From assembly GCF_007859945.1 (NCBI RefSeq), contig NZ_SJPQ01000004.1, positions 496,001-560,000 on the forward strand: a stretch of DNA of 64,000 nt, read 5' to 3'. Positions 1 to 64,000 of the stretch are shown here, in pieces. Position numbers and translations under genes: made by a program. Within the stretch, counting starts at the first letter, position 1. Each line of letters starts with the position of its first letter. The notes under the pieces were generated by a model, which was not told where the DNA came from, did no database searches, and saw only the letters and a program-made list of their open reading frames with translations. This stretch comes from Pseudobythopirellula maris. Its GTDB lineage: Bacteria > Planctomycetota > Planctomycetia > Pirellulales > Lacipirellulaceae.

Positions 1-184
1 ACTCGTCGACAAAATGCTCAGTGTTGTTCATAGCGGAAGGCCTGCAGATGTTCCTGTCATCAACTAACCCGATTGTAGCACGCTCGGGACCTTCTCACGA
101 AATCGGTGGGTTCTCTTCGCCACTGGCGGATGGCGCCTCGCAGGTTATCCGCTACTTGTCTGCGATGCTGTGCGGCTATTCTCT
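1..184. other. Left edge, no gene recognised
   Basis: This stretch lies downstream of the minus-strand uridylyltransferase stop codon. I see no convincing coding sequence, hairpin or RNA gene in it. A neighbouring gene could begin beyond the window edge. Confidence 0.4.
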
Positions 185-1615
185 TCAGCAGAGATACGTC
201 GGCCGGTCGATCGTTTGGTCCTGCGACCCGTCGGCGGCGACGCGCTCCGCCACGCCTTCGGCGTCCAGGCCGTAGAGCGGGCTGACTTCGACCGTCACGC
301 CTTCGGCCACGCCGCGGCCGGCGGCCTCGAGCCAGCGGCGGTGCTGGTTTTGCATGAACAGCTGCACGTACTCGGCCGTGTCCTTGGGGGCGCCCGGGGC
401 GTTCTTGAGCGGCGCAAAGACCTCCTCTTCGGCGTACTCCACGACGATCGGGTTCTGGGCCTTCGGCAGCAGGTCGAAGATGAACCGCTCGAACTTTAGC
501 GCGTTCGGCTCGGTCGGTTCGACGGTCTCGCCCCTCTCGGGACAAACGTGCGGCACCTTCTTGTTGGCGATGTGGAACGGCAACGCGTCCTTGAGCGCGA
601 GCATCCGCTCGAGGAACGCGACGTCGAACACGTGGACCGCGATGCTGCCGGCCCAGAACTTCAGCCCGCCGGCGTCGTCGGTCGCGGCAGCGACCTCAGA
701 AGGAAAGTCGCTGTACTCGATCACGTTGAGCTCGTCGCCCAGCATGACGAAGTTGCCGAGCTTGTCCTCGGGCGCCTGCTTCGTGACGGCCATCGAGGTG
801 AGCTCGCTTTCGGCGAGCAGGTGGTAGCCGAGCATCTCGGCGTCGCCAATCGGCACGATCGGGTTGTCGACCTGCAGGTAGAAAAGTTGCTTCACGCCGC
901 GGCGGCGCATGTGCTCGGTGGCGCCGCTGCTGGCCAGGGCGGCGATCGTGCCGCCGTGGCCGTCGGGGCTGAGGAACAGCTCCCCCTTGTCGGCCAGCAG
1001 CATCTTGCCGGTCGATTTATCGACGGCCGGCATCGTGCCTTGGCAAAAGACGAACAGGTCGTCCTCGGCGAGTCCGAAGCGGTTGTTCTCTTCGAGGAAC
1101 TTGACTTGCTCGTCGTGCGTGATCGGACTGGTCATCAGATAGACCGGCACACCCACGCCGTGCCGCTTGGCGAGCGCGACCGCCTTCTCGAGATGGATCT
1201 GCAGCAAGGTGGCGCCGGAGACCGGCCCGATGGGGAACACCCCCTTGGGGTGGTCGAAGCCGAGGCGGCTCCCCTGGCCGCCGGCCACGAGCAGCACGCC
1301 AACCTCGCCGGCGTCGAGCGTTTGCTTGCCACGCTCGGAGGCTTGGTCGGGCGTCACGCCGAGGCCGCCCCCCTGCCCCGCCTCGCGGTCGCTGAGACGC
1401 ATCGCCACGGGCGGTTCGGCCGTGCGGGCGAGCTCGGCCCAGTCGGGCTGGTCGGCGTCGCCGCGGTAGAGCTCGCCGAGTTGCTCGAGATCGACCGCCG
1501 CAAGCTGCGCGGCCAGCTTTGATTGCTGCCCTTCGGTCAGGTCGTCCCAGAAGCCAACGGCGTGCTGCTGGCCGTGGGGCGTGAGTCGTGCGAGGAGTTC
1601 GGCGGGGGCGGGCAT
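185..1615 (-). CDS. UDP-N-acetylglucosamine pyrophosphorylase-like uridylyltransferase (AGX/UDPGP family)
   Basis: A 476-residue nucleotidyltransferase that should join UTP to a sugar 1-phosphate (GlcNAc-1-P, GalNAc-1-P or Glc-1-P) in the cytoplasm. The UTP-binding loop AGGQGSRLG lies at about residues 111-119, followed by HPKG with the conserved lysine. The segments YLMTSPITHDEQ and FYLQVDNPIV match the eukaryotic AGX1/UAP type rather than bacterial GlmU, and the length is near the family norm. The C-terminus carries NAPGAPKDT, typical of the family. The ATG at 1615 has no strong Shine-Dalgarno sequence. It diverges from metK across a 366-nt gap. The family is clear; the sugar specificity cannot be read from sequence. 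Confidence 0.88.
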   Translation of the reverse strand: MPAPAELLARLTPHGQQHAVGFWDDLTEGQQSKLAAQLAAVDLEQLGELYRGDADQPDWAELARTAEPPVAMRLSDREAGQGGGLGVTPDQASERGKQTLDAGEVGVLLVAGGQGSRLGFDHPKGVFPIGPVSGATLLQIHLEKAVALAKRHGVGVPVYLMTSPITHDEQVKFLEENNRFGLAEDDLFVFCQGTMPAVDKSTGKMLLADKGELFLSPDGHGGTIAALASSGATEHMRRRGVKQLFYLQVDNPIVPIGDAEMLGYHLLAESELTSMAVTKQAPEDKLGNFVMLGDELNVIEYSDFPSEVAAATDDAGGLKFWAGSIAVHVFDVAFLERMLALKDALPFHIANKKVPHVCPERGETVEPTEPNALKFERFIFDLLPKAQNPIVVEYAEEEVFAPLKNAPGAPKDTAEYVQLFMQNQHRRWLEAAGRGVAEGVTVEVSPLYGLDAEGVAERVAADGSQDQTIDRPTYLC

Positions 1616-1808
1616 CGGCGGCTTGTGTCGTGAGAGGGAAGTGGTGATCCGAGTGGGCGGGGGTATTGGCCCACGAATGCCTTGGCGAGAGCCGCATTAT
1701 CGCCCGATTGCCGTCGTCTGGCTACCTCACGCGGCAGCCTCTGGGCGAGGCCCCTAGGGCGCCCTGCCGGGAGGCCGTATTTTCCGGCTCGTCGGCCCCG
1801 CCGAGGCG

Positions 1809-1838
1809 TTGCTGCCGGAGCCCACAACAAGATATAGT
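1809..1838 (+). promoter_or_regulatory. Predicted sigma70-type promoter of metK
   Basis: TTGCTG (1809-1814) and TATAGT (1833-1838) are separated by 18 bp. The -10 matches consensus at five of six positions. Transcription would begin near 1845, giving a leader of roughly 140 nt before the GTG start of metK. Confidence 0.5.
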
Positions 1839-1847
1839 GTGGGCTTG

Positions 1848-1868
1848 GCGTCGCCGGCTTGGCGACGC
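1848..1868 (+). promoter_or_regulatory. Hairpin at the 5' end of the metK leader
   Basis: A perfect 8-bp inverted repeat, GCGTCGCC / GGCGACGC, with a 5-nt loop (1856-1860). It sits almost exactly where the metK transcript should begin. It could protect the 5' end or form part of a leader regulator. It is not followed by a U-tract, so it is not a simple terminator. Confidence 0.4.
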
Positions 1869-1981
1869 TCATGACCCCGATCACGCGACTCGTCGTCGCC
1901 CCCCGTATCACGTCGAAGCGACCAAGGCGAAGAAGCCTTCTGCGCTTCCAAGCACCTGTTCGCTTTCAAGGAGACATCTCA

Positions 1982-3205
<1,224 letters not shown>

Positions 3206-3210
3206 TCGTC

Positions 3211-3302
3211 TCACCACAGAGAGCACAGAGGACACAGAGAGGAGTCGCAGGGGACTTGAGCCGCTGCCTTCCTTTTTCTTTCTCTGTGTCCTCTGTGGTG
3301 AA
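3211..3302. repeat. CACAGAG-type palindromic repeat, copy 1
   Basis: The left arm at 3211-3240 begins TCACCACAGAG and ends GACACAGAGA. The right arm at 3281-3302 is its reverse complement, apart from an extra 9 nt in the left arm. A related element lies at 25338-25461. The right arm ends about 6 nt before the ispF start codon, where no separate Shine-Dalgarno sequence is visible. Confidence 0.75.
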
Positions 3303-3307
3303 TTCTT

Positions 3308-3808
3308 ATGGAACTAAGAATCGGCTTAGGCGAAGACCGCCACCGGCTCGACGAGCCCGGCACGGGCCCGCTGCGCATCGGCGGGATCGACGTGCCGCAC
3401 GGCCGTGGCCTCATCGGCCACAGCGACGCCGACGTGCTGCTGCACGCCGTGACCGACGCCTTGCTGGGCGCCGCCGGGCTGGAGGACATCGGCGAGATCT
3501 TCCCCAACACGGACGGCGAGAACCGCGGCCGTGACTCGCGTCACTTCCTGCGTCACGCTTACGAGTTGGTCCGCGCCGAGGGCTTCGAGTTGGTGAACCT
3601 CGACTGCGTCGTCTCGGCCCAGCGGCCCAAGCTCGCGCCGCACAAAGACTCGATGCGACGCGTGATCGCCGAGACACTCGAGGTGCCGGCCGGGCGTGTG
3701 GGCCTCAAGGCCAAGACCGGCGAGGGAGTCGGCCCCGTGGGCCGCGAGGAGGCGATCGACGCCCGCTGCGTCGCGCTCGTCAGGCACGAAACGGACGCCG
3801 ACCACTGA
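3308..3808 (+). CDS. ispF: 2-C-methyl-D-erythritol 2,4-cyclodiphosphate synthase
   Basis: Fifth enzyme of the MEP isoprenoid pathway; it cyclises CDP-ME 2-phosphate with loss of CMP. The 166 residues match the usual length. Expected metal ligands are D10 and H12 (GEDRHRL) and H46, with the HSDADVLLHA block at about 38-47. FPNTDGENRGRDS replaces the usual FPDTD segment, and the C-terminal KAKTGEGVGPVGREEAI block is conserved. The start codon directly follows a palindromic repeat. dxs of the same pathway lies at 54.6 kb. Confidence 0.95.
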   Translation: MELRIGLGEDRHRLDEPGTGPLRIGGIDVPHGRGLIGHSDADVLLHAVTDALLGAAGLEDIGEIFPNTDGENRGRDSRHFLRHAYELVRAEGFELVNLDCVVSAQRPKLAPHKDSMRRVIAETLEVPAGRVGLKAKTGEGVGPVGREEAIDARCVALVRHETDADH

Positions 3809-3830
3809 TCTCCTCGCCGCGTCGGCCCGA

Positions 3831-4157
3831 TCAGGCGGCCATCGCCCGGCAGCTCTCGACGCACTTGCGGCAGCTTTCCGCGCACGTCTTGCAGTGGCTG
3901 TTCGAGTGCTCGTCGCATGCGTCGGCGCACCACTGGCAGATGTCGGCGCACAAGGCGCACGCCTTGGCGGCGAAATCGCTGTCGACAGCCATCAGGCTCG
4001 CGCAGAACTGGCAGGCGGCCGCGCACTCCACGCAGCATGCCGGGCAGTCGTTCATCGTGTCCTTGCCGGACATCTCTTGGAAGCAAGTCAAGCAGTCGAC
4101 CGCGCACTGCTGGCACGCAACGAGGCAATCGGCGTAGGTTTCTGTAGCAACGCTCAT
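3831..4157 (-). CDS. Four-helix-bundle copper storage protein (Csp3-like, DUF326)
   Basis: A 108-residue protein with 21 cysteines arranged as CxxC and CxxxC pairs along predicted helices, the hallmark of copper storage proteins that bind many Cu(I) ions in the core of a four-helix bundle. There is no signal peptide, so it resembles the cytosolic Csp3 group, which is also about 108 residues in Bacillus. The start is ATG 4157, preceded on the minus strand by CCGGAGGAAAACC, a strong ribosome binding site; an upstream extension lacks similarity. It converges with ispF. No metal-responsive operator was recognised upstream. Confidence 0.9.
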   Translation of the reverse strand: MSVATETYADCLVACQQCAVDCLTCFQEMSGKDTMNDCPACCVECAAACQFCASLMAVDSDFAAKACALCADICQWCADACDEHSNSHCKTCAESCRKCVESCRAMAA

Positions 4158-4611
4158 GGTTTTCCTCCGGGAAAGTGATTGAGAAAGAATCCTTTCCGAA
4201 GGGGGATGCAAATCGGGCGCCTCACGCGATAGGAGCGTAAGCCGGCATTGGAACGGTTGCTGACGGTCCCGCTCGATCCAGTGTGCGAGCCGCGGCGCCG
4301 GAGAGGTCGCCAAGCGGTCGCCCCCCTCAATAAGCCATGCCGCGTTGGATGGAGTCAAAAACGGCCGATCGGCGAGGGGCGATTCAATCGCGAGAAACAA
4401 GTCTCTTGGTGGGCGTCTCGCAGGTGCGTTCTAGAGCGCACTACTAGTAGCCGTAGCGTCGTTTTCGCCTTGTCGACGCCGAATCATACCGCCACACACG
4501 CTACGCATCTGTGCGATTCGCGCTAGCAACTACGTGGCGGCCGCCACGTAACCGCGCGAGCAAATCAAGCAGCAAAGGAAACCGCCAAAGCGACGCCGCC
4601 CGACAAAGTAT
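4158..4611. other. Intergenic region holding a CTAG-ended repeat
   Basis: 454 nt between the copper storage gene and dus. It contains a short palindrome GCGATTcAATCGC (4379-4391) and the 96-bp repeat at 4431-4526. No coding sequence is supported; open frames here are produced by the repeat. Confidence 0.5.
4431..4526. repeat. 96-bp CTAG-ended MITE-like repeat, copy 1
   Basis: It begins and ends with CTAG and has imperfect inverted ends: 18 of the outer 29 positions match, including GTAGCGT blocks. It is about 93% identical (89 of 96 positions by eye) to the copy at 5797-5892 in the same orientation. The two copies bracket the dus gene. Confidence 0.8.
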
Positions 4612-5706
4612 CTATGCGGTGCAACTCGATCCTGAGCCAGTCGGCTGGCGGCCGGTCGAAGGCAATTCATCGGACGGGAACCAACGCTCGACCACCGCGA
4701 AGAACTCTTCCGAGCTGCGGATCGTGGCGACGTGCTTGCGGAACTCGCGGGCGCCGCGGCGGCCCTGGGCGTAGCAGCAGGCGTACTTGCGCATCAGCAC
4801 CGAGCCCTTCTGCTCACCGAAGCGGTCGACCACCAGGCCGAAGTGCCGCACCATCAGGCGCCGCTGCTCGTCGAGCGACGGTTCGAGGGGCGCCGGCTCG
4901 CCCCGCAGCAGGGCCGCCGCCTGGGCGAACAGCCACGGCTTGCCGAGCGACGCCCGGGCGATCATCACGCCGTCCACTCCGAAGTGGGTGAACGCTTCGA
5001 GCACCTTCTCGGGCGTGTCCAAGTCGCCGTTGCCAATCAGCGGGATCCGCTTCAGGTGCGGCTTGATCGAGGCGATCGTCTCCCAGTCGGCCGAGCCGCG
5101 GAACATGTCGGCCGCCGTGCGTCCGTGGACCGTGAGCGCCGCCGCGCCGGCGCCCTCCACGATCTGGGCGACGTCGTGGATCACGATCTTGTCGCGTGTG
5201 CAGCCCAGGCGGGTCTTGGCCGTCACGGGGGTCGGCGCGCAAGCCTCGACCACGCGCTCGATGATCCGCCCCATGCGGTCGGGCTCGCGGAGCAGGTACG
5301 ACCCGCTGTGCGCCTTCTCGGTCACCTGACGCACCGGGCAGCCGAAGTTGATGTCGACCACGCTGACGCGGTAGTCCTCCACGAGGCGGCGGCCCACTTT
5401 GGCCAGCGTCTCGGGGTCGTTGTCCCAGATCTGCACGGCCAGCGGCCGCGGCTCGTCGGCCACGCCCCACAGCCGGTCGGGGTGTTCGGCCTCTTGCTCA
5501 TCGAGCCAGACGAAGCCCTTGGCGTTGACCATCTCGGTGGCCAGGAGCCCCGAGCCGCCAAACTCGCGCACGATCTGCCGGAAGGCGTAGTTGGTGAACC
5601 CCGCCATCGGGGCCTGCAAGATCGGCGGGTCGACGACCAGGTCGCCGATCACCAACGGGGCGATCTGGGGGCGGCCGGCCGGCGCGTTGGTCGAGAGGGT
5701 CGTCAC
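4612..5706 (-). CDS. dus: tRNA-dihydrouridine synthase (DusB-type)
   Basis: FMN-dependent reduction of uridines in tRNA. Motifs in order: APMAGFTNYAFR, DINFGCPVRQV, the loop KAHSGSYLLREP, VTAKTRLGC, LTVHGRTAADMF, IPLIGNGDL and GVMIARASLGKPWLF, as in the DusB branch. GTG 5706 is preferred as start because the protein then begins about 30 residues before the first barrel strand. A longer reading from TTG 5784 adds 26 unconserved residues. Neither start has a clear Shine-Dalgarno sequence. The gene stands alone between two repeat copies. Confidence 0.92.
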   Translation of the reverse strand: MTTLSTNAPAGRPQIAPLVIGDLVVDPPILQAPMAGFTNYAFRQIVREFGGSGLLATEMVNAKGFVWLDEQEAEHPDRLWGVADEPRPLAVQIWDNDPETLAKVGRRLVEDYRVSVVDINFGCPVRQVTEKAHSGSYLLREPDRMGRIIERVVEACAPTPVTAKTRLGCTRDKIVIHDVAQIVEGAGAAALTVHGRTAADMFRGSADWETIASIKPHLKRIPLIGNGDLDTPEKVLEAFTHFGVDGVMIARASLGKPWLFAQAAALLRGEPAPLEPSLDEQRRLMVRHFGLVVDRFGEQKGSVLMRKYACCYAQGRRGAREFRKHVATIRSSEEFFAVVERWFPSDELPSTGRQPTGSGSSCTA

Positions 5707-5796
5707 GTGAGCAAATCGTTCGGGGAAGGACGGGTTGTGCTGGAACCCATCATACCCCAGCCGCGGGCGGAAGCCGACACGCAACCGGTCACGCCG

Positions 5797-5892
5797 CTAG
5801 AACGCACTACTGATAGCCGTAGCGTCGTTTTCGCCTTGTCGACGCCGAGTTACACCGCCACACACGCTACGCATCTGTGCGATTCGCACTAG
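5797..5892. repeat. 96-bp CTAG-ended MITE-like repeat, copy 2
   Basis: Second copy of the element at 4431-4526, in the same orientation, with seven differences in 96 bp. Its terminal CTAG (5889-5892) contains the TAG stop codon of the minus-strand gene that ends at 5889, so the element abuts that gene exactly. Confidence 0.8.
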
Positions 5893-7355
5893 CGGAGACC
5901 GCCGCCGTACGCCGATTCGCCAGAGCCGGAGGCGCCGCTCGGCCGACCGCCGAAGGTGGACTGCGAGGGGCTGCGGAATTGGGCGCCGTTGGGGTCGCCC
6001 GCGGCCAGGCGGTTGCCGTCCTCCAGGCGGATGAGCATCGCCACCAAGCGGCCGGTCTCGACATTTCCGGGCGAAGCGATTTGCGAGTAGCGGTTGATCT
6101 GCTCGTTGTAGTTGCGGGCGATCTGAACGAACGCCCTTCGATTGAGCGCCAGCAGTTGCAAGGCGTGCACCATCCGGTCGCTGTCCGCCGAGCCGCTTCG
6201 CTGGCTGGCGACCTGGTCGACCAACGCCGTGCTGCGGGTCACGCTCTCGGCCGCTTGCCTCAGCTCGGCCAGGCGTTGCGGCAACAACTCGTTGAGGAGC
6301 CGCGCCTCGCTCGGCCCCGATCCGCCGAAGATGTCCTCGAATCGGGTGGCGTAGCGTTCGCAGAACGGGGCGTCGCTCGGCAGGGGCCGCACGCCCGTGC
6401 CGAGCATGCCGGCGAGCCGAAGCTGCGCAGCCTCGGCCGCGAGCAGCGACGTGCCGACACGCGTGGCGAGATCACGTTCGGCCTCGCTCAGCACCGTGCT
6501 GTAGCCGGAGGTTTGCGACTTGAGTTTGCTGAGGTCGCCCGCCTCGCGGACGCCGAGGTAATAATCGGCCACCGCCGCGCTGAGCCGCCAGTAGGCGTCG
6601 ATCAGTGCGGCCTTCTGGTCGCGCGACGCTCCGTATTGGGTGACTTCGAGCAACGTCATCGGCGAGCCTTCGAGCCGCGTGCCCTGGGGCGGCGACAGGA
6701 TAGCTCGCATCATTGCCTGAGGCGCCAAGCCGCTAGGCGTGTACGCCGGCTCGGACCGTGCGGCCTGCGACGACGCCGGCGGCGAGAACGTCGAGGGCTG
6801 CGACCGCAGTTGGTTGTTGCTAGTGGCCCGCGTACCAACAAAACGACTGTCCGTAGACGGGGCGGTCGCGGCTAGGCCCTGAGTGGCCGCCGAGGTGCGG
6901 GCGGATGAGGCGCCGCGACTAAACGGGTTGCTGGGGGGCGAACCGAACGAGCTCGGCGTGGGCGGCGACGCGCTCGCGGCGGCGCTGCGGCTGGGGGATG
7001 TCGCGGGATTAGTCAGCGCCGCCGACGAGCCGGAGGGGCTCCGCAGTGTGTTGGGCGGGCTGTTCGCGGAGGACGCGGGCGTTGAATCGAACGGCTTGAG
7101 CTTGAAACGGTTGGCGTCGCTCGACGCTTGGGTCTGCGAAGAAGCGGCGCCCATGGCGGCTGAAGGCGCCTGTCCCGCCGACGGCGAGGCGGGGGGGTTA
7201 TCGAATAAATGAGAGATGCCGGCCGAGCCGTTGGAATCGCCGTAGCGGCCTTCGGCCACGGCCCGGTCGGACGCCATGCCCAGGGCCGCCATCAAGACGA
7301 AAGCGGGCAATCCAAGGGAGGGCGAAACTATGGCGCCCCGGGCGATCGCACGCAT
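5889..7355 (-). CDS. Secreted Ser/Pro-rich protein with helical C-terminal half
   Basis: Not confidently assigned. It has 488 residues. The N-terminus (MRAIARGAIV..., hydrophobic stretch, then ASDRAVA) looks like a signal peptide. A low-complexity Ser/Pro/Ala region covers roughly residues 50-220. The C-terminal half is predicted long helices (AYWRLSAAVADYYLGVREA, LATRVGTSLLAAEAAQLRL), loosely recalling TolC-type or coiled-coil envelope proteins. ATG 7355 is chosen because AAGGAG lies 6 nt upstream; an upstream GTG (7373) would place that site inside the gene. The stop codon lies in the adjacent repeat. Confidence 0.7.
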   Translation of the reverse strand: MRAIARGAIVSPSLGLPAFVLMAALGMASDRAVAEGRYGDSNGSAGISHLFDNPPASPSAGQAPSAAMGAASSQTQASSDANRFKLKPFDSTPASSANSPPNTLRSPSGSSAALTNPATSPSRSAAASASPPTPSSFGSPPSNPFSRGASSARTSAATQGLAATAPSTDSRFVGTRATSNNQLRSQPSTFSPPASSQAARSEPAYTPSGLAPQAMMRAILSPPQGTRLEGSPMTLLEVTQYGASRDQKAALIDAYWRLSAAVADYYLGVREAGDLSKLKSQTSGYSTVLSEAERDLATRVGTSLLAAEAAQLRLAGMLGTGVRPLPSDAPFCERYATRFEDIFGGSGPSEARLLNELLPQRLAELRQAAESVTRSTALVDQVASQRSGSADSDRMVHALQLLALNRRAFVQIARNYNEQINRYSQIASPGNVETGRLVAMLIRLEDGNRLAAGDPNGAQFRSPSQSTFGGRPSGASGSGESAYGGGLR

Positions 7356-7605
7356 CACAAACTCCTTCGACACAAAGATACCGTGGGCGGTGGGGGCCGC
7401 CGGCGGGGTATAGCGAGTGCGCCGGCGTGGACGCGAGAACCGTGTCAGATTCCTCTTGTGGGGTCAACGCCAGCTCGCCCGGCTGCGGTCAACCGCTCGT
7501 TGGCGGCAGAGGGGCCCGGGAATGACCTATTCTTACAAGTGATCACCCCAGCGCTAGCGATTCCCGCTGGCGGGGCCGTGTGTCGCAATCGCCCGGAATA
7601 GCAAG

Positions 7606-8133
7606 ATGGAAGCCCCCCGCCCTGCCCCGCCCTCGCCTTCGCCAGCTGCCGCCGCGCCGATCGTACCGCCACGGCCCGTAGCCCCATCGCCGGCGCCCCC
7701 GAGGCAATCGCAGCCGGCGCCGCCGCAGCCAGGGCCAGCCGGTCCAACCCCGCCACGCCCTGCGCCCACGCCGTTCGCCAAGTCGGCGGCCCCCGCCGCC
7801 CAGGGGGGGCCTTACCCGCAAGCCAGCAGCGGCTCCGGCGGCGCCGCCACGGGTCCCATCGACTCGGCCACCCAATGGAAGCGGTTCTTCCACGAATGGC
7901 CCGCGTCGATTCCGAAACGTGGTGTCGTGGTCAACACGCTGAACGAGGCGATGCCTTTCAAGGCGTTCATGCTGGCGGGCGACATGTTGCTGCTCGAGCG
8001 CACCAACCCCGACACGCTCGGCGCTCGCTACCTGCTGCTGCCGTTCTGCGAGGTCTCGCTCGTGAAGTTCATCGACCCGATGAACCAGCAGACGCTCGAG
8101 AAGGCGGGCTTCCGTGGGAAGCTAAGCCAGTAA
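7606..8133 (+). CDS. Proline-rich protein with a conserved C-terminal domain, function unknown
   Basis: 175 residues. The first ~75 are Pro/Ala-rich with no signal peptide. The C-terminal ~95 (from DSATQWKRFFHEWP to GFRGKLSQ) form a compact domain that looks real by composition and codon bias. LNEAMPFKAFMLAGDMLLLER suggests a small beta-rich fold. I cannot name the family. It could be an adaptor whose tail tethers it to a partner. It diverges from the secreted gene at 7355. Confidence 0.6.
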   Translation: MEAPRPAPPSPSPAAAAPIVPPRPVAPSPAPPRQSQPAPPQPGPAGPTPPRPAPTPFAKSAAPAAQGGPYPQASSGSGGAATGPIDSATQWKRFFHEWPASIPKRGVVVNTLNEAMPFKAFMLAGDMLLLERTNPDTLGARYLLLPFCEVSLVKFIDPMNQQTLEKAGFRGKLSQ

Positions 8134-8136
8134 AGC

Positions 8137-8214
8137 GAATGACGAATGACGAATGACGGAACGAGGAAAGGGTGACCGCCGAGCGGCAGGTTCGTCATTC
8201 GTGCTTCGTCATTC
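8137..8214. repeat. GAATGAC-type palindromic repeat between convergent genes
   Basis: Tandem GAATGAC units at 8137-8158 face their reverse complement, TTCGTCATTC and CTTCGTCATTC, at 8191-8214. The transcript can fold into a long hairpin between two converging genes, so it may act as a two-way terminator. It resembles interspersed REP-like repeats. Confidence 0.6.
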
Positions 8215-8229
8215 CTCTTCCTCTTCTTC

Positions 8230-9534
8230 TCAATTACGATCGCCGACGCAGTAGAGCGCGGCGTCGCTGCGCAAGAAGATCTGCCCGTCGGCGATCGCCA
8301 CCGTGGCGTTCACCTGGCTGTCGTCTGACTCGAAGCTGTTCTGGGCAATCAGCTCCGGCTCCTCGGCCGTGTTGAACACCAGCACGCCGTCGTGCCGCGA
8401 GGCGACGTAAATGCGGTCGCCGGCAAGCACGGGCGAGGCGTACACCGGATGACCGCCGCCAAGATCGAGGCGGTCGCGAACGAGCCGCTCGCCGGTCTCT
8501 GCGTCAATCACGACCAGCATGCCCTTCGTGTCGACCCAAAAAAGCCGGCCGCCGGGCAAGAGCACCGGCGTGGCGACGTAGCTGAGCTCCCGGGTCCGCC
8601 ACACGGTGTGCGTGTCGGACGCGTCGCCGTGACCTCCGGGGCGGAGCATCATGCCCGAACCGCGGTAGCCGCCGGTGACGAACAGCTTGTCTTCGACCGC
8701 GATGGCCATCGGAGAGATGTTGTTGGAGAATTCGTTAGCGACCGACCACTTCTGCTCCCCCTTGTCGGGGTCGATGCCCAGGGTCTTGCCGACACAGACG
8801 ACCACCAGCTCCTCCTCGCCGGCGTCGGTCGTGGCGATGACCGGCGTGTTGTACGCCTTCTCCAACGCGGGGTCCTCAAAGCGCCAGCGCTCCTCGCCGT
8901 TGGCCGGATCGAGCGCCAGGATCGCCCGGCCTTCGTCGGCGGCATTGACGATCAGCGAGTCTTTGTAGAGCTGCAGGCTGGCCGCCGTCCCCCACCCCTC
9001 GGGGCCCGACTGCTTGCCAACGGCGACATGCCACATCGGCTCGCCGCCGAGCGAATAGGCGTACACGCCCGACTTGCCGTGCTGAACGTACACCCCCGAC
9101 TCGTCGGCCACAGGCGTGTTCGACGCGTAGCCGTGCTCGGTGATGAAGCCCTCGTAGGAGTCTTCGGCGCCGTCGGCCGGCACGCTCTGCCGCCAGAGCT
9201 CCTTGCCCGTGGCGCGGTCCGCGCAAACCAAGTGCCGCACCAACGCGTCCATCGAACCTTCTTCACCGGGAACGCCGTAGCCGGAGTAGCAGGTCACGAA
9301 AACCCGCTCGCCCAAGACGATCGGCGACGAGGCGCCGGCCCCTGGCAGGTCGAGTTTCCAGGCTAGGTTCTCCGAGTCGCTCCAGGTGAGCGGCGGCGCA
9401 GGGCCCGTGGCGATCCCCTGCCCGTTCTCGCCGCGGAACCGCGGCCAGTCGTCGGCCGTCGCCGGCCCGGCGAGCAGGAGCGAAGCGGCGAGGGCCAGCA
9501 CGGCACGGCGAGTCAACAAGGGCTTATTCATCAC
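8230..9534 (-). CDS. Secreted PQQ-like beta-propeller repeat protein (BamB-like)
   Basis: 434 residues. An N-terminal signal with RRAVLALAASLLLAG and cleavage near PATA-DD is followed by DWPRFRGENGQG, the common opening of planctomycete PQQ-like propellers. Repeated blade motifs are visible: GKELWRQSVPADG, GEERWRFEDPALE, GEQKWSVANEFS, GERLVRDRLDLG. Such proteins usually act as periplasmic scaffolds; without quinoprotein partners a dehydrogenase role is not supported. Start may be ATG 9534 or 9531. Confidence 0.85.
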   Translation of the reverse strand: MMNKPLLTRRAVLALAASLLLAGPATADDWPRFRGENGQGIATGPAPPLTWSDSENLAWKLDLPGAGASSPIVLGERVFVTCYSGYGVPGEEGSMDALVRHLVCADRATGKELWRQSVPADGAEDSYEGFITEHGYASNTPVADESGVYVQHGKSGVYAYSLGGEPMWHVAVGKQSGPEGWGTAASLQLYKDSLIVNAADEGRAILALDPANGEERWRFEDPALEKAYNTPVIATTDAGEEELVVVCVGKTLGIDPDKGEQKWSVANEFSNNISPMAIAVEDKLFVTGGYRGSGMMLRPGGHGDASDTHTVWRTRELSYVATPVLLPGGRLFWVDTKGMLVVIDAETGERLVRDRLDLGGGHPVYASPVLAGDRIYVASRHDGVLVFNTAEEPELIAQNSFESDDSQVNATVAIADGQIFLRSDAALYCVGDRN

Positions 9535-9634
9535 GAGGTTCCGGCGTTCGTGGTTGCGTTATGGGGTCGCGTCGGGCGACGGTCACCCCAGCGTAGGCGA
9601 TCTCACCACCGGGCGACCAGAGCACGGGATGCTC

Positions 9635-9663
9635 TTTACAATTAGTTGAACGAACGTTCTATT
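9635..9663 (+). promoter_or_regulatory. Possible promoter of the DinB-like gene
   Basis: TTTACA (9635-9640), a 17-bp spacer and TCTATT (9658-9663). The -10 matches only four of six consensus positions. The spacer includes the palindrome GAACGTTC nearby. Weak evidence. Confidence 0.3.
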
Positions 9664-9708
9664 ACCCGCCGTGAAGCCGCTCACACTACAAGCAAGGAGA
9701 CCCCCGCC

Positions 9709-10212
9709 GTGCCCGACTTCCGCACCAACACGCGTTACGCCCTGCAGCGCACCCGCCAGATCACCGAGGCGCTGATCGAGGTGCTCGACGGCGACGATTG
9801 GAGCCACCGCGTGGCGCCCGACACGAACTCGCCGTTGTGGATCATCGGCCACTTGGCGTGGGTCGACAACCGCATGGCGGGCCGCTTCCGCCCCGAGCGG
9901 GCGCTCGACGCCGAGAAGGTTTGGGGGGAACTCTTCCAGTTCGGCACGAAGCCGCTCGACGCCGGGGAGTACCCGCCGATCGACGAGGTGCTGGCCGTCT
10001 GGCGTGAGCGCCGAGAGAACCTGCTCGCGGTCTTCGACGAGGTGAGCGACGAGGAGCTCGACGCCCCCGGCCCGCCGGCCGACGCCGCGAGCCCGATCCC
10101 CGGCGCCCCGTGCGCGGGGTACTTCTTCCTGTTCACGTCGCAGCACGAGCTGCTGCACACGGGGCAGCTGACCGTGGTGCGACGAGTGCTGGGACACGCG
10201 CCGCTGCGCTAA
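9709..10212 (+). CDS. DinB superfamily protein (metal-binding four-helix bundle)
   Basis: 167 residues of the DinB/YfiT-like fold, which carries a His-triad metal site and in several members a thiol-dependent transferase activity. Candidate metal histidines lie in IIGHLAWVDNRMAG and in HELLHTGQL near the C-terminus. The start is GTG 9709, preceded by AAGGAGA 9 nt upstream; an ATG at 9646 would precede that site. It converges with the oxidoreductase at 10228 across only 15 nt. The substrate is unknown. Confidence 0.85.
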   Translation: MPDFRTNTRYALQRTRQITEALIEVLDGDDWSHRVAPDTNSPLWIIGHLAWVDNRMAGRFRPERALDAEKVWGELFQFGTKPLDAGEYPPIDEVLAVWRERRENLLAVFDEVSDEELDAPGPPADAASPIPGAPCAGYFFLFTSQHELLHTGQLTVVRRVLGHAPLR

Positions 10213-10227
10213 GGAAAATTGGCGAGC

Positions 10228-12015
10228 TTACGCTTTAGCGATCGTGATGTCGCCCGCCTTGCGGGGCGCTTTGCCCTCGGGCGTGGCGTCGCTGTCGGGG
10301 TCGAACCACGCGGGGTCGAACTCCACGCGACGGTTCTCGTCCATCGCGATGTTGCTGGTGAGCGCCACCACGGCGTCGGCCAGCGCCACCTTCGGGTTGC
10401 AGTGCAGCGTGCTCGACGGCTCGCCGTTGCGGATGCACCAGGCCCAATGCTCGATCTCCTCGCGGTAACCACGCGACACGTCGGCCTCCACCGCCGCCGC
10501 GGCCACGGCCGCCTGGCCGCCGCCGGTCTCGTAGCTCTCGACCAGGTTGGACTTGTCGCCCACCTTGACCGAGGTGCGCGTCTTGGCGCCGGAGTAGAGC
10601 ATGGTCTCTTGCTCGCGCTCGAGGATCAGCGTCCCCTCGGTGCCTAGCACGACCTCACCGTAACCGCCGTAGCCGTTGCCGTTGATCGACGAGTAGCTGA
10701 CCAAGATGCGGCGTGACTCGTCGGCCGCGGCCTTGGTCGGGTCGTTGTCCTCGAAGTAGCCCTTGCCGGGGTACTCGTAGGTGCAGACGACGTGGTCGTC
10801 GACGTCGCGGTCGTGCGGGAAGATCGACCGCTGCCCCGAGCCGCTCACCGCCAGCGGGCGGACCTTCGTCTTGCCCTCGAATTGCGAACTGATGAAGATG
10901 CCCGCGGCGTCGAGTTGGTGGCTGCCGAGCTCGGCCATCAGGCCGCCGCCGGTGCGGTTCCATAGCCGCCAGCGGATCAGCTCTTCGAGCGCCGAGCGTT
11001 CGTAGCTGTCGCCCACCGTGCCCGGTTGGTAGCCGTACTTCGTGGCGTTGACGTCAAGGTCATCCAGCTGAGCTCGTTTCTGAGCGACCTTCTTCTCCCA
11101 CAGCGCGATGTCGGAAGGCTTGACCTGTTCGGCGAGCTTGCGGCTCCAAGAGTCGAGTTCCAGAACGATCTTGTACTTCTCGATCACCGCTTGCTCGGCC
11201 GCATCGCTGATCTTGCGTGCCTCGCGGCGGAGCTGGTCCACTTCTCCCTTGGTGAGTGGTTCGGTCGGCAGCGGCGGCTGCCAGCTGTCTTTGCCCGGCA
11301 GGTTGCCGCGGTGCCACTGGGCGCGCAGGTGGTGGATGTCGCCGATCAGGCCGCGCTTGATCGTGTCGACCGCGTTGCCGTAGAGGATGCTGTAGTGGCG
11401 CTGGTGGCCGGTGGCGAGCAGCGTGCCGGTGGCGTCCGCCACGCGGGCCATCTCCTTGCACTGAGCGACCGAGTGGGCCATCAGCTTCTCGGTCAGGACG
11501 TGCTTGCCCTTCTGCATCGCGGCGATCGCCGCCACGTCGTGCAGCCAGAGCGGCAGGGCGATGATCACCGCCTCGATGTCGTCGCGCTCCAGCAGCTCGT
11601 GGTAGTCCTGGTAGACATCGATCTCGGCCTTGGCCGCCTTCTCGTTGGCGTAGCCGAACGTCTGGATCAGCCCCGGCCGGGCCTTCAGGGCCGACGTCGA
11701 GTAGGCGTCGCCGTGGAATGCGCGGTGGACGCTGTAGGGACGGATGTCGGCGATCGCCTTGACCGTAACGTAGTCCGGGTTGAGCGATCCCATCAGCACG
11801 TTGCCTTGGTCGCCCGTGCCAATGATGCCGATGCGCACCGGGTCGCCCAGCTTCTTGTCGTAGCCGAAGTAGGCGGCGCCCACGCCGCCAGCCACCACCG
11901 TGCCGGCGAGAGTGAGTTCCTTGAGGAAGTCGCGTCGCGACTCCAACAGGCCCTCGCCCATCACGCGTTGGTAGTTGTCTTTGCCGATCTGCTTCTCTTC
12001 GGGGGAGAGATCCAT
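10228..12015 (-). CDS. Gfo/Idh/MocA family NAD(P)-dependent oxidoreductase with Tat-like signal
   Basis: 595 residues. SRRDFLKEL followed by a hydrophobic segment (about residues 26-50) is a twin-arginine export motif. The Rossmann fold begins VRIGIIGTGDQGN; EKLMAHSVAQCKEMA is the EK-containing strand, and ELGSHQLDAAG carries the usual catalytic-site histidine. A roughly 60-residue helical insertion (about 240-310) is longer than typical. Its ATG directly follows the stop of the DoxX-like gene with no intervening base, which suggests translational coupling. It probably acts on a sugar or cyclitol in the periplasm; the substrate is unknown. Confidence 0.9.
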   Translation of the reverse strand: MDLSPEEKQIGKDNYQRVMGEGLLESRRDFLKELTLAGTVVAGGVGAAYFGYDKKLGDPVRIGIIGTGDQGNVLMGSLNPDYVTVKAIADIRPYSVHRAFHGDAYSTSALKARPGLIQTFGYANEKAAKAEIDVYQDYHELLERDDIEAVIIALPLWLHDVAAIAAMQKGKHVLTEKLMAHSVAQCKEMARVADATGTLLATGHQRHYSILYGNAVDTIKRGLIGDIHHLRAQWHRGNLPGKDSWQPPLPTEPLTKGEVDQLRREARKISDAAEQAVIEKYKIVLELDSWSRKLAEQVKPSDIALWEKKVAQKRAQLDDLDVNATKYGYQPGTVGDSYERSALEELIRWRLWNRTGGGLMAELGSHQLDAAGIFISSQFEGKTKVRPLAVSGSGQRSIFPHDRDVDDHVVCTYEYPGKGYFEDNDPTKAAADESRRILVSYSSINGNGYGGYGEVVLGTEGTLILEREQETMLYSGAKTRTSVKVGDKSNLVESYETGGGQAAVAAAAVEADVSRGYREEIEHWAWCIRNGEPSSTLHCNPKVALADAVVALTSNIAMDENRRVEFDPAWFDPDSDATPEGKAPRKAGDITIAKA

Positions 12016-13002
12016 CTAGGCGGCCTCTGCCGGTGTGGGGGGAAGGGATTCGTGCGTTTTGGAGTAGTTGAAGTAGCGGTTGGCCTTCATGTACAGGCCG
12101 TCGAGGCCGGCCCATTGGCCCGCCGAGGTGGCGGCCAGCACCAACAGGGCCATCGCCTCGACCAAGATGTAGAACAGGTTGTCGGTCGCGGCCCCGGCCA
12201 CCCACGGCGGCTGGGTCGACATCACCGAGAACAAGAACAGGGCGCCGACTACGCCGGCGACCGGGGTGAGCAAGCCGAGGAACAAGCAGACCCCCACGCC
12301 GAGCACGACGCAGGTCACGGCGAAGTCGATCCAAACGAGCGAGGTGCGCTCGGCCAGGGCGGCCCGCACACGGTTCTCGCTGGCGGCGCCGTCGGTGATC
12401 CGCACCACGTCCTCAATCCAACGGTTCTCGAATTCGACCACCGGGCTGGTGATCGACCGGTACAGGCCGCTCACCTCGCGGCTTTTATCGTCGACCCGCG
12501 TTTGCATGAAGGCCGTCGGCTTGTCGGTCGCCTCTTCACGCAGCTGCTCGAGCCGCCACGACTCGTGGTCGAGCGACTCGAGGTTGGCGCCTTGGTCTTC
12601 AATCGCTGTGACGATCTGAGCCAGGTGGCTGTCGGCCGACGAGCGGACGGCGGCAATCAGGTCATCGTCTTTCAATAAGCGGCTAAGCCGCTGGATGCTC
12701 TGGTCCCAGTCGAGCTCAATCCGCTCGAGCCAGGCGGCGTAGTAGGATTCGTCGATCGGCTTCGAAGCGACGGCGGCGTCGTAGTGGTAGGGCCGCGGCT
12801 GGCCAAGCAGTTTGGCGGCGTCGTGCGGGCCGGTCAGCACGCTCTGGTAGAGCGGCGCCATCGGCCCCTTGGCGCCACGCAAGAAGCCTTCGGACGAGAA
12901 GCCCGGCTCGAGCTTCTTCATGCCCTCGTTGTAGAAATGCCAGCCCGTAGCCAGACGCAAGGCGACGAGCATACAGATTGCGATCGTGCCGTACTTCGCC
13001 AT
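12016..13002 (-). CDS. DoxX-like integral membrane protein
   Basis: 328 residues. The N-terminus MAKYGTIAICMLVALRLATGWHFYNEG matches the first DoxX helix. A soluble helical insertion of about 150 residues follows, then three C-terminal membrane helices (DFAVTCVVLGVGVCLFLGLL, VVGALFLFSVM, LFYILVEAMALLVLAA). ATG 13002 is preferred because GGAGAG lies 5 nt upstream; a reading from 13161 adds 53 Arg/Pro-rich residues. It is fused head-to-tail with the oxidoreductase gene with zero spacing, so the two products probably work together at the membrane. DoxX relatives are linked to quinone or thiol redox chemistry. Confidence 0.82.
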   Translation of the reverse strand: MAKYGTIAICMLVALRLATGWHFYNEGMKKLEPGFSSEGFLRGAKGPMAPLYQSVLTGPHDAAKLLGQPRPYHYDAAVASKPIDESYYAAWLERIELDWDQSIQRLSRLLKDDDLIAAVRSSADSHLAQIVTAIEDQGANLESLDHESWRLEQLREEATDKPTAFMQTRVDDKSREVSGLYRSITSPVVEFENRWIEDVVRITDGAASENRVRAALAERTSLVWIDFAVTCVVLGVGVCLFLGLLTPVAGVVGALFLFSVMSTQPPWVAGAATDNLFYILVEAMALLVLAATSAGQWAGLDGLYMKANRYFNYSKTHESLPPTPAEAA

Positions 13003-13412
13003 CAACGCTCTCCGTACCGAAACGGTTGGTCTGAAAAGGAAGGACTGAGGTTCTAAGGCGGGAGGCGTCATCCGGCGGGACCGCCGTAACGCCAATCGCC
13101 GCAAGGGCTTCGTACGCGGCGGGGGACCCAAGGCTTCCGCTGCGGCGTGCTTGAGAGCCATCGGCCGGAGGACAAATCGGGCCCCGCCTCTAACACGTCC
13201 CTACAGGTCGGGCGGTCAAAGGCCGATGCTGTTTGACGCCGCCCGAGCTCTATATATTACGCTGACCACCCCGAACCCGCCACTGGCGGCGATCGCCCTA
13301 ATCCAGACAGTCACCCACTCATTAGTCGCCCAATGGCCGCTTTCGAGGGAGACTGGCTGCTCGCACTATCGGCCCTCCGCAGGGTCTAGCCGCACGAAAG
13401 CCCACACCGATC
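13003..13412. other. Divergent intergenic region
   Basis: 410 nt between the DoxX-like and dehydrogenase starts. TTGACG (13233-13238), 16 bp, TATTAC (13255-13260) could be a plus-strand promoter. No RNA gene or repeat was seen. Confidence 0.4.
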
Positions 13413-14408
13413 GTGAAAATTGTTCTTTGCTACCCGGTCGAAGACCGGCATGTCGCGCAAATCCGCACGACTCTGCAACAGGCCGGCGTTCAGGCCGAGG
13501 TCGTTGACGCGGGCCAGGAACGGATCGCCGAGCAGCTACTCGATGCCGACATCTACTGCGGCCACGCCAAAGTGCCCGTGCCATGGCCCGAGGTGGTCGC
13601 GGCTGGAAAATTGAAGTGGATCCAGTCGTCGGCGGCCGGCATGGACCACTGTCTCGTCCCGGAGGTGATCGCCTCGAGCATCCCGGTGTCGAGCGCATCG
13701 GGCATCTTGGCCGACCAGGTGGCCGACCACACCATGGCCTTGCTGTGCGGGTCGATGCGGAGTTTGCCCGTGTTTTTTCGGGCGCAGCAGAAGAAGGAGT
13801 TTATCCGCCGGCCGACACGCGACCTTCACGGCTCCCGGGTCGGCATTGTTGGTTTCGGCGGAAACGGTCGCCGGCTGGCCGAGGTGTTGTCGCCTTTCAA
13901 AACAAGGCTGTTCGCCACCGACTGCTTTCCTGAAGACAAGCCGGAGTATGTCGAGGAGCTGCTCGGCGCCGAAGAGCTCGACAGCCTGCTGCCGCGGGTC
14001 GATGTGTTGATCCTCGCCGCCCCGCTGAACGATGAGACACGCGGCATGATCGACGGCCGGCGGTTGAACCTGATGCCGCGCGGTTCGTTCCTGGTGAACA
14101 TGGCCCGCGGGCCCCTGGTCGTTGAGGAGGATTTAGCCGACGCCCTCGAATCGGGGCAACTGGCTGGCGCCGGGATCGATGTCACCGAGGTCGAGCCGCT
14201 GGCTCCCGAGAGCCGGCTGTGGGAACAGCCCAATCTGATCATCACCCCCCACGTGGGTGGCCAAAAGTCGAGTCGGCTCGACGACATGACCGATTTTTTC
14301 TGTCTCAATTTAGACCGCTGGTTTCGCGGCGAGACTCCCAGGAACTTGGTAGAAAAGAAGCTCGGATTCCCTCTGCCAGAGCACGCGAATTGGAAAAAGG
14401 CGCCCTAG
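13413..14408 (+). CDS. D-2-hydroxyacid dehydrogenase (NAD-dependent)
   Basis: 331 residues. The NAD fold GSRVGIVGFGGNGRRLA starts near residue 140. The catalytic triad is visible as Arg in NMARGPLVVE, Glu in DVTEVEPLAPES and His in ITPHVGGQ. The N-terminal substrate domain has QSSAAGMDHCLVPE and SASGILADQVADHTMALL. It would interconvert a 2-keto acid and a D-2-hydroxy acid; substrate unknown. The start is GTG 13413. It stands alone, followed by a 330-nt gap. Confidence 0.9.
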   Translation: MKIVLCYPVEDRHVAQIRTTLQQAGVQAEVVDAGQERIAEQLLDADIYCGHAKVPVPWPEVVAAGKLKWIQSSAAGMDHCLVPEVIASSIPVSSASGILADQVADHTMALLCGSMRSLPVFFRAQQKKEFIRRPTRDLHGSRVGIVGFGGNGRRLAEVLSPFKTRLFATDCFPEDKPEYVEELLGAEELDSLLPRVDVLILAAPLNDETRGMIDGRRLNLMPRGSFLVNMARGPLVVEEDLADALESGQLAGAGIDVTEVEPLAPESRLWEQPNLIITPHVGGQKSSRLDDMTDFFCLNLDRWFRGETPRNLVEKKLGFPLPEHANWKKAP

Positions 14409-14737
14409 AACTGGGCTATACTGTGGGAGGGCCCTTCCCCTTCGTCGTGGCGGTCGATTTGATGGGGACGACGCTTGCCCTGTAGGGCTTACCGAAAAAC
14501 CAGGTCAGGCGGCTTAGACCGCTGCTGCACCTCACCAATCCCCCAGCCTAAAATAAAACCGTGCTGAGTCGCTCTGGTCCGCTATGATGGGTCGCCCGCC
14601 TAATGGCTTGGGGAGCACGACACCCAGCCCAGCCTCTTCTCCCAACCGACCTGCGCGAGACCGCGATCGCTTGCAGCCGCATGAAGCGGTTTCTCTCCAT
14701 TCGGAATGCAATAGGCCGGAACACGGACGCCGCACGC
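14409..14737. other. Intergenic region upstream of a protein kinase
   Basis: 329 nt. It contains a GC palindrome GGGAGGGCCCTTCCC just after the dehydrogenase stop, which may terminate transcription, and TATGAT near 14583 as a possible -10. No gene is supported; upstream in-frame extension of the kinase is low-complexity. Confidence 0.35.
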
Positions 14738-15841
14738 ATGAGCACCACCATCATCCAACAGTCGCGAACGCTCACGTTCCACGGCGAGCCTGCGCCCCCG
14801 CGGCGGCACAACGAGCTGGACGGCAAATACGACGCCCTGATCCAGGGCGACCGGCTCGGTTGGACCGAGCACCTGCGGCTCAAGCGGCTGCTGGGCACCG
14901 GCGGCCAAGGCGTGGTGTACCTCAGCGAGCGGCGCGGCGCCGACGGCTTCACCCTGCCGGTGGCGCTCAAGTTCTTCTCGCCCGAGCGCTACCCCGACGA
15001 GCGGACCTACGAAGAAGCGATGCGGCGGATGTCGGCGATCGGCGGCCGGGTGGCCCAGATCCAGCACGACACGCTGATCGACGTGCAGAACTTCATCGAG
15101 CGCGACCGCATCCGCATCCTCGACATGGAGTGGATCGACGGCTACGACCTCGACATCCTGCTCACCCCCGCCATGCTCGAGCGGGCCAAGCAGCGGGTGA
15201 GCAACACCCGTTGGGAGTACATCAACGACGTGATCGCCACCGCCGGCCCGGTGCGGCCGCGGCTCAAGGCGGGCGTCGCGGTGTCGATCATCCGCGAGTG
15301 CTTGGGCGGCCTGGCCGCGCTGCACCGCGAGGAGATCGTCCACGGCGACATCAAGCCGTCGAACATCATGGTCAAGCGGACCGGCTACCCAAAGATCATC
15401 GACATCGGCTCGGCGATCGACCTGAACGACGTGCCCGCCCAACGGACCTGCACGCCGCAGTACGCGGCGCCCGAGATGCTCGAGCGCGAGGAGTTCACGC
15501 CGCGCAGCGACCTGGCGAGCCTGGGCTACGTGCTGATCGAGCTGTTGGCCGGACGGCCGCTGTTCGCCGGCATCAACGACTACGCCAAACTGCTCGAGGC
15601 TAAGCGGACCCTGCCGCAGCGGCTCGAGGAGATCTTGCCGCAGGAAGTGACCGACAGCGATCTGCTGATGAGCATCTGTCGCAAACTGACGGCGCCCGAC
15701 CCGATGCTCCGCTACTCCACGGCCGAGCAGGCCGACATCGACGGCCAGGGCCTGGCCGAGTTCCAGCGTTCGCTCGTGCGAGGCGACCTGGCGAGCGAGT
15801 ACGAGAACGAGCTGCGGGTGTGGCTCGAAGAACTCGATTGA
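14738..15841 (+). CDS. Serine/threonine protein kinase with variant catalytic motifs
   Basis: 367 residues, soluble. The glycine loop LLGTGGQGVVYL lies near residue 53 and the VALKFF lysine near 77. The catalytic loop reads VHGDIKPSNIM (HGD in place of HRD) and the metal loop reads IIDIGSAID (DIG in place of DFG). APE (AAPEMLER) and the following Asp (SDLASLGYVL) are present. A ~25-residue insertion precedes the catalytic loop. No sensor or membrane helix follows the kinase domain. ATG 14738 is chosen because conserved sequence begins soon after. HGD/DIG kinases occur in bacteria and may be active; the target is unknown. Confidence 0.88.
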   Translation: MSTTIIQQSRTLTFHGEPAPPRRHNELDGKYDALIQGDRLGWTEHLRLKRLLGTGGQGVVYLSERRGADGFTLPVALKFFSPERYPDERTYEEAMRRMSAIGGRVAQIQHDTLIDVQNFIERDRIRILDMEWIDGYDLDILLTPAMLERAKQRVSNTRWEYINDVIATAGPVRPRLKAGVAVSIIRECLGGLAALHREEIVHGDIKPSNIMVKRTGYPKIIDIGSAIDLNDVPAQRTCTPQYAAPEMLEREEFTPRSDLASLGYVLIELLAGRPLFAGINDYAKLLEAKRTLPQRLEEILPQEVTDSDLLMSICRKLTAPDPMLRYSTAEQADIDGQGLAEFQRSLVRGDLASEYENELRVWLEELD

Positions 15842-16058
15842 GCGTTGCTCGCGTCTGAGCTTCTGATGCGGCCGCCTGGGCCGGTTTTGTGGGTTGTGCC
15901 GCCCGCTGCCGCAGGGGTTGGGCGCCCCAATCTCTTCTCGCCGAGAGCGACTCCCGGCGATCCCGAGCTAGGCTTTCTCTGACCACGACAGGTCTGACCA
16001 CGACCGGGCGGCCCCGGCGTGGATACGCCCGTTGCCCTCGCACGCGTACCGATTTGCC

Positions 16059-16628
16059 ATGTCAGCTCAGCCATCACCGTCCGGCGACTCTCAGGTCAGC
16101 CAGTGCCCTCGCTGCGAGGCCCCGTTCACGGCCAAACCACCGGCCGAAGGCGCCGCGATCGAGGTGCGCCGCTGCCCATCCTGTTCGCTGTACTTGTACG
16201 CCACGGTCGACGCCGATTCGCCGGCGGGGGCGGTGGGCGAGTTGCGTCCGTACCACGACTTGTCGAGCCAGCGTCCGGCCCAACTCCGTAAGGTGATTGA
16301 CGATATCACCGTGCGTCGCAAGGCCGATGAACGCCGCCAATCGGACCGTGTCGAAGCCAAGCTGCCGCTCGTGGCGATGTCGGTAAACGGCGCCTTTTAC
16401 CCCGTCAGCGAGCCGTTGCGCGTCTTTACGAGCAACCTGTCGATCTCGGGCGCGATGATCAATTCGCCCGAGAGCTTCACCGAGCCGTTGCTGCTGCTCG
16501 ACTTTTCGCTGTCCGGCAAGCCCGGCGCCCAGGCGGTGATGAAAGTGCTCAGGCAAAGGCCGCAGGGCGACACGACCGAAGTGGCGGGCGAGTTTCTCAC
16601 GCCGCTCAACCACCCCGGCCTGCACTAG
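16059..16628 (+). CDS. Zinc-ribbon plus PilZ-like domain protein
   Basis: 189 residues. Two CxxC pairs at the N-terminus (CPRCEAPF, then CPSCSLYLY) look like a zinc ribbon. The C-terminal ~100 residues resemble PilZ: an RRQSDR motif, then NLSISGAMI, fitting the RxxxR and (D/N)xSxxG signature used to bind c-di-GMP. It would then be a c-di-GMP receptor of unknown output. The start is ATG 16059. It converges with the symporter gene. PilZ assignment rests on these short motifs. Confidence 0.7.
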   Translation: MSAQPSPSGDSQVSQCPRCEAPFTAKPPAEGAAIEVRRCPSCSLYLYATVDADSPAGAVGELRPYHDLSSQRPAQLRKVIDDITVRRKADERRQSDRVEAKLPLVAMSVNGAFYPVSEPLRVFTSNLSISGAMINSPESFTEPLLLLDFSLSGKPGAQAVMKVLRQRPQGDTTEVAGEFLTPLNHPGLH

Positions 16629-16688
16629 CGGCCTGGACTGGGCCGCGGCTCGGTCGCGTGGAAATACGAAGCGTCCCGCCCGCGCGAA

Positions 16689-18344
16689 TCACTTTTTGCC
16701 AGCGGCGATCTGCTGCTCGGTGAAGTCGCCCATGCGGTAGGCGAGCCAGTAGTCGTCGAGCGCGACCTTCACCTTGCCCGAGAGCAAGAGCAGGCCGAGG
16801 ATGTTCGGCAGCGCCATCGATAAGATCATCAAGTCGCTGAAGTCCTTGACGTTCGCGGCGGTGATCACCGAACCGAGGAACACACAAACCAGGAACAGCA
16901 GCCGGTACGGCAGGCTGGCTTTTGCGCCAAAGAGGTTGGTGAAGCAGCGTTCGCCGTAATAGCTCCAAGATATCATCGTGGAGTAGGCGAACAGCGAAGA
17001 GGCGACCGCCAACAACGCGGGGAACCAAGATATCTGGGTGCCGAAGGCCTTGCTGGTGAGCACGGCGCCCTGGTCGCCGTCGATCAGGACCGCGTGTTCG
17101 GGGAACCTTTCCGTGTCGTAGGCGCCGGTCACCACGATCACCATGGCGGTCATCGTGCAGATCACCACGGTGTCGATGAACGGTTCGAGCAACGCGACGA
17201 TTCCTTCACGCACGGGGTGGTCGGTCTTGGCGGCCGAGTGCGCGATGGCCGCCGAGCCGATGCCCGCCTCGTTGCTGAACGCCGCACGCTTGATGCCGAT
17301 CACCATTACGCCCAAGAAGCCGCCGTAGCCCGCTTGCGGGGTGAAGGCCTCGCTAAAGATCAAGGAGAAGGCGTGCGGGACCGCTTCGGCGTTCAACACC
17401 AGGATGGCGATCGCGGTGATCACGTAGACCGCACACATCAGCGGCACGATCTTTTCGGCCGTGGCCGCGATGCGGCGGATGCCGCCGATAATCACGACGC
17501 CCACCAGCACCGCCATCACGAGTCCGTAGATCCACTCGCGGTCGACGAGCCAGGGGACCTGCTCCTTGACGATCTCCATCGACTGGGAGACTTGGAAAGC
17601 GCACCCCCCCCCGAACGAGCCGCCGAGGCAGAAGACCGCAAACACAATAGCCAGCGGCCCACCGAGCCAGCCGAGACGCATGTCGCTCAGGCCGTCCTTG
17701 AGGTATCGCATCGGGCCGCCCAGCACGTGGTGGTCCTTGTCGACGCGGCGGTACATCTGTCCGAGCGTGCACTCGGTGAACTTGCTGCTCATGCCAAAGA
17801 TGCCGGCGAGGATCATCCAGAACGTGGCGCCGGGGCCCCCGGTGCCGACCGCGATCGCCACTCCGGCGATATTGCCTAGCCCCACCGTGGCAGACAGCGC
17901 CGAGCAGAGAGCTTGGAAGTGGGAAACCTCGCCTTCGTCTTCCGAATCGTCGTACCTGCCTCGGATCACTTCGATCGCGTGCTTGAAGGCGCGCAGGTTG
18001 ATGAAACCCATCCTGATGGTCAGGTAGGCGGCCCCAAACATCAGCCAAGCCACCACGAACGGCACCGAAGTCCCCAGCCAGCCATCGTGCTCAACCCCCT
18101 GGGCGTCGGTCCAAGGGCCCGTGCGGAAGTCGTAGAAAAGCACATCGCTCATCGGCCCAACGAGGTTCTCGCCGAACCAGTCGTCGGTCGCCTCCATCCA
18201 GTCGTCGGCTAGCTCCCCCTCTTCGGCGGGGGGCTGCTGGGCGATCGCCTCGGGCGCTAGCAGCATAGCCGCCGCCAGGGCGAAAACGTGCAGAAAGGCG
18301 GGGCGAGAAAGAGAAATCGAGATACGGCTGAAAGACGGGAGCAT
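16689..18344 (-). CDS. Sodium:alanine/glycine symporter (AGCS family)
   Basis: 551-residue inner-membrane transporter importing small neutral amino acids with sodium. The family core is clear: SATVGLGNIAGVAIAVGTGGPGATFWM, GGPMRYLKDGL and FSNEAGIGSAAIAHSAAKTDHPVREG, with about ten hydrophobic helices. The N-terminus is extended by ~80 residues, with a hydrophobic stretch ending AIAQQ and then an acidic segment; this extension is unusual for AGCS proteins and could be an extra signal-like helix. The ATG at 18344 has no strong Shine-Dalgarno sequence. Confidence 0.93.
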   Translation of the reverse strand: MLPSFSRISISLSRPAFLHVFALAAAMLLAPEAIAQQPPAEEGELADDWMEATDDWFGENLVGPMSDVLFYDFRTGPWTDAQGVEHDGWLGTSVPFVVAWLMFGAAYLTIRMGFINLRAFKHAIEVIRGRYDDSEDEGEVSHFQALCSALSATVGLGNIAGVAIAVGTGGPGATFWMILAGIFGMSSKFTECTLGQMYRRVDKDHHVLGGPMRYLKDGLSDMRLGWLGGPLAIVFAVFCLGGSFGGGCAFQVSQSMEIVKEQVPWLVDREWIYGLVMAVLVGVVIIGGIRRIAATAEKIVPLMCAVYVITAIAILVLNAEAVPHAFSLIFSEAFTPQAGYGGFLGVMVIGIKRAAFSNEAGIGSAAIAHSAAKTDHPVREGIVALLEPFIDTVVICTMTAMVIVVTGAYDTERFPEHAVLIDGDQGAVLTSKAFGTQISWFPALLAVASSLFAYSTMISWSYYGERCFTNLFGAKASLPYRLLFLVCVFLGSVITAANVKDFSDLMILSMALPNILGLLLLSGKVKVALDDYWLAYRMGDFTEQQIAAGKK

Positions 18345-18638
18345 GGACGTCTATTTCTAAGTGATGTCTTCTTCGGAAGGCTCTAGTGGCCGCACGAGCC
18401 GCATAAGGGGTCATGGAGGGGAGCTAGGCAAAACCTCACTGGCGGCTGACACTGTCGCTTTTACGATGGCGAAGGCGGCCGTTACAAAGAAAGTGACGCC
18501 CTACGGCGACCTCCCTGGGGCCCTGTGACGCTACCCGCAACGCCATCCACCCAACGGTTAAAACCATTGGAACCAACACTTTAGGCCGGCGAGCCGGTTG
18601 ATAGCAAGGCGAGTCCGTGGTGTTTTAGACATTACCAG

Positions 18639-18666
18639 TTGTCATAAGTCGTTAGGCCCTTAGAAT
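18639..18666 (+). promoter_or_regulatory. Predicted promoter of sufR, giving a nearly leaderless transcript
   Basis: TTGTCA (18639-18644), a 16-bp spacer and TAGAAT (18661-18666); each hexamer matches consensus at five of six positions. The sufR ATG at 18676 lies only 9 nt after the -10, so the transcript should start at or just before the start codon. No Shine-Dalgarno sequence is present, consistent with leaderless initiation. Confidence 0.6.
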
Positions 18667-18675
18667 GATAACGAC
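18648..18675 (+). promoter_or_regulatory. Perfect inverted repeat, candidate SufR operator
   Basis: GTCGTTA (18648-18654) and TAACGAC (18669-18675) are perfect reverse complements spaced by 14 bp, with centres 21 bp apart, about two helical turns. The repeat spans the -10 element and ends at the base before the sufR ATG. A dimeric winged-helix repressor bound here would block RNA polymerase, which suggests autorepression. The sequence differs from the CAAC-N6-GTTG form described for cyanobacterial SufR. Confidence 0.55.
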
Positions 18676-19341
18676 ATGAGCTTGGCAACCACCGACCACG
18701 ACGCCTCGACCGACGGCGATCGCACGATCCTCGACCACCTCCGCAAGGAGGGAACGGTCTCGGTTGGTCAGTTGATCGAACTGCTGGGCGTCACTGCCAC
18801 AGCAGTCCGCCAGCGGCTCACCCGGCTGATGGGCCAGGGACTGATCGAGCGAGAATTGGAGCGTGGCGGCCGCGGCCGACCGAGCCACCGTTACCGCCTC
18901 ACCACCCGTGGGCTGAGAGAGACGGGCGACAACTACGACGACTTGGCTTCAGCCCTGTGGGAAGAAGTCCGCTCGATCGAATCGCCCGAGGTGCGGTTGG
19001 GGCTGCTCAAGCGGCTTGCTACCAAGCTCGCCAGCCGCCTATCGGATGGCGACAACCATCCTGAGGGCGAGAGCCTTGCTGAGCGGATGCGTCGATTGAT
19101 GCGGCTGATGGGCGAACGCGAGGTGCCCATTGAAGTCGACGAGTCGGGCGACTTGCCCGTGTTGACCGTGCTGGCGTGCCCCTACCCCACGCTCGCCGAA
19201 AAAGACCGCGCCGTGTGCGCGATGGAGAAAGTAATGATCTCCGAAATGCTGGGCCAAGGAGTCAAGCTGACCGAGTGTCGGCTCGACGGCGGCGGCTGTT
19301 GCTCGTTCCAGCCGAGTTCGGCTGGTGCGAACGCCCCCTGA
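18676..19341 (+). CDS. sufR: Fe-S cluster-responsive transcriptional regulator (SufR-like)
   Basis: 221 residues. An N-terminal winged helix (TILDHLRKEGTVSVGQLIEL ... RQRLTRLMGQGLIERE, with a GGRGRPSHRYRLT wing) is followed by helices and a cysteine block near the C-terminus: ACPYPTLAEKDRAVC, then TECRLDGGGCCSF. These cysteines resemble the cluster ligands of SufR, which represses suf genes when its Fe-S cluster is intact. Gene order supports this: it heads sufC-sufB-sufD. sufC follows after 76 nt. Confidence 0.88.
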   Translation: MSLATTDHDASTDGDRTILDHLRKEGTVSVGQLIELLGVTATAVRQRLTRLMGQGLIERELERGGRGRPSHRYRLTTRGLRETGDNYDDLASALWEEVRSIESPEVRLGLLKRLATKLASRLSDGDNHPEGESLAERMRRLMRLMGEREVPIEVDESGDLPVLTVLACPYPTLAEKDRAVCAMEKVMISEMLGQGVKLTECRLDGGGCCSFQPSSAGANAP

Positions 19342-19417
19342 GCCGTCACCACCGACCCGCCGATTAAGCCCACCCCCAATTCACCTTCCTTCCGTTTCGA
19401 AGTCGAGACCCTTCCGA

Positions 19418-20266
19418 ATGTCCGAAGCACTCCGCATCCAGAACCTCCACGTCAGCGTCGAGGGCAAGCCGATCCTCAATGGCGTCAACCTCGAACTCAA
19501 GCGTGGCGAGACGCACGCGCTGATGGGGCCGAACGGCTCGGGCAAGAGCACGCTCGGCAACGCCATCATGGGTCACCCCAATTACGAGGTGACCGAGGGC
19601 TCGATCACGCTCATCGCCGCCGACGGCGCCGAGACCGACGTGCTGGAGATGGACCCGTCAGAGCGCGCCCGCGCCGGGCTGTTCATGGCGTTCCAGCGGC
19701 CGATGTCGGTGCCGGGCGTCAAGCTGGCCGACTTCCTTCGCCACGCGACCACGAATGTTCGCAACCCGGAGCGTAAAGAGGGCGAAGACCTGATCCCGAT
19801 GCGTGAGTTCCGCAAGGAGCTCAAGGACAAGATGGGCCAGCTCAAGATGGACGTCGAGTTCGCTCGCCGTTACGTGAACGACGGCCTCAGCGGCGGCGAG
19901 ATGAAGCGGGCTGAGATCTTGCAGATGGCCATGCTCAAGCCGAAGTTCGCCATCCTGGACGAGACCGACTCGGGCCTCGACGTCGACGCCGTCAAGCTCG
20001 CCAGCCAGTCGATCGCCGAGATCGGCCAGGCCGAGGGTGGCGACGCCAAGATGGGCATCCTGATCATCACGCACCACGACAAGCTGCTCGACCAGAATAC
20101 GCCCGACTACACGCACGTGATCTTGGGCGGCCGCATCGTCGAGACCGGCGGCGCCGAGCTCGCCCGCGAGCTGCACACCAGCGGCTACGACCGAGTCCGC
20201 GCCGCGCACCCCGACGCCGCCAAGCTCGAAGAGGCGATGCAAGAGGACGAGGCTTTGACGGCCTAA
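19418..20266 (+). CDS. sufC: Fe-S cluster assembly ATPase SufC
   Basis: 282-residue ABC-type ATPase of the SufBCD scaffold. Walker A GPNGSGKST is at about residues 39-47, the signature is LSGGEMKRAEILQ, and Walker B is FAILDETDSGLDVDAVK, the SufC form. It is about 30 residues longer than typical SufC, owing to an insertion near residues 100-125 and a C-terminal helical tail. ATG 19418 is chosen because the protein then begins MSEALRIQNLHVSVEGKP as in homologues. Confidence 0.96.
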   Translation: MSEALRIQNLHVSVEGKPILNGVNLELKRGETHALMGPNGSGKSTLGNAIMGHPNYEVTEGSITLIAADGAETDVLEMDPSERARAGLFMAFQRPMSVPGVKLADFLRHATTNVRNPERKEGEDLIPMREFRKELKDKMGQLKMDVEFARRYVNDGLSGGEMKRAEILQMAMLKPKFAILDETDSGLDVDAVKLASQSIAEIGQAEGGDAKMGILIITHHDKLLDQNTPDYTHVILGGRIVETGGAELARELHTSGYDRVRAAHPDAAKLEEAMQEDEALTA

Positions 20267-20344
20267 CAGCCGGCAAACGAGTCGCCGTTGAGGCGGTCAT
20301 TTTATTCGATTATCAACCGCGGCCAAGCCGCAAACGAGAACACT

Positions 20345-21772
20345 ATGGCAACCGACGCCGCACTCGCCCCCGACGCCCCCGAGAAGCCGGAACTGGGCGA
20401 GATCAACAAGTACAACTTCGTCACCGAGACGACCGGCGTGTTCAAGGCCCGCAAGGGTCTGAACCGCGAGGTGGTCGAGCAGATCTCCGACATGAAGGAC
20501 GAGCCGCAGTGGATGCGCGACTTCCGTCTCAAGTCGCTCGAGATCTTCGAGTCGAAGCCGATGCCCAAGTGGGGCGGCGCGATCGACATCAACTTCGACG
20601 ACGTCTACTACTACCTCAAGCCGACCGAGGGGCAGAGCAAGTCGTGGGACGACGTCCCGCAAGAGATCAAGGACACCTACGACAAGCTCGGCATCCTCGA
20701 AGCGGAGCAGAAGCGGCTCGTAGCCGGCGTCAAAGCGCAGTTCGAGAGCGAGGTCGTTTACGGCTCGCTGCAGGACGAGCTCGGCGACCAGGGCGTCCTG
20801 TTCACGGACACCGACACCGCCGTGAAGGAGCACCCCGAGCTGCTGCGTGAGTACTTCGGCAAGATCATCCCGCCGGGCGACAACAAGTTCGCGGCGCTCA
20901 ACTCGGCCGTCTGGTCGGGCGGCTCGTTCATCTACGTGCCGCCGGGCGTGAAGATCGAGTTCCCGCTGCAGGCCTACTTCCGCATCAACGCCGAGAGCAT
21001 GGGCCAGTTCGAGCGCACGCTGATCATCGTCGACGAGGGCGCCGAGGTCCATTACGTCGAGGGCTGCACGGCCCCGATGTACTCGACCGAGAGCCTGCAC
21101 TCGGCCGTGGTGGAGGTCGTCGTCAAGAAGAACGGGCGGGCCCGTTACACGACGATCCAGAACTGGGCCAACAACATCTACAACCTGGTCACGAAGCGGG
21201 CGTACGCTTACGAGAACGCCCTGATGGAGTGGATCGACGGCAACCTCGGCAGCAAGCTGACGATGAAGTACCCGGCCGTCCACATGATGGAGCCGGGCGC
21301 GCGGGGCGAGATCCTCTCGATCGCGTTCAGCAGCAAGGGCCAGCACCAAGACGCCGGCGCCAAGCTCGTGCACGAGGCGCCCAACACCTCGGGCCGCATC
21401 GTCAGCAAGAGCATCAGCAAGAACGGCGGCCGCAGCAGCTACCGCGGCTTGGCCAAGGTGAACAAGGGCGCCCACGGCTCGAAGAACAACGTGGTCTGCG
21501 ACGCCCTGATCCTCGACCCCGAGAGCCGCAGCGACACCTACCCCTACATCGAAGTCGACGCCCAGCGGGTGCAGGTCGAGCACGAGGCCTCGGTCTCGCG
21601 GATCGGCGAGGAGCAGCTCTTCTACCTCATGAGCCGCGGCCTGACCGAGGCCGAGGCGAGTTCGATGATCGTCTCCGGCTTTATCGAGCCGCTCATCAAA
21701 GAGCTGCCGATGGAGTACGCGGTCGAGATGAACCGGCTGATTGAGCTGCAGATGGAAGGCAGCGTGGGCTAA
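20345..21772 (+). CDS. sufB: Fe-S cluster assembly scaffold SufB
   Basis: 475 residues. Conserved segments include [60 protein letters not shown], the beta-helix, and the C-terminal [20 protein letters not shown]. With SufC and SufD it forms the complex on which nascent clusters are built. The start is ATG 20345, 78 nt after sufC. Sequence is highly conserved. Confidence 0.97.
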
Positions 21773-21801
21773 GCGGTCCCCTCCCTCAAGGAACGTTCGC
21801 A

Positions 21802-22359
21802 ATGGACGCCACGACGACAACCAGCGACCTTGTCGCTCAGCTCCACGCCATCGACGGCAAGGCGGAGATCGTAGAAGGTCAAATCGTCATGATGAGTCCC
21901 ACAGGCAAACGGCCCGGAAGAGCGGGCGGCCGGATCTTCGCGAGTCTGCTCGCGTTCGAGAAGCAAGCGGGCGGCTGTGCTTACCCCGACAATGTTGGAT
22001 TTATTGTCGAACTGCCCAAGAGAAAGAGTTTCAGCCCGGACGCCGCTTTCTGCCTTGGGCCGGCCCCGGACGACAACGACATGAGTTTCGCTCAAGGCGC
22101 CCCCGACTTCGCCGCTGAGGTGCGCAGCGAGAACGACTACGGCCCCGCCGCCGAGAAGCAGATCGCCCATAAGCGGGCCGACTACTTCGCCGCCGGCACG
22201 AAGGTCGTGTGGGACGTCGATTTATTGGCCGAAGACGTGGTGCGGGTCTACCGAGCCGAGGCGCCCGACACCCCCCAAATCTACAAGCGCGGCGAGACGG
22301 CCGAGGCCGAACCGGCTGTGCCCGGCTGGTCGATGAGCGTCGACGAGCTGTTCGAGTAA
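21802..22359 (+). CDS. Uma2-family (DUF820) PD-(D/E)XK nuclease-like protein inside the suf operon
   Basis: 185 residues. The Uma2 fold is indicated by KAEIVEGQIVMMSPTGKRPG at the N-terminus, FSPDAAF (the PD strand), APDFAAEVRSENDY (the E-x-x strand) and KRADYFAAGTKVVWDVD. Uma2 proteins are predicted nucleases of unknown role, expanded in cyanobacteria and planctomycetes. It lies between sufB and sufD, 29 nt after sufB and 41 nt before sufD on the same strand, so it should be co-transcribed. AAGGAA (21789-21794) precedes the ATG. A link to Fe-S assembly is not known; insertion is more likely. Confidence 0.85.
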   Translation: MDATTTTSDLVAQLHAIDGKAEIVEGQIVMMSPTGKRPGRAGGRIFASLLAFEKQAGGCAYPDNVGFIVELPKRKSFSPDAAFCLGPAPDDNDMSFAQGAPDFAAEVRSENDYGPAAEKQIAHKRADYFAAGTKVVWDVDLLAEDVVRVYRAEAPDTPQIYKRGETAEAEPAVPGWSMSVDELFE

Positions 22360-22400
22360 AAACAAATTCAACTCACGATTACCCCCTGCCCTGTTAGCGA

Positions 22401-23723
22401 ATGACCGCCACTTTGACCGAGACCGGATACGACCAAGCCGCTTTTGAGGCCTTCATCGCCGAGCGTGGGCACGAGCCCGATTGGGTCCGCGAGCGCCGCG
22501 TGGCCGCCTTCAGTGCGTTCCAGCAGGCCGATTGGCCGACCGGACGCGAGGAAGAGTGGATGCGGTCGAACATCCGGCTTTTCAAGCTCGAGAAGTTCGT
22601 CAGCCCCGTCGCCGCCGGGGCGACCGACTCCAATGCCCCCGCGTTGCTGACCCGCAACGTCGAGCTCGGCGGCCGGCTGCGGAGCGTCAACGGGCGGGCC
22701 GTGGAGTCTTCGCTCGACGACGACCTCGCCGCTAAGGGCGTGCTGTTCGGTCCGACCGACCAAATCCTCGCCGAGCACGGCGACGTGATCCTGGGAGCGC
22801 TTGGCGAAGGCGTGGTGAACCCCACACGCGACCGCTTCGCGATGCTCAACGCGTCGCTGTGGAGCGGCGGGGCGACTCTCTACGTTCCCAAGGGCGTTGT
22901 GATCGACCGTCCTCTGCACGCGCTCGCCTCGCTCAAGGGCGCCCACCAGAGCGACTTCGCCAAGACGATTGTCATCCTTGAAGAGGGCGCCGAGGCGACC
23001 CTGCTCATGGAGTCCACCAGCGAGGGGGACGACGAGGGCCTGCACTGTGGGTCGGTCGAGATCATCGTCGGTAAAGAAGCCAATCTGCGTTACGTGAACC
23101 TCCAGAACTGGAACGACCGCGTTTGGCACTTCGCCCAGCAGCGGGCCGTGGTGCACGAGCTGGGACGCATCCAGTGGACCGTCGGCGCCCTCGGCGCCCG
23201 CATGGCTCAGGTCAACCAAGAGGTCGCCCTCGCCGGCCAAGACGCCGAGGCGCAGGTCAACGGCGTGATGTTCACGCACGGCAAGCAGCACCTCACCTAC
23301 AACACCCACCAGCACCACCAGGCGGAGTTCTGCCGCAGCGACTTGCTCTACAAGGCGGCGTTGCAAGACACGTCGCGCACGGTGTGGCGTGGCATGATCA
23401 AGGTTGATGAGGCTGGCCAGCGGACCGACGCCTACCAGCGAAACGACAACCTGATGCTGTCGGACACGTCTCGCAGCGACTCGATCCCCGGTCTCGAGAT
23501 CGAGGCGGACGACGTCCGCTGCACGCACGGCAGCACGAGCGGCCTCGTAGACGAGACGCAGATCTTCTACGCGATGAGCCGCGGCTACACCCGCCAAGAG
23601 GCGGTGCGGATGATCGTCGCGGGCTTCTTCCAACAGGTGTTCGACCGCATCACGATCGAGAGCGTCCGCGAGGCGCTCGGCGACGCGATCGGCCGCCGCG
23701 TGAAAGACATCCCGACGGGGTAG
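22401..23723 (+). CDS. sufD: Fe-S cluster assembly protein SufD
   Basis: 440 residues, the SufB paralogue of the scaffold. It has the N-terminal helical region (PTGREEEWMRSNIRLFKLEKF), the beta-helix with TIVILEEGAEATLLMES and NTHQHHQAEFCRSDLLYKAAL, and the C-terminal GSTSGLVDETQIFYAMSRG. It ends the operon; the cysteine desulfurase partner (SufS) is not in this window. A strong palindromic terminator follows 33 nt downstream. Confidence 0.95.
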   Translation: MTATLTETGYDQAAFEAFIAERGHEPDWVRERRVAAFSAFQQADWPTGREEEWMRSNIRLFKLEKFVSPVAAGATDSNAPALLTRNVELGGRLRSVNGRAVESSLDDDLAAKGVLFGPTDQILAEHGDVILGALGEGVVNPTRDRFAMLNASLWSGGATLYVPKGVVIDRPLHALASLKGAHQSDFAKTIVILEEGAEATLLMESTSEGDDEGLHCGSVEIIVGKEANLRYVNLQNWNDRVWHFAQQRAVVHELGRIQWTVGALGARMAQVNQEVALAGQDAEAQVNGVMFTHGKQHLTYNTHQHHQAEFCRSDLLYKAALQDTSRTVWRGMIKVDEAGQRTDAYQRNDNLMLSDTSRSDSIPGLEIEADDVRCTHGSTSGLVDETQIFYAMSRGYTRQEAVRMIVAGFFQQVFDRITIESVREALGDAIGRRVKDIPTG

Positions 23724-23756
23724 TGCTCCAAAGCGTCACTGCATCGAAACGAACTC

Positions 23757-23788
23757 AATAGCCCCGACCAAGCTTGGTCGGGGCTATT
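23757..23788. terminator. Perfect palindromic bidirectional terminator
   Basis: Two 16-bp arms, AATAGCCCCGACCAAG and its exact reverse complement, form a 32-bp palindrome between convergent sufD and the esterase gene. TTTCTTT follows on the plus strand and the flanking AATA gives U-rich sequence on the other strand. It should stop transcription from both sides. Confidence 0.85.
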
Positions 23789-23801
23789 TCTTTGCACACG
23801 C

Positions 23802-24716
23802 TCAGTGCTGATGGAACGCCTGCGACACGAAGCGGAGCACCTCCGGCAGCGACTCGCGCCAGTAGGTCCAATTATGGCCCCCCTGGCGGACGCGGTACTC
23901 GTGGTCGATCTCCGCTTTACGCATCGCGATGTGCGCCAGCGAGTTCCCCTCGTATAGGAAATCGTCGTCGCCACAGTCGATGTACCAACGGACCGTGCGG
24001 GCCGACTCGGGTCGGTTGCGGCCCTCCTCGTTGGTCCGCGCCTTCAGGGGCTGAACGGCTAGCAGCTCCAAAACGCTGTGCCGCTTGTAGTGGGCCTCGA
24101 CCCGCTCGTAGGAGTGGCCTTCAAGCTTGTCGACCTCCTCGCCGCGCTGTTCGGCCCTCTCGCGATAAGCCTCGAGCGACAGCGGGCCGACGTACGCGCT
24201 CAAGGGGCACGCGCTGGAGAACAGGTCGGGCCGGTGCAGCGCATAAATGAACGCGCCGCCGCCCCCCATCGACAGGCCGGCGATCGCTCGGTAACGCTTC
24301 TCGCCCTTCACGCGGTACTTCGCCTCGACGTGCGGCATCAACTCTTCGAAGAAGAAGTCCTCGTAGTTCCAGTCGCCGGAGATGCGGTTGAAGTAGCCGC
24401 GATTGGGGTCGTGGGCGTTGGGCATGACGATGACCATCGGCGTGGCGCTGCCCGAGCGGATCGCCCGGTCGGCGATGTGGAGCACCTCGCCGAATTGGAC
24501 CCAGCCGGTCTGGTCGTCGCCCGACCCGTGCAACAGGTAGAGCACCGGGTAGCTGCGCGACGACGTGTTGTAGTCGGGCGGCAAGTACACGGCGTACTTG
24601 CGAGGCGTGCCCATCACGCTGCTCTCCATCGACTCGTTGTCGAGCACCCGACCGGTCTGGCCCGCGGCGTCGAAGGCGGGCGTCAACAACAACAGCAGCA
24701 CGCACAGTCGGGCCAT
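23802..24716 (-). CDS. Secreted alpha/beta-hydrolase esterase (esterase D/feruloyl esterase type)
   Basis: 304 residues with a signal peptide (MARLCVLLLLLTPAFDAAGQ). The nucleophile elbow is GLSMGGGGAF, the acid lies in YIDCGDDDFLYEGN and the catalytic histidine in GGHNWTYW, with the early YLPPDYN and PVLYLLHGSGDDQTGW strands of the esterase D family. It should cleave carboxyl esters outside the cytoplasm, perhaps acetyl or feruloyl groups on polysaccharides. It is monocistronic and converges with sufD. Confidence 0.9.
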   Translation of the reverse strand: MARLCVLLLLLTPAFDAAGQTGRVLDNESMESSVMGTPRKYAVYLPPDYNTSSRSYPVLYLLHGSGDDQTGWVQFGEVLHIADRAIRSGSATPMVIVMPNAHDPNRGYFNRISGDWNYEDFFFEELMPHVEAKYRVKGEKRYRAIAGLSMGGGGAFIYALHRPDLFSSACPLSAYVGPLSLEAYRERAEQRGEEVDKLEGHSYERVEAHYKRHSVLELLAVQPLKARTNEEGRNRPESARTVRWYIDCGDDDFLYEGNSLAHIAMRKAEIDHEYRVRQGGHNWTYWRESLPEVLRFVSQAFHQH

Positions 24717-24799
24717 GGCGGCGCTCCGTGGGGGGTCGCAGAGGAGAGGGAGCCCCCAACTTAATCAGCTACGAACGGCGCCGCAAACGAAGGGAGTGG

Positions 24800-24925
24800 A
24801 CCGCCGAGTCGCCAAGGACGCCAAGACGCCAAAGAAGATGTTTTGACAGAAGGAACAGGATCTGCGTGATCGAGCAGCTGTCATCCCGTTGATCCTGTCA
24901 ATAATTCCCGGCGCGTCTTGGCGGT
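24800..24925. repeat. Nested composite palindromic repeat
   Basis: The outer arms are ACCGCCGAGTCGCC plus CCAAGACGCC on the left (24800-24830) and GGCGCGTCTTGGCGGT on the right (24910-24925). Inside them is a second pair, TTGACAG and ACAGGAT (24843-24861), facing ATCCTGTCAA (24892-24901). One REP-like repeat appears inserted in another. It fills most of the gap between the divergent esterase and DUF59 genes. Confidence 0.6.
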
Positions 24926-25014
24926 TCCCCACTTCCGCCCAGGCAGCTTTCCCAGCCGCCGCTGTGCGTTAGAATAGAGGGCCGCCCCCCAGAGAAACCA
25001 CGGAGCCCCCTACC

Positions 25015-25332
25015 ATGCCCCTAGCCGAAGACCACGTCCGCGAAGCGCTCAAGGAGGTGATCGACCCCGAGCTGTTCGTCAATATTGTCGACCTGGGGCT
25101 GATCTACGACGTCTCGTTCAGCGACGCCGCGGATGACAAGCAAGACGTTACGGTCGAGATGACGATGACCAGCCCGGCCTGCCCGGCGGGGCCGCAGCTG
25201 ATGTCGCAGTCCAAAGACGCGGTCGACAAGCTCGACGGCGTGGCCGAGGTCGAGATCAAGCTCGTCATGCAGCCGCCCTGGACACCCGAGCGGATGACCG
25301 AAGACGCCCGCGATCAGCTGGGCATCTTTTGA
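25015..25332 (+). CDS. DUF59/MIP18-family metal-sulfur cluster assembly factor (SufT-like)
   Basis: 105 residues. LKEVIDPELFVNIVDLGLIYDV and TSPACPAGPQLMSQ (with the conserved cysteine) define the MIP18/SufT/PaaD family, which helps mature Fe-S proteins. PWTPERMTEDARDQLGI closes the domain. Its position 1.3 kb beyond the suf operon on the same strand supports a role in cluster delivery, though a terminator and the opposing esterase gene intervene, so it is separately transcribed. Confidence 0.92.
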   Translation: MPLAEDHVREALKEVIDPELFVNIVDLGLIYDVSFSDAADDKQDVTVEMTMTSPACPAGPQLMSQSKDAVDKLDGVAEVEIKLVMQPPWTPERMTEDARDQLGIF

Positions 25333-25337
25333 TCGGG

Positions 25338-25461
25338 TTCACCATAGAGAGCACTGAGAGCACTGAGAGCACAGAGAAACTATTAGAGACGGCGAGGGCG
25401 TTCAACGACCGGCCTTTCCCCTAGCTGATCTTCTCTGTGTCCTCTGTGCTCTCCGTGGTGA
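25338..25461. repeat. CACAGAG-type palindromic repeat, copy 2
   Basis: The left arm (25338-25379) has TTCACCATAGAGAGCACTG then GAGAGCACAGAGAA, with an internal duplicated GAGAGCACT unit. The right arm (25431-25461) begins TTCTCTGTGTCCTCTGTG and ends TCCGTGGTGA. It belongs to the same family as 3211-3302 and lies between convergent genes, where its hairpin may terminate transcription. Confidence 0.7.
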
Positions 25462-25467
25462 GTCGAA

Positions 25468-27999
25468 TCATCGAGGCGTGGCGAAGCGGTCGCTGATGCC
25501 GGCCGAACGCGGCGCGCCGTCGAGGTTGATCCCTTCTTCGCGGAAGAAGCGGGTCGTCTCTTCGGCGGCCAGTTTGATCTCGAGGTCCTTGCAGAGCACC
25601 TCGGCGCGGAACAGGTGCGTGCCCGGCTCGTTGGCTTTGGCGCGGATGGTGAACACCACTTCCTCGCCCACCGGAAGGCTGCCGATCTCGTTGAACGAGA
25701 CCACACCGTCGTTGATCTCGACCCTGGTCGACGCCCCGGAAGCTGACAGCGGTTCGATGCCGGCCGAGAACAGGCCGACGACCTTCACCTCTTCCGCCGC
25801 GCTGGCGCCGCGGTTCCTGACACGGATCTCGTACACCGCCTCCGAGCCGGTCGGGACCGGGCCCTTCGGGTCTTGGACAGAGAGCTTCAGGTCGGCCAGT
25901 GCGGTGACCATGGTCGTCGCCGTGTCGAGCGCCGTGGCCACTTGGTCGGCGGACGCCGCCTTGAGTCCGAAGCGGTTCTCTCCGGCGGCGTAAACCACGC
26001 CGCGGAGCTCCATGTAGTGGTCGTCGCCCGGGCGGAGCGAGCCGACGTGGAAGGTCACCTTGCCCTCGTCGGGATTCGAGACCGAGTCGTTGCTCGCCGC
26101 GAGGAACTCGAAGCCCTCGGGCACGTCGACGTCGAAGGTCACGTCGTTGGCGATGGCGGTGCCCTGGTTGCGGACACGGAAGTAGTAAGTCGCCTCGACG
26201 CCCGAGTACTTCTTCTCCGGGCCGCGCCAGTCGACCACCAGGTCGGGCTTGCGGCAGAACAGTTCTTTTACGGCCTCAGCCTTCACGCCGCCGTCGGCCA
26301 GGGCGCTCGCTTTGACGGCGAGCTTGCCCGCCTCGCGGGCCGTCAGCTCGATCTCGACCGAGCGGCTCTCGCCCGGAGCGAGCGAACCGAACGGGTGGCT
26401 GCTCACGGCCTGCTCGCCCGTTCCGGGCGGCAGCAGATTGAGAACCACGTTCTCGGCGGTCCCCGTGCCGGGGTTCGACAGGGTCAAGCGGTACAGCTGG
26501 CTGCGGCTAAAGAGCACGTCGTCCGGGCCGGAGATGTTCATCTCGAGCTTCGGCTCTTGCACCTCCACCAGCGTGTGGGAGTCGACCGGGTCGTGGCTCC
26601 AACTGACGCCGAGTTCGATCGGCCGGCCGGTGCGGGCGACCAGGACGAGGTCGAGCGTGGCCGCGCCGCGGGCGGAGAATTCGCTCATTTCCCATTCGAG
26701 CGAGCCGTTCGTGTCGCTGCCGGTCGCGTCGCGCCGCACCGCGCCGAGCGACGACTTGGTCGAGGCGACCTCCACGCCCTCGGGCAGGCTGACACGCGTG
26801 ACGAGCTTGTTGGCGGCGACCTCGCCGCGGTTGGCGAGCGTCACACGGTAATTCGCTTCGCGGCCGATCACGATGCTACGCGGCCCGCTCACCCGCGACA
26901 CGATCAACGGCGTCTTCTGGGTGAAGAGCAGGTCGGTCTCGTCGGCCGAGAGCTCGCCAGCGGGAGAAGCCGAAAGCGATGGCTCGGATTGCGCCGGGGC
27001 AGCCGACTTCGAAGCCTCCCAGGCTTGCTTGGCCGGTTGAGCGGCGACCGGAATGGCGGGCGCCTGCTGGCCGATCACCAGCGGCAGCGTCTTCGTGGCC
27101 TGATCTTGCGAAACCTTCAGACGCGCCCCCGTGGGGCCAATCGCCTTGGCGCCGCCGGTGGCGGACGCCGGGGTCGTTTCGTTGCCCGTGTCGCTGCCGA
27201 ACGGGCCTTGGTTCTTGTCTGCGGCGTAACGGTCGGCAGTGTTGGCGGCGAGCTTGGGGGTCGGCTTCTTGCTAGAGGTCGGGCCCACGACCGCGCGGGT
27301 CGCTTGGGCGATGATCTCGAGCGCTTCGTCGGCCGCCGACTCCGGGTCGATGCGGCTCGAGGTTCCGGTCGACTCGTCGGCTTGGTTGGCGATCGACTCG
27401 CTTTCAGCGGAGAGGCTCGCGGCCACGTCGGCGGCGATCTTGCGCGCCAGAGCGGGGTCGGACTTGCTGACACGGTTCTTGCCCGAGCCGCTCAGACCGA
27501 GCAACTCGTCGTGCAGCGAGGCGCTCCGCCGCGAGGCGGTCGGCGCCGCCGGCGCCTGGCCGCCGCTCGTCATCTGGGCGTCGACCGGCTGGTTTTCCGC
27601 CGAGAGCGTGCTGCCGGCCCGCGCCGACGGGCGGCTCGTGGCTTGGGGAGCGGTCGGCGCCTTGGGTGAGAAAAAGTCGCGCGGCATCAGGCTGCGCGGA
27701 TTGATCCGGGGCAAGCGAGACGTGGCCGGCTTGGCGGTGGGCGCGGGGCGGATGGCGGCGGGCTCTTGCGACGGCGCCGACAGCGTCAGGGGCGGCGAGC
27801 CCTCGGCTCGGGCGACGGGCGCGGGCGGCAGTGGTTCGTCGTCCGCGTCGGACGACTCGCCCCATCCACTCCGCAGGCTGGCGAGCTTCTCGACGAGCGA
27901 GGCCTGCTGCACGCCGCTGGGAGAGTCGGCGCCGAAGGTCGGCGTCGCAACCAGGGCGACTGCTAGCAGCATCAAGCCGGTGATCCCAGTCCGCATCAT
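25468..27999 (-). CDS. Secreted DUF11-repeat protein
   Basis: 843 residues with a signal peptide (TGITGLMLLAVALVATPTFGAD). Residues ~30-340 are Ala/Ser/Pro-rich and probably disordered. The C-terminal ~480 residues hold about four Ig-like DUF11 units, each with a strand such as NYRVTLANRGEVAANKLVTRV, YRLTLSNPGTGTAENVVLNL, YYFRVRNQGTAIANDVTFDV or YEIRVRNRGASAAEEVKVVG. Such proteins are common at planctomycete cell surfaces. No sorting signal is visible at the C-terminus. AAGGAAG precedes ATG 27999. Confidence 0.88.
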   Translation of the reverse strand: MMRTGITGLMLLAVALVATPTFGADSPSGVQQASLVEKLASLRSGWGESSDADDEPLPPAPVARAEGSPPLTLSAPSQEPAAIRPAPTAKPATSRLPRINPRSLMPRDFFSPKAPTAPQATSRPSARAGSTLSAENQPVDAQMTSGGQAPAAPTASRRSASLHDELLGLSGSGKNRVSKSDPALARKIAADVAASLSAESESIANQADESTGTSSRIDPESAADEALEIIAQATRAVVGPTSSKKPTPKLAANTADRYAADKNQGPFGSDTGNETTPASATGGAKAIGPTGARLKVSQDQATKTLPLVIGQQAPAIPVAAQPAKQAWEASKSAAPAQSEPSLSASPAGELSADETDLLFTQKTPLIVSRVSGPRSIVIGREANYRVTLANRGEVAANKLVTRVSLPEGVEVASTKSSLGAVRRDATGSDTNGSLEWEMSEFSARGAATLDLVLVARTGRPIELGVSWSHDPVDSHTLVEVQEPKLEMNISGPDDVLFSRSQLYRLTLSNPGTGTAENVVLNLLPPGTGEQAVSSHPFGSLAPGESRSVEIELTAREAGKLAVKASALADGGVKAEAVKELFCRKPDLVVDWRGPEKKYSGVEATYYFRVRNQGTAIANDVTFDVDVPEGFEFLAASNDSVSNPDEGKVTFHVGSLRPGDDHYMELRGVVYAAGENRFGLKAASADQVATALDTATTMVTALADLKLSVQDPKGPVPTGSEAVYEIRVRNRGASAAEEVKVVGLFSAGIEPLSASGASTRVEINDGVVSFNEIGSLPVGEEVVFTIRAKANEPGTHLFRAEVLCKDLEIKLAAEETTRFFREEGINLDGAPRSAGISDRFATPR

Positions 28000-28153
28000 C
28001 GTCCGCTTCCTTGCTCGAGGGGAGGAGCCACGCTTGGCGGCGCGGCCTTGTGCCTTCGCATCTGTTGTGCTGGAACGCGGCGCCGGACAAAGCCGAGCCG
28101 CTGTCGGTCGATATCGGCAGGCAGGTGGGGTCCGGTTGAGCCTATCAAGAAAA

Positions 28154-28180
28154 ATATCCCGGTCGCACGGACCGGGATAT
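28154..28180 (-). terminator. Rho-independent terminator of bioB
   Basis: ATATCCCGGTC (28154-28164) pairs with GACCGGGATAT (28170-28180) around a 5-nt loop. Read on the minus strand, the stem is followed by a U-rich run (TTTTTC). It lies 60-85 nt beyond the bioB stop and before the downstream DUF11 gene. Confidence 0.8.
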
Positions 28181-28238
28181 CTGGGGGCTCTGCGTCGACG
28201 CGTGGTGACACGCGGCGGCTTGCTAGCGGGCTAAGCGG

Positions 28239-29279
28239 TCAAGCTTGCGCCTCGCTGATGACCACTTCAAAGCCGAGGTCTTCGAGCATCTGGTAATCGG
28301 ACTCGGCGGGCTGTCCCTCGGTCGTGAGGTAGTCGCCCACGAACAGCGAGTTGGCGGCGTAGAGCCCCATCGCTTGCAAGCTGCGGAGGTGGATCTCGCG
28401 GCCGCCGGCGATACGGATCTCGCTCCGCGGGCAGACCAACCTGAACATGGCCAACACTTTGAGGCACTTGCGCGGGTTGAGGTCTTCCCCGCCGCTCGCC
28501 GCAGCGCCCTCGAGCGGGGTGCCGTCGATCGGGTTGAGGAAGTTCACCGGGATCGACTCGGCCTCGAGGCCGCGCAGCTCGATCGCCATGTCCGCCACGT
28601 CCTCGGGCCGCTCGCCCATGCCGATGATTCCGCCCGAGCAGACCTCCATGCCGGCGGTGCGAACCGAGCGCAGCGTGTCGACGCGGTCTTTGTAAGTATG
28701 CGTCGTGCAGATCTTCTCGTAGTGCGACTCGCTCGTGTTGAGATTGTGGTTCACCCGATCGACGCCCGCCGCTTTGAGCCGCTCGGCCTGAGCGTCGGAG
28801 AGCAGCCCCAGGCACGCGCAGACCTTCAGGCCGTGGCGACGCTTGATCTCGGGAACGATCTCTTCGACAGCGCGCACCTCACGCTCGCTCGGGCCGCGGG
28901 CCGAGATCACGATGCAGTAAGTGCTCGCCTCGCGTTCGGCGGCCAGCCGGGCGCCATCGAGCAGCTTCTCCTTGTTCAGCAGGTTGTACTTGGGTATCTC
29001 GGCGTCCGAGATCTTCGACTGGGAGCAGTAGCCACAATCTTCCGGGCAGAGGCCGCTCTTGGCGTTCATCAGGAAGTACAGCTGCACGCGGCGGCCGAAG
29101 TGCTCGCGTCGCACGCGGTAAGCGGCGTCGAGCAGCAGGAGCAACTCGTCGTCGGGGCAAGCGAGCACCTCCATGGCTTGCGCCTGGCTCAGTGGCTCGT
29201 TTCGCAGCGACTGCTCGGCGAGCGCCTGCCAGCGGTTGGCGGCGGTCGGGGGGGCGGTCGGCGTGTCGAGGGCGGTCAT
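28239..29279 (-). CDS. bioB: Biotin synthase
   Basis: 346-residue radical-SAM enzyme inserting sulfur into dethiobiotin. The [4Fe-4S] motif is CPEDCGYCSQS (CxxxCxxC). YNLLNKEKLLDGARLA, NHNLNTSESHYEKICTTHTY, CSGGIIGMGE and GKEIHLRSLQ-type RE residues (GGREIHLRSLQAMG) match the family. It also depends on a [2Fe-2S] cluster and so on the suf system nearby. It stands alone, without other bio genes. Confidence 0.96.
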   Translation of the reverse strand: MTALDTPTAPPTAANRWQALAEQSLRNEPLSQAQAMEVLACPDDELLLLLDAAYRVRREHFGRRVQLYFLMNAKSGLCPEDCGYCSQSKISDAEIPKYNLLNKEKLLDGARLAAEREASTYCIVISARGPSEREVRAVEEIVPEIKRRHGLKVCACLGLLSDAQAERLKAAGVDRVNHNLNTSESHYEKICTTHTYKDRVDTLRSVRTAGMEVCSGGIIGMGERPEDVADMAIELRGLEAESIPVNFLNPIDGTPLEGAAASGGEDLNPRKCLKVLAMFRLVCPRSEIRIAGGREIHLRSLQAMGLYAANSLFVGDYLTTEGQPAESDYQMLEDLGFEVVISEAQA

Positions 29280-29584
29280 CGCGACTCCGGGGCGTAGTAT
29301 TTTCTGGACCCCTTAGTATCGGAGCCAGCCGCGAGCCTCTCAAGCCCATCCGCCAAGAGCGCGTCCCTCGCAGGAAGGCGATTAGGGAAGAAACCAGGTA
29401 CGGGAGGGGACCGGTAAAGCTTCGCGAGGGGCGCCAGCCGCCCGGCGTGCAGGTTTTTAACCCTCTCGGCAATACAGAAATCCCCCGGCTGGCCCGGCTA
29501 TAAGCCGTATCCCCCGAGCGAGAATTCCGTCAAACTAGGGGTTCGTCCCTGATCCCTCACGACCCCGACTCCTCACCCCCCTGT
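29280..29584. other. Divergent region between bioB and the PSP1 gene
   Basis: 305 nt. I found no convincing BirA-type operator, repeat or RNA gene. GGCTATAAGCC near 29496 is a short palindrome containing a possible -10. Confidence 0.35.
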
Positions 29585-30151
29585 ATGACGCACCTCGTGC
29601 GAATCGGCGCCTTTGGACGCGTTGGGCGTTTCCGCTCTGCCGACGCGGTGCGCTACGCCGCAGGCGATCGGGTGATTGTGCGCACCGAGCGGGGACTCGA
29701 GACAGGGGAAGTGCTCACGGCGGACGACGGTCTCGGCCGCTCCACGCTCAGTGAAAGCGGCGCCGCCGAGCCCGATGGCGCTCTGCTGCGACGGATGACC
29801 ACGGAAGACGACCTGCTCGCCGCCCGGGTCGCCAAGAACCGCGACGCCGCCTACGCCGCCTGTGTCGAGTTGATCGAGAGCCGCGGGCTCGACGCCGTGC
29901 TAGTCGACGTGGAGCACCTGTTCGATGGCGCGTCGTTGTGGTTCCACTTCCTGGGTCCGACACCGCCCGAGGTGGAGGCGCTCACCGCCGAATTGGCCGA
30001 GGCTTACGAGTCACGGGCCCAGTTCCGACAATTCACCGAAACCCTGGAAGAAGGGTGCGGACCGGGGTGCGGCACGGCAGAGGCCACGGGCGGCGGGGGC
30101 TGCTCGACCTGCGCCGGCTGTGCGGTCGCCAGCGCCTGCTCAACCAAGTAG
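29585..30151 (+). CDS. PSP1-domain protein with cysteine-rich tail
   Basis: 188 residues. The N-terminal half has DRVIVRTERGLETGEVL, typical of PSP1 C-terminal domain proteins (the YaaT/RicT group). The middle has DVEHLFDGASLWFHFLG, like the YaaT core. The last ~34 residues hold six cysteines (GCGPGCGT ... CSTCAGCAVASAC), suggesting a metal or Fe-S site. In Bacillus, YaaT joins YmcA and YlbF in a complex that carries Fe-S clusters and modulates RNase Y. An rny gene lies at 42.4 kb here. Confidence 0.82.
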   Translation: MTHLVRIGAFGRVGRFRSADAVRYAAGDRVIVRTERGLETGEVLTADDGLGRSTLSESGAAEPDGALLRRMTTEDDLLAARVAKNRDAAYAACVELIESRGLDAVLVDVEHLFDGASLWFHFLGPTPPEVEALTAELAEAYESRAQFRQFTETLEEGCGPGCGTAEATGGGGCSTCAGCAVASACSTK

Positions 30152-30226
30152 CCGCTCCCACGCGGAAAGTTGCTAAACTAGGTGCGGACCCCCCTGCCCC
30201 GCCCCGCAATCCCACCGACTCGCCCC

Positions 30227-30589
30227 ATGGCCATCGCCTCTCACGCCAAAGACGGCATCCTCTTTGTGCGCATCGACGACGCCCGGCTCCTCGAAGAGTC
30301 ACGCATCGAGCAGCTCGAGCAAGAGCTGCTCACGTCGCTGAACAACTCGGTGGAAGAGCGTGTGGTGATCAACTTTGCCAAGGTGCAGTTCATGTCCTCC
30401 TCGATGCTCGGCAAGCTTGTGAAGGTTCACAAGAAGGCGAAGGAGTTCAAGGTCAAAGTGAAGTTCTGCTCGATCGCGCCGGACATCCAAGAGGTCTTCA
30501 AGATCACGCGGCTCGACAAGCTCTTCGACATCGAGAAGGACGAAGAGACCGCGCGTAAAGCGTTTCTCAAGCGCGGCATTTTCGGCTAG
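30227..30589 (+). CDS. STAS-domain protein (anti-anti-sigma factor-like)
   Basis: 120 residues of a single STAS fold. The loop before the second helix reads NFAKVQFMSSSMLGKLVKVH, which has serines at the position phosphorylated in SpoIIAA-type antagonists. No anti-sigma kinase gene is adjacent. ATG 30227 is chosen because conserved sequence begins there. It follows the PSP1 gene by 75 nt and converges with the FHA-EAL gene. Confidence 0.85.
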   Translation: MAIASHAKDGILFVRIDDARLLEESRIEQLEQELLTSLNNSVEERVVINFAKVQFMSSSMLGKLVKVHKKAKEFKVKVKFCSIAPDIQEVFKITRLDKLFDIEKDEETARKAFLKRGIFG

Positions 30590-30648
30590 GGCTCCGCGGG
30601 CATTAAGCCCCGCAATCAGCCCCCGAGCTGTTGGCTCAAGCCGGGCTG

Positions 30649-31773
30649 TTAGTGCAAGTATGTCCCGACCGCCGCAGGACGCCCATACAGGTATCCCTGG
30701 CCGGTGACGAAGCCCATCTGCTCGCACACCTTGTGGTCGCCGGCGTGTTCGATCCCCTCGGCCAGGGGGATGATGCCAAGCTCGGTCGTCATCTGCACCA
30801 ACCGCTCGACCATCTTCTGCCGCTCCATCGACGCCAGGCGGATGTCGCGCACCAGCTTGATGTCGAACTTGAGATAGTCGGGCGGCACCTCCACCAGCTC
30901 GACCAACCGCGCCTGCCCGGCGCCGAAGTCGTCGTAGGCGAGCCCGATGTTCAGGTCGTCGAGCGCCGCACGCAGCTCGCGCATCGATTCGGTTTGGGTG
31001 GCCGTGGCCTCGTGGATCTCGAGCACCAGCGGCCGGGCGGGCGACCGCTCACGCAGCTCGCGCAGTGAGAACTTCAGCAGCTCCGGCTCGTCGATCTCGG
31101 CCGGGTGGGTGTTGGCGAACAGCAGCATGTTGCCGGGCAAGATGTCGCCGACCTTGAGACCCTCGTCGCGGAAGATGCGGCTCAGCTCCGACTCGAGCTT
31201 GAGCGCCGCCGCCACGCCGAACATCGTCTGCGGGTCCTTGAGCCCGAACAACCGGCTGCGGCCGAGGATCTCGTAGCCGATCACCGTGAGGTCTTCCATC
31301 GAAACGATCGGCTGGAAGAAAGGCACAACCGCCCGCTCGGTCATCAGCTTGTCGAACTGGATCAACGAGAGCGCCCGGTCCGAGGAGTCGTTCTCCACGG
31401 TCATGTTGTGCCGCACGGTCGCCTGCCGTGCGACGCGCAGGACGACCCGGGCGAATTGCACCAGATCGCCGGGATTGAGCGAGCATTCGCCCGTGATCCG
31501 CACGCCGTTCACAAACGTGCCGTTCGTGCTCCCCAGGTCGCGGACCAGCAGCGAGGCGTTGTCGTACTCGAATTCGGCGTGTGCGTTGGATACCGTGGGG
31601 CACGGGATCGACAGGTTCGCTTCGGGCGTCCGGCCGACGCTGTACGGCGAGTGATCGATCACGAAGTTGCGCACCACGTCATCGTCGGCCAGTTGGCCGC
31701 TGAGCTGCCAGAGCTCGGTATCGACTTGGGAGGGGGATTCGATCACGGGGGCGTCATGCGGTGACAAGTGCAA
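30649..31773 (-). CDS. FHA-EAL protein, predicted c-di-GMP phosphodiesterase
   Basis: 374 residues, soluble. The FHA domain at about 35-120 has the phosphothreonine-binding set GRT (47-49), SNAHAEF (62-68) and GSTNGTFVNG (81-90). The EAL domain at about 140-370 keeps the expected catalytic residues: EILGR, the Asn of LLFANTHP, LVLEIHE, YDDFGAG, LKFDIKLV, AEGIEHAG and GQGYLYGRP. It should hydrolyse c-di-GMP, with activity or location set by binding a phosphoprotein. It is the last gene of a three-gene minus-strand run, 41 nt after the kinase-tubulin gene. Confidence 0.93.
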   Translation of the reverse strand: MHLSPHDAPVIESPSQVDTELWQLSGQLADDDVVRNFVIDHSPYSVGRTPEANLSIPCPTVSNAHAEFEYDNASLLVRDLGSTNGTFVNGVRITGECSLNPGDLVQFARVVLRVARQATVRHNMTVENDSSDRALSLIQFDKLMTERAVVPFFQPIVSMEDLTVIGYEILGRSRLFGLKDPQTMFGVAAALKLESELSRIFRDEGLKVGDILPGNMLLFANTHPAEIDEPELLKFSLRELRERSPARPLVLEIHEATATQTESMRELRAALDDLNIGLAYDDFGAGQARLVELVEVPPDYLKFDIKLVRDIRLASMERQKMVERLVQMTTELGIIPLAEGIEHAGDHKVCEQMGFVTGQGYLYGRPAAVGTYLH

Positions 31774-31814
31774 GGCGTTGGGAGAAGCGTGGCGTGACGC
31801 TCGGCAAGCGGCGA

Positions 31815-34800
31815 TCAGACCGACTGGGTGGCGTGGGGCGTCGAGGTGGGCGGCGACGAATCAGCGGGAGCAAACGGATCGTCCTTGTCTTCAACGCGTT
31901 CGGGGATCAGCGGCGTCCAGTCGATGTCGCGGCGCGTGTGAACGCGTCGCGCGAGCTCGGTGTAGTCACGGCGTCTGCCGATCACTTCGGCGGCGAGGTG
32001 GGGAATCGACACGCCGCCGACTTCGACCAACTGGTAGTGGTCGCCGTCATTGAGAACGACTCGGTTCGGAGCGTTGGCCCCGTCGGCGTTGTCAGCGCTC
32101 TCTTCGGCGGGCGGGCCCGCGACGGCTCGCCAGTAGTGGCCGCCGTGCTCGGCCCAAGCGGGCGTTGGTAGGCCGTCGGAGGGCGATCGGCCGGCCTTTT
32201 CCAATCCTTCGGCGGACGACGCTTGGCCGCGATCGCCCAGCAGGCGCCGGGCGGCGTGGGTGATCGAGGCGCCCAGCTCTTCGGCCGAAGCCTTGGTCGC
32301 CAGTGAGCCGAGCAAACCGCCGTGCGTCGCGAGATGGTCGTTGTGAATCAACTTATCGAGCGCGTCGGCCCACCGTGCAGACTGCTGGAATTCGAACGGC
32401 TCGCCGTCGACGACCAACGCCTCGCTGGTCTCTTCGACGATCGAGGCACGCAGCTCTTCGAGGAGGCCACGCACCGAGACCAAGCCTTCGGCGAAACGCT
32501 CGACCGCTACGCCGAGCCGCCCGACTGTGTTCTCGGCGGCCTCGAAGGAGGCCTGGTCGAGCCGCAGCCGGAAAAGACGCATCATCGCGCCGTCATGAGA
32601 ATCGGTGTAAAACCGCTTCCAATGCTGGACCACCCCTTGCAGCTCATCGTCGAGTGCTTGGCGTTGGCGTGCGACATCTTTGGCGACGGCGGTCACGTGG
32701 TCGCCGATCCACTCGGTCGCAGCGTCGGCTCCCAAGAGCCGCTCCGTGGGATCGTTCGCCCGCTCGCAGATCCAGTCACGCAGCGCCTTGGTGAGACGCT
32801 CGGCGACCGGCTGCGCTAAGTCGGCGACCGGCTGGCCGTCGACGACCGTCAGCCGCCCTTCCTCATCGAGTCCCACGCCGAGCGCCTGCTCGACGGCGGC
32901 CGGGTTGGGCTTGCGGCCCAGTTTTTGGAGTGTCTGCTGACGCGAAGCGAAGTAAGCCTGCGCGTCGCCGCCGAGTCGCGCTTCGAGCGCCGAGCGGCAG
33001 GCGCCCGCCAGACCCGTGGCGTCGAGTTGATGCCGCGAGACGAACTGTGCGGCCCCGTGAACAATCTGGCTCGTGGCCGGCGTGCCGGGGTCGGCGTCGG
33101 AAGGCTCTTCGGCTCGCTCCAACCAGCGGCGCATCAGCAGGTCGATGACCGAGGCTTCCTGGCGGCGTCGTTCGTCCTGGGGCGTCGCGCGGCGGCGCTC
33201 CACAGTGAATGTTCGCAGGGTGGCGGCCCGGTCGTCGTCGCGGTCCGCCGCGCGGCAGGCGTCGAGCAGTCGCTGGGTGGGGGTGAGCGTGTCGAGCCGC
33301 AAGTAGTCGGCCACTTCGCCGGCGGCGGCGTCGAGCGCGGCGTTGTCGAGTCGCTCGCCGAGGTTCACCAGGTAGGTGTCGTCGAACGCCCGCTCGCCCG
33401 CTTCACGGGCCGGCAGCCCGCAACACTTGTCGCCCGGGAAGGCGACTCCCTCGGAGTGCAGGTGGGCGTATTCGGTTAGCCAGGAGTAGGCGTTCACCCG
33501 CGCGAGTTCGCCGCGGCGCGCCTCGCGGCCGGTCGAGTGCAGCAGCACGCCCTGCAGCTTCACCTCTTCGATGCCGAGCCGCGCCTGGATCGATCGGATC
33601 GCGTAGGCGATGTCGAGCAGCATGCCGCTTCCGGCGCCTCCGGAGATCGAGCCAACCACATAGACACGCAACGCGTCCGGCCTGAAGGCGATCCCCGTGG
33701 CTTCTTCGGCTCCGCGGAGACTCTCCTCGCTGATGGCCTCGGTCATCGCCCGACGGATCCTTTGGAACCCCTGGCGGGCGTGGTCCATCAAGGCCAAGCG
33801 TCCCAGCGGACGGATGCCGTCGGTCTGCATCGAACGCGGGATGTTGTACAGCCAGCGTCGGCTCAGCCAGCCGAGCAACAGCTCGGCCTTCTCGCGATAA
33901 TCCTGCGGCCGCCGCAACGGCAGCAGCATGGTCTCTTCGCTCGTGAGCCCGCCGCCGAGGTCGAGGTTGCGGTTGGCTGCCGCGATCGATTTCTGGTCGG
34001 TGTCGAGCAGCAGCATCGGCATGGTGGCCAGCGGGCGGTCGACGCCCAACTGCTGGGCCACGCCTTGGCGTAGGCAACGCAACACGTGTCCCGCCGAGCC
34101 GCCAACCCCCACAAATAGCGCCGGCGAAGGGGCAAAGCCCTCGGCGCTGAACTCCGCGGCGCCGGCGTCTGCCGCGGCGGCTGCCGGCTCGAGCTCGGCG
34201 ATCAAGATCGGCGCGGCGCCGCTCGTTTGCGCGTCTTCCTCTTCTTCGAAGACCTCGGTCGCGCTGTGGCGACTGGCTCTCGGCGGCGCGGCTGCCGGCG
34301 CCCCTGCGCTCGGCGCGGCGTCGAAGCCGGCGCCTTCTTCCGAGTTGACCAGGGCCTCGACGAGCTCGCGGCACGAGGCGTAGCGGTCGTTGGGGTCCTT
34401 GGCCAAGGCGCGGGCGATCGCGTAACGGTCGCCCGACTCGAGCGAGGCGAGATTCGGCTCGTGGTTCATGTGCTGCAGGGTCAGCTCCGCGGCGTTCTCG
34501 CCGGGGAACGGCACGGCGCCGGTGAGCATCTCCTGGTAAACGATCGCCAGGCTGTACTGATCGCTGTTGCGCTCGGGCGCGCCCTTGAACACTTCGGGCG
34601 CCGCGTAGACGGGCGTCATGCCCCCGACGAGCGAGGCCTGGGTTTGGCCGATGCTCTTGACCAGCCCGAAGTCGGCCACCTTCACCCGGTCCGCCAAGAG
34701 CAGCAGGTTCTCTGGCTTCACGTCGAGGTGGGCCAGCTGGTGGGCGGTGCTGAGGAAGTCGAGCGCCTCGGCGGCGTCGCTCAAGTACCGCAGCAGCTCG

Positions 34801-35162
34801 TCGCGCGGAACCCCGCGAAGCCCAGTGGCGAGGCAGGCGTCGAAGCGATCGCGCACGCTGCCGTCGGCCAGCTCCGTGACGACCAGCAGGCGGTTGTCGA
34901 TCACCTCGATCCGTTCGAGCGACAGCACGAACGGGTGGCGGACCGTTTTGACCTTCTCGAGGGCGTGCCGCTCGTGCTCGGCGCGTTTCTCGGACTGGCC
35001 GCCGTAGACAAACTTGATCGCCTTGACCAAGTCGCCCGGTGCGCTCGCGCTCCACACCTCGCCGTAGCCGCCCGAGCCGATGTGCTCGATCAGGGTGTAG
35101 CCCGGCAGGAGCTGCGTTGGTGGTTGGTGCGGGGTGCTCACTTCGCGTTCTCGCTCTTTCAC
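31815..35162 (-). CDS. Serine/threonine kinase fused to a tubulin-like (Tubulin_2) domain
   Basis: 1115 residues. Kinase domain about 22-275: glycine loop GSGGYG (29-34), K50, catalytic HLDVKPEN (145-152), DFG (164-166), APE (188-190). A Pro/Ala and acidic linker (about 280-345) leads to a GTPase-like core: FVGVGGSAGHVL near 350-361 and SISGGAGSGMLLD near 505-517, matching the tubulin/FtsZ glycine motif as in Pfam Tubulin_2. About 550 further residues are mostly helical. No membrane helix is visible. The GTG start overlaps the upstream ATPase stop by 4 nt; a second GTG seven codons later is also possible. Confidence 0.88.
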   Translation of the reverse strand: MKEREREVSTPHQPPTQLLPGYTLIEHIGSGGYGEVWSASAPGDLVKAIKFVYGGQSEKRAEHERHALEKVKTVRHPFVLSLERIEVIDNRLLVVTELADGSVRDRFDACLATGLRGVPRDELLRYLSDAAEALDFLSTAHQLAHLDVKPENLLLLADRVKVADFGLVKSIGQTQASLVGGMTPVYAAPEVFKGAPERNSDQYSLAIVYQEMLTGAVPFPGENAAELTLQHMNHEPNLASLESGDRYAIARALAKDPNDRYASCRELVEALVNSEEGAGFDAAPSAGAPAAAPPRASRHSATEVFEEEEDAQTSGAAPILIAELEPAAAAADAGAAEFSAEGFAPSPALFVGVGGSAGHVLRCLRQGVAQQLGVDRPLATMPMLLLDTDQKSIAAANRNLDLGGGLTSEETMLLPLRRPQDYREKAELLLGWLSRRWLYNIPRSMQTDGIRPLGRLALMDHARQGFQRIRRAMTEAISEESLRGAEEATGIAFRPDALRVYVVGSISGGAGSGMLLDIAYAIRSIQARLGIEEVKLQGVLLHSTGREARRGELARVNAYSWLTEYAHLHSEGVAFPGDKCCGLPAREAGERAFDDTYLVNLGERLDNAALDAAAGEVADYLRLDTLTPTQRLLDACRAADRDDDRAATLRTFTVERRRATPQDERRRQEASVIDLLMRRWLERAEEPSDADPGTPATSQIVHGAAQFVSRHQLDATGLAGACRSALEARLGGDAQAYFASRQQTLQKLGRKPNPAAVEQALGVGLDEEGRLTVVDGQPVADLAQPVAERLTKALRDWICERANDPTERLLGADAATEWIGDHVTAVAKDVARQRQALDDELQGVVQHWKRFYTDSHDGAMMRLFRLRLDQASFEAAENTVGRLGVAVERFAEGLVSVRGLLEELRASIVEETSEALVVDGEPFEFQQSARWADALDKLIHNDHLATHGGLLGSLATKASAEELGASITHAARRLLGDRGQASSAEGLEKAGRSPSDGLPTPAWAEHGGHYWRAVAGPPAEESADNADGANAPNRVVLNDGDHYQLVEVGGVSIPHLAAEVIGRRRDYTELARRVHTRRDIDWTPLIPERVEDKDDPFAPADSSPPTSTPHATQSV

Positions 35163-36868
35163 TCGTTCTCAGCCACGCACGCCGCCGCGACCGAACCCGC
35201 CGGTTCTTGCGCGGCGGGCTCCTGCTTCGTCCCCGATGGGAGTCCTGCAGTGGGCGCAGTGGTGGGCACAGTGGTTGAAACGGCTGCGTTGGACACCGGG
35301 CTCGTCGACGCCGAACGCGGCGACGCAGGATTCGAAGCCCCGGGGGTGGGGGGCGCCGACCCGGGGTTGCCTGGCTCGGGCGCGGCGGTCTTTGACGGCG
35401 ACGGTTTCGGTTGGGAAGGTTGCGGCACGGTCGGCTGCACGCCCGATGCCCTCGGCGACGGCGATGGCGATGCCGGCGTCGGTGGCGTAGGCGTTTCGGC
35501 GGCCGACGAGACTGGCGGGGCGGCGAGCGGCGCCGCCTCGGGGGTCGGCTCGGCGACGGTCGTGAAGTAGGCCCTCACGGCCCGGTCCAAGTGATCCGGT
35601 CGCAGCTCCACGGGCCCGCCCGTGTAAGCACAGTAATTGCGGATCTGCATCAACAGGTCGCGGGCCTGGCAACGCCGCAGCGGGCGGCCGACGGGCCGGT
35701 AGTGCTTTTGAACCAGGTAGTCCACGGCCTCGGCGCGGTAAGCGCATTCGACCGCCTCGCAGGCGTACTTGAACAGCGTGCGGAACTCCTCGACCGAGGG
35801 GTCTCCCACTTCCACTTTGTAGGGGATGCGACGCAGGAACGCCTCGTCCGCCAAGTCGCACGGTTCGAGGTTCGTCGAGAAGATAATCAACTGGTCGAAC
35901 GGCACCTGGATCTTCTTGCCGCTGGCGAGCGACAGGAAGTCGAAGCGGTTCTCCAGCGGGATGATCCAACGGTTGAGCAGCTCGGTCGGCTCGATCCGTT
36001 GCCGGCCGAAGTCGTCGATCAACAGGCAACCGCAGTTGCTCTTCAGCTGCAGCGACGCCTCGCTGATGTTGGTCAGCGGGTCGTGGCGGATCTCGAGGCT
36101 CTCCATCGTCAGCTCGCCGCCGACCACCACCGTGGGCCGTCGGATCTTGACCCACCGCGGGTCGCCCGTGTTGTCGGAGAGCAACGACTCGTTCTCGTGG
36201 CGGATCTCCTCGTGGAACGCCGCGTCGAACAGCTTGATGATCTGGCCGTCTTCGATGATCGCGTGCGGGATGTAGATGTGCCGGCCGAAGCACTTGGTGA
36301 TCCGCTTGGCGATCGTGGTCTTGCCGTTGCCGGGCTGGCCGTACAGGAATAGCCCCGCCCCGGAGTTCACGGCCGGGCCGAGGATCTCGAGCATCTCGGG
36401 CTCGACGCTGATGTCGCTGAACGCCTCGACGAGCTGCTCGCGGCGGGCGGCTTCGGCGCGGATCGTCTGCGCCTCGACCGACAAGATGTAATCTTCCAGC
36501 GGCACGGGGGCGGGCCCGACGTAGCTGCACGATCGCATCGCCGCCGACGCCCGGTCGGCGCCCTGATCGGTGAGCGCGAACACGTAGTCGCCAAACTGCG
36601 CTTGCCCCTGGTGGAACAACAGCTGCCGCGTACGCATGCCGTTGAGCAGCGGCTCGAGCACTCCGAACGGGATGGCGAGCCGCTTCGCGATGTCGCGTCC
36701 CGCCGCCGAGCCGATCTGCAAGAGCAGCTTGCTGACCAAACCCTCGATCAGGATCGGGCTGACGCCGGTCTCTTCGACCGACTGCGGCTCACGCGGCGTG
36801 AAGACTTCATCCGTGAACAGGTCGCTGAGGCCGAGGTCTGTTTCCAAAGGGTTTTCGTGCGAGGTCAT
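35159..36868 (-). CDS. AAA+ ATPase with winged-helix-like N-terminus and Pro/Ala/Thr-rich tail
   Basis: 569 residues. Residues ~40-115 look like a winged helix (IAKRLAIPFGVLEPLLNGMR). The AAA+ core has Walker A GQPGNGKTT (177-185), Walker B CLLIDDFG (281-288), sensor-1-like FSTN (330-333), an arginine pair at 346-347 and a sensor-2-like GRPLRRCQARDLL. From ~440 the protein is low-complexity and rich in Pro, Ala, Ser and Thr, a good substrate for Thr phosphorylation. It is the first gene of the operon and overlaps the kinase-tubulin gene by 4 nt. Confidence 0.88.
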   Translation of the reverse strand: MTSHENPLETDLGLSDLFTDEVFTPREPQSVEETGVSPILIEGLVSKLLLQIGSAAGRDIAKRLAIPFGVLEPLLNGMRTRQLLFHQGQAQFGDYVFALTDQGADRASAAMRSCSYVGPAPVPLEDYILSVEAQTIRAEAARREQLVEAFSDISVEPEMLEILGPAVNSGAGLFLYGQPGNGKTTIAKRITKCFGRHIYIPHAIIEDGQIIKLFDAAFHEEIRHENESLLSDNTGDPRWVKIRRPTVVVGGELTMESLEIRHDPLTNISEASLQLKSNCGCLLIDDFGRQRIEPTELLNRWIIPLENRFDFLSLASGKKIQVPFDQLIIFSTNLEPCDLADEAFLRRIPYKVEVGDPSVEEFRTLFKYACEAVECAYRAEAVDYLVQKHYRPVGRPLRRCQARDLLMQIRNYCAYTGGPVELRPDHLDRAVRAYFTTVAEPTPEAAPLAAPPVSSAAETPTPPTPASPSPSPRASGVQPTVPQPSQPKPSPSKTAAPEPGNPGSAPPTPGASNPASPRSASTSPVSNAAVSTTVPTTAPTAGLPSGTKQEPAAQEPAGSVAAACVAENE

Positions 36869-37225
36869 GGCGCGTGGTGTGGCGGGGCGCGGGCCACGAG
36901 GGCGCGCGGTTGGGGGCTCGGGGGTCGCTACAACAATAGGTCACCCAGAGCTGTGGACCCCCGTAGAGGCGCGCCACGGGCGCTCGCCGGACCAAGCTCG
37001 CCACAGAGCGGCCCGCAGAGCCGCTACAGGCCGGAGAACCGGCGCCGCTCGGCCGACGCGACAGAGGCGTGGCCTGTCATGCGAGGTTGATGGCCTCGCG
37101 TTGGCCCTGACGCCCGCGGCTCTCGGGCGGCCCATAAAAAAAGGCTTAGTGGGACGTGTGTCCCACTAAGCCTTGGATAATTTCGCTTTACTCTGCATGA
37201 TCCGAAAGAGCGGATCAGCAATAGA
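36869..37225. other. Region upstream of the ATPase operon
   Basis: 357 nt between the ATPase start and the PEP-CTERM stop. It holds the terminator at 37141-37174 and GC-rich sequence. TATTGT on the minus strand near 36935 is a weak -10 candidate for the ATPase operon. No gene was seen. Confidence 0.4.
37141..37174 (-). terminator. Rho-independent terminator of the PEP-CTERM gene
   Basis: A perfect 15-bp stem, AAGGCTTAGTGGGAC with its exact reverse complement, and a 4-nt loop (37156-37159). On the minus strand it is followed by a run of seven T (37136-37142 complement). It begins about 50 nt beyond the gene's stop codon. Confidence 0.9.
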
Positions 37226-38047
37226 TCATGAGCGGCGCCGGGCGACCAAGCCCATAGCCGTCAGCATGCCGAACACGGTCAGCATGCCCGGCTCAGGGAT
37301 CGCCCCGCCGGAAGCGGCGGCGGCGTTGAAGTCAGAAACCACGTAGCCCTCGGCGCCCGAGACGTAGTTCGACAGCGTGTCACCGAACACCCAGTTGAAG
37401 CCGTAGGCGACGTGGGAGCCAAATACATCGGGGGCGCCGGAACCGACGCCGTTGGCGGCGTTCAGGATGTAGCTCGCCGGCGGCGGGGCAATGGTGAGCG
37501 AGGCCAGGTCGCCGAACGTCAGCGGGTCGGGGCCGAACAAGGTGTGCACCCAAGAGGAATTAGTGTTCCAGCCCGGCGTCTCGTAGACCTTGGCGACCGT
37601 GCCCGAGATGTCAGCGAAGCTGAGGTCGTAGGTCTTGCTGCCGTCCCCGTTCGTGGTGAACAGCGACTGGAAAGCGGGGTTGGAGGGCTCGTTGGCGATC
37701 ACGGCGTAGTTCGTGCCGTCGGTGACCCACACGTTGAAGTAAGGGGCCACGGCGGGTCCCGAACCGGCCGTGAAACGCGTCGTGTCGTCGTGACGGGTGA
37801 TGCTCAATTGGGTGATGTCGCCAATCGTCGAACCGTTGATGTCATTCGAGCCCAAGCCCGCCTTCATGCCGCTGGCGGAAATCACGAACTCCGTGGCGCC
37901 GGGAACGTAAGCATTGTTGGCGAGAATCGAGGGCGGAGTGCCGCCACTGTCACGAATGACAAACGAGTCGAAGACCGATGCGTTGGCGAGCGAGGCGCCC
38001 GACATTGCAAGCAGAGCTAGCGACGTCACGAAGAGATTCTTGTTCAT
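37226..38047 (-). CDS. PEP-CTERM-anchored secreted protein
   Basis: 273 residues. Signal peptide MNKNLFVTSLALLAMSGASLANAS. The C-terminus IPEPGMLTVFGMLTAMGLVARRRS is a complete PEP-CTERM sorting signal: PEP motif, hydrophobic helix and basic tail, recognised by an exosortase. The body is beta-rich, Gly/Asp/Thr-rich and has no family I recognise. AAGAAG precedes the ATG. It has its own terminator and is flanked by AT-richer sequence upstream (38100-38160). Confidence 0.88.
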   Translation of the reverse strand: MNKNLFVTSLALLAMSGASLANASVFDSFVIRDSGGTPPSILANNAYVPGATEFVISASGMKAGLGSNDINGSTIGDITQLSITRHDDTTRFTAGSGPAVAPYFNVWVTDGTNYAVIANEPSNPAFQSLFTTNGDGSKTYDLSFADISGTVAKVYETPGWNTNSSWVHTLFGPDPLTFGDLASLTIAPPPASYILNAANGVGSGAPDVFGSHVAYGFNWVFGDTLSNYVSGAEGYVVSDFNAAAASGGAIPEPGMLTVFGMLTAMGLVARRRS

Positions 38048-38305
38048 CTTCTTGTTGCTTCTCGACGGAGGAATGGAACCGGTGGTTATAGGCCTTGCGC
38101 GTCGCGAGACCGTTATTGATGCGATTACTAATATTACACGAATTTTCGGACCCCCGCACTAGGGGGCATCGTAAATCGCCCAAATTACCGTCTTCCTAGC
38201 TGGGGGCAGATGACCAAATTTCTTTCTAACTTGTTTTGTGGCATAGGTTTACATCAGAATCGCAATGCGGATCGGCGGCTTAGTCCTAAAAATCGCGTCT
38301 GCCGC

Positions 38306-39889
38306 CTACCACCACCCCAACATCTTCCAGTAAGGCAGACCCACGCCTAACCACACGGCCAGGTGCAGCAGCGAGACGAACCAGCCGACCGCGAACCAGC
38401 GGTTGGCCGACACGTAGCCCAGGCCGTAGTAGATCACCACCGGGCCGCTGGAGTAGTTGGTCGTGCAGCCGCACAGGTTCGAGAAGTAGGCCACCAGCGC
38501 GACCATCAGCAGCGGCGGGGCGCCGACCGACAGGGCGACCGAGAAGAAGACCGCGGCGAACGCCAGGATGTGGCCCGTGAGCATCGAGAAGGCGTACATC
38601 GAATAGAAGTAGACGATGGCTAGCACGATGGCCGTGGTGAGTGGCGGCAGGCCGGTCACCTCGGCGCCGACCCGGTCGGCGAGCCAGGCGACGAAGCCGG
38701 TCGCCTTGAGCGCCGAGGCCATGGTCACCAACCCGCCGAGCCAGATCAGCGCGTCCCAGGCGGCGGCGTTGCCGATAACGTCTTTCCAGCGCTCGACGCC
38801 CAGCACAACGAGAGCCGCCACGCCCAACAATGCCACCATCGCCGTGGGCAACGACGCACCGAGCCATGCCTTCTGCAGCGGGCCCGTCGCCCACAGCAGC
38901 AGCATGCCTGCGAGCACCGTGGCCATCGTCGCCTGCTTGGGGGTCCAGGCGCCCATGTCGCGCAATTCGCTGCGGGCCTCTTCCCTCGCGGCGCCGGAGC
39001 AATCGGCCTGCGGCTTGCACACCCCATAGATGAACAGCGGCAAGATCGCCATGCTCACGAGCCCCGGCGCCAACGCCCCCAGGATCCAGCGGCCCCAGCC
39101 GAACTGGACGCCGAACACGTCGCTGGCGGCGGCGCTCACCAGCGGGTTGGCGGCCATGCCGGTGAGGAACATCGCCGCGGCGATGAGGTTGGCGTGGGCG
39201 CCGACCAAAGTGAGGTACGCCCCCGCCCGGCGTGGGTTCTCTTCGGCCGTCGAGCCCAAGGCGTGCGACAGCGAGTTGACGATCGGCGCCATGACGCCGC
39301 CGCCGCGGGCGGTGTTCGACGGGATGAAGGGGGCGAGGCAGAGCTCGGCCAGCGTGATGGCGTAGCCGAGCCCGAGCGTCGTGCCGCCCAGGCGGCTGAT
39401 CATCGTCAGCGCAATCCGGCGGCCGAGCCCGGTGCGGATCATCGCCCCGGCGACGAGGAACGCGGCGACGACGAGCCAGACGGTCGTGTTGGCGAATCCG
39501 GTCAGGGAGTAGGCGAAGGATTCCTTCAAACGTACTTGCCAAGAGGGAATTTCCAGACCGTTCGTTGCGTATGGAGTCATTGTCTGAGGATTTGATAGCC
39601 CCATGACGTCTCGCCAAGCGATGGCCGCTTGCGAATTGGGATGGCTCGCATCATAGAAGACGCCGGTCGTAGCGAGCGCAAGCAGCCCGATCATGACACA
39701 TGGCCCCATCGGCAACGGCCGCAGCAGGAAGCCCATGATCGTCGCCGCGAACACGGCGGCGGTGTGCCACGCCGGCGTGCTGAGGCCCTCCGGCGCCGGC
39801 GAGAACCACAGCGCCACGCCGACCGCCACGCAGAACCACAGGCGGATGAGGTTGCGCGGTTCGGCTTGTGGAGAAGTGGATTCGGGCAT
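38306..39889 (-). CDS. DASS-family (SLC13) anion:sodium symporter
   Basis: 527 residues with about 12 hydrophobic helices. The two SNT-like motifs are FIPSNTARGGG and LCGCTTNYSSGPVVIYYGLGY, as in CitT/SodiT carriers of di- and tricarboxylates. ATG 39889 is chosen because an upstream extension would run into a palindromic repeat. It lies downstream of the LarA-like gene on the same strand across that repeat, so a shared role in organic acid use is possible. Confidence 0.9.
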   Translation of the reverse strand: MPESTSPQAEPRNLIRLWFCVAVGVALWFSPAPEGLSTPAWHTAAVFAATIMGFLLRPLPMGPCVMIGLLALATTGVFYDASHPNSQAAIAWRDVMGLSNPQTMTPYATNGLEIPSWQVRLKESFAYSLTGFANTTVWLVVAAFLVAGAMIRTGLGRRIALTMISRLGGTTLGLGYAITLAELCLAPFIPSNTARGGGVMAPIVNSLSHALGSTAEENPRRAGAYLTLVGAHANLIAAAMFLTGMAANPLVSAAASDVFGVQFGWGRWILGALAPGLVSMAILPLFIYGVCKPQADCSGAAREEARSELRDMGAWTPKQATMATVLAGMLLLWATGPLQKAWLGASLPTAMVALLGVAALVVLGVERWKDVIGNAAAWDALIWLGGLVTMASALKATGFVAWLADRVGAEVTGLPPLTTAIVLAIVYFYSMYAFSMLTGHILAFAAVFFSVALSVGAPPLLMVALVAYFSNLCGCTTNYSSGPVVIYYGLGYVSANRWFAVGWFVSLLHLAVWLGVGLPYWKMLGWW

Positions 39890-39900
39890 GAGAAAAGGTT

Positions 39901-39989
39901 CTGTAGGGAACGCCCTCGGTGGCGTTCCGGATCCTAAGTACCAGCCGTATCGCAGGGGCATGGAACGCCACGGAGGGCGTTCCCTACAG
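39901..39989. repeat. REP/BIME element, GGAACGCC family, copy 1
   Basis: Two 28-bp arms (39901-39928 and 39962-39989) are inverted copies differing at one position; each starts or ends with CTGTAGGGAACGCC. Each arm also folds alone, since GGAACGCC pairs with GGCGTTCC around 6 nt. The double-hairpin layout is typical of REP doublets mobilised by RAYT transposases. The second copy is at 53052-53139. Confidence 0.85.
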
Positions 39990-39997
39990 GGGGGTGG

Positions 39998-41257
39998 TTA
40001 TTCCGGCAGCCGCGAGCGGTGCGCCCAAAGCCCCAACGCCGGGTTGGCGATGTAGTAAAAGCGGTCGTCCCCTTCGCCGTTCCAGCCGGGGCGCATCTGC
40101 TTGGGGTCGTACTTGCCGAGCGACTTGATCAGGTCGCCGTACTGGTAGCCCACGCCCTCGATCTCTTCACGCGAAAGCTTGCCCGGGCAGTAGGTGACGC
40201 TGAACCGCCCTTCGGGCGAGCCGTGTATCAGGTGTGCGGCGGCCGACAGGTTGGCCCGCAGCTCGGGGTCGTCTTCGACCTTCTTGAGGACCTCCGGCGT
40301 GGTGCGGTAGCCGTGCTTGCGGATCAGGCGGTCGATCTCGGGGTCCTCGCCGAACTCGCGCACGCCCGGCGCCAAGATGATCAATTCGCCGTCGTCGGCG
40401 ATCGCCATCCGAGTGCGGTAAATCGCTTTGTTCCCCAGCCAGGTGCTCTTGAACTCCTCGGGGTCGAGGTAGACAACCATCTTCTTCGGCTGCTCGGGCA
40501 AAAGATCGAAGTTCACTTCGAGCGACAACGCGGCGGCTTGCTCGAAGCAGTCGACGTCGTCGCCGATGTACAGGCCGCGCACCTGGCCGTCGCTCACGAC
40601 GGTGAGCACGTACAGCAGCGGCATCTCTTGGCAGAACTTGTCTTGGGCGTGGTTGAGGATCTGGCGTAGCGGGTTGTCGGCCCGGCCCATGACGCGCTCC
40701 ATGCCGTAGGCGGCCGAGAGAAAATGGCTCTCGTTGATGCCGCGTACGCCGCCGGCGCCGACGAAGATGTTCTTGTTGTAGTTGGCCATGCCGATCACCT
40801 CGTGCGGCACGACCTGGCCGACCGAGACGATCAGGTCGTGGCCCCCTTCGACCAGCAGCCGGTTGGTCTGGGCGGGCCACGCCTCGGTCCAGTTGCCCTC
40901 GGTCACCTCGCTCACGAAGTCGGCTGGCACCTCGCCGAGCGTCACCACGTCGTCGCGCCAGCGATGCACCCGAATCAGGTCGCGCGGGAGCGAGGGGAAC
41001 ATCGCGTCGAGTTCCGCGTCGGTCATCGCGAAGTGGGTGCCGAGCGCGGGGAGCACGTCGACGAGCTTCTCGCCCAGCAGGTCGTGCAGCATGCAGGTGA
41101 TCGGCCCGGCGTAGCTGTGGCTGCGCGTGTAGTCGGGCGGAACGGCCAAGACCCGTTCGCGCGGGCCGAGCTTGGCGAGTGTCTCCTCGAGTGCCGCGCG
41201 GATCTGGTCGTCGGTGATCACGGCGTCGGCGGCGCCGTGGGCGTAGTGGGTCGTCAT
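39998..41257 (-). CDS. Lactate racemase-like protein (LarA/DUF2088 family)
   Basis: 419 residues. VPPDYTRSHSYAGP, GTHFAMTDAELDAMF and VPHEVIGMANYNKNIFVGAGG (in two parts) match LarA, including histidines and the lysine (NK in NYNKNIF) that in LarA attaches the nickel-pincer cofactor, followed by NESHF. Such enzymes racemise or epimerise 2-hydroxy acids. No larB/larC/larE maturation genes lie in the window. The substrate may differ from lactate. Confidence 0.85.
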   Translation of the reverse strand: MTTHYAHGAADAVITDDQIRAALEETLAKLGPRERVLAVPPDYTRSHSYAGPITCMLHDLLGEKLVDVLPALGTHFAMTDAELDAMFPSLPRDLIRVHRWRDDVVTLGEVPADFVSEVTEGNWTEAWPAQTNRLLVEGGHDLIVSVGQVVPHEVIGMANYNKNIFVGAGGVRGINESHFLSAAYGMERVMGRADNPLRQILNHAQDKFCQEMPLLYVLTVVSDGQVRGLYIGDDVDCFEQAAALSLEVNFDLLPEQPKKMVVYLDPEEFKSTWLGNKAIYRTRMAIADDGELIILAPGVREFGEDPEIDRLIRKHGYRTTPEVLKKVEDDPELRANLSAAAHLIHGSPEGRFSVTYCPGKLSREEIEGVGYQYGDLIKSLGKYDPKQMRPGWNGEGDDRFYYIANPALGLWAHRSRLPE

Positions 41258-41358
41258 GGGGGGCTGCTGAATACGAGAAGCGGAATGAATGCCATTAAAT
41301 TACCAACCGTTGCACGCACGCGATACAGACGCTCGCCGCCTGCATCGTGAGAGTTTGC

Positions 41359-41444
41359 TGTGGGAGGCGTCTTTGACGCCGGTAACGGCATGCCTGCCAT
41401 GGATCGCTGGCTGAGCGTCATCGGCGTCGGAGACGCCTCCCACG
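41359..41444. repeat. REP/BIME element, GGGAGGCGTC family
   Basis: The left arm (41360-41382) is GTGGGAGGCGTC then TTTGACGCCGG. The right arm (41422-41443) is its reverse complement apart from two bases. Each arm also forms a small hairpin, GGCGTC with GACGCC. It has the same ~87-bp double-hairpin architecture as the element at 39901 but a different sequence. Confidence 0.8.
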
Positions 41445-41462
41445 GTTAGCCGGCAATCAGCC

Positions 41463-42269
41463 TCAGTCTTGGGCCAATTCATCGGCCCGCGTTTGGTCGA
41501 CACGCAGCCGGCGGATCGCCGTCGCCAGGCCGGTCTCGGGGTCGCAGTCGACGATCGAGCCGTTGAGCACGACGTCCTCGTCGGCCACGTCGAACGGGTG
41601 GGGCATGCCGGTCAGCGTGGCCGCCATCACGCGCTCGATCCGTCGGCCGAGGATGCTCTCGTGCGGTCCGGTCATGCCGACGTCGCACTGGAAAGCCGTG
41701 CCGCCGGGCAGCAGGCGTTCGTCGGCGGTGGCGACATGGGTGTGGGTGCCCAGCACGGCGGTCACCCGGCCGTCGAGGTAGCGGCCCATGATCTGCGCCT
41801 CGCTGGTGGCCTCGACGTGGAAATCGACAAACCGCACCTTGATGTCGGAAGGCATTTCGGCCAGCAGCGCGTCGGCGGCGCGCCACGGGCTGTCGATCGG
41901 CTTCATGAAGAGCTGGCCCAGCAGGCAGCAAAAAGCGACCGGCGTGCCGTCCTTCGTCGTCACGGTGGCCCAGCGCCGCCCGACCGCCTCCTTGGGCAGG
42001 TTGGCGGGCCGGACGATGTTCGTCTCGCTCTCGAGCGTGGGGAAGATCTCGCGGCGCCTGAACACGTGGTCGCCGAGCGTGACCGCGTCGACCCCCGCGC
42101 CCATCAGCTCCTTGTAGATCTTAGGCGTCATGCCCGAGCCGGCAGCCGCGTTCTCGGCGTTGGCGATCACCAAGTCGAGGCCCTCGGCTTCGATCAGCCC
42201 CGGCAGAGCGCGCTGCACGATCACCCGCCCGGGCTTGCCGACGATGTCGCCGATGAAGAGAAATCGCAT
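41463..42269 (-). CDS. ymdB: YmdB-type metallophosphoesterase (TIGR00282 family)
   Basis: 268 residues. Metal-site motifs in order: GDIVGKPGR (6-14), NAENAAAG, TLGDHVFRR, VDFHVEATSEA and GTHTHVATADE, then CDVGMTGP. YmdB hydrolyses 2',3'-cyclic nucleotides, including cAMP, in Bacillus. It lies 122 nt downstream of rny on the same strand, the same neighbourhood as in Firmicutes. Two tandem 15-bp units occupy its leader. Confidence 0.94.
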   Translation of the reverse strand: MRFLFIGDIVGKPGRVIVQRALPGLIEAEGLDLVIANAENAAAGSGMTPKIYKELMGAGVDAVTLGDHVFRRREIFPTLESETNIVRPANLPKEAVGRRWATVTTKDGTPVAFCCLLGQLFMKPIDSPWRAADALLAEMPSDIKVRFVDFHVEATSEAQIMGRYLDGRVTAVLGTHTHVATADERLLPGGTAFQCDVGMTGPHESILGRRIERVMAATLTGMPHPFDVADEDVVLNGSIVDCDPETGLATAIRRLRVDQTRADELAQD

Positions 42270-42281
42270 GCGAGTTAGAAG

Positions 42282-42311
42282 GGAGAGCAGGAGAAAGGAG
42301 AGCAGGAGAAA
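42282..42311. repeat. Two perfect tandem 15-bp units
   Basis: GGAGAGCAGGAGAAA is repeated exactly (42282-42296 and 42297-42311) in the rny-ymdB gap, immediately upstream of the ymdB start on the minus strand. It makes the ymdB leader pyrimidine-rich. A partly complementary segment with CTTCTTCTCC lies at about 42356-42365. Confidence 0.75.
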
Positions 42312-42391
42312 GACGAGTAGCGTATTGCTCGTGCTGCCAGCCGTTTCTGATCGCCTTCTTCTCCTTTCTACTGGTCCATTGTTCTACTGCT

Positions 42392-43942
42392 CTACTTCGC
42401 GGTGCCCGTGAAACGCGACTCACGGATCATCGTCACGCGGATCTCGCCCGGGTACGTGAGCTGCTTCTCGAATGCCTGGGCGATGTCACGGCAGATCTTG
42501 GCGGCCGACTCGTCGGTCGTCTGCTTCGTGTTGGCGATCACACGCACCTCGCGGCCCGCCTGGATGGCGAACGCCTGGTGGACGCCCTGGAAGCCGGTGG
42601 CGATCGCCTCGAGCTCCTGCATCCGCTTGATGTAGCGGTCGAGCGTCTCGCGGCGGGCGCCGGGACGCGACGCGCTGCAGGCGTCGGCCGCGGCGCACAT
42701 GACGGTGTACGGCATGTCGGGGCGGATGTCGTCGTGGTGGCCGAGGGCGGCGTGGACCACCACTTCGTTCTCGCCGTAGCGTTTGAGGAGGTCGGCGCCT
42801 ATCTTCGGGTGCCCACCCTCGGCGTCGTGGTCGGCCGCCTTGCCGATGTCGTGCAGCAGGCCGGCGCGGCGGGCCAAGTCGCCGTCGTAGCCCATCTCCT
42901 CGGCCAACAGGCCAGTGACGAAAGCGACCTCGATCGAGTGCCGCAGCACGTTCTGGCTGTAGCTCGTGCGGTAGCGCAGCCGGCCGAGCAGGTGGATCAC
43001 CTTGTCGTGCAGGCCGTGGACGCCGACCTCTTGGGCCGCTTCCTCGCCGAACCGCTTGATCTCGCCCTCAACCTCGACCTCGGTCTCTTTGACCAGCTCT
43101 TCAATGCGTGTGGGATGGATGCGGCCGTCGGCGATCAGCTTGCCCAGCGCGATGCGGGCCACTTCGCGGCGCACGGGGTCGAACGAGCTGACGATCACCA
43201 CGCCGGGCGTGTCGTCGATAATGACGTCGACACCGGTCTCCTTCTCGAAGGAGCGGATGTTGCGCCCCTCGCGGCCGATGATGCGGCCCTTCATCTCGTC
43301 ACTGGGGATGTCGACCGTGCTCGTGGTCGCCTCGGCGGTGTGGGCGGCGGCGAAGCGTTGCACGCTGGTGATCAGCAGTTCCTTGGCCTTGGCGTCGCAC
43401 TTCTCGGCCAGGGCCTTCTCAGCACGCATGATGCGGGCGCCCTGCTCGTTGGCGAGCTCCGTGTCGAGCCGCTCCAACAGCTGCTTGGTCGCCTCCTCGG
43501 CGCTGAGGCCGCTGAGTTGGTGCAGGGTCTGACGTTCAACGTCCAGCAGGTCGTCGAGCTCCGACTGGCGGCGCCCGGCGTCTTCGAGCTGCTCGGCCAG
43601 GCGGCGCTGGTTGCTCTCGACCATTTTCTCCTGCTTCTCGAGCTGCGAGGCGCGGCTCTGTAGCACGTCTTCTTGCTTGTCGAGCTGCCGCTCACGCTCG
43701 TGCAGCTGCTGCCGCACGCTGTTCATCTGCTCCTCGATCTTCGATTTTTCAGCCATGGCCAATTCCTTGGCCTCGATCTCGGCGTCCTTGTGACGAGCCT
43801 GGGCTTGCATCTCGGCCCGCTCGATGATCTGCGAAGCTTCCTTCTCGGCGTCCCACTTGCGCAGGCGGCCCAGCAGCAAGGTGCCGCCGATGCCGAGGCC
43901 CGCTGAAGCGGCGAATCCCGCCAGCATTAAAATCGGTTCCAT
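42392..43942 (-). CDS. rny: Ribonuclease Y
   Basis: 516-residue membrane-anchored endoribonuclease initiating mRNA decay. An N-terminal helix ([20 protein letters not shown]) is followed by a long coiled coil to about residue 200, the KH domain ([20 protein letters not shown]) and the HD domain ([14 protein letters not shown] pair). The C-terminus has the conserved [14 protein letters not shown] 43942 is chosen because it gives the standard MEPILML... start; a reading from 44152 adds 70 unlikely residues. Operon with ymdB. Confidence 0.97.
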
Positions 43943-44834
43943 GGTCGCTACCGTGTTTTCTAACTTGTGGCGAGGCGAGCGCGGCGTCGTGCCGGCCGGT
44001 TGCCGTTGTCCGGGGAAATACGATTCTGGTCGGGGCGACCTAGCTGCAGCGGCGATCGATCGCCGAGCGCAACGGGCGCCAAAATCATGTGTCGCTAACC
44101 AGCGAACGGTGTTCGTGCAGAACCGAACAAGAAACCGCCGCGAGCGGCTCACCCTTTAGGGGGGCCGACGCGAAGCGAACTTCCGCATTGAAACGCAGCG
44201 CCAGTGGCGTCTTCAGCTAACTGCCGACGCCAACCAATCTCTCCAGCCCATCACCGGCGGCGACCAGGAGTCGCCCGGCGGACCGCCGAGGGGGTAACCC
44301 CGCTGGGGACGGCAATCAGCGTTGCGGGCTTGCCCAAAGGCGTGGCCGGCAGAGCTGGTAGCCGCGGTGGCTTGATGAGGACAAAGGCCGGGCTCGCGTC
44401 GCAAGCCGGCCTCGGCGCTCTCACGATCGCACACGCCTAGCAGCGCAGCGAGCAGCCGTGAGAGCAGCCCCATCATGAGCAGGGAGAACGTTGGTTGTAC
44501 AGTACGTGTCAAAGTGGGAAGATTCCCTTGTGCGACTCTTTGTTCGGCGCCGAGCTTGGCCCGCCACCGGCTCACGATCCAGATGATAAAAAAGATGACA
44601 GCAATGAATCCGGACGCGGTTTGATCACTCTTCGGTCACGCGTCGCCCCTCGTGAAGACTCCCTCGGCGGGCAATCTTGCCAGCGGCGGGAGAAAGCGAG
44701 AAGCACGCGTTTCACGCCTCGTCGGGAGCTCGAGATTCGAGGCCGACGGTCGTCCCAAATCACTATAGTGATTAGGGTTGCGACGTAGCGATCAAACTGG
44801 ACGAAATGTAACCAATTCTTAACCCTGCCGCAAC
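43943..44834. other. Large intergenic region between rny and tilS
   Basis: 892 nt between divergent genes. I could not support any coding sequence: open frames on both strands lack family resemblance and convincing ribosome sites. It contains the palindrome at 44758-44773 and GTACAGTAC near 44499. An unannotated small RNA cannot be excluded. Confidence 0.4.
44758..44773. promoter_or_regulatory. 16-bp perfect palindrome upstream of tilS
   Basis: AATCACTATAGTGATT is a perfect palindrome 61 nt upstream of the tilS start. Its centre includes TATAGT, a good -10 hexamer. It resembles a dimeric regulator site, but no -35 at proper spacing was found and no regulator is nearby. Confidence 0.35.
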
Positions 44835-45953
44835 ATGGGACCCCCTGAAAACGCGATGGGTTGGCTTCCGGCGGGGAACCAACGCACCCAAGAAACACAC
44901 ACCGTATTGAGCCACCCGCCACGCGACTCCGAAGCCTGCTTTGAGCCGACAGGCGACCCCTTCGAGCGGGCCGTGGCCGAGGCGTGGCCCGCCGCCGAAT
45001 GGCGAGATGTGAACGTCTTGGTCGCCGTTTCAGGGGGGGGCGACAGCTTGGCGTTGATGCGAGCGTTGGCGTCGCTTGCGCGGGCTAGGCCCGGCAAGGG
45101 CGGTCTGATCGTGGCCCATTTCAACCACGCCTTGCGCGGGGAAGAATCACAGGGCGATCAGCGGCTCGTTGCCTCGCTTTGCTCGCAATTGGGGCTGCCG
45201 CTCGAGACCGATTCCGCTCAGGGCGAAGCCCGCAGTGAAGAATCGGCCCGGGACGAGCGATACGCGTTTTTCCGCGCCGCGGCCGATCGGCTGGGGGCTC
45301 GTTTCGTCGCCACGGCCCACACGGCCGACGACCAGGTGGAAACAGTGCTGTTCCGCCTGCTGCGTGGCGCAGGGCTCGGAGGCGCTGCGGGCACGCCCCG
45401 CTGCCGGGTGTTGAGCCCCAGCTGCACGGTCGTCCGGCCGATGCTCGGCCTACAGGGCGCCGATGCGCTCGCGTATCTAAAGCGGCTCGGCCAAGACCAC
45501 CGCCACGACTCGTCGAATGACTCGCGTCATTTCACCCGCAACTGGCTCCGTGGAGAATTGCTGCCTCAGATCCGCGAGCGGATGGGGGAAGGAGTCGACG
45601 AGGCGGTACTTCGCTTTGCCGAGCAGGCGGCCGAGGCCCAGCTCTTCATCGCCGCCGAGGCGGCGCGTTTGCTCGAATTGGCTCAGATGCCGGCGGGCAG
45701 CCCCGGTGCTGTGCGGCTCGCTTGCGAGCCGTTGTCCGAGGCGTCAGCGTTGCTGGCGCGCGAGGCGATCAAGCTCGCGTGGCGGCGGGCGGGCTGGCCC
45801 GAGGGGGCGATGGCCGCCCGTCATTGGGCCGAACTGCTAGCGATCGCTCGGGGGGATTCGGCCGCCAGCGATATGCCGGGGGCGATTCACGCCCTGGTGG
45901 AGGGTCGCGGCGGCCGCCGAGCCATGGTGCTGGCGCCGAAGCGGGGTCAGTAG
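44835..45953 (+). CDS. tilS: tRNA(Ile)-lysidine synthase
   Basis: 372 residues. PP-loop ATPase that converts C34 of the AUA-reading tRNA-Ile to lysidine. Signature VAVSGGGDSLALMRAL at about 64-79, then VAHFNHALRG, EESARDERYAFF, TAHTADDQVETVLFRLLRGAGLGG and DSSNDSRHFTRNWLRGELLP. The C-terminal domain is short, lacking the long extension of the E. coli enzyme. The start is uncertain: ATG 44835 gives ~60 residues before the PP-loop; later ATG 44856 is also possible. Confidence 0.93.
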   Translation: MGPPENAMGWLPAGNQRTQETHTVLSHPPRDSEACFEPTGDPFERAVAEAWPAAEWRDVNVLVAVSGGGDSLALMRALASLARARPGKGGLIVAHFNHALRGEESQGDQRLVASLCSQLGLPLETDSAQGEARSEESARDERYAFFRAAADRLGARFVATAHTADDQVETVLFRLLRGAGLGGAAGTPRCRVLSPSCTVVRPMLGLQGADALAYLKRLGQDHRHDSSNDSRHFTRNWLRGELLPQIRERMGEGVDEAVLRFAEQAAEAQLFIAAEAARLLELAQMPAGSPGAVRLACEPLSEASALLAREAIKLAWRRAGWPEGAMAARHWAELLAIARGDSAASDMPGAIHALVEGRGGRRAMVLAPKRGQ

Positions 45954-46136
45954 GATTCTGACCCTCGCCGTGGGGCTGCTAGCACCGCGGCGGCAGGCCG
46001 CCACGCGTGTCGTCTTGACCCGTGCGGAGCCCGAGGCCTACTATCCCGCGCAAACCGATGGTCCCATCGGCCAACCCCAAGTCTTCACGCGACTTACGCC
46101 GCCATCTTCACGCGACTGATCAATTTCTTCTGGGCC

Positions 46137-49100
46137 GTGTTTAAGGGGGTCATCGCCCTCGGGGTGGCGGCTGCGCTCGGACTGGGGGCGTACCTCTACT
46201 TGCGGCTCGATGAAGAGACCCGCCGCATCGCCGAGCACTCGATCGCCGCCAGCTTTCCCGACATGGCGGTGCGGGTCGGATCGGCTCGATTCGTCACGGG
46301 CTCCGGCGTGGTGATGTACGACGTCGAGCTCGCCGAACGCGTCGGGGCGGGCGGACAGCGGCCGGTGCTCGTTGTCGAGGAGGTGCGGCTGCAAGGAGAG
46401 TTTGATGTCGGCAGTCTGCTGAGCGGCAAGCCAAGCGTCGAGCACGTCGTGCTCAAGCGGCCGCGATTGCACGCCGTGCGACGTCCGGGCGGGGAGTGGA
46501 ACTTCGCCGCCATGAAGTCAACCAAAGAGGGCGACTGCGCCCCGCGTGTGACCGTGACCGACGCCACGCTGCTGGTCGAGGACGAAGCGTCCCCCGGCAA
46601 ACCGCCGCGGGTCGTGCAGAACGTGAACCTTAAGGTCACGCCCGTAACGCAAAAGCCCGGCGCGCCGCCGAGCGAGCACTACCGGTTCGAGGCGAGCGCC
46701 GACGACGTGATCGCCGCTCGGCTCGAGGCGAGCGGCGAGTTCGACGCGGCGAGCGGCGCCTTGTCGGTAAACGCCCAGGCCGAGCGGTTCGCGATTTCCG
46801 ACTCGCTGATCGCGTGGTTGCCCGCCGCGATTCCCCTGGGCCTGGCGCCGAGCGAGCTGCGCGGCCTGCTGGACGGCGGCTTGAGCGTGTCGCGTCCCTC
46901 GTCCTCCGCCCCACTCGCGTGGCGAGCCAACTTCCGGGTGTCGCAAGGAACGATTCGCCACCCCCGGCTGGGAGCACCGATCACCGATCTGAGCATCGAG
47001 GGGGCGTGCGACAACCAGCGGCTGAGCGTCGCTCGGCTCGAGGGGCTGCTGGGCGACACCCACTTCGTGGCGGCCTGCAACCGGGAGGGCTGGTCGCTGT
47101 TCTCGCCCCTCGCCGCCCGCTGCCGCGTGGACGGGCTCGACCTCGACCGGCTACCCCGCCAGGGTCTCCCCGAGTCGGCCCAACGGCTGCTCGCCAGGTT
47201 CGACCCGCACGGCGTGGTCGACGTGACCGCGTCAGTGGCGTTCGACGGCGCCCGCTGGCGCCCCGAGGCGACGATCGATTGCCGCCGGGTGTCGTTCCGC
47301 GACGCCGAGAAATTCGACTACCGCCTGACCCAAGGAACCGGTCGGCTGACGGTCGCGCCCGATGAAACCAACGCGGCGCAATCGGTCGGCCCGCTCGGCT
47401 TGCCCCCCTGTCGCTTGGCGGCCGATCTGACCGCCCAGGTCGAGGGGCGTCCGGTTCAGATCCGCGCACAGTTGCACGGACTCGGCCTGCCGGGTCCCGC
47501 CGTCAAGCCGATGCCCGTCGGTTGGATCACGATCGACAGCGAGTCGACGCCGGTCACCCCCGCGGTGCTCGCCGCCCTGCCCGAGGACAAGGCGAAACTC
47601 GTGATCGAGTCGCTCCACCCCCGCGGCTGGGTCGACATCCACTGGCGCGCCGACCGCACCGGCGTCGATCAGGCGAAGCCCGACATCGCGCTCGACATGC
47701 GGCTCCGCGACTGCGAGCTCAGCTACGACCGGTTCCCTTACCCGTTGCAGCACGTCGACGGCGATCTGCGTCTCCGCGACGACGTTTGGGAGTTCACGGA
47801 TCTCGAGAGCAAGGACGCCGCGGGCCGCAAGCTCGTGTCGTGCCACGGCGGGCTGGCGCCGAAGGACGACTCGCACCGGTTGATGCTCTACTTCCACGGC
47901 GAGACGATCCCGCTCGACGAACGGCTCCGCGCAGCGCTCCCCGAGGGGGTGCAGACGGCCTGGGCCGGGCTGTTGCCGCGCGGCCAAGTCGACTTCGCCG
48001 CCCACGTGTCGCACCTCGAGGGCGAACCGCGACCCGACATCCGCGTGTCGCTGCGTCCCGCGGGGCGCAGCGTGTCGATCGAGCCGGCGTTCTCCGATCG
48101 CTCGGCCCGCTACCGCCTCGACCAGGTCGACGGCCAGTTCGAGTGGTACAACGACGCGCTGACGATGACCGAGGTGAGGGCCGTGCACGGCGCGACTTCG
48201 TTCCGAACGAACGGCGCGTGGCAGGCGTTGCCCAACGGCGGCTGGCGGCTCCGTTTCGAGGGGCTCAGCGCGGACCGGCTGGCGTTCAATCACGACCTGA
48301 TGCTCGCCGCTCCGGCGGGGCTGCGCGGGGTGATCGAGAGGCTCAAGCCGGTGGGGGGCTTCGGCCTCTCGGGCGGCGCGTTCGAGGCGGTCCAGGCGTC
48401 GAACGCCGCGCCGCAGCTCACCACATCGTGGGACATCGGCGTCGACTGCCATCAGGCGAACATCAACGCCGGCCTGCCGATCGAAGGCCTCTGCGGCACG
48501 GTGCGGCTGCGCGGCTCGAGCGACGGACGCCAGGTGAGCACCGGGGGCGATTTCGATTTCGACTCGCTGTTCTGGAACAACGTGCAGCTGACCGAAGCAC
48601 GCGGCCTGTTGTGGGCCGATGGGGCGGAGTTCTTGATCGGCGAGGGCGCCGCCAACAAGCAGCGAATCGCTCCCGCCCCCGCCGCAACCGCCAAGGCGTA
48701 CGGCGGCGAGCTGCGGCTCAACGCCCGACTGGAGCACGCCGGCCGACCGAAGTACGGCCTCGCCATGACGATCGAAGGCGCCGACCTCGCCCGCTTCGCC
48801 TCGGAGTACTTGCAGCGGCAGGAGTCGCTCACCGGGCGAGTCGACGGCCGGCTCGAACTGCGGGGCGACGGGCCGTCGATCTACGGCCTTGAGGGCCGCG
48901 GCGAGATGACGATCTCCGACGCCCAGGTCTACGAGCTGCCGCTGATGGTCAGCATGCTCAAGGTGCTGCGCAACCGCACGCCCGACGCCACGGCGTTCAA
49001 CCGCTGCGAGTCGAAGTTCACGCTCCGGGGCGACGTGATCGAGTTCCAAGACCTCGACCTGCTGGGCGACGCGGTGAGCCTCTACGGCCGCGGCGAGGCC

Positions 49101-49406
49101 AAATTCGACCGCGAGCTGAACCTCGTGTTCCACAGCCTTGTCGGACGCAATGAGCTGGCGATACCGGTGCTGCGCAACTTCGTTGGGCAGGCCAGCGAAC
49201 AGTTCTGGCGCGTTCGCGTGCTGGGCACCACCGACAAGCCCGATATCCGTCGTGAGACCTTGCCGGTGGTCGGCAACATGCTCGAGCAGATCCAGAACGA
49301 CTTCCAGCCTTCGCCCCGGGGCGCCCCGGGAGCGGCGGCGCCCTACACGGCCGGGCCGGCCCCCGCGCGAGCCGCCCCCACCAGCCCAGGCAACTACGTG
49401 CAATAA
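46137..49406 (+). CDS. Large AsmA-like (bridge-like) envelope protein
   Basis: 1089 residues. One N-terminal membrane helix (GVIALGVAAALGLGAYLYLRL, in two parts) anchors a long beta-rich periplasmic chain. The C-terminal ~250 residues (LRLNARLEHAGRPKYGLAMT, FASEYLQRQESLTGRVDGRL, VSLYGRGEAKFDRELNLVFH) match the AsmA C-terminal pattern. AsmA-family proteins are thought to form hydrophobic grooves carrying phospholipids between membranes, which fits a Gram-negative-type envelope. The start is GTG 46137; the frame is open a few codons upstream but offers no standard start. Confidence 0.85.
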   Translation: MFKGVIALGVAAALGLGAYLYLRLDEETRRIAEHSIAASFPDMAVRVGSARFVTGSGVVMYDVELAERVGAGGQRPVLVVEEVRLQGEFDVGSLLSGKPSVEHVVLKRPRLHAVRRPGGEWNFAAMKSTKEGDCAPRVTVTDATLLVEDEASPGKPPRVVQNVNLKVTPVTQKPGAPPSEHYRFEASADDVIAARLEASGEFDAASGALSVNAQAERFAISDSLIAWLPAAIPLGLAPSELRGLLDGGLSVSRPSSSAPLAWRANFRVSQGTIRHPRLGAPITDLSIEGACDNQRLSVARLEGLLGDTHFVAACNREGWSLFSPLAARCRVDGLDLDRLPRQGLPESAQRLLARFDPHGVVDVTASVAFDGARWRPEATIDCRRVSFRDAEKFDYRLTQGTGRLTVAPDETNAAQSVGPLGLPPCRLAADLTAQVEGRPVQIRAQLHGLGLPGPAVKPMPVGWITIDSESTPVTPAVLAALPEDKAKLVIESLHPRGWVDIHWRADRTGVDQAKPDIALDMRLRDCELSYDRFPYPLQHVDGDLRLRDDVWEFTDLESKDAAGRKLVSCHGGLAPKDDSHRLMLYFHGETIPLDERLRAALPEGVQTAWAGLLPRGQVDFAAHVSHLEGEPRPDIRVSLRPAGRSVSIEPAFSDRSARYRLDQVDGQFEWYNDALTMTEVRAVHGATSFRTNGAWQALPNGGWRLRFEGLSADRLAFNHDLMLAAPAGLRGVIERLKPVGGFGLSGGAFEAVQASNAAPQLTTSWDIGVDCHQANINAGLPIEGLCGTVRLRGSSDGRQVSTGGDFDFDSLFWNNVQLTEARGLLWADGAEFLIGEGAANKQRIAPAPAATAKAYGGELRLNARLEHAGRPKYGLAMTIEGADLARFASEYLQRQESLTGRVDGRLELRGDGPSIYGLEGRGEMTISDAQVYELPLMVSMLKVLRNRTPDATAFNRCESKFTLRGDVIEFQDLDLLGDAVSLYGRGEAKFDRELNLVFHSLVGRNELAIPVLRNFVGQASEQFWRVRVLGTTDKPDIRRETLPVVGNMLEQIQNDFQPSPRGAPGAAAPYTAGPAPARAAPTSPGNYVQ

Positions 49407-49630
49407 TATCGGCGTGCGATAAACACCACGCGAAGGCAGGAGCGGCAAGCCGCTCGCACGGGGGCGCCGCCCACCAATCGGCGCAGTAGACTTACGTAAC
49501 ACCTTGGATTGACGCCCTTCCGACCAGCGAGACAACGAGCGAAGCCTAGCGAAGCACTTCAACCCGCGTTGACGCCCATCCCCGGCCGCCGGCGCGCCCC
49601 GACAAACGTGTCCTTCAAAGGAGCGATGTC

Positions 49631-49996
49631 ATGAGCATGGGACCCGTGGGAGGAATCATCGGCAGCGCCGCCGGTTCGCCCTTGCAGCAATCGGCCGGCT
49701 CGGCCGAACGAGCGAAGCAAGACTCCAGCGCCCAAGAGCGCAGCGTCGACTCCAGCCTCAAGACCGAGAAGGCCTCGGGCGTGGGGCAGACCGACGAGGA
49801 CCAAGGCGCCGCAGACCGCGACGCCGACGGCCGCAAGCTGTGGGAAAGCCCCAACGACCAAGAGCCTGACGACCAACAAGACGAGCAGCAACAGTCGGGG
49901 GAGTCTGCGGCGGATGGCGACTCCCCCACGGCCCCATCGAAACGGCGTCCCCCCTCGACCGGCGGCGCCGGAGAGCGGCTCGATCTGATGGGATGA
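49631..49996 (+). CDS. Small acidic, Gln/Asp-rich protein of unknown function
   Basis: 121 residues, probably disordered. It begins MSMGPVGGIIGSAAGSPLQQ, then has an acidic stretch GVGQTDEDQGAADRDADGR and a DDQQDEQQQ run. AAAGGAG (49617-49623) 7 nt before the ATG is a strong ribosome site, and the gap on each side is clean, so I think it is real. It may be co-transcribed with dapF 51 nt downstream. No function can be read. Confidence 0.65.
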   Translation: MSMGPVGGIIGSAAGSPLQQSAGSAERAKQDSSAQERSVDSSLKTEKASGVGQTDEDQGAADRDADGRKLWESPNDQEPDDQQDEQQQSGESAADGDSPTAPSKRRPPSTGGAGERLDLMG

Positions 49997-50047
49997 TTAA
50001 ACCTTAGGCGACCACCGCCGCCTCCAGCCAACCGATCCGAGACCCCC

Positions 50048-50908
50048 ATGCGCTTCACCAAGATGCAAGGCGCCGGCAACGACTACGTTTACGTCGATTG
50101 CTTTTCCGAGACGGCGCCTAGCGACCCGGCCGAGCTGGCCCGCCGCGTGTCGGATCGCCACTTCGGCGTTGGCGCCGACGGGCTCGTGCTCATCGGCCCG
50201 AGCGACAAAGCCGACGCCGAGATGCGCATGTTCAACGCCGACGGCTCCGCGTCGCAAATGTGCGGCAACGCCGTGCGGTGCGTCGCCAAGTACCTTTACG
50301 ACCACGGTCGCTGCACCAAGGAAACGCTCACGGTCGAGTCGTTCGGTGAGACCTATCCGCTCGACCTCGTGGTCGAGGGGGGCAAGGTGACGCGTGTGCG
50401 CGTCGACATGGGCGAGCCGATCCTCGACCCCGCCAAGGTCCCCACGCGGCTGAAGGCCAACCAAGAGGGCGCCGTCTGCGACGCCGACCTGACGATCGGC
50501 GACCGGCTGCTCAAGGTCACCGCCGTCTCGATGGGCAACCCGCACTGCGTGGAGTTCGTGCCCGAGCTGCCCGAACCGGGCGCGCCGCACGACCTGGTGG
50601 TCAATTACGGGCCGCACCTCGAGAACCACGAGATGTTCCCCGAGAGGGTGAACGCCGAGTTTGTCGAACTCATCTCTCCCACCCGGGTGAGGCAGCGCAC
50701 CTGGGAGCGTGGGTCGGGCGAAACGCTGGCCTGCGGCACCGGCGCGAGCGCCGTCTGCGTTGCTGGGGTGCTCTCCGGCCGCACCGAACGGAAGATCACG
50801 GTCGAGTTGTTGGGCGGCGAGCTCGAATTGGAGTGGAACGAGTCCGACAACCGCGTGTACAAGACCGGCCCGGCGGTGGAGGTATTCACCGGCGAGTGGC
50901 CCGAGTGA
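50048..50908 (+). CDS. dapF: Diaminopimelate epimerase
   Basis: 286 residues. Converts LL- to meso-diaminopimelate for lysine and, where made, peptidoglycan. The two catalytic cysteines are in MCGNAVRC and [22 protein letters not shown] at the N-terminus is the usual MHGxGNDF segment, and [13 protein letters not shown] precedes the first cysteine. Full length. The downstream LPLAT gene is separated by a degenerate repeat. Confidence 0.96.
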
Positions 50909-50911
50909 ACA

Positions 50912-50981
50912 GGAATGACCAACGGACCAAGCCCAGTGTCCAAGGGGGTTGGATTCCAGCATTGGTCATGGGATTTGGTCA
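50912..50981. repeat. Degenerate GACCAA-type inverted repeat
   Basis: GGAATGACCAA (50912-50922) faces TTGGTCATGG (50962-50971) and a further TTTGGTCA. A cleaner relative lies at 56552-56639. Arms have several mismatches. Confidence 0.4.
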
Positions 50982-51005
50982 GAGCAGCTCCCAATCTTTA
51001 ACGGA

Positions 51006-51749
51006 ATGAAGATCAACAGCCCCACAGCGAACGAGGCCCTTGGCGTTGGCGTGCAATGGTCGATCTACGCGCTGATGAGCACCCTCCGCTACCGTGTGGC
51101 CTACGCCGAGCCGTGCGTGGACCCGGTGCACGGGCCGGCGGGACCCTACTTGTTCGTTTTCTGGCACGAGAACATCTTGCTGCCGCTCTACTTGCGGCCG
51201 AACTGCGGGGTGACGATGCTGCTGAGCCGCCACCGCGACGCCGACGTTTTGGAGGTGATCGCCCGCCGGTCGGGGTTCGGCTTTGTGCGCGGCTCGACCG
51301 GCCGTGGCGGGGTGGCGGCGCTCAAAACCTTGGCGGCCGAGGGGCGCCATCGCCACTTGGCCATCACCCCCGACGGCCCCCGCGGCCCACGACGCCAGCT
51401 CGCCCCCGGGCCGATCTATTTGGCTTCGAAGCTCGGCGTGCCGATCGTCGCGCTCGGATTCGGCTGCAAGCAGCCTTGGCGGCTCTCGAGTTGGGACCGG
51501 TTTGTGATCCCGCGACCCTTCTCCACCGCGCGCGTGGTGATGAGCGAACCGCTGCACGTGCCCGCCGGGCTCAACCGCGCGGGGCTCGAACGGCGTCGCG
51601 TGCAAGTCGAGCGCGTGCTGGTCGACGTGAACGAGCAGGCGGAGGCGTGGGCCGAGGGCCGTGTGAGCCGCTCCGACGGCCTTGCCTGCCGGCGCCAAGC
51701 GGCGCCCAACGTGCATGAGTCGCTTCAAACCTGCCGGCCCGCGGCGTAG
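51006..51749 (+). CDS. Lysophospholipid acyltransferase-like protein (DUF374, LPLAT superfamily)
   Basis: 247 residues. The acyltransferase HxxxD-type motif is SRHRDADVL; RGSTGRGGVAALKTL and ITPDGPRGPRRQLAPGPIYLA are diagnostic of the DUF374 branch. LFVFWHENILLPLYL starts the domain. It likely transfers an acyl chain in lipid A-like or phospholipid synthesis at the inner membrane. The last ~30 residues are Arg/Cys-rich and unconserved. xseA begins one base after its stop codon. Confidence 0.9.
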   Translation: MKINSPTANEALGVGVQWSIYALMSTLRYRVAYAEPCVDPVHGPAGPYLFVFWHENILLPLYLRPNCGVTMLLSRHRDADVLEVIARRSGFGFVRGSTGRGGVAALKTLAAEGRHRHLAITPDGPRGPRRQLAPGPIYLASKLGVPIVALGFGCKQPWRLSSWDRFVIPRPFSTARVVMSEPLHVPAGLNRAGLERRRVQVERVLVDVNEQAEAWAEGRVSRSDGLACRRQAAPNVHESLQTCRPAA

Positions 51750-51750
51750 A

Positions 51751-53028
51751 ATGCCGGCGTTACTCACGACGCCTCAGCCTCGCGCACGGACCGCCCGCTT
51801 GTCGTTCGCCCCCCACCACGACGCCCAGAACGCCGATCAGGCGCTCTCCGTCTCGCAGCTCACGGCCCAGATCAAAGGGCTCGTCGAAGATTCGTTCCCC
51901 TCCGTGTGGGTCGCGGGAGAGGTTTCAAACTTCTCACGCCCGCAGTCGGGGCACTGCTACTTCACGCTGAAGGACGACAACGCCCAGATCCGCGCGGTCG
52001 TTTGGCGCGGCTCGGCGCAGCGGCTCAAGTTTGATCTGACCGACGGGCTCGAGATCGTCTGCCGCGGCCGCTTGGATGTCTACGCGCCGCGTGGGAGTTA
52101 CCAACTCGTGGTCGACAGCGCCCAGCCGCAAGGCGTCGGCGCCCTCGAGCTCGCGTTGCGCAAGCTGCGCGACAAGCTCGAGACGGAAGGCCTCTTCGAC
52201 CGCGACCGCAAACGCCCCCTCCCCCGCTTTCCGAAGCGGATCGGCTTTGTCACGAGCCCCACCGGGGCGGCCGTGCGCGATTTTCTTGAGGTCTTGCGTC
52301 GCCGCTGGGCCGGCGCCGAGGTGCTCGTCATCCCCACCCGCGTGCAAGGCGATGGGGCCAGCGAGGAGATCGCCCGCGCGATCGAAGCCGCAAACCGCGT
52401 GCAACCCGCTCTCGATGTGCTGGTCGTCGGCCGCGGCGGCGGCAGCATCGAGGACCTGTGGGCGTTCAACGAAGAGCCGGCCGTCCGCGCGATCGCCGCT
52501 TCGAACACGCCGACCGTCTCGGCCGTCGGCCACGAGATCGACACCACGCTGTGCGACTTCGCCGCCGACGTGCGGGCGCTCACCCCGAGCGAGGCGGCCG
52601 AGCGCGTGGTCCCCTCGCTCGAAGAAGTCACGGCCAGCCTCACTGACCGCGGCGAGCGGTTGCACGGCGTGCTGCGGCGGCGTGTGCGGATGGCGCGCGA
52701 GCGTCTCGCCGAACTCGCCCGACGGCGGCCGTTGGCCCGCCCCTTCGCACTGGTCGAAGACGCCCGCCGCCGGCTCGACGAGCTCGACGCCCAGGGCCGC
52801 CGCGCCGCGCAGCGGATCGGCCGCGACCGCCGCGCGCAGCTGGCGGCCCAAGCCGCCCAGCTCGAATCGCTCAGCCCGCTAGGCGTGCTGGCGCGTGGCT
52901 ACAGCGTGACGACCGACGAAGAGACCGGCCGCCTGGTGCGCTCGGCCGGCGAAACGAAACAGGGCCAACGGCTAGCGACGCGGCTAGCCGACGGGACGGT
53001 CTACAGCGTCGTCGCGTCAGAAGAGTGA
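51751..53028 (+). CDS. xseA: Exodeoxyribonuclease VII large subunit
   Basis: 425 residues. The OB-fold (SVSQLTAQIKGLVEDSFPSV, GEVSNFSRPQSGHCYFTLKD) precedes the catalytic region PKRIGFVTSPTGAAVRDFL, VGRGGGSIEDLWAFNEE and PTVSAVGHEIDTTLCDFAAD. The C-terminal coiled coil and LGVLARGYSV follow. ATG 51751 is chosen as it follows the LPLAT stop by one base; a start at 51682 would overlap that gene. Partner of xseB, 160 nt downstream. Confidence 0.95.
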   Translation: MPALLTTPQPRARTARLSFAPHHDAQNADQALSVSQLTAQIKGLVEDSFPSVWVAGEVSNFSRPQSGHCYFTLKDDNAQIRAVVWRGSAQRLKFDLTDGLEIVCRGRLDVYAPRGSYQLVVDSAQPQGVGALELALRKLRDKLETEGLFDRDRKRPLPRFPKRIGFVTSPTGAAVRDFLEVLRRRWAGAEVLVIPTRVQGDGASEEIARAIEAANRVQPALDVLVVGRGGGSIEDLWAFNEEPAVRAIAASNTPTVSAVGHEIDTTLCDFAADVRALTPSEAAERVVPSLEEVTASLTDRGERLHGVLRRRVRMARERLAELARRRPLARPFALVEDARRRLDELDAQGRRAAQRIGRDRRAQLAAQAAQLESLSPLGVLARGYSVTTDEETGRLVRSAGETKQGQRLATRLADGTVYSVVASEE

Positions 53029-53051
53029 TGATCGTAAGGAGTTTCGAGTTC

Positions 53052-53139
53052 CTGTAGGGAACGCCCTCCGTGGCGTTCCGACCCCTGGCGGACGGGCGTG
53101 TCCCCGAGGCCGGAACGCCACAGAGGGCGTTCCCTACAG
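53052..53139. repeat. REP/BIME element, GGAACGCC family, copy 2
   Basis: The left arm (53052-53080) starts CTGTAGGGAACGCC; the right arm (53111-53139) is its inverted copy with one mismatch. The arms are nearly identical to those at 39901-39989, while the 30-nt centres differ. It sits between xseA and xseB, inside a probable operon. Confidence 0.85.
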
Positions 53140-53187
53140 ACACCAGCACTATACTGCTTCACAAACCATCGCACGGTGAGCCGCCCC

Positions 53188-53580
53188 ATGGCGCTAAAGA
53201 AAAAGAAGATCGCCAAGAAGAAACCGGCCGGCGACGACCAAGCACCGGACGATCAAGTCTCGTTCGAGGAGTCGCTCGGCTCGTTGGAGACGATTGTCGA
53301 GGAGCTCGAACGGGGCGAGCTCGGCCTGTCGGACGCGATCGAGCGCTACGAAGAGGGCGTCGCGAGCCTCAAGCGTTGCCACGCCGAGCTGGAGCGAGCC
53401 GAGCGGCGGATCGAGCTGCTGAGCGGCTTCGACGCCGAGGGGAACCCCGTGACCGAGCCGTTCGACGAGTCCTCCGACGGCGGCTCCGGGCCCAGCCGGG
53501 CCGGTAAAAGAACGGCCAAAGCCGCAAAGGGCGGCGGCGGGCCGCGGGGCGGCGTGGACGATAGCGGCGGGCTCTTTTAG
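53188..53580 (+). CDS. xseB: Exodeoxyribonuclease VII small subunit
   Basis: 130 residues. The conserved core is FEESLGSLETIVEELERGEL followed by SDAIERYEEGVASLKRCHAELERAE, the helical pair that binds the large subunit. A Lys-rich N-terminus (MALKKKKIAKKKP) and a Gly/Ser tail make it longer than the usual ~80 residues. ATG 53188 is chosen; an upstream reading would translate the repeat. Confidence 0.95.
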   Translation: MALKKKKIAKKKPAGDDQAPDDQVSFEESLGSLETIVEELERGELGLSDAIERYEEGVASLKRCHAELERAERRIELLSGFDAEGNPVTEPFDESSDGGSGPSRAGKRTAKAAKGGGGPRGGVDDSGGLF

Positions 53581-53622
53581 ACTGACGTGCTGAAGGAATC
53601 CCGCCCTCATCGCCCCCCGCCC

Positions 53623-54552
53623 ATGCCGCTGCCCTCCCCTTCCGCCGCCGTTGACCACGCCGCGCCGTTCCCCACTGTTGGCGATGACCCGCACGGCGCG
53701 ATCATCGAGGCCGCTCTCCAGCGCTGCCTGCCGGGCGAAGATCGCTGCCCGCCGCTGTTGGCCGAAGCGCTCCGCTACACCGTGCTCGGCCCCGGCAAAC
53801 GGCTGCGGCCGCGGCTGGTGCTGATGGCGGCGGAGGCGTGCGGCGGCGACGCCCCGGCCGCCCTGCCCGCCGCTTGCGCGGTGGAGCTGATCCACGCTTA
53901 CTCACTCGCTCACGACGATTTGCCGGCGATGGACGACGACGACCTGCGTCGCGGCCGGCCTACCTGCCACAAGCGTTTCGACGAGGCGACCGCCGTGTTG
54001 GCGGGCGACGCCCTGCAGCCTTTGGCTTTCGAACTGCTCGCCGGCCTCTCTCCCGCCGATACCGCCGCCCGTTGCTGCGCCGAGCTGGCCCGCGCCGCCG
54101 GAGCCGAGGCGCTAGTGGGCGGCCAAGTCGACGACCTGGCCGGCGCCGAAGCGCTCGTCGAGACCCAGCAGCTCCGCCAGCGGCTCGAGCGGATCCACGC
54201 CCGCAAAACCGGCGCGATGATCACCGTCTCGCTGCGGCTCGGCGCGATCGTGGCCGGGGCAAGCCAGGAGATCCTCTCCACCCTCACCGCCTTCGGCGAG
54301 CGGCTCGGGCTGTTGTTCCAGGTGACCGACGACCTGCTCGACGCCACCGGCGACGCCGAAGAAGTTGGCAAACGGACCGGAAAAGACGAGGGCCGCGGCA
54401 AACTGACCTACCCGGTGCTGATGGGCGTTGAGGCGACCCGCGAGTTCGCCGATCGCACGGCCGCCGAAGCGTTGCAGTCGCTCGAGCCGCTCGACGCGAC
54501 GGCCGACCCGCTGCGGGCGCTCGTCGATAAGGTGCATCACCGCAGCCATTAG
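53623..54552 (+). CDS. Polyprenyl diphosphate synthase (farnesyl/geranylgeranyl type)
   Basis: 309 residues. First Asp-rich motif DDLPAMDDDDLRRGRPTCH, with the two-residue spacer of type II FPP/GGPP synthases; second motif QVTDDLLDATGD. GPGKRLRPRLVL and AVELIHAYSLAHDD also match. It elongates IPP/DMAPP. Position just upstream of dxs supports isoprenoid supply. ATG 53623 is used; GTG 53587 upstream adds 12 residues. Confidence 0.93.
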   Translation: MPLPSPSAAVDHAAPFPTVGDDPHGAIIEAALQRCLPGEDRCPPLLAEALRYTVLGPGKRLRPRLVLMAAEACGGDAPAALPAACAVELIHAYSLAHDDLPAMDDDDLRRGRPTCHKRFDEATAVLAGDALQPLAFELLAGLSPADTAARCCAELARAAGAEALVGGQVDDLAGAEALVETQQLRQRLERIHARKTGAMITVSLRLGAIVAGASQEILSTLTAFGERLGLLFQVTDDLLDATGDAEEVGKRTGKDEGRGKLTYPVLMGVEATREFADRTAAEALQSLEPLDATADPLRALVDKVHHRSH

Positions 54553-54624
54553 CCCCGGCGTGACTACAATAGAATGGTCCGCCACTTCGCCGCGGCGCCG
54601 CAATCCGGATCCACGACTCATCGC

Positions 54625-56550
54625 ATGAGCGACTCCCTGAAAATCTTGCCGAAGCTCGCCTCACCGCGTGACCTCGACCCGCTCTCGCTCCTCGAGCTCG
54701 AGCAGTTGGCCGAGGAGATCCGTGAGACGCTCTGCAACCTGGTGGCGGCGCGCAGCGCCCACTTCGCCTCGAACCTCGGCGTGGTGGAGCTCTGCCTGGC
54801 GCTGCACACCACGTTCGATTTCGCCCGCGACCGGCTGATCTGGGACACCGGGCACCAGATCTACCCGCACAAGCTCGTGACGGGGCGTTACGACGAGTTC
54901 CCCACGATCCGCACGAAGGGGGGCCTGATGGGCTACCCCAACCCGACAGAGAGCGAGTACGACCTCTTTGTCACGGGCCACGCCGGCGCCAGCGTGTCGA
55001 CGGCCTTGGGCCTGGCGAGCGGCGACCGGTTGATGCGTGAGGAGGAGGACCGCTGGACCGTGGCCGTGGTGGGCGACGGCGCATTCCCCTCGGGGCCCAT
55101 CTACGAGGCGCTCAACAACGCTAAGCGCGATGGCCGGCGTCTCTTGGTCGTGCTCAACGACAACCAGATGTCGATCTGCCCACGCGTGGGCGGCGTGGCC
55201 GACTACTTCGACCGCCTGCGGATGAACCCCGTCTACACGGGCCTCAAAGAGGAGGTCGCCAAGGTCCTCTCGCACGTGCCGCTGCTGGGCGACCCGACCG
55301 AGCGTCTCTTGGCCCAGGTCAAAGAGGCCGCCAAGGCGGGCCTGCACGGCGGCATGTTGTTCGAAGAGTTCGGCATGCGCTACGTCGGCCCGATCGACGG
55401 CCACAACCTGCGACTCACACGCAAGTACCTCCGCATGCTCAAGGCGAGCGACGGGCCTGTGCTGCTGCACGTCGTGACGGAGAAGGGCCACGGCTTCCGG
55501 CCGGCGGCCGAGGACCCGGTGACGTTCCACGCCCCGCCGGTGTTCGAGCGCAGCGAGGGGCGTGTCGTGGCGATGAAAAAATCGTCGAGCCGCACCTACA
55601 CGCACACCGCGAGCGAAGCGATCCACGCCGCGTTGGGCCGCGACGAACGAGTGTCCGTGATCACCGCCGCGATGTGCCAGGGCAACAAGCTCGAGCGCGT
55701 GCGGAACGATTTCCCCGAGCGACTCTTCGACGTCGGCATCTGCGAGGCCCACGCCGTGGCGTTCGCCGCCGGCCAGGCGAAGGCGGGCATGCGGCCGATC
55801 GTCGACATCTACAGCACCTTCTTGCAGCGGGCGTTCGACCACATCTTCCAGGAGGTCGCCCTGCAGAACCTGCCGGTCACGTTCACCCTCGACCGCGGCG
55901 GCTTGGCCGGCCCCGACGGCCCGACGCACCACGGCGTGTTCGACCTCAGCTACCTGCGCGTCTTCCCGAACATGACCGTCCTGGCCCCGGGCGATGCGGC
56001 CGACCTGACGGCGATGCTCGACTGGGCCCTCACGCACGACGGCCCCGCGGCGATCCGTTACCCGAAGTCGGCCGAGACGTTCGTCGAGGGCCCGCGGGAG
56101 CCGATCACGCTGGGCAAGGCCGAAGTCTTGCGCGACGGTCCTGATGGCGCCATCCTCTGCGGCGGGGCGCTGCTGGGCGAGTGCCTCCAGGCGGCCGACC
56201 GGCTGCGCACGGAAGAGGGCCTCAGCCTCACGGTCGTCAACGCCCGCTTCATCAAGCCGCTCGACAGCGAGACGATCCTGCCGATCCTGAGCGAGGCGCC
56301 GTTCGTCGTCACTGTCGAAGAGGCGGCCCTGGCCGGCGGCTTCGGCAGCGCGGTGCTCGAAGCGGCCGCCGACGCCGGTGTGAACACTAGCCACGTCCGC
56401 AGGCTTGGCATCCCCGACCAGTACATTGAGCACGGCGAACGCGAGGAGCTGCTCGCCGACCTGGGGCTCGACGCCGCGGGTGTCGCCCGTACGTGCCGCG
56501 AGGCTAACACCGCCCACGCTTCCGCCGTGGACGCAAACGCAGATTTTTAG
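54625..56550 (+). CDS. dxs: 1-deoxy-D-xylulose-5-phosphate synthase
   Basis: 641 residues. First enzyme of the MEP pathway, condensing pyruvate and glyceraldehyde 3-phosphate with thiamine diphosphate. Motifs: HFASNLGVVELCLALH, WDTGHQIYPHKLVTGR, the ThDP site VVGDGAFPSGPIYEALNNA, VTEKGHGFRPAAEDP, and TLDRGGLAGPDGPTHHGVFD. Length matches the family. It follows the prenyl synthase by 72 nt. Confidence 0.96.
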   Translation: MSDSLKILPKLASPRDLDPLSLLELEQLAEEIRETLCNLVAARSAHFASNLGVVELCLALHTTFDFARDRLIWDTGHQIYPHKLVTGRYDEFPTIRTKGGLMGYPNPTESEYDLFVTGHAGASVSTALGLASGDRLMREEEDRWTVAVVGDGAFPSGPIYEALNNAKRDGRRLLVVLNDNQMSICPRVGGVADYFDRLRMNPVYTGLKEEVAKVLSHVPLLGDPTERLLAQVKEAAKAGLHGGMLFEEFGMRYVGPIDGHNLRLTRKYLRMLKASDGPVLLHVVTEKGHGFRPAAEDPVTFHAPPVFERSEGRVVAMKKSSSRTYTHTASEAIHAALGRDERVSVITAAMCQGNKLERVRNDFPERLFDVGICEAHAVAFAAGQAKAGMRPIVDIYSTFLQRAFDHIFQEVALQNLPVTFTLDRGGLAGPDGPTHHGVFDLSYLRVFPNMTVLAPGDAADLTAMLDWALTHDGPAAIRYPKSAETFVEGPREPITLGKAEVLRDGPDGAILCGGALLGECLQAADRLRTEEGLSLTVVNARFIKPLDSETILPILSEAPFVVTVEEAALAGGFGSAVLEAAADAGVNTSHVRRLGIPDQYIEHGEREELLADLGLDAAGVARTCREANTAHASAVDANADF

Positions 56551-56551
56551 A

Positions 56552-56639
56552 AATCCCAATGGCCAAGCCCCGATGCCCCTTACGGCGTGGGGGCAAAACA
56601 AATTTGGTCATTGGGGATTGGTCATTGGTCATTCCCATT
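56552..56639. repeat. Palindromic repeat, TTGGTCATTGG family
   Basis: AATCCCAATGGCCAAG (56552-56567) is the reverse complement, with two differences, of TTGGTCATTGGGGATT (56604-56619), which is extended by further GGTCATT units to 56639. It lies between dxs and nadK and ends just before the nadK ATG. Confidence 0.55.
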
Positions 56640-56646
56640 AAGCAGT

Positions 56647-57525
56647 ATGCCCACCCCGCCCCCCAGCCGTGTCCTCCTCGCCTTCGACGGCTCGCGGCAG
56701 GAGCTGCGTGACCGGGCCGCCGCGCTGGCGCCAATCGTCCGCCAGCACTTTGAGGTCGCCTCGACCCACGAGGACCTCGACCAGGCGATCGACGAGAAGG
56801 AGCTCGGTCCCGACGGGGCCGAATGGGTGGTCGCCATGGGGGGCGATGGCACGATGCTGCGCACCGCCCGGGCGATGGGCCGCAACCAAGCGCCGATCGT
56901 CGGTGTGAACCTGGGCAGACTCGGGTTTCTGGCGGGGCTCAACCCTGAGCGGCTCGACAAGGCGCTCGGCGAGATCGCCGCCGGCAAATTCCGCATCGTG
57001 CGCCACGTGATGCTCGACTGCACGCTCGTGGCGGCCGACGGCGCCGAGACCTCGCGGCTCGCGCTCAACGAGGCGGCGGTGCTAGCGGGCGAGCCGTTCC
57101 GCATGATCGACGCCCAACTCTACGTTGACGGTGATTTGGCGGCGACTTACAGTTGCGACGGCTTCCTGGTCGGCACGCCTGTCGGCTCGACGGCCCACAA
57201 CCTGGCGATCGGCGGCCCGATCCTCCGCAAGGACATCGACGCGGTCGTGCTGTCGTCGATCAACCCCCACACCCTGACTGTGCGGCCGGTGGTCGACTCG
57301 CCCGACCGCACCTACGAGATCGTGGTGGCCGACCCGAATCCCGGCACGCGGCTGCTGGTGGACGGCAAGGTGGTCGGCCCGCTGAGGCCCGGCGACCGGG
57401 TCCGCGTCGAGCGTTCGCCCGCCGTGTTCCAGATGGTCGAGGTCGCCGGACAAACATATTACCGAACGCTCCGCAACAAACTCGGCTGGGGCAGCCGCCC
57501 GCGAGCGCCAAAGGAAACGCCCTAG
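56647..57525 (+). CDS. nadK: NAD kinase
   Basis: 292 residues. Makes NADP from NAD and ATP or polyphosphate. The signature VVAMGGDGTMLRTAR is at about 62-76, followed by GVNLGRLGFLAGL, ALNEAAVLAG and the glycine-rich TPVGSTAHNLAIGGP. ATG 56647 is chosen because an earlier reading would translate the repeat. It is followed by a secreted protein gene after 32 nt. Confidence 0.95.
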   Translation: MPTPPPSRVLLAFDGSRQELRDRAAALAPIVRQHFEVASTHEDLDQAIDEKELGPDGAEWVVAMGGDGTMLRTARAMGRNQAPIVGVNLGRLGFLAGLNPERLDKALGEIAAGKFRIVRHVMLDCTLVAADGAETSRLALNEAAVLAGEPFRMIDAQLYVDGDLAATYSCDGFLVGTPVGSTAHNLAIGGPILRKDIDAVVLSSINPHTLTVRPVVDSPDRTYEIVVADPNPGTRLLVDGKVVGPLRPGDRVRVERSPAVFQMVEVAGQTYYRTLRNKLGWGSRPRAPKETP

Positions 57526-57557
57526 AAAATCGACTATTAACAGCAAGGAAGCTGAGC

Positions 57558-58433
57558 ATGCTCAATCGATTCTTTCGCACAGCGACGCTCGTCGCCATGA
57601 TCGCCCTCATGGGCGCCGACGCCTGGGCCGCCGAAAAGCGGGACGAGAAGCACACGCTTCGCTACAAATTCCGCACGGGCGAGACGCTCCGCTGGGACGT
57701 CGACCAACGCTCCAGCGTTCGCAACACGATGGAGGGGACCACCCAGCAGGCGCAGACCAAGACCACCAGCCTGAAGGTCTGGAAGGTGATCGATGTGACG
57801 CCGGACGGCTCGATCGAGTTCCAGAACCTGGTCGAGCGCGTGCGGATGGAGAACAAGCTGCCCGACCGCGCCGAGATGGTGTTCGACAGCACCGAGGACG
57901 ACGCCCCGCCGCCCGGATTCGAGGACGCGGCCAAGGCGGTCGGCGTGGTGCTCAGTTCTGTGACGATCACGCCGTGGGGCGAGGTCAAGTCGCGCGACGT
58001 GAAGCACCACCAACCGGCCGCCGACCCGAACGCCTCGATCACGGTGCTGCTGCCCAAGGAGCCGGTCGCCGTGGGCGACAGCTGGGACGAGCCGCAAGAG
58101 GTGCAGGTGAAACTCAACGGCGGCGGCACGAAGGCGATCCAATGCCGGCGGCACTTCACGCTCAGCTCGGTCGAGAACGGCGTCGCCGTGATCAAGCTGC
58201 AGTACCAGGTGCTCTCTTCGACCACGCCGGAGATCGACGGTCAGCTCGCCGCCCGCCAGACGGACGGCCAGATCCGCTTCGACATCGACGCCGGCCGGGT
58301 GCTCTCGCAGCGGCTCGACGTCGACCGCCGCGTGCTCGGCTACGCCGGCCCGAGCAGCAGCATGCACTTGGTGACGCGCATGGAAGAGCGGCTGAAAACG
58401 CGCGCGGCGAGCGTGGCTTCGAAGCCAAAGTGA
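57558..58433 (+). CDS. Secreted protein of unknown function (DUF6263-like)
   Basis: 291 residues with a signal peptide (FFRTATLVAMIALMGADAWA). The mature part starts HTLRYKFRTGETLRWDVDQ, then alternates beta strands (TTSLKVWKVIDVTPDGSIEF, LLPKEPVAVGDSWDE); this resembles planctomycete DUF6263 proteins, but I am not certain. AAGGAAG precedes ATG 57558. Its last ~175 nt (58254-58426) recur, with a 33-nt internal deletion, at 60006-60145. Confidence 0.75.
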   Translation: MLNRFFRTATLVAMIALMGADAWAAEKRDEKHTLRYKFRTGETLRWDVDQRSSVRNTMEGTTQQAQTKTTSLKVWKVIDVTPDGSIEFQNLVERVRMENKLPDRAEMVFDSTEDDAPPPGFEDAAKAVGVVLSSVTITPWGEVKSRDVKHHQPAADPNASITVLLPKEPVAVGDSWDEPQEVQVKLNGGGTKAIQCRRHFTLSSVENGVAVIKLQYQVLSSTTPEIDGQLAARQTDGQIRFDIDAGRVLSQRLDVDRRVLGYAGPSSSMHLVTRMEERLKTRAASVASKPK

Positions 58434-58442
58434 GGGGAATTA

Positions 58443-58489
58443 GCGATCAGCTGTCTGCGGTCAGCATTTTGGGGCTGAAAGCGGATCGC
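58443..58489. repeat. REP-like imperfect palindrome
   Basis: GCGATCAGCTG then TCTGCGGTCAGC (58443-58465) faces GCTGAAAGCGGATCGC (58474-58489) as an imperfect reverse complement. It immediately follows the secreted protein gene and may help end its transcript. Confidence 0.5.
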
Positions 58490-58576
58490 CACTCCGCGCG
58501 GCCAAAAATATTTTTCAGGCGCGCGCCGCGGGCCGCTTGAAAAGAGTTTTTCACACGTCCCCCCGGAACGGGCATC

Positions 58577-58605
58577 CATTTTACGCAGCTCTGCGAGGTA
58601 AAATG
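58577..58605. repeat. Hairpin-forming inverted repeat
   Basis: CATTTTAC (58577-58584) and GTAAAATG (58598-58605) are perfect reverse complements; GCAG/CTGC inside extends the fold. AT-rich stem in GC-rich surroundings. Confidence 0.5.
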
Positions 58606-58891
58606 ACGCTCTCGTCCGAAAGAATGCAGAAGTCGTCAGAAAAACGCCCCTGCGGCGCCCAATTATCTCTGTAGCAGCGGTTTCACCTAATTTCGACAAT
58701 CGCTATTGGGTCGCGCGCAGCAGCCATTCTTGGCAACTCGCGATTTTGTCGTAGGTGGGGGGCGCCACGCCCGGCTTGCGGCGAGAAATCGGCGGGACGG
58801 TATCGGTGCAATTCGCGCAAAACCATTCTTGGGCCAAGCGGTTTGAGCTGGCGATTCTCCGACCTAACGTCCGTCTGTTACAATACCAGCC

Positions 58892-59911
58892 ATGCGTTTA
58901 ACTACCGCACGGCATTCAATTACCGCATCCATGCTCGATCATCACGAACGCTGCAAATCATCAAGTTGCTCTCGATGCACGACAAAGCTTTTTGCCTTCG
59001 TGGTCGCGGCGACTATTATCAACTCCTCCGCGGGCCTAACCTGCTTCGCCGCGGGGATGTTTGCCTACTACCCTGGCCAAGGGGCGGAAGTTTCTTTTAA
59101 CGACATCGACGGCAACCTACTGGAAGCCGTTCCCATGTCAGGAGCTGTTGGCGCTCTCGACTCCACGGGGGGCCGAGTCTATGGGATCGCGCCCACGGGC
59201 GCCTACAACGGGATCTACGAGGTTCAGCCGGGCAAGCCTCCCAAGCTTCTAGTAGAGGATGAATTCATATTAACTATCCGTACAGGGCTCTCGGCGAGCA
59301 GCACCGGGGTATTTGCGACCTTGCCGGCGGGCAGGGCCGCTGTTTGGTTTTACGAGATTAGTGAAAGCAGAAGGGGAGTACAGACCCCTTTAGGTTTCGG
59401 TATTGACCTTGAATTCGACGGGACCAATACCCTGCTACTTCTCACTCAAGACGGCTTGCGCCGTCAGGAGTACGTCGAAGACCTCTCGGGGGATTATGAG
59501 ATTGTCGACGATCAACTCCTGATCGACTTAACGACTTTGGGCGCGCCTGCCCCCGGAGCGACCTTGGCTCTCTCAAACAGCAGATTCATCGCCATCGCGA
59601 ATGGGGAAGACGGCGATGCATCCCTGTTCGATCCGACGGGCGCCTTCCAAGCCTCGTTCTCGCTCGAGGGCGTTATCCGGGCGATGGCTTTCGGCCCTCA
59701 CAACTCGCTCTACGCCGTAGTTAGCGGCAACGATGGGGGATTGTTTGAACTCCGGCAAGGCGCCGCTGCCCGACTGGTATCGGACGACCCTCTATATCGG
59801 AATGCGACGATGGGCGCCGAACTGGTCTACGTGCCCGAGCCAATGGGCTTCACGGTGGTGGCGATGGCGTTTTGTGCGATCTCGTGCAGTCGTTTATCGA
59901 GAATGCGATAG
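58892..59911 (+). CDS. PEP-CTERM protein of atypical composition
   Basis: 339 residues. A hydrophobic signal-like segment lies at about 33-52 (LFAFVVAATIINSSAG). The C-terminus VPEPMGFTVVAMAFCAISCSRLSRMR (in two parts) is a PEP-CTERM anchor: PEP, hydrophobic helix, basic end. The body recalls beta-propeller-like surface proteins but matches nothing I recognise. The gene is visibly AT-richer, with more A/T-ending codons than its neighbours. ATG 58892 or 58931 may be the start; neither has a ribosome site. It lies between a gene and a copy of that gene's 3' end. Confidence 0.7.
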   Translation: MRLTTARHSITASMLDHHERCKSSSCSRCTTKLFAFVVAATIINSSAGLTCFAAGMFAYYPGQGAEVSFNDIDGNLLEAVPMSGAVGALDSTGGRVYGIAPTGAYNGIYEVQPGKPPKLLVEDEFILTIRTGLSASSTGVFATLPAGRAAVWFYEISESRRGVQTPLGFGIDLEFDGTNTLLLLTQDGLRRQEYVEDLSGDYEIVDDQLLIDLTTLGAPAPGATLALSNSRFIAIANGEDGDASLFDPTGAFQASFSLEGVIRAMAFGPHNSLYAVVSGNDGGLFELRQGAAARLVSDDPLYRNATMGAELVYVPEPMGFTVVAMAFCAISCSRLSRMR

Positions 59912-60005
59912 AAGCTGCGAGAGTACCACGTTGCGAGTAGAGAACGCTCTGGCATTTCCGTAAAGAACCGGCGCCCAAGCCGCATGGTGCGGCTGCTTGG
60001 GACTT

Positions 60006-60145
60006 CGCCAGACGGACGGCCAGATCCGCTTCGACCGCGACGCCGGCCGGGTGCTCGGCTACGCCGGCCCGAGCAGCAGCATGCACTTGGTGACGCGGAT
60101 GGAAGAGCGGCTGAAAACGCGCGCGGCGAGCGTGGCTTCGAAGCC
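60006..60145 (+). pseudogene. Duplicated 3' fragment of the secreted-protein gene at 57558
   Basis: This 140-nt stretch matches 58254-58426 with three substitutions and one 33-nt in-frame deletion between GTGCTC direct repeats. It ends at the same point near the stop codon (GAAGCC, then GTGAG). There is no start or upstream portion, so it is a non-functional relic of a recent duplication. Confidence 0.88.
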
Positions 60146-60576
60146 GTGAGCGCCGCTGCTGCTACGCCTCGCCGTATCCGCTTTTAGCTTTCCGGGCGAC
60201 TCGCTGCGCAGGCGGTTGGTCTGGTCGGCAGGGCTGCGCACACGGGGCGGGGTTGGGGCTGTTTTTCTGCTTCTCTGCGGACCGGACCGTCTCGGTAAGT
60301 GGGCTCCATTACCGTTTCGCTGCTCGATGGCTGAAAACCGGTGCTGGTTTACGGCCCTCGGATCGTTGCTTGCCGGCGGCCGGCGGGCGAGAATGGTCCG
60401 CATTGGAGGCGGCGTGCTTTTTCACGGGCTCGCGCTGCAACGCTCTTTGTCGGGGTGTGCAGCGTCTTTCTCGCCTCGGCCCAACTCACTAGCGGATGCG
60501 GTGAACGAGCAGGACTGAACGTTCAGGCCCCACGCCGCAATCGACCATTCTCTCGTCTCCTCGGAGCCTACTCATC
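60146..60576. other. Intergenic region upstream of the pectate-lyase-like gene
   Basis: 431 nt, GC-rich. I found no convincing gene, promoter or repeat. Short open frames here have no ribosome sites or family resemblance. Confidence 0.35.
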
Positions 60577-62142
60577 GTGACGACGACCCCCCGCGTTAAA
60601 CAACTCGGCGCCGCACTGCTGGCCTTCTTGATCATTGCCACGAGCCTGCCGGCCGCTGCGGACGCCCCCGCCTCGTCGGCCGCCGAGCCAACGCCGGCAA
60701 TGGCGCCGCCGATGCCGTTCGACATCCCCTACGGCCTGCCGGCCTTCCCCGGCGCGTGGGGCGGAGGGATGTACGCCACGGGCGGACGCGGCGGGAAAGT
60801 CATCGCGGTGACCACTCTCGACGACAGCGGCCCGGGCAGCCTGCGGGCCGCGATCGACGCGGAAGGGGCGCGGATCGTGGTGTTCCGCGTCGCGGGCAAG
60901 ATCGAGCTCGAGTCGAACCTCGACATCGACCACCCGAACATCACGATCGCCGGCCAGTCGGCGCCGGGCGACGGAGTCTGCATCACGAACCACTCGCTCA
61001 ACATCAACACGAGCAACGTCGTGCTGCGGCACCTGCGAGTGCGGCGCGGCAATCCCTCGGGCGGGCAGGGCTCGGACAACATCGGCGGGCACCCGCGCGG
61101 GCAGGTGATCGTGGACCACTGCTCGGCCAGTTGGGGACGCGACGAGAACCTCTCGCTTTACCGCTGGGTGGACCGTGAGGCGGAAGTCCCCGCGATCCAC
61201 GGCAACGTGGCCCAGATCAAGCACCCCGTTTGCAACCTCACCATCCAGTACTGCATCTCGAGCGAGGCGCTCGGCCCGGGGCACGAGTTCGGCGGCACCT
61301 GGGGCGGCCGCGACTCGACCTTCCACCACAACCTGTTCGCCTGCAACACGGGCCGCAACCCGTCGATCGGCATGAGCGGCAAGTTCGACTATCGCAACAA
61401 CGTGATCTTCAACTGGGGCCACCGCACGATGGACGGCGGCGACGAGACGTCGCTGATCAACGTCATCAACAACTACTACAAGTCGGGGCCGGCGACCAAC
61501 GACAACATGGTCAACATCATCGCTCGCATCGAGCAGCGTGATCAGAACTCGCCCAAGGGACGCTTCAAGGCGGGCGGCTGGTACCCCACCGCCGGCAAGC
61601 GGCCCGGCAAGTGGTACGTGGCCGGCAACCACGTCGATGGCTTCCCCGAGGTAACGGCCGACAACTGGAAGGGGATCCGGCTGAAGGCGGGCTCGCTCGA
61701 CATGGAGCACGCCCGGGTCCTCACCCCGTTCGAGGCCTGGCCGGTCAACCAGCAGACGGCCCATCAGGCTTACGACGAAGTGCTCTCCAAGTCGGGCGCC
61801 ACCCTGCCCCGCCGCGACGCGGTCGACGAGCGCGTGACCGAGATGGTCCGCAGCGGCGAGGTCAGCCACGGCGAGGGCGTCTTGCTACACCCCGACGAGG
61901 TAGGCGGATACCCCGAGTACGCCTACGACGCCGACCAAGTGCCCGCCGACAGCGACCACGACGGCATGCCCGACGGCTGGGAGCAGGAGCACGGTCTCGC
62001 CAGCGACTCGGCCGACGACGGCGCCACGGACGCCGACGGCGACGGCTACACGAACGTCGAGGAGTTCCTCAACGGGACCGACCCGCGGGAAAAGGTCGAC
62101 TACACGAACCTCGGCAACAACGTCGACACGATCAGCGGCTGA
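60577..62142 (+). CDS. Secreted pectate-lyase-like protein (right-handed beta-helix)
   Basis: 521 residues. Signal peptide (LGAALLAFLIIATSLPAAAD) is followed by AFPGAWGGGMYATGGRGGKV, TTLDDSGPGSLRAAI and TIAGQSAPGDGVCI, the typical start of family 1-like pectate lyases and their relatives. DHCSASWGRDENLSLY and HHNLFACNTGRNPSI lie in the helix. The C-terminus has calcium-binding repeats, DSDHDGMPDGWE and DADGDGYTNVEEFLNGTDP, often seen in planctomycete exoenzymes. Start GTG 60577; CGGAG lies about 10 nt upstream. Exact substrate unknown. Confidence 0.88.
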   Translation: MTTTPRVKQLGAALLAFLIIATSLPAAADAPASSAAEPTPAMAPPMPFDIPYGLPAFPGAWGGGMYATGGRGGKVIAVTTLDDSGPGSLRAAIDAEGARIVVFRVAGKIELESNLDIDHPNITIAGQSAPGDGVCITNHSLNINTSNVVLRHLRVRRGNPSGGQGSDNIGGHPRGQVIVDHCSASWGRDENLSLYRWVDREAEVPAIHGNVAQIKHPVCNLTIQYCISSEALGPGHEFGGTWGGRDSTFHHNLFACNTGRNPSIGMSGKFDYRNNVIFNWGHRTMDGGDETSLINVINNYYKSGPATNDNMVNIIARIEQRDQNSPKGRFKAGGWYPTAGKRPGKWYVAGNHVDGFPEVTADNWKGIRLKAGSLDMEHARVLTPFEAWPVNQQTAHQAYDEVLSKSGATLPRRDAVDERVTEMVRSGEVSHGEGVLLHPDEVGGYPEYAYDADQVPADSDHDGMPDGWEQEHGLASDSADDGATDADGDGYTNVEEFLNGTDPREKVDYTNLGNNVDTISG

Positions 62143-62181
62143 GATCGTGTCGGCCGCGGGCCGTTGGGTCGCTCGCCACTC

Positions 62182-62209
62182 GCCAGCCACGGGCGCCGCC
62201 CGGGCTGGC
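62182..62209. terminator. Hairpin between convergent genes
   Basis: GCCAGCC (62182-62188) pairs with GGCTGGC (62203-62209), with GGGC/GCCC inside. It overlaps the guaA stop codon. There is no clear U-tract, so termination is only likely. Confidence 0.45.
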
Positions 62210-63795
62210 TATTCCCACTCGATCGTGGCGGGCGGCTTGCTCGAGATGTCGTAGACCACACGGTTCACGCCCTTCACCTCGTTGATCACGCGGGTCGAGA
62301 TCTTCGCCAGAAGGGCGTGAGGCAGGTGGCTCCAGTCGGCGGTCATGAAGTCGTCGGTGTTCACGCACCGCACGGCCAGGGCGTTCTCGTAGGTGCGGCT
62401 GTCGCCCATCACGCCGACGCTCTGGACCGGCAGTAGCACGGCAAACGCCTGCGAGGTGTCGCGGTACAAGCCGGCCGCCTTGATCTCGCCCACCACGATG
62501 TCGTCCGCCTCGCGGAGCGTCTCGAGCTTCTCCTTGGTGATCTCGCCGAGGCAGCGGACGGCTAGGCCCGGACCCGGGAACGGGTGACGCCAGACGATCT
62601 CCTCCGGCAGCCCCAACTGCAAACCGAGCCGCCGGACCTCGTCCTTGAACAGGTCGCGGAGCGGCTCGACGAGCTCGAAGCCCAACTCGGCCGGCAGGCC
62701 GCCGACGTTGTGGTGCAGCTTGATCGTGTCGGCGGGGCCGTCCACGGCGGCGCCGCTCTCGATCACGTCGGGGTAGAGCGTGCCCTGGGCCAGGAAACGG
62801 GCGCCCTCGACCTTGGCCGCCTCGGCCTTGAAGCACTCGATAAACTCATTGCCGATGCGGCGACGCTTCTCCTGCGGATCGCTCACGCCCGAGAGCACGC
62901 GGAGAAACTGCTCCTCGGCCTCGACGACGTGCAGGTCGGTCTTAAAGTGGTCGGAAAACTCGCGGACCACGGCCTCTTGCTCGCCTTTGCGCAGCAGGCC
63001 GTTGTCGACCAGGATGCAGCTGAGCTGCGGGCCGATCGCCTTGGCCAAGAGCGCGGCGACCACGGCCGAATCGACCCCGCCCGACAGGCCACAGATCACG
63101 CGGTCGGAACCGACCTGCTCGCGGACGCGGGCGATCATCTCGTCGGCGAAATCGCCCAGCCGCCAGGCCCCGGTCGCCTTGCAGACCTCGTGCAGGAAGT
63201 TGCCCAGCACCCGCTTGCCGTCGACCGAGTGGGTCACCTCCGGGTGGAACTGCAGGCCGTACACGGGCAGCGATTTGTGCCGCACCGCCGCGTAAGGGCA
63301 AGTCGGCGTGTTGGCCAACGCGATGAACCCCTCGGCGATGTCGGTCACCTGGTCGCCGTGGCTCATCCAGACCTCGGTCTGCGGCGCGACGTTGTGGAAC
63401 AGGTCGCTGTCGTCGACCACGTCGCAATGGGCCCGGCCGTACTCACGGCTCGTGACGTTCTTGACGTCGCCGCCGAGCGCCTTGCAGGCGAGCTGCATGC
63501 CGTAGCAGATGCCCAAGACGGGAACGCCGAGCTCGAACAAGCCCGGGTCGCACTGCGGGGCACCGTCGGCGTACACACTGCTGGGGCCGCCCGAGAGGAT
63601 GATCCCCACCGGGGCGAGCTCTTTGATCCGCTCGGCCGTGATGTCGTGCCGCACGATCTCGCAGTAAACGTTCTGCTCACGCACCCGGCGGGCGATGAGT
63701 TGGGCGTACTGCGAGCCGAAATCGAGCACCAGCACGCGCTCGTCGGTCAGGCGCGGGGCGGGCGTGGTGGTTTCGTTGGTCGAAACGTCGGTCAT
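62209..63795 (-). CDS. guaA: GMP synthase (glutamine-hydrolysing)
   Basis: 528 residues. Converts XMP to GMP. The glutamine amidotransferase domain has [28 protein letters not shown], the nucleophile VLGICYGMQ and the triad partner [10 protein letters not shown]. The ATP pyrophosphatase has [15 protein letters not shown], then the dimerisation domain ending [15 protein letters not shown] 63795 is chosen; a frame open to 63960 adds 55 unconserved residues. Confidence 0.97.
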
Positions 63796-64000
63796 CGTCG
63801 TCCGTGGGTCGGGTGCGGTTCGGGAAAGGCGGGGCGTCGTGGCGCGGGGGAAAGTCGAGGATGCCGGATCGGCCCCCACGGCGGCAACCGCCAATCCCCC
63901 TGTGGCGGCCCCCTTTTTCAAACGAAACCGCAGATTATAGGGGTCGTAGCGTCGCCCCACTAGCTGCGGGTGGCTCGATTCATTGCCGCCGCGGCGGCGC

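Follow-up and report, generated by a model that had tools for sequence, protein, structure and literature searches.

A trio of genes encoding an AAA+ ATPase, a Ser/Thr kinase fused to a tubulin-like domain and an FHA-EAL protein co-occurs and co-localizes in many planctomycetes, and the three almost certainly constitute one functional module. In Pseudobythopirellula maris, the trio lies on the minus strand of the 64,000-nucleotide stretch analyzed here (the window), as do the features given with positions below. Gene 1 (AAA+ ATPase, 569 aa, ATG start; positions 35159–36868) overlaps gene 2 (fusion of a Ser/Thr kinase with a Tubulin_2 (FtsZl1-type) domain, 1115 aa, GTG start; 31815–35162) by 4 nt (GTGA), and gene 3 (FHA-EAL, 374 aa, TTG start; 30649–31773) starts 41 nt past the end of gene 2. 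This layout, given in the original prediction, was confirmed from the open reading frames (ORFs), and both fusions, kinase to tubulin-like domain and FHA to EAL, were confirmed by Pfam. The best overall explanation, to which we give slightly less than even weight, is a conserved planctomycete signaling module combining the kinase-tubulin protein, docking of FHA-EAL and the AAA+ ATPase.

Within the Lacipirellulaceae, the family of the window, the kinase-tubulin fusion was found in 27 of 43 genomes and was absent from 16. A trio-type AAA+ gene (548 bits or more) accompanied the fusion in 26 of the 27 genomes, an adjacent FHA-EAL gene likewise in 26 and both in 25, while none of the 16 fusion-less genomes had a trio-type AAA+ gene (best match, 500 bits). 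Of 34 kinase-tubulin loci outside the family, 25 carried the complete trio within the fetched stretch. Conservation beyond close relatives, on which the original prediction was made to hinge, was found: linkage of the trio extends over the order and to a further family of the same class, and takes at least four layouts. In seven genomes the AAA+ gene is not near the fusion, and in six of these it was found elsewhere, retained in trans. That three unrelated genes became neighbors by chance or merely by history could be read from loci with the fusion alone within the stretch (L193, L195 and L196, three of the 34 outside loci, and L267 and L300 in another sample), but it is ruled out for practical purposes because the trio is so often linked in the outside loci; the repeated re-linking, the joint presence or absence within the family and the retention of the ATPase in trans speak against it as well.

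The kinase domain of gene 2 (residues 22–261; 34380–35099) was assigned by Pfam (Pkinase, E 2.9e-29) and by fold comparison, in which the gene 2 model (pLDDT 85) showed a PknB-like kinase fold, aligning with PknB (5u94) over 247 residues (Z 29.3, rmsd 2.2). The catalytic Lys, the HxD Asp and the DFG Asp are present, with K47/K50, D147, K149, N152 and D164 invariant in 56 sequences; judged by its residues, the Ser/Thr kinase named in the original prediction is expected to be active. A Tubulin_2 match (PF13809, E 3e-29; residues 349–601; 33360–34118) includes an SGGAGSGM loop and scored 102.8 bits against a curated cut-off of 27, spanning 269 of 356 profile positions, and the GGxGSG loop residues were invariant in the aligned kinase-tubulin homologues. 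In the model, residues 348–657 form strands and helices in alternation. Structure searches with the whole gene 2 model returned no tubulin fold, the lists being filled by kinases, and profile matches to solved FtsZ were weak (best E 0.086). A linker disordered in the model (pLDDT <50; residues 279–314; 34221–34328) joins the kinase to the tubulin-like domain, long helices that by model secondary structure form a probable coiled coil occupy residues 779–989 (32196–32828), and the C terminus is also disordered in the model.

The AAA+ motifs previously read in gene 1 held up, as the P-loop, Walker B and sensor-1 residues were invariant in 37 aligned homologues and the predicted model, of modest confidence (pLDDT 69), contains an AAA+ core. 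Matches of gene 1 to Pfam AAA families did not reach the curated cut-offs (best E 0.0024). In structure comparison, this core (about residues 148–441; 35546–36427) matched the AAA+ cores of BchI, ComM and MCM, aligning at that model confidence over 230 residues with BchI 1g8p (Z 11.4, rmsd 3.7) and over 231 with ComM 8rxd_D (Z 11.2, rmsd 3.7), and we presume it to belong to the helix-2-insert AAA+ group (BchI/ComM/MCM/MoxR-like). An N-terminal winged-helix domain (about residues 34–115; 36524–36769), also located by structure comparison of the model, resembled MarR-type winged helices (5aip_A, Z 12.2, rmsd 1.7, 76 residues aligned), and plasmid centromere-binding proteins were among the matches listed (4rs8, Z 11.4, rmsd 3.2, 84 aligned; 5k5q, Z 10.7). 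Two paralogues of the ATPase, viewed in 15 stretches, had housekeeping neighbors and no nameable operon partner, so their context gives no functional clue.

The FHA domain (residues 44–107; 31453–31644; Pfam E 9.1e-18) and the EAL domain (residues 145–366; 30676–31341; Pfam E 8.4e-34) of gene 3 were both checked at the residue level. All six phosphopeptide-binding residues of FHA (GR, S, H, NG), the basis of the predicted phosphothreonine binding, are kept in 57 of 57 sequences; in a second sample, which leaves out one sequence cut off at a contig end and one not aligned, they are kept in 68 of 69 readable sequences, the exception being GRSHNK. The predicted EAL domain has, in this genome, all eight positions that we take, following the EAL literature, to be catalytic or metal-binding (E168, N221, E252, D281, D282, K302, E339 and Q359), and judging from these residues FHA-EAL in this species is likely an active c-di-GMP phosphodiesterase. 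Across loci, the EAL catalytic residues were kept in 42 of the 44 readable cases where the AAA+ gene adjoins the fusion and were degenerate in all 24 in which FHA-EAL lies immediately upstream of the fusion gene; the degenerate loci fall on several branches of a quick tree, many of whose deep forks are weakly supported. EAL catalysis is not essential to the module, as its loss at many loci shows, and since this loss extends to every FHA-EAL-upstream locus, local c-di-GMP breakdown cannot be its universal function.

The Thr/Pro-rich C-terminal tail of gene 1, in which the original prediction placed a possible phosphorylation target for FHA docking, is present (131 aa; 35162–35554) and, by homologue comparison, not conserved. 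Tails longer than 29 aa occur in only four of 54 homologous ORFs, the window ORF included, and because in the other 50 no more than 29 aa follow the core, the tail was rejected as a general phospho-target. The notion of a docking site was kept, with the candidate moved, for window-type loci only, to the disordered linker of gene 2, at Thr302, and to its C terminus, which from sequence and model are the better candidates. The Thr302 codon (34257–34259), within TEVF, came from a linker motif count: T[EQ].F occurs in 13 of 19 window-type linkers, the same linkers from which it was read, against 0.54 expected from shuffles, relatedness being ignored. Partly independent support comes from T[EQM].[FLIV] in the C-terminal tail (9 of 18, shuffled mean 1.24) and from the single fresh window-type linker, which carries TQVF. 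Another motif, [DE]T[KRQ][ST], present in 6 of the 11 linkers of non-window-type loci where it was read (shuffled mean 0.28), fell to chance level in fresh linkers (1 of 18 in the FE>KT layout and 2 of 32 in the divergent layout) and was dropped. The putative linker motif at T302 is convincing in window-type loci only.

In the mechanism we propose, the kinase would phosphorylate the fusion protein itself, at Thr302 of the disordered linker in the window group and perhaps at the C terminus, and the FHA domain of FHA-EAL would dock on the resulting phosphothreonine. Docking would bring the c-di-GMP phosphodiesterase to the site of tubulin-like assembly or switch its activity, and the AAA+ ATPase might, as a guess, remodel or disassemble that assembly. 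At loci with a decayed EAL, the same FHA phospho-reader would act as an adaptor instead of an enzyme. That the FHA domain reads a phosphothreonine made by the kinase of the module is reasonably likely; that this phosphothreonine sits on the fusion itself is possible at a little under an even chance, and we hold with similar reserve that the tubulin-like protein forms a polymer or ordered assembly. We infer that c-di-GMP breakdown may be localized. In its fullest form, the proposal is a phosphorylation-gated cytoskeletal platform, in which a self-marking tubulin polymer would host FHA-recruited c-di-GMP enzymes for local turnover, with the AAA+ ATPase as disassembly motor, and which would be a pure phospho-reader scaffold where EAL and the neighboring GGDEF have decayed; taken whole, this is unlikely. 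If true, it would to our knowledge be the first connection of a tubulin-type cytoskeleton with c-di-GMP, in FtsZ-less bacteria. Planctomycetes lack FtsZ (PMC11032199), and PMC5147048 calls the division of FtsZ-less superphylum members 'one of the major mysteries'. The kinase-tubulin fusion is no general FtsZ substitute, because 16 of the 43 family genomes are without it.

The same module could work without a filament: the tubulin-like domain would not polymerize but serve as a scaffold or GTPase switch, and kinase and FHA together would regulate the EAL enzyme or another client in solution. This somewhat unlikely reading draws on the incomplete coverage of the Tubulin_2 profile, on long helical insertions predicted in the tubulin-like domain, which might affect protofilament contacts, and on a T7-type catalytic loop that was not identified in gene 2. 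The invariant GGxGSG loop residues argue against it, and polymerization is common among tubulin-superfamily proteins.

An anti-phage or other conflict system, pairing a kinase with a tubulin-type effector, would suit the patchy family distribution of the fusion, and PADLOC kinase models match the gene 2 kinase domain (PD-T4-6, E 2e-41; mad6, E 2.3e-39). GTPase-centered conflict systems that include tubulins are described in PMC7159879, where, as in the trio, tubulin homologues belong to conserved multi-gene systems; unlike the trio, those systems center on GTPases together with vWA and FNIII proteins. We consider this improbable, as the PADLOC matches of gene 2 are confined to the kinase domain, FHA-EAL has no PADLOC match at E 0.01 and that of the ATPase, to IetA, spans the P-loop only, which leaves the gene set without a PADLOC system match. 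Order-wide conservation with intact motifs is unlike fast-evolving effectors, and FHA-EAL and the c-di-GMP enzymes suggest housekeeping signaling. A shade less probable is DNA positioning, in which the winged-helix ATPase would bind DNA and link it to a filament of the tubulin-like protein, much as in TubR/TubZ plasmid partition. The resemblance of its N-terminal domain to MarR-type DNA-binding winged helices, with centromere-binding proteins among the matches listed, fits this idea, but winged helices are widespread and can serve in protein contacts too, and paralogous ATPases with the same winged helix are located away from any tubulin gene.

Read as a signaling module, the linked trio suggests an undescribed system in which a cytoskeleton-like protein may be coupled to second-messenger signaling. 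The original claim that nothing of this composition had been described stood for the trio, as neither it nor FHA-EAL proteins were found described in the literature searched, and failed for the kinase-tubulin fusion, already noted in 2010 by Makarova and Koonin (PMC2875224), who report four planctomycete FtsZl1 proteins that carry an extra kinase domain at the N terminus and note that operons of FtsZl1 (Tubulin_2) often include kinases. FtsZl1 (Tubulin_2, PF13809) systems in that article share with gene 2 the Tubulin_2 domain, an extended coiled coil and a mostly helical C terminus. These systems are usually accompanied by vWA, OmpA and GTPase proteins, whereas none of the seven ORFs of the window scanned by Pfam had a vWA domain; no AAA+ or FHA-EAL partner was found in the passages of the article consulted. 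Bdellovibrio DgcB, an FHA-GGDEF protein whose switch is a phosphopeptide from its own N terminus (PMC6733907), offers a precedent for the proposed docking and resembles gene 3 as a phosphopeptide-read fusion of FHA to a c-di-GMP enzyme. DgcB makes c-di-GMP and has its own N terminus as switch, whereas the gene 3 enzyme would break c-di-GMP down and is encoded beside a kinase-tubulin fusion. Mycobacterial PknB, closest in fold to the gene 2 kinase, has FHA substrates such as GarA, and the gene 3 FHA domain is similar in sequence to GarA and FhaB; here, in contrast, a soluble kinase is fused to a tubulin-like domain and the FHA to EAL. An orphan tubulin-like family gains two constant partners, a candidate phosphosite and a c-di-GMP enzyme, and its function becomes testable.

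Degenerate-EAL loci usually have a GGDEF neighbor, likewise degenerate, and in four FE>AAA>KT loci an intact GGDEF gene lies directly upstream of FHA-EAL. These GGDEF genes differ, encoding REC-GGDEF-CBS proteins in the degenerate loci and proteins with an N-terminal part unmatched by Pfam in the FE>AAA>KT loci, and they may not be orthologous. In the window genome, gene 3 was the only EAL match found; HD_5 (HD-GYP type) gave nine matches, and FHA-EAL is therefore not necessarily the sole phosphodiesterase of the genome.

The operon is as the original prediction had placed it: minus-strand genes at 30649-36868, the first two overlapping by 4 nt and the third following after 41 nt, were all confirmed in the window. 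Pfam likewise bore out a kinase and a Tubulin_2 domain in the gene 2 product (KT, the kinase–tubulin fusion) and FHA and EAL domains in that of gene 3. The AAA+ ATPase of gene 1 gave only weak Pfam matches to AAA families, and its winged-helix AAA+ family passed no Pfam or NCBIfam cut-off. The ATPase motifs were invariant in 37 aligned homologues, as were the catalytic residues of the KT kinase in 56 sequences and the glycines of a GGxGSG loop in the tubulin part. In the ATPase model (pLDDT 69), a winged helix of MarR-like type precedes an AAA+ core, for which BchI, ComM and MCM were the nearest of the matches listed. The KT model (mean pLDDT 85) is disordered at residues 1-11, 279-314 and most of 1092-1115, with long helices at 779-989, C-terminal to the tubulin part. 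Among the matches listed, its kinase domain was closest to PknB (5u94; Z 29.3, rmsd 2.2, 247 aligned); kinases filled those of whole-KT searches, with no fold match for the tubulin part.

Within the Lacipirellulaceae, the fusion was found in 27/43 genomes. Trio-type AAA+, the class of gene 1 (548 bits or more, against a top score of 500 bits in the 16 fusion-free genomes), occurred in 26/27 fusion-bearing and 0/16 fusion-free genomes, the sole fusion-bearing genome without it (G032) being an assembly 66% complete. FHA-EAL adjoins the fusion in 26/27 genomes, the exception (G039) stopping at a contig edge, and 25/27 have both. Most family genomes hold two more AAA+ paralogues, away from tubulin genes. 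Winged-helix AAA+ paralogues adjoin housekeeping genes, with own-genome cases at L128 (5908-7770) and L129.

Beyond the family, a tubulin-part query matched 110/296 genomes of the order, four of these weakly (E above 1e-5), and PF13809 was present in 22/392 genomes of the phylum. Among 40 outside stretches hand-chosen from order and phylum hits, six (L205, L217-L221) had Tubulin_2 proteins or a hit without kinase fusion, and 25 of the 34 fusion loci carried all three genes, with three (L202-L204) belonging to a different family in the class. The remaining nine comprised four with fusion and FHA-EAL but no AAA+, one with fusion and an EAL piece at a contig edge, one with AAA+ and the tubulin part, and three with the fusion alone. 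A second sample, overlapping the first (family loci and outside stretches) in some contigs, came from an independent scan of 84,980 species with one tubulin-part motif; among the best 80 of the 135 stretches obtained, FHA-EAL was present in 71/80, AAA+ in 55/80 and both in 52/80. In seven of the nine loci without FHA-EAL (all but L267 and L300) the stretch stops near the gene. In seven genomes AAA+ was not near the fusion; six had trio-type AAA+ elsewhere (541-641 bits; next class 501), and the seventh (G263) has the fusion alone. A KT gene on a 3,260-base contig (L239) of a Nealsonbacteria-labelled assembly probably marks a stray planctomycete contig. Kinase–tubulin fusions are covered in PMC2875224, PMC9871819 and PMC11032199, and no description of the trio or of FHA-EAL proteins was found in open-access literature. 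We conclude that the trio is a real, conserved module, apparently undescribed as a trio, whose mechanism we infer.

Four gene layouts were found (AAA>KT>FE, as in the window; AAA..FE>KT; FE diverging from AAA>KT; and FE>AAA>KT, FE being FHA-EAL), plus a single inverted case (L298). The FHA residues GR/S/H/NG were kept in 57/57 first-sample and 68/69 readable second-sample proteins. In the first sample, all eight EAL positions were kept at 15/17 window-type, 13/13 divergent and 4/4 FE>AAA>KT loci, and 0 to 5 at 23/23 loci with FE upstream of KT. In the second sample, 42 of the 46 loci with FHA-EAL and with AAA+ adjoining the fusion kept all eight and two kept 7/8 (L231, L245), the other two being split by a frame break (L227) or cut off (L226); at the 24 loci where FHA-EAL lies immediately upstream of the fusion, 0 to 5 were kept, and the inverted locus kept 8/8. 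In both samples, alignment of decayed domains may put some positions wrong; Pfam was consistent for two extremes (L206, without an EAL match; L061, 35 bits), yet L259, with three positions lost, matched at 111 bits. Three genomes, G042 (L061, L047), G041 (L062, L044) and G040 (L063, L051), carry two modules, a window-type one with intact EAL and one with degenerate EAL.

A divergent REC-GGDEF-CBS gene accompanies 18/24 loci with FHA-EAL upstream of the fusion. Of 38 distinct GGDEF cluster members over all loci, 31 lack GG[DE]EF, all next to degenerate EAL, and five combine GG[DE]EF with intact EAL. Four of these (L203:2477-3637, plus strand; L214:1983-3035, plus strand; L202; L204) directly precede FHA-EAL, AAA+ and fusion, therefore placing c-di-GMP synthase and hydrolase in one gene row; the fifth (L263), 8.3 kb off, is probably unrelated. 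L190 has GG[DE]EF next to degenerate EAL, plus a second, decayed copy, and L246 has a member without FHA-EAL in view.

EAL matches occurred in 26/27 fusion-bearing and 1/16 fusion-free family genomes (G027), and among the 18 genomes holding a window-type trio, whole or in part, nine, P. maris included, had the trio's as their only one. The P. maris genome also has nine HD_5 and seven GGDEF matches, one in a 310-aa FHA-GGDEF protein (L001:934-1866, minus strand, contig C3) whose GGEEF motif is intact. This genome may thus have phosphothreonine readers for both making and breaking c-di-GMP; an FHA domain on a c-di-GMP enzyme is covered in PMC6733907.

Candidate phospho-docking motifs were compared with shuffles that ignore kinship between sequences. 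T[EQ].F occurred in 13/19 window-type linkers, the disordered stretch between kinase and tubulin parts, versus a shuffled mean of 0.54; for C-tails, the T[EQM].[FLIV] count was 9/18 versus 1.24 (0 of 1000 shuffles for each motif). A [DE]T[KRQ][ST] linker motif was not reproduced in fresh data. T[EQ].[FLIV] was at chance in fresh divergent-layout linkers (4/32 versus 3.29) and occurred in 6/18 fresh FE>KT linkers versus 1.84 (7 of 1000); the single fresh window-type linker reads TQVF. Convergent to the FHA-EAL gene in the window lie genes for a STAS-domain protein (30182-30589, plus strand) and a PSP1/RicT-like protein (29585-30151, plus strand), and a biotin synthase-like protein, identified by eye, is encoded at 28239-29279 on the minus strand.
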